Below, piece after piece: positions 1 through 32,137 of a DNA stretch of 32,137 nt. A program made the translations under genes and the position numbers. The DNA is from Acidobacteriota bacterium (lineage in GTDB: Bacteria; Acidobacteriota; Thermoanaerobaculia; Gp7-AA8; JAHWKK01): contig JAHWKK010000033.1 of the NCBI GenBank assembly GCA_019347945.1, positions 1-32,137 on the forward strand. The letters are read 5' to 3'. Positions within the stretch are counted from its first letter, which is position 1. Each line of letters starts with the position of its first letter. Under the pieces are notes generated by a model, which had not been told where the DNA came from, searched no databases, and saw nothing but the letters and a program-made list of their open reading frames with translations.

Positions 1-165
1 GTGGTGTGGGCAACCTTTCTTTTTATTTTTTTTATTTTTTTGTTTCTTTTTTTGGCTGTTTTTTTGTTTTGGTTTGTGGTCGGGGTTGTCTTTTATCTTT
101 CATATAAACTATAATTATCATTTTTTTGCCGACGTTTTTTTTTTTTATTTAAAATTTTCACCCCC
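1..165. other. low-complexity sequence end, no gene
   Basis: This stretch is dominated by T and G homopolymers and has none of the TCGA-rich, high-GC texture of the rest of the window. No credible coding region or RNA was seen. A 13-bp direct repeat, GACCCCGTATCCG, lies at 166-178 and again at 191-203, where the good sequence begins (the second copy covers the last codons of trmB). The combination suggests an assembly or read-end artefact rather than biology. An AT-rich real intergenic region cannot be excluded. Confidence 0.6.
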
Positions 166-187
166 GACCCCGTATCCGCGACCGGGT

Positions 188-814
188 TCAGACCCCGTAT
201 CCGAAGCGGATCTCGTAGATCGGCCGGCCTTCCTCACGATATTTCGCTTCGTAGTTGGTTCGAGGCTCTCCCGCGGTGAGCTCGCCCGCCTGGATGGCGA
301 AGACCTTCTCGAACTCCGGAACCGCCGACTCGAAGTACTCCCGGTGGTCGGTGGCGAAGACGCCCCAGGCATCCGGCTTCATGGTGCGACGGATCTCGAG
401 AAGCTTCTGCTCGCGCGCAATCCGTCGCTTCTTCTCCTTTTTGCGCGGCCACGGATCGGGGAAGTAGATGTGCACCTGATCGACCGTCTCATCGGGAAGC
501 ATCCTTTTCACGACGGCTTCGGCGTCGAAGTTCACGATCCGTGCGTTGATGAGGCTTCGCTTCTCCAGGCGGTTGACGATGATTCGGTAATAGTGAAGCG
601 ATTTCTCGATCCCGATCCAGTTGATTCCGGGGAGTTGCTCGGCGCTTCGGATCAGAAAGGAGCCCTTTCCGGATCCGATCTCGAGGGCGAGGGGATGGTC
701 GTTGCCGAACTCGGTCCGCGAATCGAGCGGAACGAAGCCGCGGTCTCGGGGATTGATCCCGAGAAGACTGGATGGCTCGAGCGCGTCACGCTCGGTGATC
801 GAAGGAATGGTCAA
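188..814 (-). CDS. trmB: tRNA (guanine-N7-)-methyltransferase TrmB
   Basis: Class I SAM-dependent methyltransferase that makes m7G46 in the variable loop of tRNAs, in the cytoplasm. The 208-residue product carries the SAM-binding LEIGSGKG (residues 44-51), the family signature FPDPWP followed by a basic KK stretch (118-128), and a C-terminal TNYEAKY segment typical of TrmB. Length matches the short bacterial forms. The only N-terminal start in frame is TTG at 814. It has no Shine-Dalgarno: the bases directly upstream are a TCCTG-type heptamer array, so the true start or its initiation mode is uncertain. It lies downstream of the di-iron protein gene on the same strand, separated by an inverted array pair. 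Family assignment is firm; the start is not. Confidence 0.93.
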   Translation of the reverse strand: MTIPSITERDALEPSSLLGINPRDRGFVPLDSRTEFGNDHPLALEIGSGKGSFLIRSAEQLPGINWIGIEKSLHYYRIIVNRLEKRSLINARIVNFDAEAVVKRMLPDETVDQVHIYFPDPWPRKKEKKRRIAREQKLLEIRRTMKPDAWGVFATDHREYFESAVPEFEKVFAIQAGELTAGEPRTNYEAKYREEGRPIYEIRFGYGV

Positions 815-816
815 GG

Positions 817-844
817 CAGGAACCAGGAGTCAGGATCCAGGATT
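817..844. repeat. heptamer array A, 4 x CAGGANN
   Basis: Four tandem 7-bp units with the variable pair reading AC, GT, TC, TT. The array starts two bases beyond the trmB start codon. It is the left arm of an inverted pair with 936-963. The 91 bp between the arms (845-935) shows no coding potential but contains the palindrome GAGACGTCTC at 901-910. Confidence 0.85.
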
Positions 845-935
845 CGGTGAAAGGCCTTCAGGAGGAGGGTCGAGGCCCGGTTGATCGGAAGACGAGGTGA
901 GAGACGTCTCATCGAGGCTCTCGCAATTTCCTCCG

Positions 936-963
936 GATCCTGAATCCTGGCTCCTGATTCCTG
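936..963. repeat. heptamer array B, 4 x NNTCCTG
   Basis: Right arm of the first inverted pair. Read on the minus strand the units are CAGGAAT, CAGGAGC, CAGGATT, CAGGATC, closely mirroring array A. It ends three bases from the stop codon of the di-iron protein gene at 967. Confidence 0.85.
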
Positions 964-966
964 CCT

Positions 967-2229
967 TCACCAGCCGTAGCTGCCGCCGCCCGCCTGAGGT
1001 TCTTCGCGGCCGAGAAGCATCGCCGAGTACTTTTTGAAGTCGTCCGTGTCCAGGTAGTAGTCGGGAAGCCGCGGCTTGAGATAGGCGAGATACTCCTCGC
1101 CTGGGATCGGCTTGCCGCCGGATGTGATCAGTTCTCCGTAGACGTCGTACGGCATCAGGACGATCTCCTCCATGCCGCGAGAGCGGAAGAATCTCGTGTC
1201 CGGAGCCATCAGGAGATCCTCCGGCTTCACGCCGCGCTGAGTTTCCTGCGTGTCCTGAACTTCACGAACGAGACTTCTCGCATCCGGCGCGGTGATCTCT
1301 TTCACGAGGGCCTGAACGATCGCGACGTTGGTCAGCTCGATCAGCTCGCGGACCTCGTTGTGGTACTCCGACTGGGCCGTGCCGTTCTTCCGGTCCTTGA
1401 AACCGAATGCGACGGCGGTCTCCCCGCCATGTTCGTTGCCGAACATCTCGAGACCTCTGGGAATCCAGACGTTGAGATGTCGCTGAATGTCCTCGATCGA
1501 GAAGTCGCCCTTGCCTTCAGTTGCCATGACGGCGATGTCGCGAAGGAACACACGACCCGATCCGATGTGGAATCCCTCTTCCGAGAGCATCGGTCCCATC
1601 GACCGGGCCATCGGAGCATAGGAGAAGACCTTCTGCATCTCGAGCTGGTATTTACCGACTAGGTCGATGACTGTGGCGAAGACGACGTTGTCGAGGAAGT
1701 TGTTGAACGGAATGTTGAAAGCGTCGAGGACGTGCTGTCCCAGCTCCATGGCGAGAAGCTCGTCCATGGTGTCTTTCGCGACATCGGGATGTCCCGGCTT
1801 TTTCCAGCTCGGGTCGGCGGACAGGACCCAGAACATCTGATAGCCGTGCCTCAGCTCTTCGGCCATGATGCGGAGCACCGAGACTTTCATCTGATCGGTC
1901 GGTGCTTTCTCGAGGGTGAGGCGGTGCTGCTGGATCGAACCGAGCTCCGTCGAGGCCTGCGCCCGAATGATGTCGCGGGCGGAGTAGAACATGTTTCCCG
2001 TCATCTCACCGGCGTTCTCGATTTTTGGTTTGCCGGTGAAGCGTCCGTATTCGATGTCGTCGCTCTTGAGCTTGCCCACCTTTGCGACGAGCTCGAAAGG
2101 GGTCTGGCTTGCGAAGTACTTCGTCCAGTTTCGGAGCAGAAAATCGAGCTCCGGGAAGTTCTTCTTCTGCCACGAGACGATCGCCTCGTGGTATTTGGGT
2201 TCGATCCTGTCGGTTTCGTATCGTGCCAA
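967..2229 (-). CDS. PaaA/BoxB-like ferritin-fold di-iron protein
   Basis: The 420-residue protein resembles the phenylacetyl-CoA epoxidase subunit A / benzoyl-CoA epoxidase subunit B family, which use a carboxylate-bridged di-iron centre to activate oxygen on aromatic CoA thioesters. Two ExxH iron-ligand motifs are visible: E125-x-x-H128 in AEELRHG, and E218-x-x-H221 in SEEGFHIGSG. E95 is a candidate further ligand. The start is TTG at 2229, supported by a strong AGGAGGG at 2234-2240. None of the usual partners (paaB-E, a reductase, an acyl-CoA ligase) are nearby, so the substrate cannot be inferred; a stand-alone oxygenase or an unrelated di-iron function is possible. It is divergent from the HD-GYP gene. 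Confidence 0.75.
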   Translation of the reverse strand: MARYETDRIEPKYHEAIVSWQKKNFPELDFLLRNWTKYFASQTPFELVAKVGKLKSDDIEYGRFTGKPKIENAGEMTGNMFYSARDIIRAQASTELGSIQQHRLTLEKAPTDQMKVSVLRIMAEELRHGYQMFWVLSADPSWKKPGHPDVAKDTMDELLAMELGQHVLDAFNIPFNNFLDNVVFATVIDLVGKYQLEMQKVFSYAPMARSMGPMLSEEGFHIGSGRVFLRDIAVMATEGKGDFSIEDIQRHLNVWIPRGLEMFGNEHGGETAVAFGFKDRKNGTAQSEYHNEVRELIELTNVAIVQALVKEITAPDARSLVREVQDTQETQRGVKPEDLLMAPDTRFFRSRGMEEIVLMPYDVYGELITSGGKPIPGEEYLAYLKPRLPDYYLDTDDFKKYSAMLLGREEPQAGGGSYGW

Positions 2230-2273
2230 ATCACCCTCCTATGGAATCGCGACGGTCATAACGCATTGAGATC

Positions 2274-2289
2274 CGGGAGCATTCTCCCG
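2274..2289. promoter_or_regulatory. inverted repeat in divergent intergenic region
   Basis: CGGGAGCATTCTCCCG forms a 6-bp stem with a 4-base loop between the divergent di-iron and HD-GYP genes. No T-run follows, so it is better read as a possible operator or 5' leader hairpin of the HD-GYP gene than as a terminator. Confidence 0.35.
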
Positions 2290-2330
2290 AGATCGCAATG
2301 GAGGATCAATCATGTCAGAATGAAGGACCA

Positions 2331-4205
2331 ATGGTCTCGATCGTCGTTCTGCATCCACCTGATCTGGACCTCTCCGGAATGGAGGGTTCGAAGAACGTGC
2401 AGAGGACGACGACCCTCGACGAGAGCAGACTCAACGGCGCCCAGCTGGTAGCCGTGATTCGAGGGAAACCCCCGGCGCGCCTTCCGGATGATGCCGTCAT
2501 CGTGCAGGTGGGCAATGGACCGGCCGAGAGCTTCATCACGCTGCCGGAGGATTCGTCGCCTGACGTCATTCAGTCGGCTGTGCGAAGCGCGGTTCGCGCA
2601 GCGGCCGATCGACAACGCACCAGGGAGCTCGAGAAGAAGCTGGCTGCGCGAACGGCCGAGCTCGAGGAAATCAATGAGGTCGGGATGGCGCTGTCGACCG
2701 AGCGCGACCACGACGTGCTTCTCGACATGATCCTGCGCAAGACGCGGGAAGTCACGCGATCCGACGCCGGCTCGCTCTACCTGCTGGATCAGGTGGCCGA
2801 TGGAGAGAGCGTTCTTCGATGGAAGGTTGCACAGAACGATTCGCTCGAGGTCGACTTCGACGAGCAGATTCTTCCCGTCACCAAGAAGAGCGTCGCGGGA
2901 TTTGTCGCGCTCACCGGCGAGACTCTGGTGATCGACGACGCGTACGAAATCCCGGAGGACGTCGAATATGGATTCAATTTCTCGTTCGACAAGGCGACCG
3001 GATACCGGACGAAATCGATGCTCGTCGTCCCGATGAAGAATCAGAAGAACGAGATCACGGGCATCCTCCAGCTGATCAATCATCGCCTTCCCGACGCACC
3101 CAGGAGCCCGCTGAATGCGGACAACGTCGACGCGAGGGTCGAAGAGTACGGACCGCATACGATCAGCGTCGCACGGTCACTCGCCGGACAGGCGGCGGTC
3201 GCAGTCGAGAACAACCTTCTCTACGACTCGATCGAACGTCTGTTCGAAGGGTTCGTCACTGCGGCGGTCACCGCGATCGAGCAGCGAGACCCGACGACGT
3301 CCGGACACTCGTTCAGAGTCGCGGATCTGACCGTCGGGCTCGCACAGGTGCTGGACCGAGTCGAGACCGGACGCTTCCGGGAAATCCGCTTCACGCCGGA
3401 ACAGGTCAAGGAGATCCGTTACGCGTCGCTGCTCCACGACTTCGGCAAGGTCGGCGTCCGCGAACAGGTGCTCGTCAAGCAGAAGAAGCTCTACCCGATG
3501 CATCTCGATCTCATCCGCTCCCGGTTTCACTACCTGGTGAAGTCGACGGAAGCCGAAGTTCTGCGAAGGCATTTCGAGGCGATCTGTAAGGGGAAGAAGG
3601 TCGTCGATGAAGCAATGCTCGAGCAGCTCGACGCCGAGCTGAAGTCGGAGATCGACGAGCTCCTCCAGTATTACGAAAGCGTGGCGAGCTCCAACGAGCC
3701 AACCGTACTTCCGGAGGGCAACTTCGAGATCCTGCAGCAGATCGGAAGCCGGGAGCTCGTCGATCCGCTCGGACAGAGGCAGACACTCCTCTCTCCCGAG
3801 GAGGTCCGGGTTCTCTCCATCCGGAAGGGAAGCCTCGACAACGACGAACGGAAAGAGATCGAGAGCCACGTCACACACACCTTCCACTTCCTGTCGAAGA
3901 TCCCGTGGACGCGCGAGCTCAGCCGCGTTCCGGAGTATGCCTACGGGCACCACGAAAAGGTCAACGGGAGGGGATATCCCAGAGGCCTCGAAGGAGAGTC
4001 GATTCCGATTCAGAGCCGGATGATGACCGTCTCCGACATCTACGACGCGCTCACGGCGAAGGACCGGCCGTACAAGAAGGCGATACCGACCGAGCGTGCG
4101 CTCGACATCCTCAACATGGAAGTGAAGGACGGACTGCTCGACGAGGATGTCGTCGATCTCTTCGTCGAAGCAAAGGTCTACGAAAAGGGTACGTTACGCC
4201 ATTGA
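2331..4205 (+). CDS. GAF and HD-GYP domain protein, probable c-di-GMP phosphodiesterase
   Basis: About 624 residues. From the N terminus: a degenerate receiver-like segment (about 1-85), a helical, probably coiled linker (about 90-125), a GAF sensor domain (about 130-290), then HD-GYP. The metal-binding HD is at residues 369-370 (LLHDFGKVG), and the HHExxxGxGYP signature begins at 540 (HHEKVNGRGYP). HD-GYP enzymes hydrolyse c-di-GMP. Between the HD and HHE parts lies a charged helical insertion of roughly 110 residues, longer than in canonical HD-GYP domains. ATG at 2331 is preferred over the upstream in-frame ATG at 2298 because AAGGA lies just before it. ispH follows closely on the same strand. 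Confidence 0.88.
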   Translation: MVSIVVLHPPDLDLSGMEGSKNVQRTTTLDESRLNGAQLVAVIRGKPPARLPDDAVIVQVGNGPAESFITLPEDSSPDVIQSAVRSAVRAAADRQRTRELEKKLAARTAELEEINEVGMALSTERDHDVLLDMILRKTREVTRSDAGSLYLLDQVADGESVLRWKVAQNDSLEVDFDEQILPVTKKSVAGFVALTGETLVIDDAYEIPEDVEYGFNFSFDKATGYRTKSMLVVPMKNQKNEITGILQLINHRLPDAPRSPLNADNVDARVEEYGPHTISVARSLAGQAAVAVENNLLYDSIERLFEGFVTAAVTAIEQRDPTTSGHSFRVADLTVGLAQVLDRVETGRFREIRFTPEQVKEIRYASLLHDFGKVGVREQVLVKQKKLYPMHLDLIRSRFHYLVKSTEAEVLRRHFEAICKGKKVVDEAMLEQLDAELKSEIDELLQYYESVASSNEPTVLPEGNFEILQQIGSRELVDPLGQRQTLLSPEEVRVLSIRKGSLDNDERKEIESHVTHTFHFLSKIPWTRELSRVPEYAYGHHEKVNGRGYPRGLEGESIPIQSRMMTVSDIYDALTAKDRPYKKAIPTERALDILNMEVKDGLLDEDVVDLFVEAKVYEKGTLRH

Positions 4206-4292
4206 AACGTGGCCCGGAGCTGCGGGGGAACCTGCAATGTTTCTGATACGTCAGAGGTTGGAAAGGACCGACGAATCACGAAAGGCTGCAGA

Positions 4293-5156
4293 TTGAAGGT
4301 CAAACGCGCAGAAAAATACGGCTTCTGTTCCGGCGTCCGCATTGCGGACATGAAGGTCAAGCGTTTCGCCCGGAAGGGCGGAACCGGCTCGATCCTCGGG
4401 CAGGTCGTCCATAACGAACGAGTCGTCCAGGAGATGGCTGATCTCGGCGTGTCCACGGTCGATTCGATCGAGGAGACGACGGGCCCGACAATCGTCTTCT
4501 CTGCGCACGGGGTGCCCCCTTCCTTTCATGAACGTGCGACGAAGACAGGCCTCGAGGTTCTCGATACCACCTGCAAGTTCGTCTACGACATCCACAGGGA
4601 GTCCGACACCGCACGTGACGAAGGATGGCACCTGGTATTCATCGGTGACCCGAATCATCGCGAGGTGATCGGCTATACGAACGACCTCGATCCGTCGCGC
4701 TACCACATTCTCTCGACGGTCGAGCAGGCCGAGGCGATCGACTGGAGCCGATATCCGAAGATCAAGGTCTTCTACCAGACGACGCTCAACGCGGAAGAGT
4801 TCGAGCCCGTCGTCCGGGTGATCGAGGCGAAGGGAGCAGAAACGGCTCGCGCGGATACGATCTGTTACGCCACCAAAGAAAATCAGGAGGCTGCAAAGGC
4901 TCTGGCCGGTGATCCCGAGGTCGACGTCATCGTCGTCGTCGGTGGCAAGAAGAGCGCGAACACGCGGCACCTCTATGAGATCTGCCGGGCGATCAAGCCG
5001 TCCTATCTGGTTCACGAGGTCGAAGACATTCAGCCGGAATGGTTCGAAGGCGCGAGCGTGGTCGGCCTCACGGCCGGCTCATCGACGCCGGACTACATGA
5101 TCGACGAAGTCGAGGCGAGCATCACGGGTGTACGGGAGGAAGTGGAAGCCTCATGA
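4293..5156 (+). CDS. ispH: 4-hydroxy-3-methylbut-2-enyl diphosphate reductase IspH (LytB)
   Basis: Last enzyme of the MEP isoprenoid pathway: a [4Fe-4S] enzyme converting HMBPP to IPP and DMAPP. The three cluster-binding cysteines are at residues 12 (YGFCSGV), 94 (DTTCKF) and 191 (ICYATKENQ). VVHNERVV, SAHGVPP and VGLTAGSSTPD are further family motifs. The frame is open back to GTG at 4209, but homology begins at TTG 4293, which has AAAGG at 4281-4285; this gives 287 residues, normal for the family. The stop overlaps the next start (ATGA), indicating translational coupling with the DUF3108 gene. The essential MEP step makes this a housekeeping marker. Confidence 0.95.
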   Translation: MKVKRAEKYGFCSGVRIADMKVKRFARKGGTGSILGQVVHNERVVQEMADLGVSTVDSIEETTGPTIVFSAHGVPPSFHERATKTGLEVLDTTCKFVYDIHRESDTARDEGWHLVFIGDPNHREVIGYTNDLDPSRYHILSTVEQAEAIDWSRYPKIKVFYQTTLNAEEFEPVVRVIEAKGAETARADTICYATKENQEAAKALAGDPEVDVIVVVGGKKSANTRHLYEICRAIKPSYLVHEVEDIQPEWFEGASVVGLTAGSSTPDYMIDEVEASITGVREEVEAS

Positions 5157-5953
5157 AGAGAAGACTGGCGTTTCTGGCGGCGATCGTCATCGCTGCCAGC
5201 ATGGCGGTGCATGCCGCTCCGAAGACCGTTCCCCTCGACGAGGAGCTCAGGTACGACTGGCGTCTCAGAGGACCCCTTTCGTGGGTCGCGGCGATCGCGT
5301 TTCCCACGTCCGGAACCGGGAATCTCAGGACGAGCGTTTCGCCGCGCGACACGGTCGAGACCGAGCTCACGATTCGCGCCAGGAAAGGCTCGGACTTCTA
5401 CCGGTACGAATCCGAGATCGAGCGAGAATCGATCAAGACACTGATGTCGTATCACGGCTACGCGTGGGGTGACAAGGAGAAGGAGGAACGGACATTCTTC
5501 GACTACGTGAAGAAGGTCGCCCGGATCTTCAAGCGCTCCTACAAGAAGGAAGACGAGACGAAGGAAGAGGCGATCCCGGGACGTCCTTTGCGGGATGTCC
5601 TCACTGGGATCTACTATCTCCGAATCAACTCCGACGCCTTCACGAAACCGGTCAACGCCGAGATCTACTCGGACGGGACGATGTACCCGGTGGTGTTCAA
5701 GCCCCTCGGTGTGAAATCGATGAAGTTCGAAGGAGCAAAGGGCACCGTTCGAGGATTCGAGATCACCGCACGGCCGGGAGACGAAAAGAGGTGGCCGGGT
5801 GGAGTCGAGGTCTGGTTCACCACCGATGAGCGGAAGATCCCGGTTCAGATCTCGATCAATCAGACTCTTGCGAATCTCCAGCTCGATCTGGCCTCGATCG
5901 AGAAAACGGGAAGCGCTCCGAAGCCGACGGCCTTCGTCCCTCCCGGACGCTAG
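5153..5953 (+). CDS. secreted DUF3108-like protein
   Basis: 266 residues starting with a clear Sec signal peptide: KRR, a hydrophobic core of about 15 residues, then a likely AHA|AP cleavage near residue 21. The rest is beta-rich and resembles DUF3108 proteins, which are periplasmic or envelope proteins of unknown function in Gram-negative bacteria. Features include repeated basic and acidic stretches around residues 105-145 and a conserved-looking GVEVWFTTDERKIPV segment near the C terminus. The ATG overlaps the ispH stop, with GGGAGGAAG about ten bases upstream. The stop TAG (5951-5953) is followed after three bases by heptamer array C. Function is unknown. Confidence 0.75.
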   Translation: MKRRLAFLAAIVIAASMAVHAAPKTVPLDEELRYDWRLRGPLSWVAAIAFPTSGTGNLRTSVSPRDTVETELTIRARKGSDFYRYESEIERESIKTLMSYHGYAWGDKEKEERTFFDYVKKVARIFKRSYKKEDETKEEAIPGRPLRDVLTGIYYLRINSDAFTKPVNAEIYSDGTMYPVVFKPLGVKSMKFEGAKGTVRGFEITARPGDEKRWPGGVEVWFTTDERKIPVQISINQTLANLQLDLASIEKTGSAPKPTAFVPPGR

Positions 5954-5956
5954 AAG

Positions 5957-6005
5957 CAGGAACCAGGAAGCAGGAGCCAGGATCCAGGAAGCAGAATCCA
6001 GCAAG
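5957..6005. repeat. heptamer array C, 7 units CAGGANN with decay
   Basis: Units are CAGGAAC, CAGGAAG, CAGGAGC, CAGGATC, CAGGAAG, then the degenerate CAGAATC and CAGCAAG. The array starts three bases after the DUF3108 stop and faces array D. Confidence 0.85.
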
Positions 6006-6032
6006 CAGAGTCAACTTTTTTCACGAGCCTCC

Positions 6033-6070
6033 CCCAGATCTTTCGCCGTCCTTCGGCGGCTCAGGATGAC
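6033..6070. repeat. short hairpin repeat with CTCAGGATGAC tail
   Basis: CGCCG-TCCTT-CGGCG (6044-6058) forms a hairpin and is followed by GCTCAGGATGAC. The layout 'ATC(C/T)TTCG, hairpin, CTCAGGATGAC' resembles a dispersed intergenic repeat I recall from many environmental bacterial genomes; this is recollection, not a search. It lies between arrays C and D. The rest of 5954-6211 holds no gene. Confidence 0.45.
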
Positions 6071-6168
6071 GAGGGGTAGGTTTCTCCGAGAGCAAACATT
6101 CGTCCATGATCGTCGCTTCGCCAAAACACAACATTCGTCATTATTCGCGCGTGCTCCGCCGAGCTCTG

Positions 6169-6209
6169 TCTCCTGAATCCTGAATCCTGAATCCTGATCC
6201 TGTCTCCTG
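6169..6209. repeat. heptamer array D, about 6 units NNTCCTG
   Basis: Units TCTCCTG, three identical AATCCTG, one 6-base unit ATCCTG, and TCTCCTG. It is the right arm facing array C and abuts the dnaE2 stop codon at 6212. Confidence 0.85.
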
Positions 6210-6211
6210 GC

Positions 6212-9200
6212 TCAATGAAAGTCGTGGCTGTCGATTCTCGCGAAATCGAGGACTGGCCAGAATCTTTCGGCACGCAGCGACGGTTGACCCCCTTCCTTCT
6301 GCAGAATCCCTTCGACGATCAGTCCGGGTGAGGTGACAATTGTCGAGCGATTGTCCCGGAAGAGGCTCGGATTGACGATCGCCTGCGCCATTCCGGTCTC
6401 GTCCTCCAGGGTGAGGAAGACGAAACCCTTCCCCGTGGCAGGCCGCTGCCGAACGATGACGGCGCCGGCAGTCCGCACCCGTTTTCCTCCCGGCTCCCGC
6501 AAAAGCTCTGCTGCGGAGAGGACACGCTGACTTTTCAGACTCGACCTCAGATGTTCCATCAGATGAGGGCCCGTCGTGAGCTGCGTCGCATGGTAATCAG
6601 CGACCGTCTCTTCGAGAGCGGACATCTCGCTCAGAGGGGAAGCTCTGAGCGATCGATCGCTCTTCTCGAAGAGCACGCCGGCTTCTCTGGCAACCCGCGC
6701 AACCTGCCACAGCGCGGACCGGCGAGTCTGTCCGAATCCGGAGAGAGCGCCGGCCCATGCGAGCCGGGTCAGCTGATCCTGTCCCGTACGGCATCGCATC
6801 TCCAGATCCTCGATCGATTCGAAGTCTCCGTTCGCACGCGCCTGCTCGATTCTCCGGCCCACCTGCTCGCGCAGACCATTGACGTATCGCATCCCCAGCC
6901 GGACGCTTCCTTCCTCCCATGAGCACTCCCACCCCGATCGATTGACGTCGACGGGAAGGACGCTCACGCCGTGTCGCTGCGCATCCTTGATGAGCGTCGC
7001 GGGGTGGTAGAAGCCCATCGGCCAGGAATTGAGCATCCCGATCAGAAAAGCCGCGGGATGATGAGCTCGAATGTAAGCGCTTGCATAAGCAATCAGCGCG
7101 AAGCTGGCGGCGTGCGATTCCGGAAACCCGTACAACGCAAACGAAGTGATCGACTGGACGATCTGATCCTGTGCCTTGCCGGTGATGCCGTTGGCTTCCA
7201 TTCCGGAGCGGAGCTTCATCTCGATCAGCTGCATCTTCTCGACCGAGCGTTTGAACCCCATCGCCCTACGCAGCTCTTCGGCTTCACCGCCCGAGAATCC
7301 GGCGGCCACCATCGCGATGCGAAGCAGCTGCTCCTGAAAGAGGGGAACTCCGAGGGTTCGTTTCAGGATCGGCTCGAGTGAAGGATGGGGGTACTCGACT
7401 TCTCGCTTCCCCTGGCGCCGGTCGAAGAAAGGATGCACCATGCCGCCGACGATCGGACCGGGTCGGATGATCGCGACCTGAATGACGAGATCGTAAAACT
7501 TTTCCGGCCGGTTTCTCGGAAGCGAGGCCATCTGCGCACGGCTCTCGACCTGAAAAACCCCGACCGTGTCGGCCTCGTTCAGCATCCGATAGACCAGCGG
7601 ATCGTCCTGCGGGAGATGGGCGAGGTCGACCTCGGTTTTCTCGTTCTCCCGGATGATCGGGATCGCGCGCTCGAGCGCGGCCAGCATTCCGAGCCCGAGA
7701 AGATCGACTTTGATGATGCCGAGATCGGCGCAGTCGTCCTTGTCCCACTGAATGACCACTCTGCCGGGCATCGAAGCCGGCTCGAGCGGAACGACCTCAT
7801 CGAGCCTACCGCTCGTCATGACCATTCCTCCCGAATGCTGACCGAGATGGCGGGGAAGGTTCTGGATCCGTTGCCACAATCCGATCAGATGCCGCACACG
7901 TCCGTCGTCCGGATCGAGTCCTGCCGACTGCAGCTCCTTCTCCAGGCCGGTCACGGTTTCGCGGATCTCGCCGAATGTCCACCGGCCGACCTGTTTCGCG
8001 AATCGGTCGATCTGTTCCGGCGAAAAGCCGAGCGCCTTGCCCACTTCCCTCGCTGCGGAACGCTCCCGGTAGGTGATCACGTTGGCCGTCATCGCGGCGC
8101 CACGTTCGCCATATCGGTCGTAGACGTATTGAATCGCGCGCTCACGCTGATCGCCGGACGGAAGATCGAGATCGATGTCCGGCCATTCACCTCTCTCCTC
8201 CGAAAGAAATCGCTCAAAGAGAAGCTCCATCTTCACCGGATCGACCGCCGTGATCGAAAGCGCGTAGCAGACCGCGCTGTTCGCCGCCGATCCGCGACCC
8301 TGAACGAGAATGTTCTCCCGGAGGCAGAACTGAACGATGTCCCAGACGATGAGAAAGTAGCCGGCGAGATCGAGCTTTTCGATCATCGTGAGCTCACGAT
8401 CGATCTGCGCCTGCGCTTTCACGGTCAGCGGACGGAAGCGCGCCCGTGCACCGTTCCAAGTGATCTGCCGCAGATACGACATGGCGGTCTCGCCCGGAGG
8501 AAGAGGGTAGTCGGGGAAGCGATAACCGAGGTTGGCGAGGGTGAAGTCGAGCTCGGAGGCGAGCTCGATCGATGCATCGATCGCATGCGGAAGATCCGAG
8601 AAGAGCGTGCACATCTCCGCGGCGGATCGGACATGCCGCCCTGCATTCTCCTCGAGCAGCGTCCCCGCCGCATCGAGATTCGTTCCATGCCGGATGCACG
8701 AGAGAACATCCGCGAGCTCCCGGTCACCAGGAGCCGCGAAGCGGACGGCATTGGTCGCGACCACCTGCAGCCGGTGATTCCGTGCGATGTCGATCAGCGC
8801 CTGGTTGCGATGCTCCTGTTCCCTCAGATGGTGACGCTGCAACTCGACGTGTACGTGATCCGAGAAGATCGCCTTCAGCTTTCCGATCAGATCGGAGGCG
8901 GCGCCGATGCCACCGTGGCGTAGCGTCCGCGCGACGATTCCATCCGAGCCTCCCGTCAGACAGTGCAGCCCCGACGCGTAGCGTTCGATCATCTCGAGAT
9001 CGAAGCGCGCCTCTCCCTTTTCATTCGCGAGCGCCCCTTCGGTGATCAGCCTGCAGAGATTCCGGTAGCCCTCCCGTCTTCGGACGAGTAGCGACAGCCG
9101 CGCTTCTCCAGCCGCGGATCGCTCCCCGGGGCTCACGAGTCGAAGAGATCCGAGCGGATTCGTCTCGTTCAGAACCAGATCCGCACCGACGAGCGCTCGA

Positions 9201-9505
9201 ATCCCTGCTCGTTTGGCCGCCGTGTGGAATCGCGGCGCACCGTACACGCCATTCACCTCGATCAGCGCCGCCGCCGGCAGTCCTCGGGCAGCCGCATGCT
9301 CGATCAGATCCTCCGGAAGCGACGCCCCTTCGAGGAACGAGAAGGCCGACTGCATTCGCAGTTCGACGTAGTCGCGAGGACTGCCGCGATGCGCCCGCGG
9401 CTTCCACGCGCGCTGGCGCAGCCCCTCCTTCCTCGCACCGGACGAGGCCGTCGGCAGTTTGCCTCCGAGGGTTCGGGATGGTGGTGTTGATGAGCTCTGG
9501 CGCAT
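6212..9505 (-). CDS. dnaE2: error-prone DNA polymerase III alpha subunit DnaE2
   Basis: C-family polymerase that performs SOS-associated mutagenic translesion synthesis together with ImuA and ImuB. The 1097 residues run as PHP domain (about 45-250), polymerase core and a C-terminal OB fold (about 985-1060). Catalytic aspartates lie in PDIDLD (442-447), preceded by GRGSAANSAVCYALS (403-417). The PHP domain has lost its first metal-binding motif: the expected HxH region reads ELRMQSAFSFL. The end DFH matches the usual DnaE2 C terminus. The ATG at 9505 has no Shine-Dalgarno because array E begins seven bases upstream, so a later start near residue 45 is conceivable. It is the last gene of the imu cassette and converges on the DUF3108 gene. 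Confidence 0.95.
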   Translation of the reverse strand: MRQSSSTPPSRTLGGKLPTASSGARKEGLRQRAWKPRAHRGSPRDYVELRMQSAFSFLEGASLPEDLIEHAAARGLPAAALIEVNGVYGAPRFHTAAKRAGIRALVGADLVLNETNPLGSLRLVSPGERSAAGEARLSLLVRRREGYRNLCRLITEGALANEKGEARFDLEMIERYASGLHCLTGGSDGIVARTLRHGGIGAASDLIGKLKAIFSDHVHVELQRHHLREQEHRNQALIDIARNHRLQVVATNAVRFAAPGDRELADVLSCIRHGTNLDAAGTLLEENAGRHVRSAAEMCTLFSDLPHAIDASIELASELDFTLANLGYRFPDYPLPPGETAMSYLRQITWNGARARFRPLTVKAQAQIDRELTMIEKLDLAGYFLIVWDIVQFCLRENILVQGRGSAANSAVCYALSITAVDPVKMELLFERFLSEERGEWPDIDLDLPSGDQRERAIQYVYDRYGERGAAMTANVITYRERSAAREVGKALGFSPEQIDRFAKQVGRWTFGEIRETVTGLEKELQSAGLDPDDGRVRHLIGLWQRIQNLPRHLGQHSGGMVMTSGRLDEVVPLEPASMPGRVVIQWDKDDCADLGIIKVDLLGLGMLAALERAIPIIRENEKTEVDLAHLPQDDPLVYRMLNEADTVGVFQVESRAQMASLPRNRPEKFYDLVIQVAIIRPGPIVGGMVHPFFDRRQGKREVEYPHPSLEPILKRTLGVPLFQEQLLRIAMVAAGFSGGEAEELRRAMGFKRSVEKMQLIEMKLRSGMEANGITGKAQDQIVQSITSFALYGFPESHAASFALIAYASAYIRAHHPAAFLIGMLNSWPMGFYHPATLIKDAQRHGVSVLPVDVNRSGWECSWEEGSVRLGMRYVNGLREQVGRRIEQARANGDFESIEDLEMRCRTGQDQLTRLAWAGALSGFGQTRRSALWQVARVAREAGVLFEKSDRSLRASPLSEMSALEETVADYHATQLTTGPHLMEHLRSSLKSQRVLSAAELLREPGGKRVRTAGAVIVRQRPATGKGFVFLTLEDETGMAQAIVNPSLFRDNRSTIVTSPGLIVEGILQKEGGQPSLRAERFWPVLDFARIDSHDFH

Positions 9506-9512
9506 TTGAAGA

Positions 9513-9547
9513 AGGGATCAGGGATCAGGGATCAGGGATCAGGGATC
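9513..9547. repeat. heptamer array E, 5 perfect AGGGATC units
   Basis: Five identical tandem 7-bp units, left arm of the pair around the first IVP gene. It supplies the last codon and the TGA stop of that gene and ends seven bases before the dnaE2 start. Its unit differs from the CAGGA[AT] units elsewhere but matches its partner array F. Confidence 0.92.
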
Positions 9548-9946
9548 AGGTTGTGAGACGAGGAGAACCCGTCGTTGTCGATTCACGAGTGCGTCGCTTT
9601 CGAGACTCTCGCGAAGTCCGATGAGCATCCTGCCGATTTCTCGTATTTTCTCGGTCAGTACCTCCGCGATCTGAGCAGGCAGATACACTAGATGTTGTGA
9701 AAGTAAAATCTGCGTTTCGATCTCTGCCAGCGACCCGGAGGCAATTGATATAAATCTCAGATATTCTTTGCGGCTGCGACGGCCATTGCCTTCGGCGATA
9801 TTGCTTGGAATCGAAATGGCCGAGCGTCGGATCTGGGCCGTCAGTCCGTAGCACTCTTCCTGTGGGAAAATCGACGTAGCTTTATAGGTCTCGACAACGA
9901 GATCCATCGACTTCTGCCAGACTTTCAGTTCCTTGAATCGACCCAT
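9539..9946 (-). CDS. 23S rRNA IVP-type four-helix-bundle protein (copy 1)
   Basis: 135 residues of the S23/IVP family (TIGR02436-like), small all-helical proteins first known from intervening sequences in 23S rRNA and structurally related to the Avd protein of diversity-generating retroelements; their biochemical function is unknown. The family signature IRRSAISIPSNIAEG is at residues 39-53, with the N-terminal FKELKVWQKSMDLV and a C-terminal REIGRMLIGLRESL helix. The ATG at 9946 has an excellent AAAGGAGAAG at 9951-9960. The TGA stop falls inside array E. It sits between imuB and dnaE2 and is bracketed by inverted heptamer arrays E and F. Base composition looks visibly lower in GC than imuB and dnaE2, consistent with acquisition. 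Confidence 0.9.
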   Translation of the reverse strand: MGRFKELKVWQKSMDLVVETYKATSIFPQEECYGLTAQIRRSAISIPSNIAEGNGRRSRKEYLRFISIASGSLAEIETQILLSQHLVYLPAQIAEVLTEKIREIGRMLIGLRESLESDALVNRQRRVLLVSQPDP

Positions 9947-9975
9947 TTTCTTCTCCTTTCGGTTATTTGCTTTGC

Positions 9976-10031
9976 TGATCCCTGATCCCTGATCCCTGAT
10001 CCCTGATCCCTGATCCCTGATCTCTGATCCC
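9976..10031. repeat. heptamer array F, 8 units TGATCCC
   Basis: Six perfect units, one TGATCTC, then one more perfect unit. It is the right arm for the first IVP gene and ends six bases from the imuB stop. Its unit is the reverse complement of array E's GGGATCA, a variant used by no other pair in the window. Confidence 0.92.
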
Positions 10032-10037
10032 TGCCTC

Positions 10038-11558
10038 TCAGTCATACATCCCGTCGGCAAACCATTTCTCCTTTGTCGAGTCGTAATAGATCCGGTAGAG
10101 CCCGCCGCGTGCGAGCTCGACGTCCCAGTAACTTCGCTCCACCGGATGGTCCGACCACCACCCTTCTTCCAGACGCCACGGTCCCGAAGCCACCCGAACC
10201 GCTCCCTCGATGCGCGACTCCTTCGAGTCGAGCGGGCGAAGTCGCACGGGGCGGGTCTCCCGAGAGGTGTCGAGCTCGAGGATCACCTCGAGCTCGACGG
10301 GAGGGCGGATCGTCCGGACGGTGAGGAGTCCCCGGTGCGGTGCCGGATCCCGCCGGTTCATCGGAGGAGGGGGAGGGTCGAAGGCGACGAGATTGAATCG
10401 TTCGGGAGACCGGCTGTCGACCGTTCGTGGCGAGCCGACCCGCTCGCGGCTGACCATTGAGCTGAGCCGCGCAATCGTCGTTGCGATCCTGTCGGGCGAC
10501 ATCGCGGGCGGACCGAAAAGCGACATCTGCGCGGTCCGAGGCCGGTCCGGATGTGCCGTGAAGAGGAAGCCGGTGACCGGCGCCCCCGGCGGTGTCGCTT
10601 CGAGCTCGAGCCTGACGAAGGTCAGCAGCGTTTTGACCTCTCGAGTCGGAGTCGGCAGCCGGATCGTTCGATCGTGAAAGCCGTCGGGCTCGAGGCGGAG
10701 CGACACCTCGAGAATCCTGCAGGAAAACCCGAGCGACTCCATCCGGCGGCAGAGCCGGTCGAGCGCCGCATTCGCGACGAAGAGAAACGGCTCGAGAGCC
10801 ACCAGCGGCCACTCCAGATCCATCCCCTCGCTGAACTCCGGCGGCGGCACGCGCGGAATGATCGGAGTCGGATCGAATCCTCGTGCGGAACAATGAAGCT
10901 GCCGGCCGGTCTCGCCCAGCCGCGTCGCCACTTCCGCTTCCGAAAGATTCGCGAGCTCTCCGATCGAACGGATCCCCCATCGGTCGAGCGTCCGTCCGAT
11001 CTCGAGCCCGGGATCGAGACGCTCGATCGGAAGCGGCGCCAGGAACTTCATCTCGTCTCCCGGCTCGACGATCGTCGGAGACTCCGGAAGCTCGGCCGCG
11101 ATCCGTGCCGCGAGCTTGCTCGCTGCGATTCCGACCCGCGCGCGGAGCCCTTCCCGTTCCGCCTCGTGCAAAGCCGAGGAGGCGAGCGCGCGCTCCGGAT
11201 GATCCGAACCCGCGTAGTGCCGCTCGAGCCCCGAGATTTCCATGTAAGCCACTCCCGCCGCGCCGTCCTCGACACGGGGAGAAAGACGGGCCGCGACATC
11301 GAGAAGCGCTTCCTGCGCTGCTTTCTCGCAGTCGGCGTCGCGCCCTCGTGCGATGAGGCCGGGGACGATCGCACGCCCCTGGGGAAGCGTCATCCCGGCG
11401 CGCACCCCGAGCACGCGCGCCCGCTTCGAGGCGGCCGCGATGAAAGCGCGCGATCCATTCCCCTCGACGATGGCAACCGTTTCGGTCGCGAGCTCCGGCT
11501 CGCTTCGCAGCCGGGCAGCGAGAGGAAAGAGCGGAACGTAGAAGCAGGCGATTCGCAT
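10038..11558 (-). CDS. imuB: ImuB, catalytically inactive Y-family polymerase-like adaptor
   Basis: ImuB acts as the hub of the DnaE2 mutasome, tethering it to the beta clamp. The 506-residue protein has a Y-family fold at the N terminus (CFYVPLFPLAARL, residues 5-17; AYMEISGLE, 104-112) but lacks the acidic catalytic residues of active DinB/UmuC enzymes, as expected for ImuB. A clamp-binding motif QMSLFG is at 344-349. The C-terminal part (about 370-506) is a proline- and arginine-rich linker plus a tail ending near WDVELARGGLYRIYYD. The ATG at 11558 has no Shine-Dalgarno: array G begins seven bases upstream. It lies between the two IVP genes within the imu cassette. Confidence 0.93.
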   Translation of the reverse strand: MRIACFYVPLFPLAARLRSEPELATETVAIVEGNGSRAFIAAASKRARVLGVRAGMTLPQGRAIVPGLIARGRDADCEKAAQEALLDVAARLSPRVEDGAAGVAYMEISGLERHYAGSDHPERALASSALHEAEREGLRARVGIAASKLAARIAAELPESPTIVEPGDEMKFLAPLPIERLDPGLEIGRTLDRWGIRSIGELANLSEAEVATRLGETGRQLHCSARGFDPTPIIPRVPPPEFSEGMDLEWPLVALEPFLFVANAALDRLCRRMESLGFSCRILEVSLRLEPDGFHDRTIRLPTPTREVKTLLTFVRLELEATPPGAPVTGFLFTAHPDRPRTAQMSLFGPPAMSPDRIATTIARLSSMVSRERVGSPRTVDSRSPERFNLVAFDPPPPPMNRRDPAPHRGLLTVRTIRPPVELEVILELDTSRETRPVRLRPLDSKESRIEGAVRVASGPWRLEEGWWSDHPVERSYWDVELARGGLYRIYYDSTKEKWFADGMYD

Positions 11559-11565
11559 GGTTGAG

Positions 11566-11607
11566 CAGGAGCCAGGATTCAGGAGCCAGGATTCAGGAAC
11601 CAGGATT
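11566..11607. repeat. heptamer array G, 6 units CAGGANN
   Basis: Units CAGGAGC, CAGGATT, CAGGAGC, CAGGATT, CAGGAAC, CAGGATT: a 14-bp higher-order alternation. It is the left arm for the second IVP gene, contributes that gene's stop codon, and begins seven bases from the imuB start. Confidence 0.9.
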
Positions 11608-12134
11608 CAGATTCCGGCGCCAGAGTTAGGTTGAAGTGATTTCCGGAGGCCGTTAAGCATTCGGCCTATTTCACGACAACATTCCATGGCGGGCTCGAGA
11701 TCGGGATCTGGCAGATAGTTCAATCGCGAAGCCAGAATCATTTGAGTTTCGAGCTCGGCGAGTGACCCAAGTGCGATTGATAAATGATTCAGGTATGCCC
11801 CGGTCGAAGATCGCGCATGACCTTCTGCAATGTTTGAAGGAATCGATATCACCGAACGTCGAATCTGAGCTGTCAGTCCGAAAACTTCCTCGCGGGGCAT
11901 TCCTTCAGTCAAGTGATAGATCTCGACTACGAGATCCATCGCTCTTTTCCAAACGCGCAGATGTTTGAAGCTCTTGATTTTTTTCGGATCAAATCCAGCA
12001 TCCCTCACATCTTGCACTCCATTCCAATGCTGGTTCATGAATCTCCACGTCTGATTTCCATCCACACCACGACATTCGATCGTTGTTTCATCGAATCGTG
12101 AATCCTGAGTGTCTTTTGCTGAAGGCCTCACCAT
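11607..12134 (-). CDS. 23S rRNA IVP-type four-helix-bundle protein (copy 2)
   Basis: 175 residues, same family as copy 1 and recognisably similar to it but not a recent duplicate. The core is at residues 54-170, with SFKHLRVWKRAMDLV, the signature IRRSVISIPSNIAEG (91-105), and CREIGRMLNGLRKSL (153-167). The first 53 residues have no counterpart in copy 1. ATG at 12134 is chosen because AAAGGT precedes it; ATG at residue 33 is a possible later start. The frame is open further upstream into imuA antisense-frame sequence, which I do not consider coding. The TGA stop lies in array G. The gene is flanked by arrays G and H and placed between imuA and imuB. Function unknown. Confidence 0.87.
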   Translation of the reverse strand: MVRPSAKDTQDSRFDETTIECRGVDGNQTWRFMNQHWNGVQDVRDAGFDPKKIKSFKHLRVWKRAMDLVVEIYHLTEGMPREEVFGLTAQIRRSVISIPSNIAEGHARSSTGAYLNHLSIALGSLAELETQMILASRLNYLPDPDLEPAMECCREIGRMLNGLRKSLQPNSGAGI

Positions 12135-12149
12135 TTGATTACCTTTCTG

Positions 12150-12198
12150 AATCCTGGTTCCTGAATCCTGGTTCCTGAATCCTGGCTCCTGAATCCTC
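12150..12198. repeat. heptamer array H, about 7 units NNTCCTG
   Basis: On the minus strand the units alternate CAGGATT with CAGGARC, the same 14-bp higher-order pattern as array G. The last unit is AATCCTC, and the array runs into the imuA stop codon. Confidence 0.9.
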
Positions 12199-12988
12199 AT
12201 ATCCTCATCCGCAGCGACATTGCCGCGGACTGCGTCGTCGTTCGTGTCCGATGCTTCGCCAGATGCAGCCGGGAGCCGATCCCCGTCAGAAGCGAGGGCC
12301 CCGAGCCCCGCCGGTGCCAGAAGACCCGCTCCTGACGAGTCATCAGCGAGGCTTCTTTTCCAAGATTGCAGGCCGGCCACGGCGCCGAGACGAGGAGGAT
12401 GCCACCGGTCGAGGAGGCAGCGCGCGAAAGTCGGAGCCACGCGGCATCGACCGGCCGCCGTCCGCGCAACCGGGTTCCGAGCTCCAGCACGACCAGAGGA
12501 AAGCCCGTCGTCAGCAGAAGCTCCGCCGCATTCACCGCATCGAGAACCCTCTCCGGACGCACCCACAGCAGGCGCTCGAGATCAACCCCCCCATCCTCGG
12601 CGTTTTTCGGATCGAGCGCATCCCCATGATCGACCAGAGCGACGTTCTCCCCCGAGGAGGTGATCGAAGCGAGCGCCGCGATGACGAGCGAGAATCGCCC
12701 GGAAGACCGATGGCCGTGAACCTCGGTCATCGATCCCCGCGGGAAACCGTGGAGAAGCGTGTCGAGCGAACGGATCGAGGAATGCTGCACCCCCGCTTCC
12801 CGCCGCTCCGTCGCCCGGACCAGATCCCTTCCGGTCATGAGCCTCCGCGCCAGCCCCTCCTCGAGATCAAGCCGCGCGAGCGGACCCCCGGAATCCCCTT
12901 TACTTTCCGTCACCGGTTCGACGGGGGCGGGTCGCAGAGCCCGGGGACGGTTCCAGTCGACGTCGAAAAGTAGAGCCTGAGAAGCCAT
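12197..12988 (-). CDS. imuA: ImuA-like RecA-fold protein of the mutagenesis cassette
   Basis: 263 residues with a RecA/SulA-like core. LDTLLHGFPRGSMTEVHG (residues 75-92) corresponds to the segment before the P-loop, and GHRSSGRFS (92-100) takes the Walker A position with arginine where lysine is usual. A Walker B-like LVVLELGTRL follows near 165. ImuA proteins interact with ImuB and are needed for DnaE2-dependent mutagenesis; position as first gene of an imuA-imuB-dnaE2 set supports the call. The last residues (RMRI) and stop are drawn from the edge of heptamer array H, so the C-terminal tail may have been altered by the insertion. ATG at 12988 has GGGGAG five bases upstream. Confidence 0.85.
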   Translation of the reverse strand: MASQALLFDVDWNRPRALRPAPVEPVTESKGDSGGPLARLDLEEGLARRLMTGRDLVRATERREAGVQHSSIRSLDTLLHGFPRGSMTEVHGHRSSGRFSLVIAALASITSSGENVALVDHGDALDPKNAEDGGVDLERLLWVRPERVLDAVNAAELLLTTGFPLVVLELGTRLRGRRPVDAAWLRLSRAASSTGGILLVSAPWPACNLGKEASLMTRQERVFWHRRGSGPSLLTGIGSRLHLAKHRTRTTTQSAAMSLRMRI

Positions 12989-12999
12989 GACGTCTCCCC

Positions 13000-13028
13000 A
13001 ATATAGGCGGTAATGAGGCGTAAATCAA
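13000..13028 (-). promoter_or_regulatory. candidate sigma70-type promoter of the imu cassette
   Basis: On the minus strand, TTGATT (13028-13023), a 17-bp spacer, then TATATT (13005-13000). The spacer holds near-direct repeats TTACGCC and TTACCGCC. The -10 ends 11 bases before the imuA ATG, leaving almost no leader. No recognisable LexA box of the Gram-positive or proteobacterial type was seen, so SOS control is not demonstrated. Confidence 0.5.
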
Positions 13029-13078
13029 GCTTTCTGAATTCTTCACCACTTGGATTACGGAAATTCCTTAACCTGAAA

Positions 13079-13095
13079 TCATGATACCATCATGA
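13079..13095. promoter_or_regulatory. palindromic operator over the antitoxin promoter
   Basis: TCATGAT-ACC-ATCATGA is a perfect 7-bp inverted repeat ending one base before the antitoxin ATG. It overlaps TACCAT (13085-13090), which sits exactly six bases before ATG and could be the -10 of a leaderless promoter. Antitoxins of this class usually repress their own operon by binding such palindromes. Confidence 0.65.
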
Positions 13096-13096
13096 C

Positions 13097-13342
13097 ATGA
13101 GGAAAAAGGTCAGCACGGTCATCGAGGAGAGCTTGTTTCGGCGTACGAAAGTCGAAGCGCTCCGTCAGGAGGTCCAGATCAGCGATGTCATCACGGATGC
13201 TCTCGAAGCCTATCTCGATCAAAGGGGAAGCCCTCGCGGACCGGGAGGTATCGTGGCTCAGTCCTGGAGATCCATTCCGCTCGCTCGATCGCTCGTCGAG
13301 ATGATCATGGATGAGGAGGAATACGATTCCGACACTCGATGA
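13097..13342 (+). CDS. VapB-like antitoxin
   Basis: 81 residues with a short N-terminal strand-like segment (KKVSTVIEESLFRRTK) followed by helices (ISDVITDALEAYLDQ), compatible with a ribbon-helix-helix DNA-binding domain. The C-terminal half (about 45-81) is acidic near its end (MDEEEYDSD), typical of a toxin-neutralising tail. It overlaps the PIN-domain gene by 32 bases and has a palindromic operator at its start. No Shine-Dalgarno is visible. The family is inferred from size, domain pattern and context rather than from a strong signature. Confidence 0.7.
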   Translation: MRKKVSTVIEESLFRRTKVEALRQEVQISDVITDALEAYLDQRGSPRGPGGIVAQSWRSIPLARSLVEMIMDEEEYDSDTR

Positions 13343-13829
13343 GATCCCGAACGGATCGCGAATCTTCATCGATGCATCCATTTTCATCTATCACTTCACG
13401 GGGGTCTCGAAGGAGTGCCGGCGACTTCTCGAGCGATGTGAACAGGGTGGGCTGGAAGGCATCGTTTCGGTGACCCTGCTCGCCGAAGTATCGCATCGAC
13501 TGATGATGATCGAAGCAGTTTCGAAAAAGCTGGTCGAACCCGGCAATGTTGCGCAGAAGCTTCGATCGAAGCCGTCCCTCGTCCGGAAGCTCGGCTCATA
13601 TCAGGAGCAGATCGACAGGATTCCCCTCATGGGGATCGAGGTCAGGCCGGTCGATCTGGCAACGCTGCATCGATCGAGAACGGGGCGTGAGTCGTTCGGA
13701 CTCCTCACGAACGACTCGATCGTTCTCGCATCTCTCGAGGAGGTCGAAGCCGATGGGCTCGCGACCGGTGATCAGGACTTCCTGCGGGTCCGCGGTCTGA
13801 AAGTTTTCCATCCGAACAATCTCGGGTGA
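13311..13829 (+). CDS. VapC-like PIN-domain ribonuclease toxin
   Basis: 172 residues of the PIN fold, Mg-dependent RNases that cleave tRNA, rRNA or mRNA and are held inactive by the cognate antitoxin. Acidic active-site candidates are D21 (IFIDASIFIYHF), E59 (LLAEVSHR), D135 (LLTNDSIVLA), and D154/D156 (ATGDQDF). It is longer than the usual 130-140 residue VapC, with a helical segment around 70-105. The ATG at 13311 lies inside the antitoxin gene, indicating translational coupling. It converges on the ECF sigma gene. Confidence 0.85.
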   Translation: MRRNTIPTLDEIPNGSRIFIDASIFIYHFTGVSKECRRLLERCEQGGLEGIVSVTLLAEVSHRLMMIEAVSKKLVEPGNVAQKLRSKPSLVRKLGSYQEQIDRIPLMGIEVRPVDLATLHRSRTGRESFGLLTNDSIVLASLEEVEADGLATGDQDFLRVRGLKVFHPNNLG

Positions 13830-13832
13830 TTC

Positions 13833-13862
13833 CGGGTCAGCTGTACGACTACGCCGGACCCG
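13833..13862. terminator. possible bidirectional terminator hairpin
   Basis: CGGGTC (13833-13838) pairs with GACCCG (13857-13862) in the 33-bp gap between the convergent toxin and sigma-factor genes. There is no T-run on either side, so intrinsic termination is only suggested by position. Confidence 0.35.
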
Positions 13863-15152
13863 TCAGTTCGCCGGTTCCCGCTCTCCCGTTCTGCACTCTT
13901 CCAGCCGTTTTTCGAGATAGCGCCTCTCCGCCGGGCTGGTCACCAGCTCGATTGCCCGGGCGTAGGCGGCGGATGCTTCGTCGAATCGGCCGAGTCTGCG
14001 GAGGAGGTCCGCTTTCGACGCGGGGAGAAGGTGGTAGTTCCGGAGTGCGCCGCTCTCTTCGATCCGTGCGATCCAATCGAGCGAGCTCACCGGATCGGAA
14101 GCCATCGCGCTCGCCACCGCGGCGTTGAGCTCGACCACGGGGTTCCGGATGTAGCGGGGGAGGGCACGGTAGAGCAGCGCGATCTGCTTCCAGTCCGTCT
14201 CTGCGGCGTTCGGAGCCGTGCCGTGCAACGCTGCGATCGCGGCCTGGATCTGATACGGCCCCGGAGCAGCGACCGCGAGCGCCTCGTCGAGAATTCTGGT
14301 TCCCTCGTCGATCCGGCTCCGGTCCCACGCCTCGCGATCCTGATCCTCGAGCGGAACGAGATCGCCATCCTCCGAGATCCTCGCGGCCCGTCGCGCATCG
14401 GTCAGCAGAAGGAGCGCGAGCAGGCCCTTCGCCTCCGCCGACTCCGGCATCAGCTCGACGGCGAGTCGCGCGAGCCGGATCGCTTCTGCGACCAGATCCG
14501 GCCGGATCAGCGACACCGCCTCGGTCGATGCGTAACCTTCGTTGAAGATCAGGTAGATGACCGAGAGGACGGTGTCGATCCGTTCATCGAGTTTGTGACG
14601 CGGCGGGATCTCGAATGGGATGCCCGCCTCCCGGATCTTTTTCTTCGCGCGGACGATCCGCTGCGCGGTGGTCGGTTCCGGCTCGACGAAGGCGCGGGCA
14701 ATCTCGCGCGTGGTGAGTCCTACGAGGGTGCGGAGGGCGAGTGCGGAGCTGGCTTCGGGGGAGAGGGAGGGATGACAGCAGACGAAGAGCAGCCGCAGAC
14801 GATCGTCCTCGATTGCCGGGGGATCGGCGAAGGTGTCATACGCGGCGGCTTCGAGATCATCGGGCAGAGCAGCGCTTCGATCCCGCCGCATGCGGTCGAT
14901 GGCGATGCGGCGCGAAACGGTGTTGAGCCATGCCCCTGGGTTGTCGGGGATGCCGTCGCGCTCCCACGACGCGAGCGCACGTGCCGTCGCCTCCTGCAGA
15001 GCATCCTCAGCAGTGTCTAGATCACCGGTCATCCGAACGAGGCCGGCGAGGACACGCCGGCCATCGGATCGGAAGACTTTTTCGACGATTCGCGCGAGGT
15101 GCAAGCGATCAGGCCCCCGCTCCGAGCGGGCGGATCTCCACAGCGCCCTCAT
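13863..15152 (-). CDS. ECF42-type RNA polymerase sigma factor with C-terminal extension
   Basis: 429 residues from ATG 15152, or 413 from TTG 15104, which lies four bases after the stop of the upstream gene; the latter avoids a 44-base overlap. Sigma2 is recognisable at about 45-95 (AEDALQEATARAL, PGAWLNTVSRRIAIDRMRRDR) and sigma4 at about 125-185. A long C-terminal helical extension (about 190-429) includes VIYLIFNEGY and a TPR-like end (LGRFDEASAAYARAIEL). This architecture plus a DGPF/YCII-domain gene directly upstream is diagnostic of group ECF42, which has no anti-sigma factor and is thought to be controlled through the extension. The pair is a probable two-gene operon. Confidence 0.9.
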   Translation of the reverse strand: MRALWRSARSERGPDRLHLARIVEKVFRSDGRRVLAGLVRMTGDLDTAEDALQEATARALASWERDGIPDNPGAWLNTVSRRIAIDRMRRDRSAALPDDLEAAAYDTFADPPAIEDDRLRLLFVCCHPSLSPEASSALALRTLVGLTTREIARAFVEPEPTTAQRIVRAKKKIREAGIPFEIPPRHKLDERIDTVLSVIYLIFNEGYASTEAVSLIRPDLVAEAIRLARLAVELMPESAEAKGLLALLLLTDARRAARISEDGDLVPLEDQDREAWDRSRIDEGTRILDEALAVAAPGPYQIQAAIAALHGTAPNAAETDWKQIALLYRALPRYIRNPVVELNAAVASAMASDPVSSLDWIARIEESGALRNYHLLPASKADLLRRLGRFDEASAAYARAIELVTSPAERRYLEKRLEECRTGEREPAN

Positions 15153-15459
15153 GCATGCCGGGCATCTTCTCCGCCCATTCGATCGCCTGTTCCAGATTGT
15201 CGACCTCGATGACGTAGTAGCCGCCGAGCTGCTCGCGGGTCTCGGCGAACGGGCCGTCGACCGTGCGCGCTTTCCCGCCGGAGAAGCGGACGGTGGTGGC
15301 GGTCGAGGTCGGCTTTAGCTCCGCACCGCCGCGCATTGCCCCGGCCTTGTCGAGCGCCTCGCCGTAGCTCGTGTGCTCCGCGTAGATCTTCTCCATCTCT
15401 TCGCTGCTCATCGATTCCCAGCCGCTCTCGTCGCCGTAGATCAGAAGGATGTATTTCAT
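15109..15459 (-). CDS. DGPF (YCII-related) domain protein partnered with ECF42
   Basis: 116 residues of the YCII/DGPF family with the defining motif VDGPFAETREQLGGYYVIE and the N-terminal MKYILLIYGDE strand. These small proteins are the principal targets and constant neighbours of ECF42 sigma factors; their molecular role is not known. ATG 15459 is preferred over the longer open frame because GAGAGGAG lies seven bases upstream and homology starts there. The stop is followed four bases later by a TTG that may start the sigma gene. Confidence 0.9.
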   Translation of the reverse strand: MKYILLIYGDESGWESMSSEEMEKIYAEHTSYGEALDKAGAMRGGAELKPTSTATTVRFSGGKARTVDGPFAETREQLGGYYVIEVDNLEQAIEWAEKMPGMHEGAVEIRPLGAGA

Positions 15460-15498
15460 GATGAATCTCCTCTCGTCATTTTGTACTACTACGGGATT

Positions 15499-15525
15499 GA
15501 CGCACGAGGGGCCGGGGAATCGACA
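15499..15525 (-). promoter_or_regulatory. ECF42-type promoter of the DGPF-sigma operon
   Basis: The minus strand reads TGTCGA (15525-15520), 17 bases, CGTC (15502-15499), about 40 bases before the DGPF start codon. ECF42 promoters studied in Streptomyces are described with a TGTCGA -35 and a CG(A/T)C -10; both elements match. I do not recall the published spacing, so that is unchecked. Confidence 0.65.
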
Positions 15526-15727
15526 TCTGTGGCGAAAAAATCGAAATCCGGTGAAAATTGCCACCGATCCCGTCGTGATCGAGGGAGAGATGGTCGCCGA
15601 GTACCAGGCGTTCTATGGGTTCGGCGGCGCTTGATGCTCGTCCCGCGTACGCACGAGAAAATTGCGAAGCCGGATTGAACGAGGCTGACGAAACCGTCTT
15701 ACCCGATGGATGACGGTACGAACCCGT

Positions 15728-15946
15728 TCACCGGCGCTTACGCCGGCTGGCGATGATCAGCCCGATGCCACCGCCGATGAGCACTGCGCTGACGGCAGGG
15801 TGCACGAGCTCGCGACGCGTCGTTTCCACTCCGAACGAGACCTCTCCGACATCGAAGCCGTGCCGCTCACGCGAGGGGAGTGGAACGAAGAGTGACGTTA
15901 CACCGAGTATGAGCAGAATCACGCCAATGATGAGCAAGGTGCGCAT
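15728..15946 (-). CDS. small two-helix membrane protein
   Basis: 72 residues from ATG 15946 (a GTG at 15976 would add ten). A first transmembrane helix spans about residues 2-19 (LLIIGVILLILGVTSLF), a soluble loop contains FDVGEVSFGVET, and a second helix at about 50-65 (AVSAVLIGGGIGLIIA) is followed by a positive RRKRR tail. The pattern resembles small uncharacterised inner-membrane proteins in which two helices bracket a loop with a 'D-x-G-x' motif. No clear ribosome-binding site was found. The gene stands alone, and function is unknown. Confidence 0.6.
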   Translation of the reverse strand: MRTLLIIGVILLILGVTSLFVPLPSRERHGFDVGEVSFGVETTRRELVHPAVSAVLIGGGIGLIIASRRKRR

Positions 15947-16462
15947 GAGCCGATATTCTAGGAGCCATTCCCGCACCGAGCAACTGGCTCATCGTCGAAT
16001 GATCGCCACCGGATGATGCCACCAGATGATGGCAGGACGATCTTCAGCGCTGAGTCCCTGCGGCGGCGATCGATCTCTATATTCTACGGCTCGGGGTTGC
16101 GGATCGTAGTTGAATTTATTCGCCATTGGCCCCGGGATATGCGTGGCTGTGCGGCTCCACGGCGCACAATGTTCGGAGGCGGCCCTGACCGGGGCGCATC
16201 GGCCACCTGGGCATCCTTTTGAGCTCGGAGGGTCTACGGACAGATCATAACGGCATGTCGGGAACGGCACCCGGCGCCCAGGCCGCGGGATCCAGCGCCG
16301 GAGGCGCCCTATAAAGTAGCGCGGGGTGGAGCGGCCGGAGGCCGCGGAACCCCGGGGCACGAGGGCATCCGGGATGTCGAGCCCCGAAGGGGCGACAGGT
16401 GCGTCGTCATCGAGATAAGGGCGCACGAGGTGAAGACGCGTTCCTCGCCCGAGGTCTGCGGC
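15947..16462. other. intergenic region without a supported gene
   Basis: It holds a 13-bp near-perfect tandem duplication (16005-16017 and 16018-16030, GCCACCGGATGAT then GCCACCAGATGAT) and the REP-like element at 16295-16398. A 145-codon open frame on the minus strand spans the repeat, but its translation follows the hairpins and has no protein-like features. I regard it as non-coding. Confidence 0.6.
16295..16398. repeat. REP-like multi-hairpin element
   Basis: Three hairpins in a row. GCGCC-GGA-GGCGC is at 16295-16307. A nested pair has outer GGGGT/ACCCC (16323-16327, 16349-16353) and inner GCGGCC-GGA-GGCCGC (16331-16345). GCCCC-GAA-GGGGC (16381-16393) is followed by GACAG. The GACAG tail after a stem is shared with the cluster at 22421-22797. 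No RAYT-type transposase gene is in the window. Confidence 0.65.
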
Positions 16463-16993
16463 TCAGAGATACGCGGGCGGTTTGCGGTTGTACTCTTCCG
16501 ACTGGCCTCGAGGGACGCTGAGCGTCTTCCAGCTCGGCCCGGCATGGTGTTTTGCGAGCAGAACGATCTGTCCGATGTGAGAGGCGTAGTGAGTCAGCTG
16601 GCGGAGGGCCGCCTGGAGAACGGTGAGCGATTCCCCCCGGATCGTCACCTCCCGTTCGAGATCGGCGGCGACGAGCGGGTCGATCGCCTCGAAGAGGAGC
16701 CTCCAGCCGCTCTCCCAGCGCCTCATCAGCGACTCCCGCGTGTCGGAATCGGAGAGGACGAACTCGGAGTCACGATCGCGGTCAGGTTTCTCCCCGTCGC
16801 TCGTGAGGAAGTCGCTCCATCGCGAGTGCATGTTCCCGGACAGATGCCCGACGAGAATGGCGATGCTGTTTTCCTCGGGAGCGAGCGCCGCGAAGAACGC
16901 CGCATCCGTCGTCTGGTCGAGTGCGCTCTCAGCGAGGATCTTCAGCCGGCGGTATTCGCGCGCGAGTGTCGTGACGGGTGATTCGATCGGCAT
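16463..16993 (-). CDS. DinB/YfiT-like metal-binding protein (DUF1572 type)
   Basis: 176 residues with the four-helix DinB-superfamily layout. The probable metal triad is H50 (LVGHLSGN), H135 and H139 (LTHYASHIGQI), the usual spacing for this fold. Members include thiol-dependent transferases and many uncharacterised proteins; no substrate can be inferred here. There is no Shine-Dalgarno. Instead TAAGAT lies exactly six bases before the ATG, suggesting a leaderless mRNA. It is divergent from the DUF3597 gene. Confidence 0.82.
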   Translation of the reverse strand: MPIESPVTTLAREYRRLKILAESALDQTTDAAFFAALAPEENSIAILVGHLSGNMHSRWSDFLTSDGEKPDRDRDSEFVLSDSDTRESLMRRWESGWRLLFEAIDPLVAADLEREVTIRGESLTVLQAALRQLTHYASHIGQIVLLAKHHAGPSWKTLSVPRGQSEEYNRKPPAYL

Positions 16994-16999
16994 TGTGTG

Positions 17000-17005
17000 A
17001 TCTTA
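17000..17005 (-). promoter_or_regulatory. leaderless -10 element of the DinB-like gene
   Basis: TAAGAT on the minus strand, then CACACA, then ATG. The TANNNT-N6-ATG spacing places the transcription start at or next to the start codon. Confidence 0.5.
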
Positions 17006-17079
17006 CCTGCAGACGCTCGAACGAAGTCGAACAGGTGCTGGCGTGCTGTCTGCTAGATGGAACGGAGGAGGAAAAGAAA

Positions 17080-17505
17080 ATGGGACTATTCGGAAGGATC
17101 AAAGACAAGATATTCGGACAGTCGGCGGAAAAGCCGGAAGATGCCGGTAAGGCGGGGCCGTCGAGAGTTCAGAAGCGCCAGGGGATCGACACCCCTGGCA
17201 CCAGCGGTGCGGCAGTTTCGAACATCGGGCCGGGCGCCTCGGGCGGCAGGGTCGACGTGGAGAAATCACTCGACGAGATGGCCAAAAAGAGCTCGCAGGA
17301 GCTCGACTGGCGCCATTCGATCGTCGACCTGATGAAGCTCGTCGGGATGGACAGCAGCCTCTCGGAGCGCCGCGAGCTCGCCGACGAGCTCGGGTACGAC
17401 GGCGACAAGGGAGACACGGCAACGATGAACATCTGGCTTCACAAGCAGGTGATGAAGAAACTGGAGGAGAACGGCGGCCGGGTTCCTCGCGAGTTTCTCG
17501 ATTGA
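17080..17505 (+). CDS. DUF3597-like protein
   Basis: 141 residues. The N terminus (MGLFGRIKDKIFG) is amphipathic and followed by a disordered Gly/Ser/Pro-rich linker (about 15-62). A helical C-terminal domain (about 63-141) contains LDWRHSIVDLMKLVGMDSS, ELADELGYDGD and NIWLHKQVMKKLEENGG. This C-terminal module matches the DUF3597 family, whose function is not known. ATG 17080 is chosen over the longer frame because GGAGGAGG lies 8-15 bases upstream and the protein starts there in the family. No operon partner is obvious. Confidence 0.82.
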   Translation: MGLFGRIKDKIFGQSAEKPEDAGKAGPSRVQKRQGIDTPGTSGAAVSNIGPGASGGRVDVEKSLDEMAKKSSQELDWRHSIVDLMKLVGMDSSLSERRELADELGYDGDKGDTATMNIWLHKQVMKKLEENGGRVPREFLD

Positions 17506-17553
17506 TGCTGGTGCGTAGAATCTTCGGTACTTTCCGCGACGGGGCGGGATAGT

Positions 17554-18099
17554 TTGGACTGGATATTTTTCAACGGCTGGACGGGGCTGCTGCGGACTCT
17601 GATCATCGGAGTGCTCGCCTACGTGAGCCTTCTGATCCTCCTTCGCATCGCCGGCAAACGAACGCTGTCGAAGATGAACGCGTTCGATTTCGTCGTCACC
17701 ATTGCTCTGGGCTCTACGCTCGCAACCGTCATTCTTTCGAAGGATGTTCCGCTGCTCGAGGGAGCGCTGGCCTTCGCGGTTCTGATCGGGATGCAGTTTC
17801 TGATCACGTGGAGCAGTGTTCGCACGAGCTGGGTGCGGCGGGTCGTGACCGGAGAGCCCCACCTCCTTCTGTACCGGGGTGAGGTCCTCGATGAACCGAT
17901 GCGCGGCACGCGTATCACGAAGGACGAGATTTTGTCGGCGATTCGGAACGCGGGGCTGACTTCGCTCGATGAGGTCGAAGCAGTGGTGCTCGAAACGGAC
18001 GGCTCGTTCAGCGTGATCCGCCGCAGCAGCGACCCCGGCGACGAGACCCTCGAGGGCGTCGCCATGCCCGATCACCTCGAACAACGGCTGAAGCACTGA
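17554..18099 (+). CDS. DUF421 (YetF-like) membrane protein
   Basis: 181 residues. Three hydrophobic segments occupy about residues 10-30, 44-62 and 68-85, followed by a cytoplasmic alpha/beta domain (about 90-160). The motif GKRTLSKMNAFDFVVTIALGS is strongly typical of DUF421, and GEVLDEPMRGTRITKDEI lies in the soluble domain. The role of the family is not settled; some members affect spore or envelope properties. Start is TTG 17554 with GGGGCGGGA upstream. A TAGAAT at 17516-17521 could be the -10 of its promoter. The carbonic anhydrase gene follows 24 bases downstream. Confidence 0.85.
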   Translation: MDWIFFNGWTGLLRTLIIGVLAYVSLLILLRIAGKRTLSKMNAFDFVVTIALGSTLATVILSKDVPLLEGALAFAVLIGMQFLITWSSVRTSWVRRVVTGEPHLLLYRGEVLDEPMRGTRITKDEILSAIRNAGLTSLDEVEAVVLETDGSFSVIRRSSDPGDETLEGVAMPDHLEQRLKH

Positions 18100-18111
18100 T
18101 CCCGCTTCCGC

Positions 18112-18117
18112 TAGACT
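18112..18117 (+). promoter_or_regulatory. leaderless -10 element of the carbonic anhydrase gene
   Basis: TAGACT, then six bases, then ATG at 18124, with no Shine-Dalgarno. Same TANNNT-N6-ATG layout as at 17005-16993 and 13085-13097. Confidence 0.4.
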
Positions 18118-18123
18118 GCGCCG

Positions 18124-18741
18124 ATGATTCCTGCACACGAAGCGCTCGAGAGACTCCGGGAGGGCAATCGCCGCTTCGTCGGCGATGCCCCGGCCCATGA
18201 TGCCCTCGACAGCGAGACCCGGAGAAGCGAGCTGCTGGAAGGGCAGGAGCCTTTCGCGATCATTCTCGGTTGTTCCGATTCGCGGGTACCGGCCGAGCTC
18301 GTCTTCGATCAGGGGCTGGGAGATCTCTTCGTAATCCGAGTCGCGGGAAACATCGTCGCGCCGTCGCAGGTGGGAAGCGTGGAGTTCGCAGCCGAGCAGT
18401 TCGGGACGCGTCTGGTCGTCGCAATGGGTCACTCGATGTGTGGCGCGATCGTGGCGACGCTCGAGGAGCTCGAGCGGCCGACGACGGGTCGTTCGACGAA
18501 CCTCGCTTCGATCGTCGATCGAATCCGCCCGTCGGTCGAAGGCCTTCTGGAAACGTCGCTTCGCAACGATCGGGAGGCGCTGATCCGGCAGGCCGTCAGG
18601 GCCAACATTCGCGCGGCCGCCGACCATCTGCGCCACGGCTCTCCGATCCTCGAGCAGCTCATTCTCTCGGAGGGACTCGTCGTGGTCGGTGCCGAATACT
18701 CGCTCGAAACCGGCGTCGTGGATTTCTTCGACGGAGTGTGA
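18124..18741 (+). CDS. beta-class carbonic anhydrase
   Basis: 205-residue zinc enzyme interconverting CO2 and bicarbonate. The zinc ligands C50, H103 and C106 are present in ILGCSDSRVP (47-56) and MGHSMCGA (101-108), and the D52-R54 dyad is intact. The segment GLGDLFVIRVAGNIV is also characteristic. Length is normal for the cytoplasmic form; no signal peptide is present. The next gene, a phosphohexomutase, is 43 bases downstream and seems to have its own promoter. Confidence 0.95.
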   Translation: MIPAHEALERLREGNRRFVGDAPAHDALDSETRRSELLEGQEPFAIILGCSDSRVPAELVFDQGLGDLFVIRVAGNIVAPSQVGSVEFAAEQFGTRLVVAMGHSMCGAIVATLEELERPTTGRSTNLASIVDRIRPSVEGLLETSLRNDREALIRQAVRANIRAAADHLRHGSPILEQLILSEGLVVVGAEYSLETGVVDFFDGV

Positions 18742-18784
18742 GCGGTCCCGATCGCCTCCGAGCCCCCGGATACAATCCGCCGGG

Positions 18785-20170
18785 ATGAAGATCGAATTCG
18801 GCACGGACGGCTGGCGCGCCGTCATCGCGGAGGGCTTTACATTCGACAGCGTGAAGATCGTCGCGCGTGCCATGGGCGTCGCGGCACGAGCCATGGATTC
18901 CCCTCGGGAGGTATCGAGCAACCTTCTCGTCGTCGGCTACGACCGTAGATTCCTCTCCCGGGAGTTTGCGCTCGTCGTCGCGGACGAGCTTGCGGCTTCG
19001 GGGTTCGAGGTTGTTCTGTCGAATGCGGCGACGCCGTCGCAAACGGTGTCGCACGCCGTTCGCTTCAAACGCGCGGCCGGTGGCGTCGTGGTGACCGCGA
19101 GCCACAATCCTGCGATCTACAACGGACTGAAGTTCAAGGGATGGTACGGAGGCTCGGCTCTTCCCGGGATCTATGATTCGATCGTCTCGGCTCTCGGGAC
19201 ATCGGAAGATCGCGCAGGCGGAGCGGTCCGGGAGACCGACATTCTGGCGGACTATCTCGCCGCGATCCGAGCCCGGCTCGACGTCGAGCTGCTCGAGCAA
19301 TCGGGAATCCGGATTCTTCACGATCCGATCCATGGAGCTTCTGCCGGTCTGCCCGGAAGAGCCGTCCCCGAAACCGATGTGACGACAGTTCGTGGTGAAG
19401 TGAACCCGGGGTTCGGCGGCGTCAATCCCGAGCCGATTCCGAGCAACCTCGATGCTTCGATGGAAACGATGAGGTCGGGAGAGTTCGATCTCGCGATCTG
19501 CAACGACGGTGACGCGGACCGGCTCGGGATTCTCGACGAGAGCGGGCGGTTCGTCACACCTCACCAGATCCTCACCCTTCTCGCGCTCGACCTCGTCCGG
19601 CGGAAACGAAAGACCGGGGAGATCGTGAAGACCTTCTCGACGACCCGGCAGATCGAGCGGCTCGGCCGGATTCTCGACGTGCCAGTCGTAGAGACCGCGA
19701 TCGGCTTCAAGCACGTCGTCGATCGGATGCTCACTCACGATGTCCTCATCGGGGGAGAGGAGAGTGGAGGCGTCGGGTTTGGCGACTTCATTCCCGAGCG
19801 TGATGGCGTCCTTTCCGGACTGATGGTGGGAGAATGCGTTGCGGCGAACGAAAAGCCGCTCTCCACCCTGATCGCGGAGATGGAGGAGGAGATGGGGCCG
19901 AGCCGCTACGGCCGGCGGGACATCAGAACGACCTCCGAGGCCTGCGCTGCTGTGGTCGAGAGCGCGCGAAGCGGGGAGCTCGACGGGAAATTCGGACGCG
20001 ATTTCGTCGCGCGCGAAGAAATCGACGGGGTTAAGCTCAACTATGCCGACGGAACGTGGATTCTCTTCAGGCGGTCCGGCACCGAGCCGCTGATCCGCAT
20101 CTACTGCGAGAGCGCGACTCAGGAGCGCGTCGACGAGTGCCTCGAGCAGGCCGCGGAGCTGATGCGCTGA
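18785..20170 (+). CDS. phosphoglucomutase/phosphomannomutase family protein
   Basis: 461-residue alpha-D-phosphohexomutase, interconverting hexose 1- and 6-phosphates for glycan or glycogen precursors. All four family motifs are present: the phosphoserine loop TASHNP with S106, the metal-binding DGDADR (241-246), the sugar-binding GGEESGG, and the phosphate-binding RRSGTEPLIRIYCES near the C terminus. Whether glucose, mannose or glucosamine phosphate is preferred cannot be told from sequence alone. ATG 18785 is at the family N terminus (KIEFGTDGWR). TACAAT at 18771-18776 ends eight bases before it, and there is no Shine-Dalgarno. Confidence 0.93.
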   Translation: MKIEFGTDGWRAVIAEGFTFDSVKIVARAMGVAARAMDSPREVSSNLLVVGYDRRFLSREFALVVADELAASGFEVVLSNAATPSQTVSHAVRFKRAAGGVVVTASHNPAIYNGLKFKGWYGGSALPGIYDSIVSALGTSEDRAGGAVRETDILADYLAAIRARLDVELLEQSGIRILHDPIHGASAGLPGRAVPETDVTTVRGEVNPGFGGVNPEPIPSNLDASMETMRSGEFDLAICNDGDADRLGILDESGRFVTPHQILTLLALDLVRRKRKTGEIVKTFSTTRQIERLGRILDVPVVETAIGFKHVVDRMLTHDVLIGGEESGGVGFGDFIPERDGVLSGLMVGECVAANEKPLSTLIAEMEEEMGPSRYGRRDIRTTSEACAAVVESARSGELDGKFGRDFVAREEIDGVKLNYADGTWILFRRSGTEPLIRIYCESATQERVDECLEQAAELMR

Positions 20171-20224
20171 ACCGGACCCTGAGTGTCGAGCGCGTCGGGC
20201 ACAGGAAATGCTGCACAAAAGAGA

Positions 20225-20650
20225 ATGTCGAGTCACGCGGACAGGGACATGGCGGACTGCCCGAACTGCATTCTGGTTGCCGAGGACGATCCGGCGCTTC
20301 GAAAGCTGTTGATCAGCTCTCTGCGCCGCGAGGGGTATCGGCTGCATGAAGCGAAGGACGGTCGTGAAGCGCTGAAGGAGATGCGATCTGGTGAGGCGGA
20401 GCTCCTGATTCTCGATCTGATGATGCCCAAAGTATCGGGTTGGGAGGTTCTTCGTCGCCGGGCCGAGGATCCCGACTTGCAGCGGATCCCCGTGATCGTG
20501 ATCAGCGCCGCGAAGGATTCTGCCGTCGCCGAAGTGCTCGATCGGGACATCTGTGCGCTCCTTCCCAAGCCGTTCGACCTCGATGCATTGCACTCCCTGG
20601 TGCGGAGCTGTCTGACGCACGCTCATCCTCCGCGCCTTGCCACGAGCTGA
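20225..20650 (+). CDS. single-domain response regulator
   Basis: 141 residues, receiver domain only: acidic pair in AEDDP (19-23), phosphoacceptor D64 (LILDLMMPK), conserved Ser in VISAAK, and Lys in LPKPFDLD. No output domain follows. The start is uncertain among GTG 20183, ATG 20225 and ATG 20249; the domain itself begins just after the last. No histidine kinase is adjacent, though a CheA lies 8 kb downstream. An rng gene follows on the same strand after 71 bases. Confidence 0.88.
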   Translation: MSSHADRDMADCPNCILVAEDDPALRKLLISSLRREGYRLHEAKDGREALKEMRSGEAELLILDLMMPKVSGWEVLRRRAEDPDLQRIPVIVISAAKDSAVAEVLDRDICALLPKPFDLDALHSLVRSCLTHAHPPRLATS

Positions 20651-20721
20651 GCGGCGTAACAGGATCGAGTTTCTGCCGCCATCCGGCTTTCTGGCACGTT
20701 CCGCGCTCAGAGTTTCCGTTC

Positions 20722-22350
20722 ATGAGCGATCGGAAAATGCTGATCAACGCGAAGAATCCGGAAGAGATCCGGATTGCGACAGTTCACGGAACGGAGCTCG
20801 AGAATTTCCAGATCGAAGTTTCCGATCGTGGACTGACGAAGGGAAACATCTACCGGGGTCACGTACACAACGTCGAGCCTCGTCTGAACGCTGCATTCGT
20901 CGACTACGGTGTGAGAAAGAACGGATTTCTCGCCGCTTCCGGCGTCGTCCGGCAGGCATGGTCGAACGAGCCGCACGGCGGGAGCAGGCCGCCGCCGATC
21001 GACGAAGTCCTCGGAGCCGGCGCCGAGCTGCTGGTACAGGTTCGGAAGGAGCCGATCGAGGAGAAGGGTGCGCGGGTCTCGACCGACATCGAGCTGATCG
21101 GACGACACCTCGTATTGAGACCGTACGGAACTGAGGTTCACGTCGACCGCAGCGTCACCGACGAGACGAAGAGAAAGGACCTCACCGCGCTCGGTGGAAA
21201 GCTCGGTGTCGACGCCGGTAACGGAGTGCGGATCCGCGAGAATGCGATCGGCCAGACTCTCGACACGGTGCGGCGCGATCTCCGGATGCTGCAGAGGCTG
21301 TGGAAGCGGATCATCGACGAGTCGAAGAAGGGGAAGGGTCCGAAGCTTCTCTACACCGACCAGGACATCATCATGCGCGCGCTCCGCGACCATCTCACAG
21401 GCGACATCGACGAGGTCCTGATCGACGATCCGCTCGCGTTTGCGAGAGCTGAAAAGCTGCTCCGCATCTTTATCCCGCGCGGGCGGGTGAAGCTGATTCA
21501 TTACGAAGAGCGAACTCCGCTGTTCGAACGGTTCGACATCGAGACTCGGATCGATCGGATTCATGCGCGAACCGTAGAGCTTCCTTCCGGAGGGATGATC
21601 TCGATCGACCGCACCGAGGCGCTCGTGGCAATCGACGTGAACTCGGGTAAGACATCGAAGGGGCTCGGCCGCGACGAGACGGTGCTGATCGCAAACACCG
21701 AAGCGGCCAACGAGATCGCGCGACAGCTCCGGCTCCGCGACGTCGGCGGTCTCATCGTCGTCGATTTCATCGACATGCGATCGCAGAGTGACCGAAAGCG
21801 GGTCGAACGGGAGATCAGAGCGGCGATGCGACCGGATCGCGCCCGGTACACCGTTGGCCGGATCTCGCCGAACGGTCTGCTCGAGATCAAGCGACAGCGC
21901 CTCGGTGAAGCGCTCGATCTCCAGACGCAGCGGCCATGTCCGACGTGCGGAGGAAACGGGAGGATCGCGAGCCGTGAGCTCGTCGGACTCGGTCTGCTCC
22001 GAAAGCTCGAGAACCGGATCTCGACCAGTTCCATCGAGCTCGCCCGCGTGACGCTTCATCCCGAGCTCGCCGACGCCGTTCAGAACCTCCGCCGGGCCGA
22101 CCTCCACAGGCTCGAAAGGGAGTTCGGCACGCGCATCGAGGTCGTATCCTCGGTATCGGCGCACCGGTCCGATCAGGAGATCGAATGGATCGAGAGGAAG
22201 GCGCCGGCAGAAGAGCGTCGACAGACCGACGAACCGGCCGAGGCTTCCGTAGATCTGCCCGACAGAAGAGCCCGGAAGCGGCCGCGGCCGACGTCGAACG
22301 CACAGGCCGGAGGCCGGGATTCTGCGAGGTCGAACACCCCGGCAACCTGA
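20722..22350 (+). CDS. rng: ribonuclease G/E family endoribonuclease
   Basis: 542 residues. An S1 RNA-binding domain lies at about 40-125 (GNIYRGHVHNVEPRLNAAFVDYG), then the RNase E/G catalytic core with metal ligands D305 (AIDVNSGK) and D348 (VVDFIDM), and the Zn-link cysteines C406 and C409 (CPTCGGNGR). These positions are almost the same as D303, D346, C404 and C407 of E. coli RNase E. The enzyme cleaves single-stranded AU-rich RNA in rRNA maturation and mRNA decay. The tail (about 495-542) is basic and disordered but short, so this is G-like rather than a full degradosome scaffold. ATG 20722 fits the family N terminus. Confidence 0.93.
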   Translation: MSDRKMLINAKNPEEIRIATVHGTELENFQIEVSDRGLTKGNIYRGHVHNVEPRLNAAFVDYGVRKNGFLAASGVVRQAWSNEPHGGSRPPPIDEVLGAGAELLVQVRKEPIEEKGARVSTDIELIGRHLVLRPYGTEVHVDRSVTDETKRKDLTALGGKLGVDAGNGVRIRENAIGQTLDTVRRDLRMLQRLWKRIIDESKKGKGPKLLYTDQDIIMRALRDHLTGDIDEVLIDDPLAFARAEKLLRIFIPRGRVKLIHYEERTPLFERFDIETRIDRIHARTVELPSGGMISIDRTEALVAIDVNSGKTSKGLGRDETVLIANTEAANEIARQLRLRDVGGLIVVDFIDMRSQSDRKRVEREIRAAMRPDRARYTVGRISPNGLLEIKRQRLGEALDLQTQRPCPTCGGNGRIASRELVGLGLLRKLENRISTSSIELARVTLHPELADAVQNLRRADLHRLEREFGTRIEVVSSVSAHRSDQEIEWIERKAPAEERRQTDEPAEASVDLPDRRARKRPRPTSNAQAGGRDSARSNTPAT

Positions 22351-22881
22351 GCCCCGCGAAGCGCGGACGAGCTCTAAAGATCTCGATTCATCCGCCAGTG
22401 AATTTCAGCCTACCGGCATTCTGTCGCCCGCGGGGCGCGGGCTCGACATTCCAGGGGCCCGTGTCTGTCCCCGGCTGAAGACGGGGGCTAAGAACTGTCG
22501 CCGCCGCCGGCGGCTCCTTCAGCTGCGTCCGACTGGAGCGAGCCCGAGACAATATGCCCGTCGTGCCTTATTCTGTCGCCCGCTCCGCGGACTCCAAAAA
22601 GATCTAGCGTGGAGTTCTTACCGAGCCGCGCCTCGCGGGCGACAGACGCTCAAGATTCACATTCACTTTGAATCTCCGGCGATCTCGACCTCCAGCAAGC
22701 CCGCGCAAGCGGGCGAAAGATCTTAGCCCCCGGCTTCAGCCGGGGGACAGGAAGAACGTTCCCGGGAAATCCCGAGCCCGCGCCTCGCGGGCGACAGTTA
22801 CGTCAAGGGCCTCCGGCGGGGCGTGGGCTCGTTCTGGTACACTTTTCCGGGGCAGTGTCGAAATTGGTTGCCCGGGGTGTG
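22351..22881. repeat. mirror-arranged REP-like hairpin cluster
   Basis: No gene. A hairpin CCGCG-AAG-CGCGG (22354-22366) follows the rng stop. Then come eight GC-rich palindromic units. Four start with CTGTC (22421-22444, 22465-22493, 22495-22516, 22573-22590). Four face the other way, three ending in GACAG (22623-22645, 22721-22750, 22774-22797) and one in GAAAG (22695-22719). The first matches the reverse complement of the eighth and the second that of the seventh, so the whole 377 bp is an imperfect inverted repeat centred near 22607. It lies between rng and the amidase gene. Confidence 0.75.
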
Positions 22882-24672
22882 ATGGGGATGAAAGGGTGGA
22901 AGGCAGCAGCGACTCTCGCGATGGTGCTCCTCGCAGCAGGAGCGTTCGCTGAGGAGACTCGCGCGAGGATTACCGACAACATCGAGGGAGTCCTGACCGA
23001 AGAAGGCGACCTGATGCTGGTCGTCCGTGCTCACAGAGGAGATGCCTGGAGCCGGCTTGCCCGCCGTGTGACGGGCGACGGGGCGAACTGGCGGCGGCTG
23101 GCGGAGATCAACGGTGCCGGCGAGAACCTGCTCGCCGGTCAGCGTGTGCGCGTGCCATGGACCTGGGTCCGCGACGAGCTGAAAGCAGCCGTCGTCGAGG
23201 AGATCTTTCCACACGATGGAAGGGTTGCCGACGGGTGGATTCATCAGGTCACCTTCGATCGGACCTTCGAGGGGGAGACGCTGTGGGAGATCGCACGCTG
23301 GTTCACCGGGGACGGACGCAACTACTCCGAGATCCGTTCTGCAAACCCCGGCCTCGCAATGTCGACCCGGGTGGGCGAACGAATCCTGATTCCGAGACGG
23401 TTTCTGCTGCCGGCGTTTGCCAATGCTCCCCTCTCCGCGGTCGACGGGCCGGACTACCGGGTCATTCAGATGGGGAGGGATGCGGCCGAAAGCGCTCTCC
23501 TGGAGTACGGTGCCGACGCAAACGGGAGCTGGGCGGAGTATCGGCTCAAGGAGGGGGAGGCGATCTACTCTTCGGTCGCGATCCGGTTCACGGGTCGGGT
23601 GCACGCGGACGACGTCAACCAAGCGGTGTCGCGAATCATCGAGCTCAACCGCATCGAGGACGTTTCGAGGCTACCGGTCGGATACCGCGTCCGGATTCCG
23701 CTCGAGCTCGTGACCGCGGAGTACCGGCCGCCGGGAGATCCGCTTCGCATCGCGTGGGAGAGAGAGGAGCGCGAGAGGATGCTGCTCGTCGACCGGCCGA
23801 GAGCGGCGCGTCTCGAAGGCGTCCAGATCGTGATCGATCCGGGTCACGGCGGCCGCGACGTCGGTGCCAGCCGTGGCGACCTCTGGGAGTCAAGCTACGT
23901 GTACGACATCGCCTGCCGCGTCAGAGACTATGCCGAGCGCGAGAGCGGCGCGAAGGTGTGGATCACGACGCGATCGAAGAGCCTCGGTTTTACGCCAGCC
24001 CTCGATGACACCGTGAGGAATGTGAAGGATCACATTCTTCTCACGAACCCTGTCTACGATCTCGACAATCCGGTGATTGGAGTCAATCTCCGGTGGTATC
24101 TCGCCAACGCGATTTTCTCGAATGCGGTCAGCGGCGGAACGAGTCCGGACAAGGTGGTGTTCATCTCGCTTCACGCCGATTCTCTCCACCCATCGCTACG
24201 CGGTGCGATGGCCTACGTCCCGGGGCAGCGGCACGTCACGGGGACGTTCGGCAAGCGTGAGGACGTCTATCTCGCGCGGGCCGAGGTCCGGCAGAATCCC
24301 GTCGTCACGCAGACGGCGGAGGAGGCGAGAACCGCCGAGGCGCTCTCGCGGAGAATGGCGGAGTCGATTCTCGGTGCGTTCGCGGAAGCGAATCTTCCGG
24401 TCCATCCGTACGGTGCCGTGCGCGGGCACGTCGTCCGCGGTGGAGGCGAGTGGGTGCCGGCGGTGATCCGGCACAACACGATTCCAACCCGCGTGCTTCT
24501 CGAAGTCGCGAACCTCGGCAACCCCGACGACCATTCGCTGCTGGGCAGCAGGAAATCCCGGGACCGGATCGCTCGCGCGATCTTCAGCGGAATCGAGTCG
24601 TATTTCGACAGCGAAGTCGAGGAGCGCTCGCTGATCGCGGGAACGACTGCTGCCGGCGCAGGTACGCGCTGA
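22882..24672 (+). CDS. secreted LysM-containing N-acetylmuramoyl-L-alanine amidase
   Basis: 596 residues. A signal peptide (MGMKGWKAAATLAMVLLAAG, cleavage after AFA near 23) targets it to the periplasm. Three LysM-like modules follow at about 40-90, 130-180 and 215-270, each ending in a V/I-R/L-I-P strand. The Amidase_3 domain is at about 310-590. Zinc ligand candidates are H322 (IDPGHGG), the Glu in DLWESSYVYD, and the His in FISLHADS; the catalytic Glu is in LLEVANLGN. It cleaves the amide bond between MurNAc and the stem peptide during wall turnover or cell separation. GTG 22855 and ATG 22888 are alternative starts. Confidence 0.92.
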   Translation: MGMKGWKAAATLAMVLLAAGAFAEETRARITDNIEGVLTEEGDLMLVVRAHRGDAWSRLARRVTGDGANWRRLAEINGAGENLLAGQRVRVPWTWVRDELKAAVVEEIFPHDGRVADGWIHQVTFDRTFEGETLWEIARWFTGDGRNYSEIRSANPGLAMSTRVGERILIPRRFLLPAFANAPLSAVDGPDYRVIQMGRDAAESALLEYGADANGSWAEYRLKEGEAIYSSVAIRFTGRVHADDVNQAVSRIIELNRIEDVSRLPVGYRVRIPLELVTAEYRPPGDPLRIAWEREERERMLLVDRPRAARLEGVQIVIDPGHGGRDVGASRGDLWESSYVYDIACRVRDYAERESGAKVWITTRSKSLGFTPALDDTVRNVKDHILLTNPVYDLDNPVIGVNLRWYLANAIFSNAVSGGTSPDKVVFISLHADSLHPSLRGAMAYVPGQRHVTGTFGKREDVYLARAEVRQNPVVTQTAEEARTAEALSRRMAESILGAFAEANLPVHPYGAVRGHVVRGGGEWVPAVIRHNTIPTRVLLEVANLGNPDDHSLLGSRKSRDRIARAIFSGIESYFDSEVEERSLIAGTTAAGAGTR

Positions 24673-24679
24673 GCGCACG

Positions 24680-24685
24680 TATAAT
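24680..24685 (+). promoter_or_regulatory. candidate -10 element of ribH
   Basis: A perfect TATAAT in high-GC surroundings, ending 11 bases before the ribH ATG. There is no Shine-Dalgarno between them and no good -35 at 17 bases. It may start a near-leaderless ribH-nusB transcript. Confidence 0.4.
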
Positions 24686-24696
24686 CCTGGCTGGCG

Positions 24697-25173
24697 ATGC
24701 CTGGCTTCTTTGAAGGATCTGATGACGCGAGCGGTTTCCGGTTCGGGATCGTCGCGAGCCGTTTCAACGAACGGCACACCGAGGCGCTGCTGGAGGGGGC
24801 GGTGCGGTGTCTCGAAGCGCACGGTGCGAGCTCGGACAGCATCCGGATCGTACGGGTGCCCGGCGCATTCGAGATCCCTCAGGTCACGGCATGGCTCGCG
24901 GAAGCGGGAACGGTGGACGCAATCGTGACTCTCGGCGCGTTGATCCGGGGTGAGACGCCGCATTTCGACTACATCTCCGCGCAGATGACCGATGGAATCT
25001 CGAGAGTGGCCGAGAGGACGGGGATTCCGGTTTCCTTCGGCGTGATCACATGCGACACGGTCGAGCAGGCAGACGAGCGCTGCTTCGGCGCACACAACAA
25101 GGGATGGGAGGCTGCTCTCGCTGCGATCGAGATGGCCGGACTCCGGACCAGGCTCACGGAAGGTGGAACGTGA
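24697..25173 (+). CDS. ribH: 6,7-dimethyl-8-ribityllumazine synthase
   Basis: 158-residue riboflavin-pathway enzyme that condenses 5-amino-6-ribitylaminouracil with dihydroxybutanone phosphate. Signature elements are VASRFNERHTEALL (19-32), VPGAFEIP (54-61), GALIRGETPHFDYI (80-93) with the catalytic H89, FGVITCDTVEQA, and the C-terminal NKGWEAALAAIEM. Length is typical. It is followed by nusB, the common ribH-nusB order. Its stop TGA overlaps the ATG of a 13-codon mini-ORF that leads to nusB. Confidence 0.96.
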   Translation: MPGFFEGSDDASGFRFGIVASRFNERHTEALLEGAVRCLEAHGASSDSIRIVRVPGAFEIPQVTAWLAEAGTVDAIVTLGALIRGETPHFDYISAQMTDGISRVAERTGIPVSFGVITCDTVEQADERCFGAHNKGWEAALAAIEMAGLRTRLTEGGT

Positions 25174-25214
25174 TGCGCATTGGCTCAGCCGAGCCGGCCC
25201 GGGGAGCCGGCTGA
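25173..25214 (+). promoter_or_regulatory. 13-codon mini-ORF and hairpin upstream of nusB
   Basis: An ATG overlapping the ribH stop (TGATG) opens a frame encoding MRIGSAEPARGAG. It ends in TGA three bases before the nusB ATG. GGAAGGTGG in the end of ribH could serve as its ribosome-binding site. Inside it, AGCCGGC (25192-25198) and GCCGGCT (25206-25212) form a 7-bp stem whose loop contains GGGGA, the only Shine-Dalgarno-like sequence before nusB. Translating the mini-ORF would open the hairpin, so it may couple nusB to ribH. Whether it is translated is inference. Confidence 0.4.
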
Positions 25215-25217
25215 TCA

Positions 25218-25640
25218 ATGGGGGCTCGGCGCACGGCACGGGAGCTGGCCCTGCAGATGCTTTTTCAGCAGGATCTGTCGGGCAACTCCTCCGAAAGGAT
25301 TCTGGACACGTTCGAGGACTACCTTCGCGCGAAGGAAACGGTGCGTCGATTCGCTCGACGGCTCTTTGTCGGCGCGTGGGAAAAAAAAGACGACATCGAT
25401 TCCATGATTGCGGATCAGGCCGAGCACTGGCGTGTCTCTCGAATGGCGGCGGTCGACCGGAACATCATCCGGATGGCCGTGTTCGAGATGCTTCACGAAA
25501 AGGATGCGCCCCCGCTGGTCGTGATCGACGAGGCGGTGGAGCTCGCAAAGCGATTCGGCAGCGATCGGTCCTCGCAATTCGTCAACGGGGTTCTCGACGG
25601 CATCATGAAGAAGAGCGGGCTTCCCTCGGGGAAGAAATGA
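25218..25640 (+). CDS. nusB: transcription antitermination factor NusB
   Basis: 140-residue all-helical RNA-binding factor that, with NusE (S10), binds boxA and promotes antitermination of rRNA operons. Typical features are [18 protein letters not shown] at the N terminus, [18 protein letters not shown] in the middle, and [29 protein letters not shown] at the C terminus. It follows ribH in the usual order. The ATG is five bases beyond a hairpin that holds the likely Shine-Dalgarno in its loop. Confidence 0.96.
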
Positions 25641-25674
25641 CCATGACCTCGCTCAATCTGCGGGCGGTCGTTTC

Positions 25675-27912
25675 ATGAGCCTGCTCGGCCGTCTCGAGGA
25701 CCTCTCGATTCCGGACATCGTTCAGATCGTCTTTCTGAGCCGCCGCACCGGGATGCTGGAGATCATCGATGGGGATCAGAGATGGTGCATCTACTTCAGG
25801 CAGGGTCGCATCGTGGCCGCCGCCGCTCCCGAGGCGGGCAATCTCGGCACCTACCTCCGTCAGCGAGGTCTCGCATCGCCGGACATTCTCTCGAAGCTCG
25901 ACAGCGGAACCCCGGCCGGCGATCTGATTGACGCCGAGCTCATCTCTCCCGAGCAGCTCGGGGAAGCTGCAAAACTGATGATCGCAGAAGTGGTGGGAAG
26001 CCTCCGTGAGAAGGCCAGGGGTGAATTCAACTTCATTCTCAGCGAGACGGTCGATGATCGGATCGACTACGACCCGGACGCGATCTTTGCGGAAGGAGGC
26101 ATCTCTCCGGCCGAAGTGTTCGAGAGCGACGAGAAACTCAGACCGCTGCAGGGGCTCGAGGAGTCCCTGAGGGCCGGAAAAGCTCTGCTACGAGGCGAGA
26201 CGACCGCCGAAAAAGCCAGAGGAATCGGCTTTGGCGAAGAGATCCGGACCCTCACTTCACCCGGCTCCACGGCGGTTCCGGAGACCGCGGGGCGTTCTTT
26301 CGCGCAGGAGGAGCCCGCCTTCGAAAGTGCCGATCGGGACGAACCGGCGTTCGAGGACCTCGGAGAGGACGCGTTCGTCGACGCGCTCCCGGAGACCTTC
26401 ACGGGAAACGTCCCGATTCCGGAGATCCCCGGGTACCGGGCGCCGGTCTTCGAAGCGGTGCCGGAAGTCGAGCCTGAGATCGAGCCTGAGCAGGAGCCCG
26501 AGCCTGAGATCGAGCCTGAGCAGGAGCCCGAGCCTGAGATCGAGCCTGAGCAGGAGCCCGAGCCTGAGATCGAGCCTGAGCAGGAGCCCGAGCCTGAGAT
26601 CGAGCCTGAGCAGGAGCCCGAGCCCGAGATCGAGCCCGGACGGGAGCCCGAGCCTGAGATCGAGCAGCCTCCCCCCTTCGAGACGGTCAGCCCCGAGCCT
26701 CAGGCCGAGCTCGATCTGGAAGATGCGGACCTCGAGGAGGTGGCTGCAGCCGACACGCTGGAGAGCGAGGGGGTTCCGCCTATCGATCAGGTGCAGCTGG
26801 CTCTGGATCATGCGGGAGCGACCGGCGCGCTGCCGCCTTCGTTCGAGTCGTTCCAGAGGCCGAGCCCGGCGGTTGCGGAAGTCGACCGGAACGTAGTCCT
26901 GTTCGAGACGAACCCGATGATTCGCGTCGCTGCGAAGCGAACCTTCGCCGAGGCGGGATACAACCTTTCGCAGTATGGGGTCATCGAGGATGCCGCGGCA
27001 AGGATCGGGCAGCTTCTCACGGCGAACGAATTCTTCGTGACGTTTCTCGACGACTCGCCGGAAGTGGGAAACGCGTCGGTGGAACTGCTGAAAATGATCA
27101 AGAAGAAGAACCGGCACCTTCCGGTCGTGATCGTCGATCCGGAGGCGGACCTCGAGCGCCGGCACGAGGTACTGGAAAAGGGGGCCGAGCTCTACCTGAC
27201 CAAGCCTTCGCAGGCTCATCTTCGGCCGAACATCGCGATGACGAGCCTCAACCGGTTCGGCGACGAGATGCTGCTGTTCTGCCGGAAGGCCATCGAGGAC
27301 TGGAGTGAGCTCGCGCTGACGCTCAGCGACGACGACAAGCGGGTCGGAGCAGCGTTCTACGAGATTGCGGAGAGGGAGAGGTCGGGACGGTCACGAAATC
27401 TGGTCAAACACCTGATCGACGAGCTGTCGAATCCGGACGACATCACGACGGTCGCCGACACGATTCTGCGCCTGGCATCGGGATGGCTCGATCGAGGAGT
27501 CCTCTTCGTCGCATCGCCGGTCCGGTTCATCGGACTGGGGGGGTTCGGGGAGACGGGGACCGGCCGCCCGATGTTCGACCTGGCCCGGCGTCTCTGGATT
27601 CCGCGGGACGAAGATTCGGTCCTTCGCGATGTCGCGACCACGGGCAGATCGCACCGGGGAAAGATGAGACGAACCCCGACTAACGTTAAACTTGTCGAGG
27701 GCATGGGGAACCGGGTTCCTTCGGAGGTCATCGTGATCCCGATTGCGGACGGAGGAGAAGTGGCCGGTATTCTCTACGGAGACAACGGAGGGCAGAGGAT
27801 GCCTATGGGTGACATGAACGGGCTCGAGTTCTTCATCGAACAGGCCGGGCTCGCCTTTCACAACGCCGTTCTCGCCAATGCTCGGAAGAAGGGAATCGAC
27901 TGGAACGAATGA
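25675..27912 (+). CDS. DUF4388 (PATAN-like) scaffold with [10 protein letters not shown] repeats, receiver-like and GAF-like domains
   Basis: 745 residues. An N-terminal DUF4388/PATAN-type domain (about 1-140, [29 protein letters not shown]) is followed by a disordered acidic linker. The linker includes six copies of [10 protein letters not shown] or a close variant (about 266-325). A receiver-like domain follows (about 400-510), with VLFETN replacing the usual acidic pair but LDD and LTKPSQ retained. A helical segment and a GAF-like domain (about 580-735, ending [21 protein letters not shown]) complete it. DUF4388/PATAN proteins are linked to two-component signalling and surface motility in several phyla. 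Its stop overlaps the CheY start (ATGA), so it belongs to the chemosensory operon. The exact role is unknown. Confidence 0.8.
26470..26664 (+). repeat. 30-bp in-frame tandem repeat
   Basis: Five identical 30-bp units (26470-26619), one diverged unit (26620-26649) and a half unit encode [10 protein letters not shown] in the linker of the DUF4388 protein. The identity extends to synonymous positions, which points to recent expansion. Copy number could vary by multiples of ten codons without breaking the frame. Confidence 0.95.
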
Positions 27913-28286
27913 CTACGAAACTCCTGGTCGTCGAAGACTCCCACTCGATGCGCGCCTATCTGACGACTCTGCTCCAGTCGTACGACATCGGGGACTTCGA
28001 GATCGTGGAGGCCTCGAGCGGATTCGAAGCGCTCAAGGTGCTCCCGCATCACGATTTCAGCGCGATCCTGACCGACATCAACATGCCGGACATCAATGGA
28101 CTGGAGCTCGTCAGCTTTCTGAAGAGTCACCCTCAATACCAGCGGATCCCGATTCTCGTGATCTCGACCGAGGCGACCGAAGAGGATCGAAAGCGCGCCG
28201 AATCTCTCGGCGCCGAGGCGTATCTGATCAAGCCGTTCGAGCCGCAAACCCTGGCCGACAAGCTCTCCAAATTGCTCGGGATCTGA
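27909..28286 (+). CDS. CheY-like response regulator
   Basis: 125-residue stand-alone receiver: acidic pair in VVEDSHSMR (7-15), phosphoacceptor D56 (ILTDINMPD), Thr in LVISTEAT, and Lys in LIKPFEPQ. It overlaps the preceding gene by four bases and is followed four bases later by the CheA gene, so it is the likely phosphoryl acceptor of that kinase. What it acts on (flagellar motor, type IV pilus, another enzyme) is not shown by the sequence. Confidence 0.93.
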
Positions 28287-28290
28287 GGCG

Positions 28291-30285
28291 ATGAGTCGCG
28301 AGGACGATCGGGCCCGGCGCGAGTTCACTTCCGAAGCGGAGGAGCTCCTCGAGGCGTTGTCGGGCGGGCTCTCGGAGCTGGAATCCGCGGGCGGAAAGGT
28401 CCGGCCGGAAGTCGTCAACAGGATTTTCCGGGAAGTCCACTCGCTCAAAGGTCTGGCCGGGATGCTCGGGCTGACTGAGATCTCCGAGCTCTCCCACAAC
28501 CTCGAAGAGATGCTCGACCGGTTGAGGATGGGAAAGATTCCGATCACCAGCGAGCTCCTGGACGTCCTTTACGACTCGGTGGACGGCCTCAACAGGCTCG
28601 TGATGGCGATTCAGGATCCCGACGTCGCGGAGCTGATCGACGTCCCCGCCCTGATCTCCCGGATTCACCGGCTGACCCGTGCCGAGACGAGTGCGGTCAC
28701 TGACGATCCGCTGCTCGATCTCGACATCGACGAGCAGACGCGCAAGTCGCTCACCGAGTACGAGGAACATCGTCTCGCCACCTGCATCAGGGAAGGCCGA
28801 GCGGTCTTTTCCGTCAGCGTCTCGTTCGCGTTCGATTCGTTCGATACCGACCTCCGCACGGTCAACGACACCCTCGCCAGGGCGGGCGAGGTCATTTCCA
28901 CTCTCCCCTCGGTCGATCCCTCCGCGCCGGATCGTCTCGGCTTCCGCCTCCTGTTCGGAACCGAGCTCAGCCTCGAGGAGGTGCGGGATCTCGCAGGCGA
29001 TGGCGATGTCAGCCCGCTGAGCACAGGCGCGAGAGCTCCCGCCGCCGTCGACGAGGAGATTTCCCTCAGAAGTATCGGCCAGACGGTCAGGGTCGACATC
29101 GCACGGCTCGACCATGTGATGAATGTCGTCGGCGAGCTGCTGATCGAACGGGCGCACCTCGAAAACCTTTCGCGGTCCGAACAGATGGATCGAAACCATG
29201 CGATTGCTCAGGAGCTGCTCAAGCTCTCGCGGAATCTCGACCGGCGTCTCGGAGATCTTCAGCGGTCGGTCATCGAGATGAGGATGGTTCCGGTCGGCCA
29301 GATCTACGCCAAGCTCTCACGCGCGATTCGAAAGATCGCACGGGAGCTCGGTAAGGAGATCGAGCTCACTCTGAAGGGGGAGGACACCGAGCTCGACAAG
29401 GTGATGGTCGAAGAGTTGGGCGATCCGCTCCTGCACCTCATCCGGAACGCGATCGACCACGGAATCGAGAGCGCCGAAGAGAGGAAAAAGAGAGGGAAAG
29501 AAGAAACCGGAAAGGTCACTGTCGCCGCGTATCAGAAGGGGAATTCCGTGGTCATCGACGTCACCGACGACGGTGCGGGAATCGATTCGGAGAAGGTAGC
29601 GAACGTGGCGAAGAAACGGGGTCTGATCACGGACGAGAAGAATCTCTCGAAGCGGCAGATCATCGATCTCATTTTCGAGCCTGGGTTTTCGACCGCGACT
29701 AGCGTGAGCGAGATATCCGGAAGGGGAGTCGGTCTGGACGTCGTGAAGAGAAACATATCGGCGCTGAAGGGCTCGATCGAGATTCTCTCGACGCCGGGAG
29801 AGGGGACGACGTTCCGAATCACCCTTCCGATTACCCTGGCCATCATTCAGGCGCTCGTGGTCGAGATTCTCGAAAATCGATACGCGATACCGCTGACCTC
29901 CGTGGATGAGATTGTGCGAATCTGGGAACGGGACATCTCGAAGATCGGTATGAGAGAAGTCTATTACCTGCGCGAGGTTCCGATTCCGCTCGTGCGGCTT
30001 TCGGACGCGTTCGGTCTCGAGGACGAACGAGCCGGTCCCGACGAAAAGTGGTTCGTGGTGGTGGTTCGGGGCACCGAGGGTACGACCGGAATCATGGTCG
30101 ACAGAATCATCCGACAGCAGGAGGTCGTCATCAAGTCGATCGGCCGCCGGCTCGAAGGTGTGCCGGGGGTCGCGGGTGCGACCGAGATCGGTGAAGACGA
30201 TGCAGTGATCGTCGTCGATACCTCTTCGCTCATCGCGAGCTTCGGCGCGCCGGCACGAGAGAAGCGGCGGCGGGCGGGGGCCTGA
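28291..30285 (+). CDS. cheA: CheA-type chemosensory histidine kinase
   Basis: 664 residues. The P1/HPt domain carries the phosphorylated H50 (FREVHSLKGLAGMLG). A P2-like or linker module follows at about 148-245 (CIREGRAVFSVSVSFAFDSF). The P3 dimerisation helices are at about 260-330. The P4 HATPase has its N box in HLIRNAIDHGIES, G1 in DDGAGID and G2 in SGRGVGLDVV. The P5 CheW-like domain is at about 510-655. All catalytic elements are intact. No receptor (MCP), CheR or CheB gene is within the window. Context with CheY, CheW, DUF4388 and an AAA ATPase suggests an alternative chemosensory system rather than classical chemotaxis. Confidence 0.94.
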   Translation: MSREDDRARREFTSEAEELLEALSGGLSELESAGGKVRPEVVNRIFREVHSLKGLAGMLGLTEISELSHNLEEMLDRLRMGKIPITSELLDVLYDSVDGLNRLVMAIQDPDVAELIDVPALISRIHRLTRAETSAVTDDPLLDLDIDEQTRKSLTEYEEHRLATCIREGRAVFSVSVSFAFDSFDTDLRTVNDTLARAGEVISTLPSVDPSAPDRLGFRLLFGTELSLEEVRDLAGDGDVSPLSTGARAPAAVDEEISLRSIGQTVRVDIARLDHVMNVVGELLIERAHLENLSRSEQMDRNHAIAQELLKLSRNLDRRLGDLQRSVIEMRMVPVGQIYAKLSRAIRKIARELGKEIELTLKGEDTELDKVMVEELGDPLLHLIRNAIDHGIESAEERKKRGKEETGKVTVAAYQKGNSVVIDVTDDGAGIDSEKVANVAKKRGLITDEKNLSKRQIIDLIFEPGFSTATSVSEISGRGVGLDVVKRNISALKGSIEILSTPGEGTTFRITLPITLAIIQALVVEILENRYAIPLTSVDEIVRIWERDISKIGMREVYYLREVPIPLVRLSDAFGLEDERAGPDEKWFVVVVRGTEGTTGIMVDRIIRQQEVVIKSIGRRLEGVPGVAGATEIGEDDAVIVVDTSSLIASFGAPAREKRRRAGA

Positions 30286-30288
30286 CCG

Positions 30289-31101
30289 ATGTTCGAGGAA
30301 CACTTCGGATTCAGCGAAAAGCCGTTCGGCAAGACGCCCGACCCATCTTTCCTTTTCGAGAGCCGGCAACACAGCGAAGCTCTGGCCCGTCTCGAGTACG
30401 CCGTCGAGGACAAGGATCTCGCGCTTCTCGTTGGAGACATCGGCTGCGGCAAGACGACTCTTTCGCGAGCTCTGATCGACCGGATCGGTGACTCACGGCC
30501 GGTCGTACTTCTGATCAACCCTCGTCTGACCCCGTCCCAGCTTCTCCGCTCGATTGCCGCGGGTCTCGGAGCCGAGCCGAGATTCTTCAGAAACGATCTT
30601 CTGGACCAGATCCATTCGCTCCTGTTCGAGCTCTACGAAGAGGAGCGTTCGCCCGTGCTCATCATCGACGAGGCCCAGCTGATCCCTTCGAAAGCGACGT
30701 TCGACGAGATCAGGCTGCTGACCAACTTTCAGCTCGACGACGAGAATCTTCTCTCGGTGATTCTCATCGGACAGCCAGAGCTCGAGGTCCGCCTCGACCG
30801 CAAGCCGTATGAACCGCTGAGGCAGCGGATCGGCCTCCGTTACCGGCTCGGTGCACTCGATCAGACGGAGACCCGCGAGTACGTGTCGCATCGGGTCAGA
30901 AAAGCGGGAGCGGCGGCCGATCCGTTCACGGAGGAATCCGTCCGCGCCCTCTACGAAGTGACACGCGGAATACCGCGGCTGATCAACTCGGTGGCGACTA
31001 CGGCGCTCCTCGACGCCTTCGGAGACGATACGCACGAGATCGACGCGGAAAGAATTCGTGACGCCGCTCTCGAGCACCGGCTGATCGAGGAGAGCGCCTG
31101 A
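30289..31101 (+). CDS. ExeA/GspA-type AAA ATPase
   Basis: 270 residues. The N terminus MFEEHFGFSEKPFGKTPDPSFLF is the hallmark of ExeA-type ATPases. Walker A GDIGCGKTT is at 49-57, Walker B LIIDEAQ at 124-130, a sensor region in VILIGQPEL, and an arginine-rich RQRIGLRYRL segment. A small helical lid with TRGIPRLINSVA follows. Relatives energise assembly of secretion or surface structures and sometimes carry peptidoglycan-binding domains, which are absent here. It is encoded between cheA and cheW: 3 bases after cheA and overlapping cheW by one base (TGATG). It is therefore almost certainly co-translated with the chemosensory proteins; how it contributes is unknown. Confidence 0.88.
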   Translation: MFEEHFGFSEKPFGKTPDPSFLFESRQHSEALARLEYAVEDKDLALLVGDIGCGKTTLSRALIDRIGDSRPVVLLINPRLTPSQLLRSIAAGLGAEPRFFRNDLLDQIHSLLFELYEEERSPVLIIDEAQLIPSKATFDEIRLLTNFQLDDENLLSVILIGQPELEVRLDRKPYEPLRQRIGLRYRLGALDQTETREYVSHRVRKAGAAADPFTEESVRALYEVTRGIPRLINSVATTALLDAFGDDTHEIDAERIRDAALEHRLIEESA

Positions 31102-31835
31102 TGGTGGATCTCGTCAAGATCCGGAAGAAGGCGAAGGAGAAGAAACAGGAGAAGGCCGGCGACGCGGACGCTGCTCCTCCGATCGAGGCCGGCTCCGAGC
31201 CGGAGCCAGCGAAGAAGGTCCGGCGGAAGAGCAGAGCGAAGAAAGCGCCGGAAAAGAAGGTCGACGGACGAACGGCAGCAGCGGAGGGACCCGATAGCCC
31301 CGCACGGTCCGCGGCCGATGACGCCGTGGTTCGTCTCGACGAGTTCAAGCGGACGGCGGGACTTCGCGTCGCGGACGATGATGAGCAGGAGTCCGAGGCC
31401 GAGACTCTGCAGGCAGACGTCTCCGAGCTGCTTACATTCCAGCTCGGAGAGGAGATGTACTCGATCGACGTCGGGCTGGTCGAGCAGATCATCGTTCCGC
31501 GCGACTGGACTCCGGTGCCGAATGCGCCCGCCGAGATTCTCGGCATATTTTCCCTCCGGGGGAAAATCGTGACGTTGATCGATGTCGCGAAGATTCTCGA
31601 TCTCGAATGGACATGGAAGGAAGTACTCGATTCCCGGATCATCGTGGTCAATTCGGAGGGCGATACGTTCGGATTTCGAGTCGATCGGGTCCTGAGAGTG
31701 GTCCGGGTGGAGCAGGCGAGGATACAGCCCCAGCCGGTGGTTTCGGGCGGCGAACGGAGCGAGATGGTCACCGGAATTGTGACGCTGGACGGGAAGACAA
31801 TCTCTGTTTTGAGTGTCTCCAGACTGACGGGCTGA
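31101..31835 (+). CDS. cheW: CheW-like adaptor with basic N-terminal extension
   Basis: 244 residues. The first 100 or so are disordered and strongly charged (runs of KK/EK, then acidic), ahead of a CheW domain at about 108-244. The CheW domain has LLTFQLGEEMYSIDVGLVEQI, APAEILGIFSLRGKIVTLIDV and DTFGFRVDRVLRVVRV. CheW couples receptors to CheA. The long basic extension is unusual for CheW and might bind nucleic acid, membrane or the acidic repeat linker of the DUF4388 protein; this is speculation. The start overlaps the ATPase stop by one base. Confidence 0.9.
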   Translation: MVDLVKIRKKAKEKKQEKAGDADAAPPIEAGSEPEPAKKVRRKSRAKKAPEKKVDGRTAAAEGPDSPARSAADDAVVRLDEFKRTAGLRVADDDEQESEAETLQADVSELLTFQLGEEMYSIDVGLVEQIIVPRDWTPVPNAPAEILGIFSLRGKIVTLIDVAKILDLEWTWKEVLDSRIIVVNSEGDTFGFRVDRVLRVVRVEQARIQPQPVVSGGERSEMVTGIVTLDGKTISVLSVSRLTG

Positions 31836-32137
31836 CCCGGGGGCGGAGGCTCCCACCAGAGCATTTCGGAAGCGATCGGGTGTGCGTTAGAGTAATCCCT
31901 GGAGACGGGGTCGGGGGGTGAATTGGTGAAAAAAAAAACCAACCAACATATGGTAGGCGTATAAAAAAAAATAAATTTCCAAATAAATCAACCCCCCCCC
32001 CCGGGGGCCGGTTTGGCCAACCCGGCGGACCAAAAAACCACCCACCCCCGCAACAAACCCAACACCGGGCGCGCCCACCCAACTGGCGGGGTGAAAGATA
32101 AGCAGGACAGGAACCACCCGACCCGGGGGCGAACGGG
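31836..32137. other. terminal region without a gene, low-quality toward the end
   Basis: From 31836 to about 31900 the sequence resembles the rest of the genome but holds no recognisable start of a gene. From about 31920 on it becomes runs of A, C and G (for example a C-run followed by a G-run near 31991-32006) with no coding signal. As at the left end, this looks like read-end or assembly noise. Confidence 0.55.

Follow-up and report, generated by a model that had tools for sequence, protein, structure and literature searches.

Results

Four inverted pairs of heptamer arrays

We analysed a stretch of 32,137 nucleotides, hereafter the window, that corresponds to contig C33 of an Acidobacteriota genome (3.72 Mb, 49 contigs, 99.65% complete). 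The window contains eight arrays of CAGG-type 7-bp units. These form four inverted pairs: A/B, C/D, E/F and G/H. The pattern CAGGANNCAGGA is matched 24 times in the window, compared with 0.11 matches expected by chance. Genome-wide, three-unit matches number 636, and only 1 is found with a reversed control. Going by gene names assigned from sequence, E/F and G/H occupy both gaps of a putative imuA-imuB-dnaE2 operon. None of the window elements has a transposase gene inside it.

Arm A (817..844, plus strand) reads CAGGAAC CAGGAGT CAGGATC CAGGATT and is immediately outside the start of a minus-strand trmB-like gene. Arm B (936..963, minus strand) begins right behind the stop (TGA) of its right-hand neighbour, a minus-strand gene. 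Read inward, its units are CAGGAAT CAGGAGC CAGGATT CAGGATC. The original prediction, made from the window alone, described A and B as nearly the same four units in the same order. The first two variable letters do match in order. However, no unit is identical in register (AAC AGT ATC ATT in A; AAT AGC ATT ATC in B) and every unit pair differs, C for T, at the last base. Hence, the likeness was overstated. Arm C (5953..6009, plus strand; units AAC AAG AGC ATC AAG) begins right at the TAG stop of the plus-strand gene before it. Arm D (6169..6209, minus strand) has units AGA (ATC) ATT ATT ATT AGA. Between them, the spacer (6010..6168, no strand; pair p41 of the genome) carries a dispersed core repeat common to 24 of 49 genome pairs. 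Neither A/B nor C/D encloses a gene. C/D had been left out of the original prediction and does not fit a general rule of matched pairs, since C and D have no unit-level match (pair 41, score 0).

Arm E (9513..9550, plus strand) comprises five CAGGGAT-type units and adjoins the dnaE2 start. Arm F (9975..10033, minus strand) comprises eight such units, begins 4 bp past the imuB TGA stop and contains a perfect 38-nt complement of E. Tandem GGGATCA, said to be private to this pair, indeed occurs nowhere else in the window, but single GGGATCA words do. The unit is not private genome-wide; about 44 AGGGATC arrays were present in the fetched stretches. In arm G (11566..11611, plus strand), which adjoins the imuB start, CAGGAGC and CAGGATT alternate and are followed by CAGGAAC. 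In arm H (12146..12197, minus strand), which abuts the imuA stop codon, CAGGATT alternates with CAGGAGC or CAGGAAC. The 14-bp alternation proposed for G and H is therefore present, and the two arms are 98% complementary across 46 nt. In short, the arrays lie where they had been placed, while the claims of unit privacy and of A/B likeness needed correction.

Two further repeats were noted in the window. At 22421-22797 there are two nested G+C-rich inverted repeats, with arms of 42 nt and 34 nt that are 209-293 bp apart and bear no relation to the heptamers. At 26469-26665 there is a 30-bp tandem repeat of 6.6 copies, CGAGCCTGAGATCGAGCCTGAGCAGGAGCC, in a probable coding location.

A four-helix-bundle gene inside the matched pairs

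One complete PF05635/TIGR02436 gene lies inside E/F and another inside G/H, the pairs whose arms are near-perfect. Members of this family are 23S rRNA-intervening-sequence proteins (S23, or rRNA-IVP) and form a four-helix bundle. The gene, missed in the original prediction, identifies the element. Pair quality in the window follows the same division, being excellent for the S23-bearing pairs and poor for the gene-less ones. The S23 gene of E/F (9539..9946, minus strand; 135 amino acids; PF05635 E=3.4e-39) has a ribosome-binding site, AAAGGAGAAGAAA, ahead of its ATG. Its final codons and stop fall within arm E. Of the solved structures, the closest is the S23 pentamer XCC0516 of Xanthomonas (2GSC; homologue E=5e-26). 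The S23 gene of G/H (11607..12134, minus strand; PF05635 E=6.2e-37) encodes at most 175 amino acids, its start codon being uncertain, with the domain at 11649-11966. Its stop lies at the inner edge of arm G. The transcript of E, the S23 gene and F is predicted to fold into a hairpin whose stability far exceeds that of shuffled sequence (z=-7.0). The loop of this predicted hairpin would hold the ribosome-binding site and the gene.

All five PF05635 genes of the genome lie inside matched inverted arms, and the five pairs have different units: CAGGGAT, CAGGAGC/CAGGATT, GAAGAGT, CGGTAGC and a GGGCAC-based repeat. One of the five units is six bases long and comes with a longer repeat. The S23 gene on contig C48 is frameshifted and split across two frames. 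For four of the main heptamer families of the genome, one member that uses the family's unit carries S23. Further families were seen with units GAAGAGT, GAGGTTG, CGGTTGC and TAGGGAT (G000:C16:44413, G000:C48:1508, C11:7912 and C32:13096).

Arm pairs across the genome

An exhaustive edge-pattern search of the genome returned 149 array starts. Arms were read from 69 stretches and the window, where 158 arrays merged into 145 arms. Among arrays with periods of 5-11 in the fetched stretches, 180 have a period of 7, three a period of 8 and one a period of 6. Neighbouring arms less than 1.1 kb apart are strongly polarised: 49 are plus then minus, 3 minus then plus, 4 both plus and 2 both minus. Hence, units read inward from both ends (49 inward pairs versus 3 outward). 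The spacers of the pairs measure 35-980 bp.

Only two of the 49 pairs carry S23, and in the remaining 47 the arms match modestly. For these S23-less pairs, arm similarity was 0.69, compared with 0.56 for shuffled partners (p<1e-4). Both arms agree in CAGGG or CAGGA class in 47/49 pairs. When shuffling was restricted to the same class, the DNA alignment test gave 0.69 versus 0.65 (p=0.0016). A test of unit composition within class was weaker (p=0.07). We conclude that the overall excess is mostly the difference between the two classes, with a smaller excess left within class. Longer spacers in this genome do not go with a poorer match between arms (Spearman 0.04).

Dispersal and insertion position

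The gene-less copies on contigs C34 and C40 (G000:C34:8083-8388 and G000:C40:8532-8957) have 298 bp in common, made up of arm, core and arm. Their cores are ~98% identical and their arms less so. Beyond the outer arm edges, the copies are no longer homologous. The core repeat of gene-less pairs, CTCGTCATTCTGAGCCCGGCGGAGC...GCGAAGAATCTGGGCGGGGGATCGTGAGTCAC...AGATCCTTCGCCGTCCTTCGGCGGCTCAGGATGACGAG, is REP-like and occurs in either orientation. With ORFs called mechanically, 38 of 51 arms that face a gene 3' end begin 1-8 bp past the stop codon (median 4), and the median distance on the start side is 65 bp. No target-site duplication was detected; flanks share 3.06 bases, compared with 2.98 (sd 0.11) when shuffled.

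The sequence next to the arms was also inspected. Arms in the genome are usually 2-5 bp from a stop codon. The four bases ahead of arrays are strongly purine, approximately GAAG before CAGG. Array units elsewhere often contain TAG or TGA, as in TAGGGAC and TGAGTGC. Given such units, and arms so close to stop codons, arrays may have the stop codon itself as their seed.

Arms change, come and go together at orthologous loci

We compared orthologous loci between species. The first lies between genes for an ABC ATPase and a permease and is filled by an S23 gene in eight species of a sister family; orthology was assigned from DNA similarity over both flanks. The S23 genes form one group in the tree (support 99/94), which includes two rows from genome G020. 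The arm words are GAGTGCT, GAGTGCT alternating with GAGTACT, GAGGACT, GAGTCCT, GGGTGCT and GAGTACT, and each species has the same word in its left and right arms. Mean normalised match was 0.82 within species, compared with 0.62-0.64 between species. In a strict test, the opposite arm of the same species outscored the same arm of every other species in only 6/16 cases, because GAGTGCT is common to several species; the means remain apart. Some routes of template switching should invert the spacer, but no inverted spacer was seen at this locus. Filled sites measure 478-538 bp from the ATPase stop to the permease start and have both arms in all eight species. Empty sites, in four relatives that include the window genome, measure 18-67 bp and have neither arm. 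No comparable empty sites came from Nostoc plasmids, where no second plasmid matched.

The second locus is the gap between imuB and dnaE2. Five species have an S23 gene with arms, of units GCAGAAC (two species), GCAGAAG, TAGAACG and TTGAATG. In two species the S23 gene has neither arm, and one species has a gene-less CGCAGAT inverted pair. Arm match was 0.73 within species, compared with 0.33-0.39 between species. As at the ABC locus, the S23 genes of these species fall together in the tree. In a tree with few columns, the S23 gene of E/F belongs to another subfamily than the imuB-dnaE2 S23 genes of relatives. Hence, tentatively, the gap has been filled at least twice. A four-helix gene in this gap of the SOS mutasome operon was seen in many species of the order and belongs to at least two subfamilies (loci: window 9539-9946 and 11607-12134; L257, L258, L260, L266, L267, L261 and L262). 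Such recurrence may mark a hot spot or else a functional link to translesion synthesis. In one genome, an ORF resembling an IS200/Y1-type transposase takes the place of S23 in the gap (L256, G001:C13:20000-25500).

The original prediction proposed to look for strain differences that alter both arms at once; between species, such differences are found at both loci. The expectation that a pair behaves as a single element is borne out at the ABC locus, where both arms are present or both absent. The element is gained or lost whole, usually starts near a stop codon, and is dispersed with its arms. Both arms change unit sequence together through speciation.

S23 loci across phyla

A scan of 84,980 species genomes supplied the 80 loci closest to the E/F protein. 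Another 30 loci came from relatives, and loci of additional relatives and of cyanobacterial plasmids were included as well. The loci were chosen by similarity to the window protein, come mostly from metagenome-assembled genomes with one genome per species, and were compared with simple alignment scores. They span Planctomycetota, Chloroflexota, Fibrobacterota, Bacillota, Spirochaetota, Bacteroidota, Pseudomonadota, Verrucomicrobiota, Acidobacteriota and Cyanobacteriota. With one Chryseobacterium/Kaistella cluster set aside, 78 of 93 usable loci have matched inverted flanks far beyond shuffled sequence. The best period is 7 for 67 left and 69 right arms of these 78. Among all 93 candidates, the true partner was strictly the best in 65 cases (expected 1), and the mean arm score was 25.1 for true partners compared with 9.4 for permuted ones. 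Within the Chryseobacterium cluster, 12/28 S23 loci have matched inverted arms. Hence, the predicted excess of within-pair over between-pair similarity, modest in S23-less pairs, is overwhelming in S23-bearing pairs across phyla.

Ten S23-positive relatives contain 33 period-7 arrays in 400 kb, compared with 0 in 400 kb of ten S23-negative relatives; other periods are rare in both samples. This suggests that S23 presence is tied to period-7 arrays, in a comparison where seven of the ten S23-negative relatives belong to one genus. Three S23-positive genomes (G008, G020 and G034) had no period-7 array in the sampled stretches. Counts of CAGGRNN in relatives were set aside as misleading, because the reversed control also matches heptamers of the CAGGACT type; units are lineage-specific.

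Plasmids 1 and 2 of one strain, Calothrix brevissima NIES-22 (L223 and L224), both carry an integrase-S23 gene block. On the first, TAGGGTG heptamer arms flank the S23 gene. S23 matches in phage were limited to three records, all of a single Bacillus phage that has an Avd-like gene.

Discussion

Pairs as single elements

The original prediction held that the two arms of a pair are copied or homogenised together, so that the pair is one element. The inward polarity of pairs in the genome supports this. Our preferred reading, which we consider probable though by a moderate degree, is that each arm pair is one element of inward inverted ~7-bp arrays around an S23 gene or a short core, maintained as follows. 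The arms would form a hairpin, either as a cruciform or in single-stranded DNA at the replication fork, and would pair as a stem in the transcript. Units of one arm may then be expanded or replaced by slippage, 7 bp at a time. Template switching across the hairpin, or short-tract conversion, would copy the change into the opposite arm. As an outcome, arms would diverge fast between elements and remain complementary inside one. The S23 protein may help its own hairpin to move or to remain stable, and gene-less pairs could be non-autonomous derivatives. The S23-bearing intervening sequences (IVSs) of 23S rRNA would then belong to this kind of element, at a ribosomal site. We infer the hairpin, the homogenisation by template switching, the aid from S23 and the non-autonomy of gene-less pairs from the behaviour of the arms.

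The arms of inverted repeats are known to be homogenised by template switching, which is best documented over short spacers (PMC8604942). Hence, spacers of 35-980 bp count against this route. Also counted against our reading are an arm match that does not fall with spacer length, the lack of spacer inversion and of target-site duplications, the 47 of 49 pairs that have no S23, and the three S23-positive genomes whose samples had no period-7 arrays.

A broader proposal goes further. Elements of S23 and paired, rewritten heptamer arrays would form a transposase-free class that spans phyla, with IVSs as a special case. An S23 pentamer would act on its own hairpin, gene-less derivatives would spread with the same arm unit, and insertion would be directed to stop codons. 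We regard this extended version as slightly harder to accept than to doubt.

Alternatives to the proposed linked copying of arms

Could selection on an RNA stem alone keep the arms alike? Compensatory substitutions would then maintain a structure for RNase III-type processing, or for insulation of the S23 gene in its operon, and no arm would be copied. The highly stable stem predicted around the S23 gene is as expected, as is the position of the whole gene inside the stem at most S23 loci. Furthermore, the S23-bearing IVS of Coxiella is excised by RNase III (PMC4990558). However, compensation one base at a time does not account for tandem 7-bp words and 14-bp alternations that stay alike in both arms while the words turn over between species, nor for the common design of gene-less pairs whose spacers differ greatly. 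We consider stem selection alone to be unlikely, although it is the best of the alternatives.

An ordinary IS or MITE, moved by an unrelated transposase, might have terminal inverted repeats that happen to be heptamer arrays, the arms matching because insertion was recent. Filled and empty sites occur, copies end at the outer arm edges and 24/49 spacers belong to one repeat family, all of which suit mobile DNA. Yet there is no signal of target-site duplication, and arms change together where the S23 gene is vertically inherited. In addition, arms diverge faster than the core, the opposite of what is expected for recognition ends. This explanation seems to us improbable, and more so than stem selection.

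In a retroelement similar to diversity-generating retroelements, S23 would be the relative of Avd and a reverse transcriptase would rewrite both arms from one RNA template. S23 and Avd share a homologous four-helix-bundle fold, and Avd models do match weakly, below their curated cut-offs (bAvd, 31.7 versus 40 bits; DivGenRetAVD, 40.1 versus 80 bits). Unlike Avd systems, the 99.65% complete window genome has no match to RVT_1 (PF00078), and many S23-rich relatives have none either. Because the genome has no member of this family, reverse transcriptase is not required and we rejected this route as highly implausible. Equally hard to sustain is independent microsatellite slippage of G-rich heptamers on both intergenic sides, with unlinked arms oriented by neighbouring gene ends: such arrays are over-represented in some bacteria (PMC4692102) and arms do abut gene ends, but the uniquely best partners, the species-specific unit changes common to both arms and their joint presence or absence refute it.

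Implications for S23

The structure of S23 has been available since 2006 and we know of no catalytic function for the protein. If the broader proposal is correct, S23 gains a biological context and the heptamer repeats of many genomes are explained. Three puzzles may be one: what the widespread four-helix protein S23/IVP does, where rRNA intervening sequences come from and why bacterial intergenic DNA has an excess of 7-bp repeats. If so, an action of S23 on heptamer hairpins would be directly testable. The elements would also offer a natural system for concerted evolution of inverted repeats over hundreds of base pairs.

Comparison with known systems

Among the open-access journal papers searched, none joins S23 genes to inverted heptamer arrays. 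Lineage-specific intergenic 7-bp arrays are known as the TAACTGA heptamers of Beggiatoaceae (PMC4679880), and heptamer arrays occur in Geobacter too (PMC2700814). Unlike the window pairs, TAACTGA arrays are nearly all direct, with no reported link to S23 (PMC4679880). REP/BIME elements, which go with RAYT transposases, and MITEs resemble the window elements as dispersed intergenic inverted-repeat units that have no transposase gene of their own. As for IS elements and MITEs, the inverted ends move with the unit. The ends differ in being variable heptamer arrays, rather than fixed palindromes, and no target duplication was seen.

Closer still are the heptamer pairs of Rehm et al. 2015 (PMC4692102). 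Xanthomonas genomes each have 70-75 convergent GGGAATC pairs, to which no function was assigned, and Nostoc has GGGGA(C/T)T arrays as well. Those authors read the pairs as quadruplex-forming repeats (PMC4692102). Both sets consist of G-rich 7-bp tandem arrays that are intergenic and close to gene ends, and the 49 inward pairs reported here have the same close convergent arrangement. Unlike for the window elements, Rehm et al. name no gene inside pairs (we found no mention of S23 or a four-helix protein) and describe no co-variation of arms.

The nearest known kind is the IVS of 23S rRNA, in which a terminal stem, cleaved by RNase III, encloses an S23 ORF (PMC4990558). In Coxiella, the stem is 28 bp long. 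At the start of S23, the GACAGAT heptamer is repeated in tandem, two or three times depending on the strain, and the RNase III site is at the first repeat (PMC4990558). As in the IVSs of Coxiella and Leptospira, E/F and G/H have a PF05635 gene in a loop closed by complementary terminal inverted repeats (38 nt and 46 nt, respectively); A/B and C/D have no such gene. Unlike IVSs, the window elements lie between protein genes, in the imuB-dnaE2 and imuA-imuB gaps rather than in 16S or 23S rRNA. They are also present as many dispersed copies, most of them S23-less, with arm units that are element-specific and change together. Hence, we file the window elements as a variant apart, to which IVSs are the nearest known kind.

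Follow-up and report, generated by a model that had tools for sequence, protein, structure and literature searches.

IVP genes between inverted heptamer arrays in an acidobacterial imuA-imuB-dnaE2 operon: probable IVS-like mobile elements outside rRNA

Results

Two IVP elements in the imu operon

The window, a stretch of 32,137 nucleotides from an Acidobacteriota genome (contig JAHWKK010000033.1), carries on its minus strand the genes imuA, IVP2, imuB, IVP1 and dnaE2, in that order (Table 1). This arrangement had been proposed in a preliminary description of the sequence and is borne out by the PF05635, RecA, IMS and DNA_pol3_alpha matches; homologues of imuB reach identities of up to 63%. IVP1 and IVP2 score 133.8 and 126.5 bits against PF05635, whose curated cut-off is 33.8, and both also match TIGR02436 (IVP/S23; 126 bits with a cut-off of 24), which places them within the family.

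Inverted heptamer arrays were detected by TRF on each side of both IVP genes, at coordinates that agree with the preliminary description. The unit CAGGANN given there is right for IVP2 and wrong for IVP1, where the unit is CAGGGAT. The stop codon of IVP1 lies within the 3' arm of element 1, the ATG of dnaE2 is found ~8 bp beyond the end of the same arm, and the stop codon of imuB is followed by a few bp and then by the 5' arm of this element. In predicted foldings of the sense RNA, the arms of each of the two elements pair into stems of ~40 bp whose loop contains the IVP ORF, and z values of -7.0 and -13.3 argue that this pairing is not due to chance. The two IVPs are mutual nearest relatives among those compared on the tree (60% identity, SH-aLRT 86), so that local transposition could have produced one element from the other, in either direction. 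This sister relationship weakens the earlier view that a simple local duplication was unlikely.

Table 1. Genes, array arms and orphan elements of the window
Feature	Position	Strand	Description
Orphan element	817..963		Inverted (CAGGANN)4 pair (TRF), no IVP, 147 bp; arms 817-843 and 937-963
Orphan element	5953..6209		(CAGGANN) array pair, no IVP; arms 5953-6009 and 6171-6209; occupies the whole space separating dnaE2 from a convergent gene
dnaE2	6212..9505	-	DNA_pol3_alpha, E 1.6e-79; alpha subunit with PHP; host gene downstream of element 1
3' arm, element 1	9513..9550	-	(CAGGGAT)5.4 on + strand, (ATCCCTG)n in operon sense; TRF 100% match, period 7
IVP1	9539..9946	-	135 aa, GGAG ribosome-binding site; between imuB and dnaE2; PF05635, E 3.4e-39; TIGR02436, E 4.5e-37
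5' arm, element 1	9975..10033	-	(TCAGGGA)8.4 in operon sense; TRF 96% match, period 7
imuB	10038..11558	-	IMS PF00817, E 6.4e-19; host gene between the two elements
3' arm, element 2	11566..11614	-	(CAGGANN)6 on + strand; 14-mer superunit CAGGAGCCAGGATT
IVP2	11607..12134	-	Up to 175 aa, IVP domain at residues 57-162; between imuA and imuB; PF05635, E 6.1e-37
5' arm, element 2	12147..12205	-	(NNTCCTG)n on + strand; 14-mer superunit; overlaps the imuA stop codon
imuA	12197..12988	-	RecA PF00154, E 5.2e-13 (RecA fold); host gene upstream of element 2

Array bracketing of IVP genes across phyla

All five IVP genes of the window's genome have inverted arrays on both sides, with a different unit for each; these units include the hexamer CGGGCA, GAAGAGT and GCCGGTN. 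When this genome and its relatives were taken together, arrays were present on both sides of 54 of 65 IVP genes; the cassette proposed in the preliminary description (array, IVP gene, array) withstood this check. The arms match as inverted repeats at 62 of the 65 genes, compared with 16 of 514 mispaired arms of different loci, the latter being the control to rely on since the relatives offer only 10 control positions near IVP genes.

Considering that an alignment of 24 sequences was too diverse for scanning, the GTDB-wide scan was built on seven IVP sequences. It recovered 80 loci, spread over Bacteroidota, Pseudomonadota, Acidobacteriota, Planctomycetota, Bacillota, an archaeal bin and further groups, and 78 of these loci had enough flank for the array test, where an array was counted within 250 bp. 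An array was present at 65 of these 78 loci, compared with 37 of 282 control positions in the same loci, and arrays on both sides at 38, compared with 2 of the controls; at approximately 17% of the loci no array passed the threshold. Matching inverted arms were observed at 49 of the 78 loci (1/282 controls, 11/769 mispaired arms), and the direct orientation at 17. A period of 7 was found in 72 of 103 array-bearing sides, 8 being the next most common. In co-directional gaps the IVP gene is in sense orientation at 50 loci and antisense at 3, as determined by a crude gene calling; the corresponding count for the GC-rich relatives (13 ++, 7 --) comes from gene calls that are not accurate enough to be trusted. 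The cassettes are not confined to imu operons and also occur in ABC-transporter, conjugation and CRISPR operons; a phage collection searched for IVP gave no match. Throughout many phyla, IVP genes are as a rule bracketed by arrays.

Arrays are present without IVP genes as well. The pattern (CAGGANN)3 has 423 matches in the window's genome, compared with none for a reversed control pattern, and two orphan elements lie in the window itself, the one next to dnaE2 containing part of a palindrome also present at two other loci. Among 25 short-unit arrays found by TRF over 325 kb of contig C1, 14 form 7 inverted pairs separated by 74-1288 bp, with an IVP gene in none of the seven. Given that 49 of 300 random array pairings also passed the alignment threshold used on this contig, proximity counts besides unit identity. 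The interiors of the pairs hold a MITE-like palindrome common to three loci and, once (locus L039), an ORF of 272 aa that belongs to no Pfam family. Arrays are thus common without IVP genes and not restricted to them; they are nonetheless not found at most intergenic gaps, a possibility that the preliminary description had raised against the cassette.

The IVP-less state of most array pairs in this genome (all seven on C1), together with the 423 pattern matches, is what would be seen if the arrays were independent regulatory or terminator-like genome repeats, with IVP genes lying between them by accident. We regard this as very improbable, since the association spans many phyla, the arms at IVP genes match each other and not those of other loci, control positions in the same loci seldom carry arrays, and the arms belong to the insert where filled and empty alleles can be compared, as described below.

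Filled and empty alleles in cyanobacterial plasmids

All the insertion-site evidence comes from cyanobacterial plasmids, and the nearest available genome to the window's lineage belongs to another family. In a VirB/TrbI operon of Nostocales plasmids the element is present in Trichormus and Scytonema and missing in Nostoc carneum and Fremyella, at ~97% identity. The empty site reads AAAAAGTAATTAACAAATAA, and the filled site consists of AAAAAGTAAT, the IVP-bearing insert and GTAATTAACAAATAA; in a second reading of the junctions, the filled allele is AAAAAGTAAT, the element and GTAATTAAC, compared with AAAAAGTAATTAAC for the empty one. The insert measures ~390-430 bp, lies in sense orientation between the operon genes, and was probably accompanied by a 5-bp target duplication. 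Among the candidate duplications, GTAAT is clean at one site, TTCTA is ambiguous and TAATG/TTATG is imperfect. One of the two filled alleles has a 14-bp unit more in its 5' array than the other, and Nostoc C052 holds a deleted remnant.

A paralogous three-gene operon of Nostoc plasmids carries two different IVP elements, one per junction, each junction being empty in the other plasmid. In plasmid L276 the IVP ORF is interrupted by a clean 182-bp insert that lacks an IVP gene and a target duplication, and whose inverted arms carry the same unit; this insert is a nonautonomous derivative that has moved recently. One genome (G034) contains ~20 related copies at separate loci. Two further candidates for filled and empty pairs were rejected: a TraM operon, whose empty alleles hold another junction sequence and thus give no clean ends, and the L270 site, where the upstream gene differs. 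At the sites open to allele comparison, the elements either are mobile or were so until recently, and this movement, together with the bracketing in many phyla, supports the mobile cassette of the preliminary description.

The role of the protein in this movement is a separate matter. The elements could be passive, with the IVP acting for example as an RNA-binding tamer of hairpins and movement resulting from host template switching or from recombination between dispersed arrays. In agreement with this, the IVP has no known catalytic domain, the 182-bp insert shows no target duplication, and IVP-less pairs may carry other cargo, such as the ORF at L039. The window's genome (99.65% complete) has no RVT_1 match, also in agreement with passive elements, and a reverse transcriptase was rejected on this ground as a partner of IVP there. 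Recombination between arrays is disfavoured because the clean insertion, with its probable 5-bp duplication, entered a site without heptamers. We therefore hold passive movement to be unlikely, though worth serious consideration, and the relation between array unit and protein described next also speaks against it.

Array unit and IVP protein

A tree of 72 IVPs requires 8 changes of unit period, compared with a mean of 15.1 and a minimum of 11 in 300 shuffles. Within the 7-bp elements, IVPs of higher identity have more similar units (Mantel rho 0.31, 0 of 2000 permutations), in a comparison where some loci have common ancestry. At one ABC-ATPase/permease junction the cassette is present in five relatives with both arms altered alike (GTGCTGA, GTACTGA, GAGGACT), a joint change best accounted for by concerted evolution of the two arms. 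The correlation between unit and protein suggests a protein cognate to its arms; a common history of IVP and arms would also yield such a match without specific binding.

The imuB|dnaE2 junction in relatives

Besides the window, an IVP gene lies directly downstream of imuB in seven relatives (G002, G003, G006, G008, G009, G015 and G031). The imu-junction IVPs of family f2 that were placed on the tree form a single clade with modest support (SH-aLRT 84), so they probably derive from one old insertion whose ORF was kept open in several genera. Window IVP1 and the IVP of G031 belong to other clades, which implies that this junction was entered at least three times. In G006 and G009 the left array was lost and the ORF retained, with the IVP start close behind the imuB stop. 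Their congener G004 has no IVP at the junction and holds instead a small IVP-less 9-mer array pair, no recognisable IVP was found at this junction in G017 (genus of G003), and G022 and G028 have short, empty junctions. Among the relatives compared, the imuA|imuB insertion occurs only in the window's genome.

The preliminary description had offered, as its other reading, that the IVPs were recruited to SOS mutagenesis, that is, as parts or regulators of the ImuA-ImuB-DnaE2 machinery, with the arrays as leftovers of their arrival. The recurrence downstream of imuB in seven relatives, the age of the f2 clade with its ORF open across several genera, and the loss of the left array in G006 and G009, where the IVP start sits near the imuB stop, are in line with this idea. 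Against it, G004 and G017 lack a recognisable IVP, the junctions of G022 and G028 are short and empty, the same kind of cassette is present in many unrelated operons, and the imuA|imuB insertion is confined to the window's genome. Recruitment is not borne out for the window, and we consider it improbable. The long retention of the ORF at imuB|dnaE2 leaves room for a function there, and domestication is possible in the family related to the window's, given a diverged IVP clade in several f2 genera and a separate case in another family.

Discussion

The combination of an IVP gene and two heptamer arrays is probably a selfish mobile element of ~400-700 bp, IVS-like in character and inserted in sense orientation between the imu genes. 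Its anatomy consists of one IVP ORF between inverted arrays, with an element-specific unit of 7 bp and sometimes of 6, 8 or 9 bp. This anatomy, the occurrence across phyla, the sense orientation, the precise insertion sites, the dispersed copies and the IVP-less derivatives are all features shown in this and other genomes. Weighing against this account are the lack of a known catalytic domain in IVP, a target duplication that is clean at a single site, the ~17% of loci without an array, the IVPs of G006 and G009 that lack a left array, and the origin of the allele comparisons in cyanobacterial plasmids.

By analogy with the 23S rRNA IVSs, the arms would pair in the host transcript into a stem of ~30-45 bp that RNase III may cut, and insertion would therefore be tolerated. 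The IVP, a pentamer distantly related to Avd, could bind the arms of its own element, either as RNA or as DNA, and promote in trans the spread of both that element and the orphan array elements; it would then cause or assist movement, with host enzymes carrying out the DNA chemistry. Slippage would alter the length of the arrays, and conversion from arm to arm would keep the arms alike. The strong sense bias could mean that IVP expression depends on host transcription, or else that there is an RNA step.

In a broader reading, these elements would constitute an unrecognised and widespread class of transposable elements with IVP as sole protein and with element-specific inverted heptamer arrays, self-copied and homogenised, as their ends; this class would include 23S rRNA IVSs and many bacterial heptamer repeats, as members or as remnants. 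We put this forward tentatively, with somewhat more doubt than confidence. The IVS precedent sets a limit to their newness, as does the scope of the literature search, which, outside subscription journals and preprints, found no paper joining IVP genes with paired heptamer arrays.

The IVP/S23 family was recognised three decades ago in inserts of 23S rRNA and, to our knowledge, has since been given no function; 'four helix bundle protein' is a frequent annotation. A link to array-ended mobile elements would give the family a testable role, would explain many intergenic heptamer arrays, and points to a novel type of mobile DNA, very small and sense-oriented within operons. It also advises caution: IVP genes in imu, CRISPR, conjugation and ABC transporter operons are not to be taken as pathway members by association alone.

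With MITEs and insertion sequences the IVP elements share inverted ends, a probable short target duplication and gene-less derivatives; they differ in having no transposase and in that their ends are arrays variable in unit and length. REP/RAYT systems and REPINs comprise one protein-coding copy between inverted repeats and many dispersed repeat pairs without protein; RAYT is a Y1 (HUH) transposase and the ends are REP hairpins. The genome studied here likewise has protein-coding copies and dispersed protein-less pairs of the same repeat. The IVP, in contrast, has a four-helix-bundle fold and no known nuclease domain, the ends are tandem heptamer arrays, and the Pfam matches of the element protein comprise IVP and a sub-threshold bAvd, with no Y1 (HUH) transposase among them.

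The likeness to Avd of diversity-generating retroelements is distant, the DivGenRetAVD (E 4e-10) and bAvd (E 2e-7) matches being both under their curated cut-offs (40 bits for DivGenRetAVD, with a cut-off of 80), and the IVPs fall outside that family. Scattered intergenic arrays of tandem 7-bp units have been reported in cyanobacteria and Beggiatoaceae (STRR, TAACTGA, G-rich heptamers; PMC4679880, PMC4692102). They differ in being described mainly as direct repeats, and no tie to IVP genes or paired inverted ends was found in those two papers.

The closest likeness is to the IVSs of 23S rRNA in Leptospira, Coxiella and Brucella, with which the IVP elements share an IVP/S23 ORF, a length of ~0.4 kb, a sporadic distribution and terminal inverted repeats forming a stem, predicted at ~40 bp for the elements of the window. 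The nearest solved structure to the window's IVP is XCC0516 (2gsc; E 4e-26), which is probably the Xanthomonas S23p, reported to assemble from four-helix bundles into a pentamer (Warrier et al. 2016, PMC4990558). The Coxiella IVS is a 428-nt selfish element with a 28-bp terminal stem and an S23p ORF, preceded by GACAGAT heptamers whose number varies between strains, as tandem heptamers precede the ORF in the window; its S23p is reported to be apparently absent in vivo, a point against the account favoured here (PMC4990558). That such an element might be mobile, with an ORF serving mobility, was suggested by Ralph and McClelland 1993 (cited in PMC4990558). The claim of the preliminary description that no element of this structure had been described does not quite hold, given that the Coxiella IVS already has the S23/IVP ORF, the terminal inverted repeats and the heptamers (PMC4990558). 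The window elements differ in lying at imuA/imuB and imuB/dnaE2, outside a 23S rRNA gene, and IVP elements as a whole are defined by paired arrays at their ends, occupy very many loci in many phyla, and have filled and empty alleles as well as IVP-less derivatives. Their structure is real and general, and they are best described as IVS-like elements outside rRNA; seen from this side, the Coxiella 23S rRNA IVS looks like a member of the IVP-array elements that has inserted in rRNA.

IVP cassettes at operon junctions

IVP genes between inverted short-unit arrays were found at operon junctions of other genomes (Table). The same ABC-ATPase/permease junction carries such a cassette in five genomes (L062, L064, L066, L070 and L071), where the two arms are altered jointly. 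The imuB-dnaE2 junction of the relative G004 has an inverted 9-mer array (GCAGATGAC) and no IVP; its sister species have an IVP there. On L277, a plasmid related to the Pseudanabaena one, the junction is short, with a few (ATTACGA)-like repeats. The relative G034 (L235-L254) holds around 20 related IVP copies, several located at contig ends, with layered arrays of 6, 8 and 13 bp units and, near many copies, a constant 30-bp (CGTGAAA)4.3 block.

Arrays without IVP

The L039 ORF, which has a signal-like N-terminus and no match in Pfam, is flanked by the same inverted (CAGGANN) arrays that occur in the window. In L056, outer (GAAGAGT) arrays surround inner (CAGGATT) arrays, and the three nested pairs enclose a common palindrome, TCATTCTGAGC.../...GCTCAGGATGACGAG.

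Other features of the window

The PIN-domain gene is preceded by a small ORF, with which it likely forms a toxin-antitoxin pair; no arrays were found at this pair. The tandem repeat is coding and yields protein repeats of a 10-residue type.

Table. Location of the features described
Feature	Location	Remarks
IVP cassette	L259:1889-4053	Pseudanabaena plasmid; between cas6 and cas4, type I-D CRISPR operon
Inverted 9-mer array	L148:2660-2780	G004
272-aa ORF inside inverted arrays	L039:7095-8232	own-genome contig C1 47095-48232; non-IVP cargo
Nested array pair	L056:9795-10200	
Nested array pair	L054:13142-13534	
Nested array pair	window 5953-6209	
PIN-domain gene	window 13098-13829	adjoins imuA; PF01850, E 8e-8
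Tandem repeat	window 26469-26665	30-bp unit, 6.6 copies, 96% identity

Follow-up and report, generated by a model that had tools for sequence, protein, structure and literature searches.

The REPs, BIMEs and REPINs that accompany RAYT transposases are high-copy, tagged short hairpins that stand in inverted pairs and arrays, with one or a few HUH Y1 genes, which are themselves bracketed by the repeats (PMC6006769, PMC8266576). Their transposases are of class 2, with a Y---NP motif, and the hairpin foot is marked by GT[AG]G. CGTC-tagged REPs, for which TGTC is a tag variant and inverted dimers are common, are described as single hairpins with AT pairs at the stem foot and without an associated transposase (PMC3733652). 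Two further groups of Y1 enzymes appear in a 2018 survey (PMC6006769). Class 3 TnpAY1 has Acidobacteria hosts and high-copy structures near the Y1 gene (about 600 in Solibacter), with a CnGA foot and the motifs NHVH and Y----Q. Subclass 1.2 comprises low-copy proteins of about 150 aa with DHxH, WQ and Y---Q--HH motifs, mostly from Cyanobacteria and Bacteroidetes; according to the survey's account of this subclass, the typical ends of IS200 are generally lacking, and no REP is listed. Rfam, for its part, catalogues Acido-Lenti-1 (RF01687) as an sRNA of unknown function. The main text of the 2010 discovery paper mentions this family once, in a table (PMC2864571), and a 2026 paper, where it touches on the family, still calls its function little known and proposes that it acts as a regulator in the vicinity of protease genes (PMC13298647). 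In the main text of a 2025 REP survey, neither 'RAYT' nor 'Rfam' occurs.

The locus described here, a mirror of eight hairpins in an acidobacterial genome, is probably a composite REP-like (BIME- or REPIN-like) element whose unit, a triplet of hairpins, goes with a Y1 HUH transposase bearing subclass 1.2 motifs. It differs from the RAYT-linked repeats in that the unit consists of three hairpins at fixed spacing, the transposase carries the class 1 motif Y---Q--HH, and the tag in the window is CTGTC rather than GT[AG]G. We rejected identity with the CGTC-tagged REPs: TGTC fits, but stems in the window begin with a G-C or C-G pair and a transposase is associated. A class 3 Y1 transposase was rejected because the motifs differ, and Thiomargarita MITEs were considered as a match and rejected.

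Anatomy of the mirrored hairpins

The window, the whole 32,137-nt stretch of DNA that was analysed, is the entire contig C33; the genome comprises 49 contigs and 3.72 Mb. The mirror spans positions 22421 to 22797 and is intergenic, lying between two co-directional genes of the + strand that encode an RNase E/G family protein (20503..22350) and a LysM + N-acetylmuramoyl-L-alanine amidase (22855..24672). The amidase occurs in 19 of the 20 genomes searched, this one included; an RNase G gene adjoining it was found at none of 19 relative loci, several of which have little flank.

Motif positions bore out an earlier note's description of four CTGTC-headed hairpins facing four GACAG- or GAAAG-tailed ones: CTGTC starts at 22421, 22465, 22495 and 22573, GACAG ends at 22645, 22750 and 22797, and GAAAG ends at 22719. 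On the + strand, motif and hairpin together define A (22421..22442), B (22465..22487, followed by CTAAGAA), C (22495..22514) and an imperfect D (22573..22592), all with a CTGTC tag. On the − strand, they define C' (22699..22719, GAAAG tail), B' (22727..22750, GACAG tail) and A' (22776..22797, GACAG tail), with D' (22626..22645, GACAG tail) placed by an inverted repeat and the motif. The whole therefore reads A-B-C-D, then D'-C'-B'-A'. The close outer matches that had been claimed were also found: over 29 columns, unit 2 differs from the reverse complement of unit 7 by a single mismatch and a single gap, and units 1 and 8 agree at 27 of 30 positions. Units 3 and 6 (15/21 columns) and units 4 and 5 (19/24 columns) match less well, which leaves only the two outer pairs strictly mirrored. 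In an inverted-repeat search the outer arms measured 42 nt (81% complementary) and 34 nt (91% complementary).

The earlier note had called for folding of the segment, which proved far more stable than its shuffles in both chemistries: for 397 nt the folding energy is −130.9 kcal/mol for DNA (z −9.35) and −227.5 kcal/mol for RNA (z −9.64), and none of 100 shuffles was equally stable in either case. The mirror holds seven CTGTC/GACAG motifs, as against at most three in same-size, motif-started stretches elsewhere in the window. Chance hairpins were rejected on the comparison of folds with shuffles and on the controls of the strict search given below.

The mirror is best read as two inverted, back-to-back copies of a directional unit of ~90 nt, A-B-C, with extra tagged hairpins between them; its nested order follows from the pairing of two such copies in opposite orientation. 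In the unit, A is a tagged short hairpin, B an 8-bp hairpin ending in CTA, and C a second short hairpin. A model of the triplet, R1, was built from 54 triplets (37 loci) beside tnpA genes of other bacteria, none of them from this genome. It recovers the left triplet at 22419..22517 on the + strand (28.6 bits, E 1.3e-5) and the right triplet at 22696..22799 on the − strand (39.8 bits, E 3.2e-8), together with a third copy at 16292..16400 on the − strand (42.7 bits, E 6.8e-9), which belongs to a second subfamily with an extended B hairpin.

Two other kinds of repeat were seen in the window. A 30-bp tandem repeat of 6.6 copies at 26469-26665 encodes Glu-Pro rich repeats within an ORF at 25675-27912, and several short arrays with a 7-bp period (CTGATCC, AGGGATC, CTGAATC) lie at 5952-12205. 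By eye, repeats resembling the latter also occur near some triplets elsewhere in the genome.

Copies and transposase genes in the same genome

A search of the genome for the same order of units, as the earlier note proposed, showed that copies of the same plan recur. With a 421-bp segment as query, BLAST gave at least 198 matches (40 of 83 candidate regions scored), and among those listed six others cover nearly the full mirror at 68-74% identity (E 6e-50 to 1e-21). The window mirror and 12 picked ones, 13 in all, extend between a tagged A and another tagged A in inverse orientation, and are alignable throughout. R1 found at least 109 units at E ≤0.1, 106 of them at E ≤0.01 (150 of 687 candidates scored), and a hairpin scan of 58 loci counted 243 tagged hairpins in 59 clusters. 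The grammar of these clusters is mostly uniform by eye, one strand carrying A, B and next either C or D, and the other strand the reverse, gaps and unassigned hairpins being present.

The earlier note regarded the nested order as foreign to random accumulation. The random order in other copies that would have told against this was not seen inside the triplet, whereas the orientation of neighbouring triplets varies: 50 adjacent pairs among the matches listed comprise 24 +-, 12 -+, 8 ++ and 6 --. The mirrored layout is thus the commonest but not the sole one. In 10 of the 24 +- pairs the gap measures 158-191 bp, and in the window it is 178. As in REP and BIME systems, then, tagged palindromes occur in high copy and in inverted pairs of both kinds.

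One origin suggested at the outset was an inversion duplication, and the arms of the mirror are in fact inverted copies, 0.84 identical over the outer 100 bp. That the mirror was built once by such a local event, its likeness to other loci reflecting shared simple REP units only, is nevertheless very improbable, since the A-B-C order and the mirrored plan recur at many loci and the window arms resemble arms elsewhere (0.78-0.91) about as closely as they resemble one another. Nor is a recent event supported by the left arm, which is nearer the right arm of the copy on contig C8 (0.91) than its own right arm (0.84), a modest difference given that five shuffles reach 0.70-0.79 by the same measure. 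Because this shuffled baseline of global identity is high, we relied on BLAST E-values instead.

Copies resembling the second subfamily of 16292-16400 form -+ dimers on contigs C3, C4 and C5, with 16-30 bp between partners; a tnpA dedicated to this subfamily was not found in the genome. At five loci of the genome, some triplets appear by eye to sit inside a larger repeat with GGTTGATTGTTACCACC-like inverted ends, perhaps a MITE.

A search for a transposase, also proposed in the earlier note, revealed IS200-like Y1 genes bracketed by triplets at two places, C8:297-758 and C5:112619-113080. The two genes are 84% identical and lie in different arrays, and triplet tags adjoin each on both sides. 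Together with the copies of the same plan, their position between copies supports the alternative origin that the note had raised, a composite, probably mobile, REP-like unit. The genome contains eight Y1_Tnp matches; R1 found a triplet at none of the six other Y1 loci. With two genes at 84% identity and two tnpA fragments near other arrays, the near-identical multiple copies that are a trait of IS200/IS605 elements are not seen here.

The motifs of the encoded TnpA (DHVH, WQ and YIRQQKEHH) agree with subclass 1.2, an assignment that rests on motifs and length as tabulated in the 2018 survey (PMC6006769), where the pattern is DH[IV]H, WQ and Y---Q--HH at about 148 aa; the Y---NP motif of the RAYT class is not present. 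Across 19 aligned TnpA sequences, D54, H55, H57, W, Q, Y, H and H are invariant and the Q of Y---Q--HH is nearly so, and in some of the proteins L, A, T or M takes the variable position of DHxH, L doing so in the C5 copy. All 19 match the IS200/IS605 profile NF033573, and a match to PDB 2a6m (E 3e-16) indicates a relation to IS608 TnpA. Some of the solved transposase structures matched are those of ISDra2. Weak matches to the NCBIfam REP-transposase model NF047646 were obtained for 12 of the 19 (best E 1.6e-6). Phage records yielded 11 matches, all below 32% identity, and plasmid records 361, two of which are full-length matches at 39% in Bacteroidota replicons.

Triplets beside tnpA in other bacteria

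Searched against named genomes, the 19 TnpA queries gave 579 relatives, of which the best 80 loci were kept. By record title these come from Acidobacteria, Planctomycetes, Verrucomicrobia, Deltaproteobacteria, Bacteroidetes, Nitrospirae, Calditrichota, Chloroflexi, Cloacimonadota, Sumerlaeota and others. A strict, model-free search for three perfect hairpins was run on 78 of them, two with less than 150 bases of flank being set aside. Triplets were present in 43 of the 78 loci, on both sides in 22, and absent by this search from 35; among the controls, one distant stretch of 135 and none of 474 shuffles contained any. Triplet-flanked genes with subclass 1.2 motifs occur also in Acidobacteria, Planctomycetes, Verrucomicrobia and others, beyond the groups in which the 2018 survey mostly placed the subclass, and the link between unit and transposase class extends across phyla.

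A filter on spacing and on CT after B kept 55 of 67 triplets. The B stem is exactly 8 bp in 53 of these, though 7 sufficed for the search, and 32 have 12 nt between B and C, a count partly set by the filter. The stems of A and C share a 5-mer in 20 triplets, compared with a mean of 8.0 and a maximum of 15 in 2000 shuffles that ignore relatedness. The tag varies: its last letters before A are TTTC, TGTC or AGTC in 23 triplets and TC in 27, and GT[AG]G stands there in one. At the 3' foot, CT follows A in 39 of 55 and C in 26 of 55, its presence at B being required by the filter. In the alignment behind R1, which omits one of the 55, cells with a change on either side of the pairing number 200, where shuffles have 55 and slid versions 26-53; this covariation is partly circular, the aligned triplets having been chosen for their hairpins.

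At 43 named tnpA loci that were not used in R1, the model found a match within 300 bp of the gene in 40 and an inverted pair (− on the left, + on the right) in 24; three loci had no match within that distance. The low-copy Y1 gene bracketed by repeats, a hallmark of REP systems, therefore extends beyond the two genes on C8 and C5. The opposite orientation was taken by 8 of 43 left-flank and 15 of 53 right-flank matches. Among 28 loci of relatives, 22 had a match within 300 bp of tnpA and 12 an inverted pair; six had no match within 300 bp. At one of these six, hairpins were seen by eye.

Fourteen picked genomes with good triplets contain at least 3-119 R1 units each and at least 604 in total (at most 150 candidates scored per genome), as against 1-5 TnpA each and 35 in total, so that, much as in REP systems, the ratio of units to genes is high in the genomes examined. 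These figures bear on the proposal that the triplets are subterminal hairpins of decayed, ordinary IS200/IS605 copies with no REP-like spread of their own. The membership of all 19 TnpA in NF033573, the matches to solved IS608/ISDra2-type transposases and the existence of tnpA-bearing copies with inverted ends are all in keeping with it, and the A'-A spacer of some relatives' dimers resembles, by eye, the DNA upstream of tnpA. We consider it unlikely, however, given 35 genes for hundreds of units in those 14 chosen genomes and the dispersal of single-looking units in one Bacteroidota genome, where 20 copies are mostly single A-B-C units by eye. The left and right ends of IS200/IS605 elements are moreover asymmetric, whereas the ends here are symmetric inverted triplets.

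Under the preferred reading, of a REP-like element tied to its transposase, the triplet is a unit in its own right. By eye, 20 -+ pairs look like C'B'A'-ABC dimers with short spacers; they were picked because both partners were listed, and come from an acidobacterial (11), a deltaproteobacterial (8) and a planctomycetal (1) genome. In one Bacteroidota genome, TTATGTC on the left and GGGCTT on the right are candidate unit edges, a pattern that failed on 1 of 15 copies, with C placed in only 7 of the 14 others. Edges are blurred where units sit inside larger inverted-repeat elements, as some do, by eye, in this Bacteroidota genome and a deltaproteobacterial one.

Several arrangements were noted in passing. 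Six loci of a deltaproteobacterial genome carry triplet dimers flanked by AGACTTTATCCGAAATAA-like sequence, as if inside a MITE, and at three Flavipsychrobacter loci triplets are flanked by CATTGACTTAAG-like inverted sequence, both by eye. In a series of copies from one genome, the outer C stems appear to vary from copy to copy yet stay paired, with A and B varying less. At three loci, short symmetric forms have a single B hairpin between two inverted C hairpins.

Acido-Lenti-1 and the proposed working of the unit

Catalogued as an sRNA gene (PMC2864571), Acido-Lenti-1 here belongs to a larger repeat that goes with a transposase: the 46 positions of RF01687 are the B and C hairpins. In the window, RF01687 matches B and C of the right triplet at 22698..22746 on the − strand with 37.8 bits, above the gathering score of 37, and the corresponding two hairpins of the left triplet at 22468..22515 on the + strand with 22.8 bits, below that score. 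Over the genome as a whole the pattern holds, with 83 matches listed at E ≤0.01, 29 of them over the cut-off, and all 83 overlapping R1 matches on the same strand. None of 14 control genomes has a match over the cut-off; one weaker match falls below it.

The family, whose model was made by others, also keeps company with tnpA. Among the 80 tnpA loci, 32 hold 73 RF01687 matches (those of one locus not being independent) and 48 have none over the cut-off. Within 400 bp of tnpA lie 62 of the 73, where 12.8 are expected by length; all but 11 of the 62 face outward, 21 upstream on the − strand and 30 downstream on the + strand (51 in total). Across 119 genomes, this one included, 16 have both RF01687 and tnpA, 4 tnpA only, 4 RF01687 only and 95 neither (Fisher p 7.5e-13, kinship ignored), as scored with stricter filters, by which weak matches are lost. 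Three of the four RF01687-only genomes are 65-83% complete, and one is 99% complete.

This position beside tnpA argues against RF01687 acting as a small RNA, and its cataloguing as such is perhaps wrong. A reading of triplets and Acido-Lenti-1 as functional RNAs (sRNA, terminator or mRNA stabiliser), with the mirror transcribed where the RNase G gene ends and a secondary link to tnpA, can point to the Rfam listing, the very stable RNA fold and the placement between two co-directional genes; many REPs, too, have been described as plausibly transcribed and as working at the RNA level (PMC3733652). An independent RNA would require neither proximity to tnpA nor an outward orientation, and many of the dispersed copies stand in inverted pairs. 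We therefore regard this reading as improbable, a little more so than descent from decayed IS200/IS605 copies.

If the triplet is instead the DNA substrate of TnpA, as we infer, it could work as follows. Each genome has one or a few tnpA genes, typically in the arrangement C'B'A'-tnpA-ABC. On single-stranded DNA, for instance the lagging-strand template, TnpA would bind tag and hairpin, cut near the hairpin foot, and move or copy triplets, and non-autonomous triplets would accumulate as singles, inverted pairs and arrays. TnpAREP cleaves CT or CA close to its hairpin, the foot tetranucleotide serving as guide in at least one such system (PMC8266576), and cutting at the foot is suggested here by that analogy.

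More broadly, and with somewhat less than even confidence, we suggest that subclass 1.2 Y1 enzymes constitute a further single-stranded-DNA mobile system beside IS200/IS605 and RAYT-REP, in which a fixed three-hairpin module is recognised and moved, with inverted copies around the gene, in about ten phyla. Acido-Lenti-1 would then be the outer part of this module, DNA and not RNA, its copies marking past single-strand transposition. A conserved substrate that can be tested is now at hand for a transposase class reported without repeats, as is a likely identity for the Rfam family that has passed for an sRNA since 2010. If the proposal is true, annotation pipelines label transposon ends as ncRNA genes across many phyla, and the relationship between REPs and transposases would hold for class 1 enzymes, besides those of class 2.
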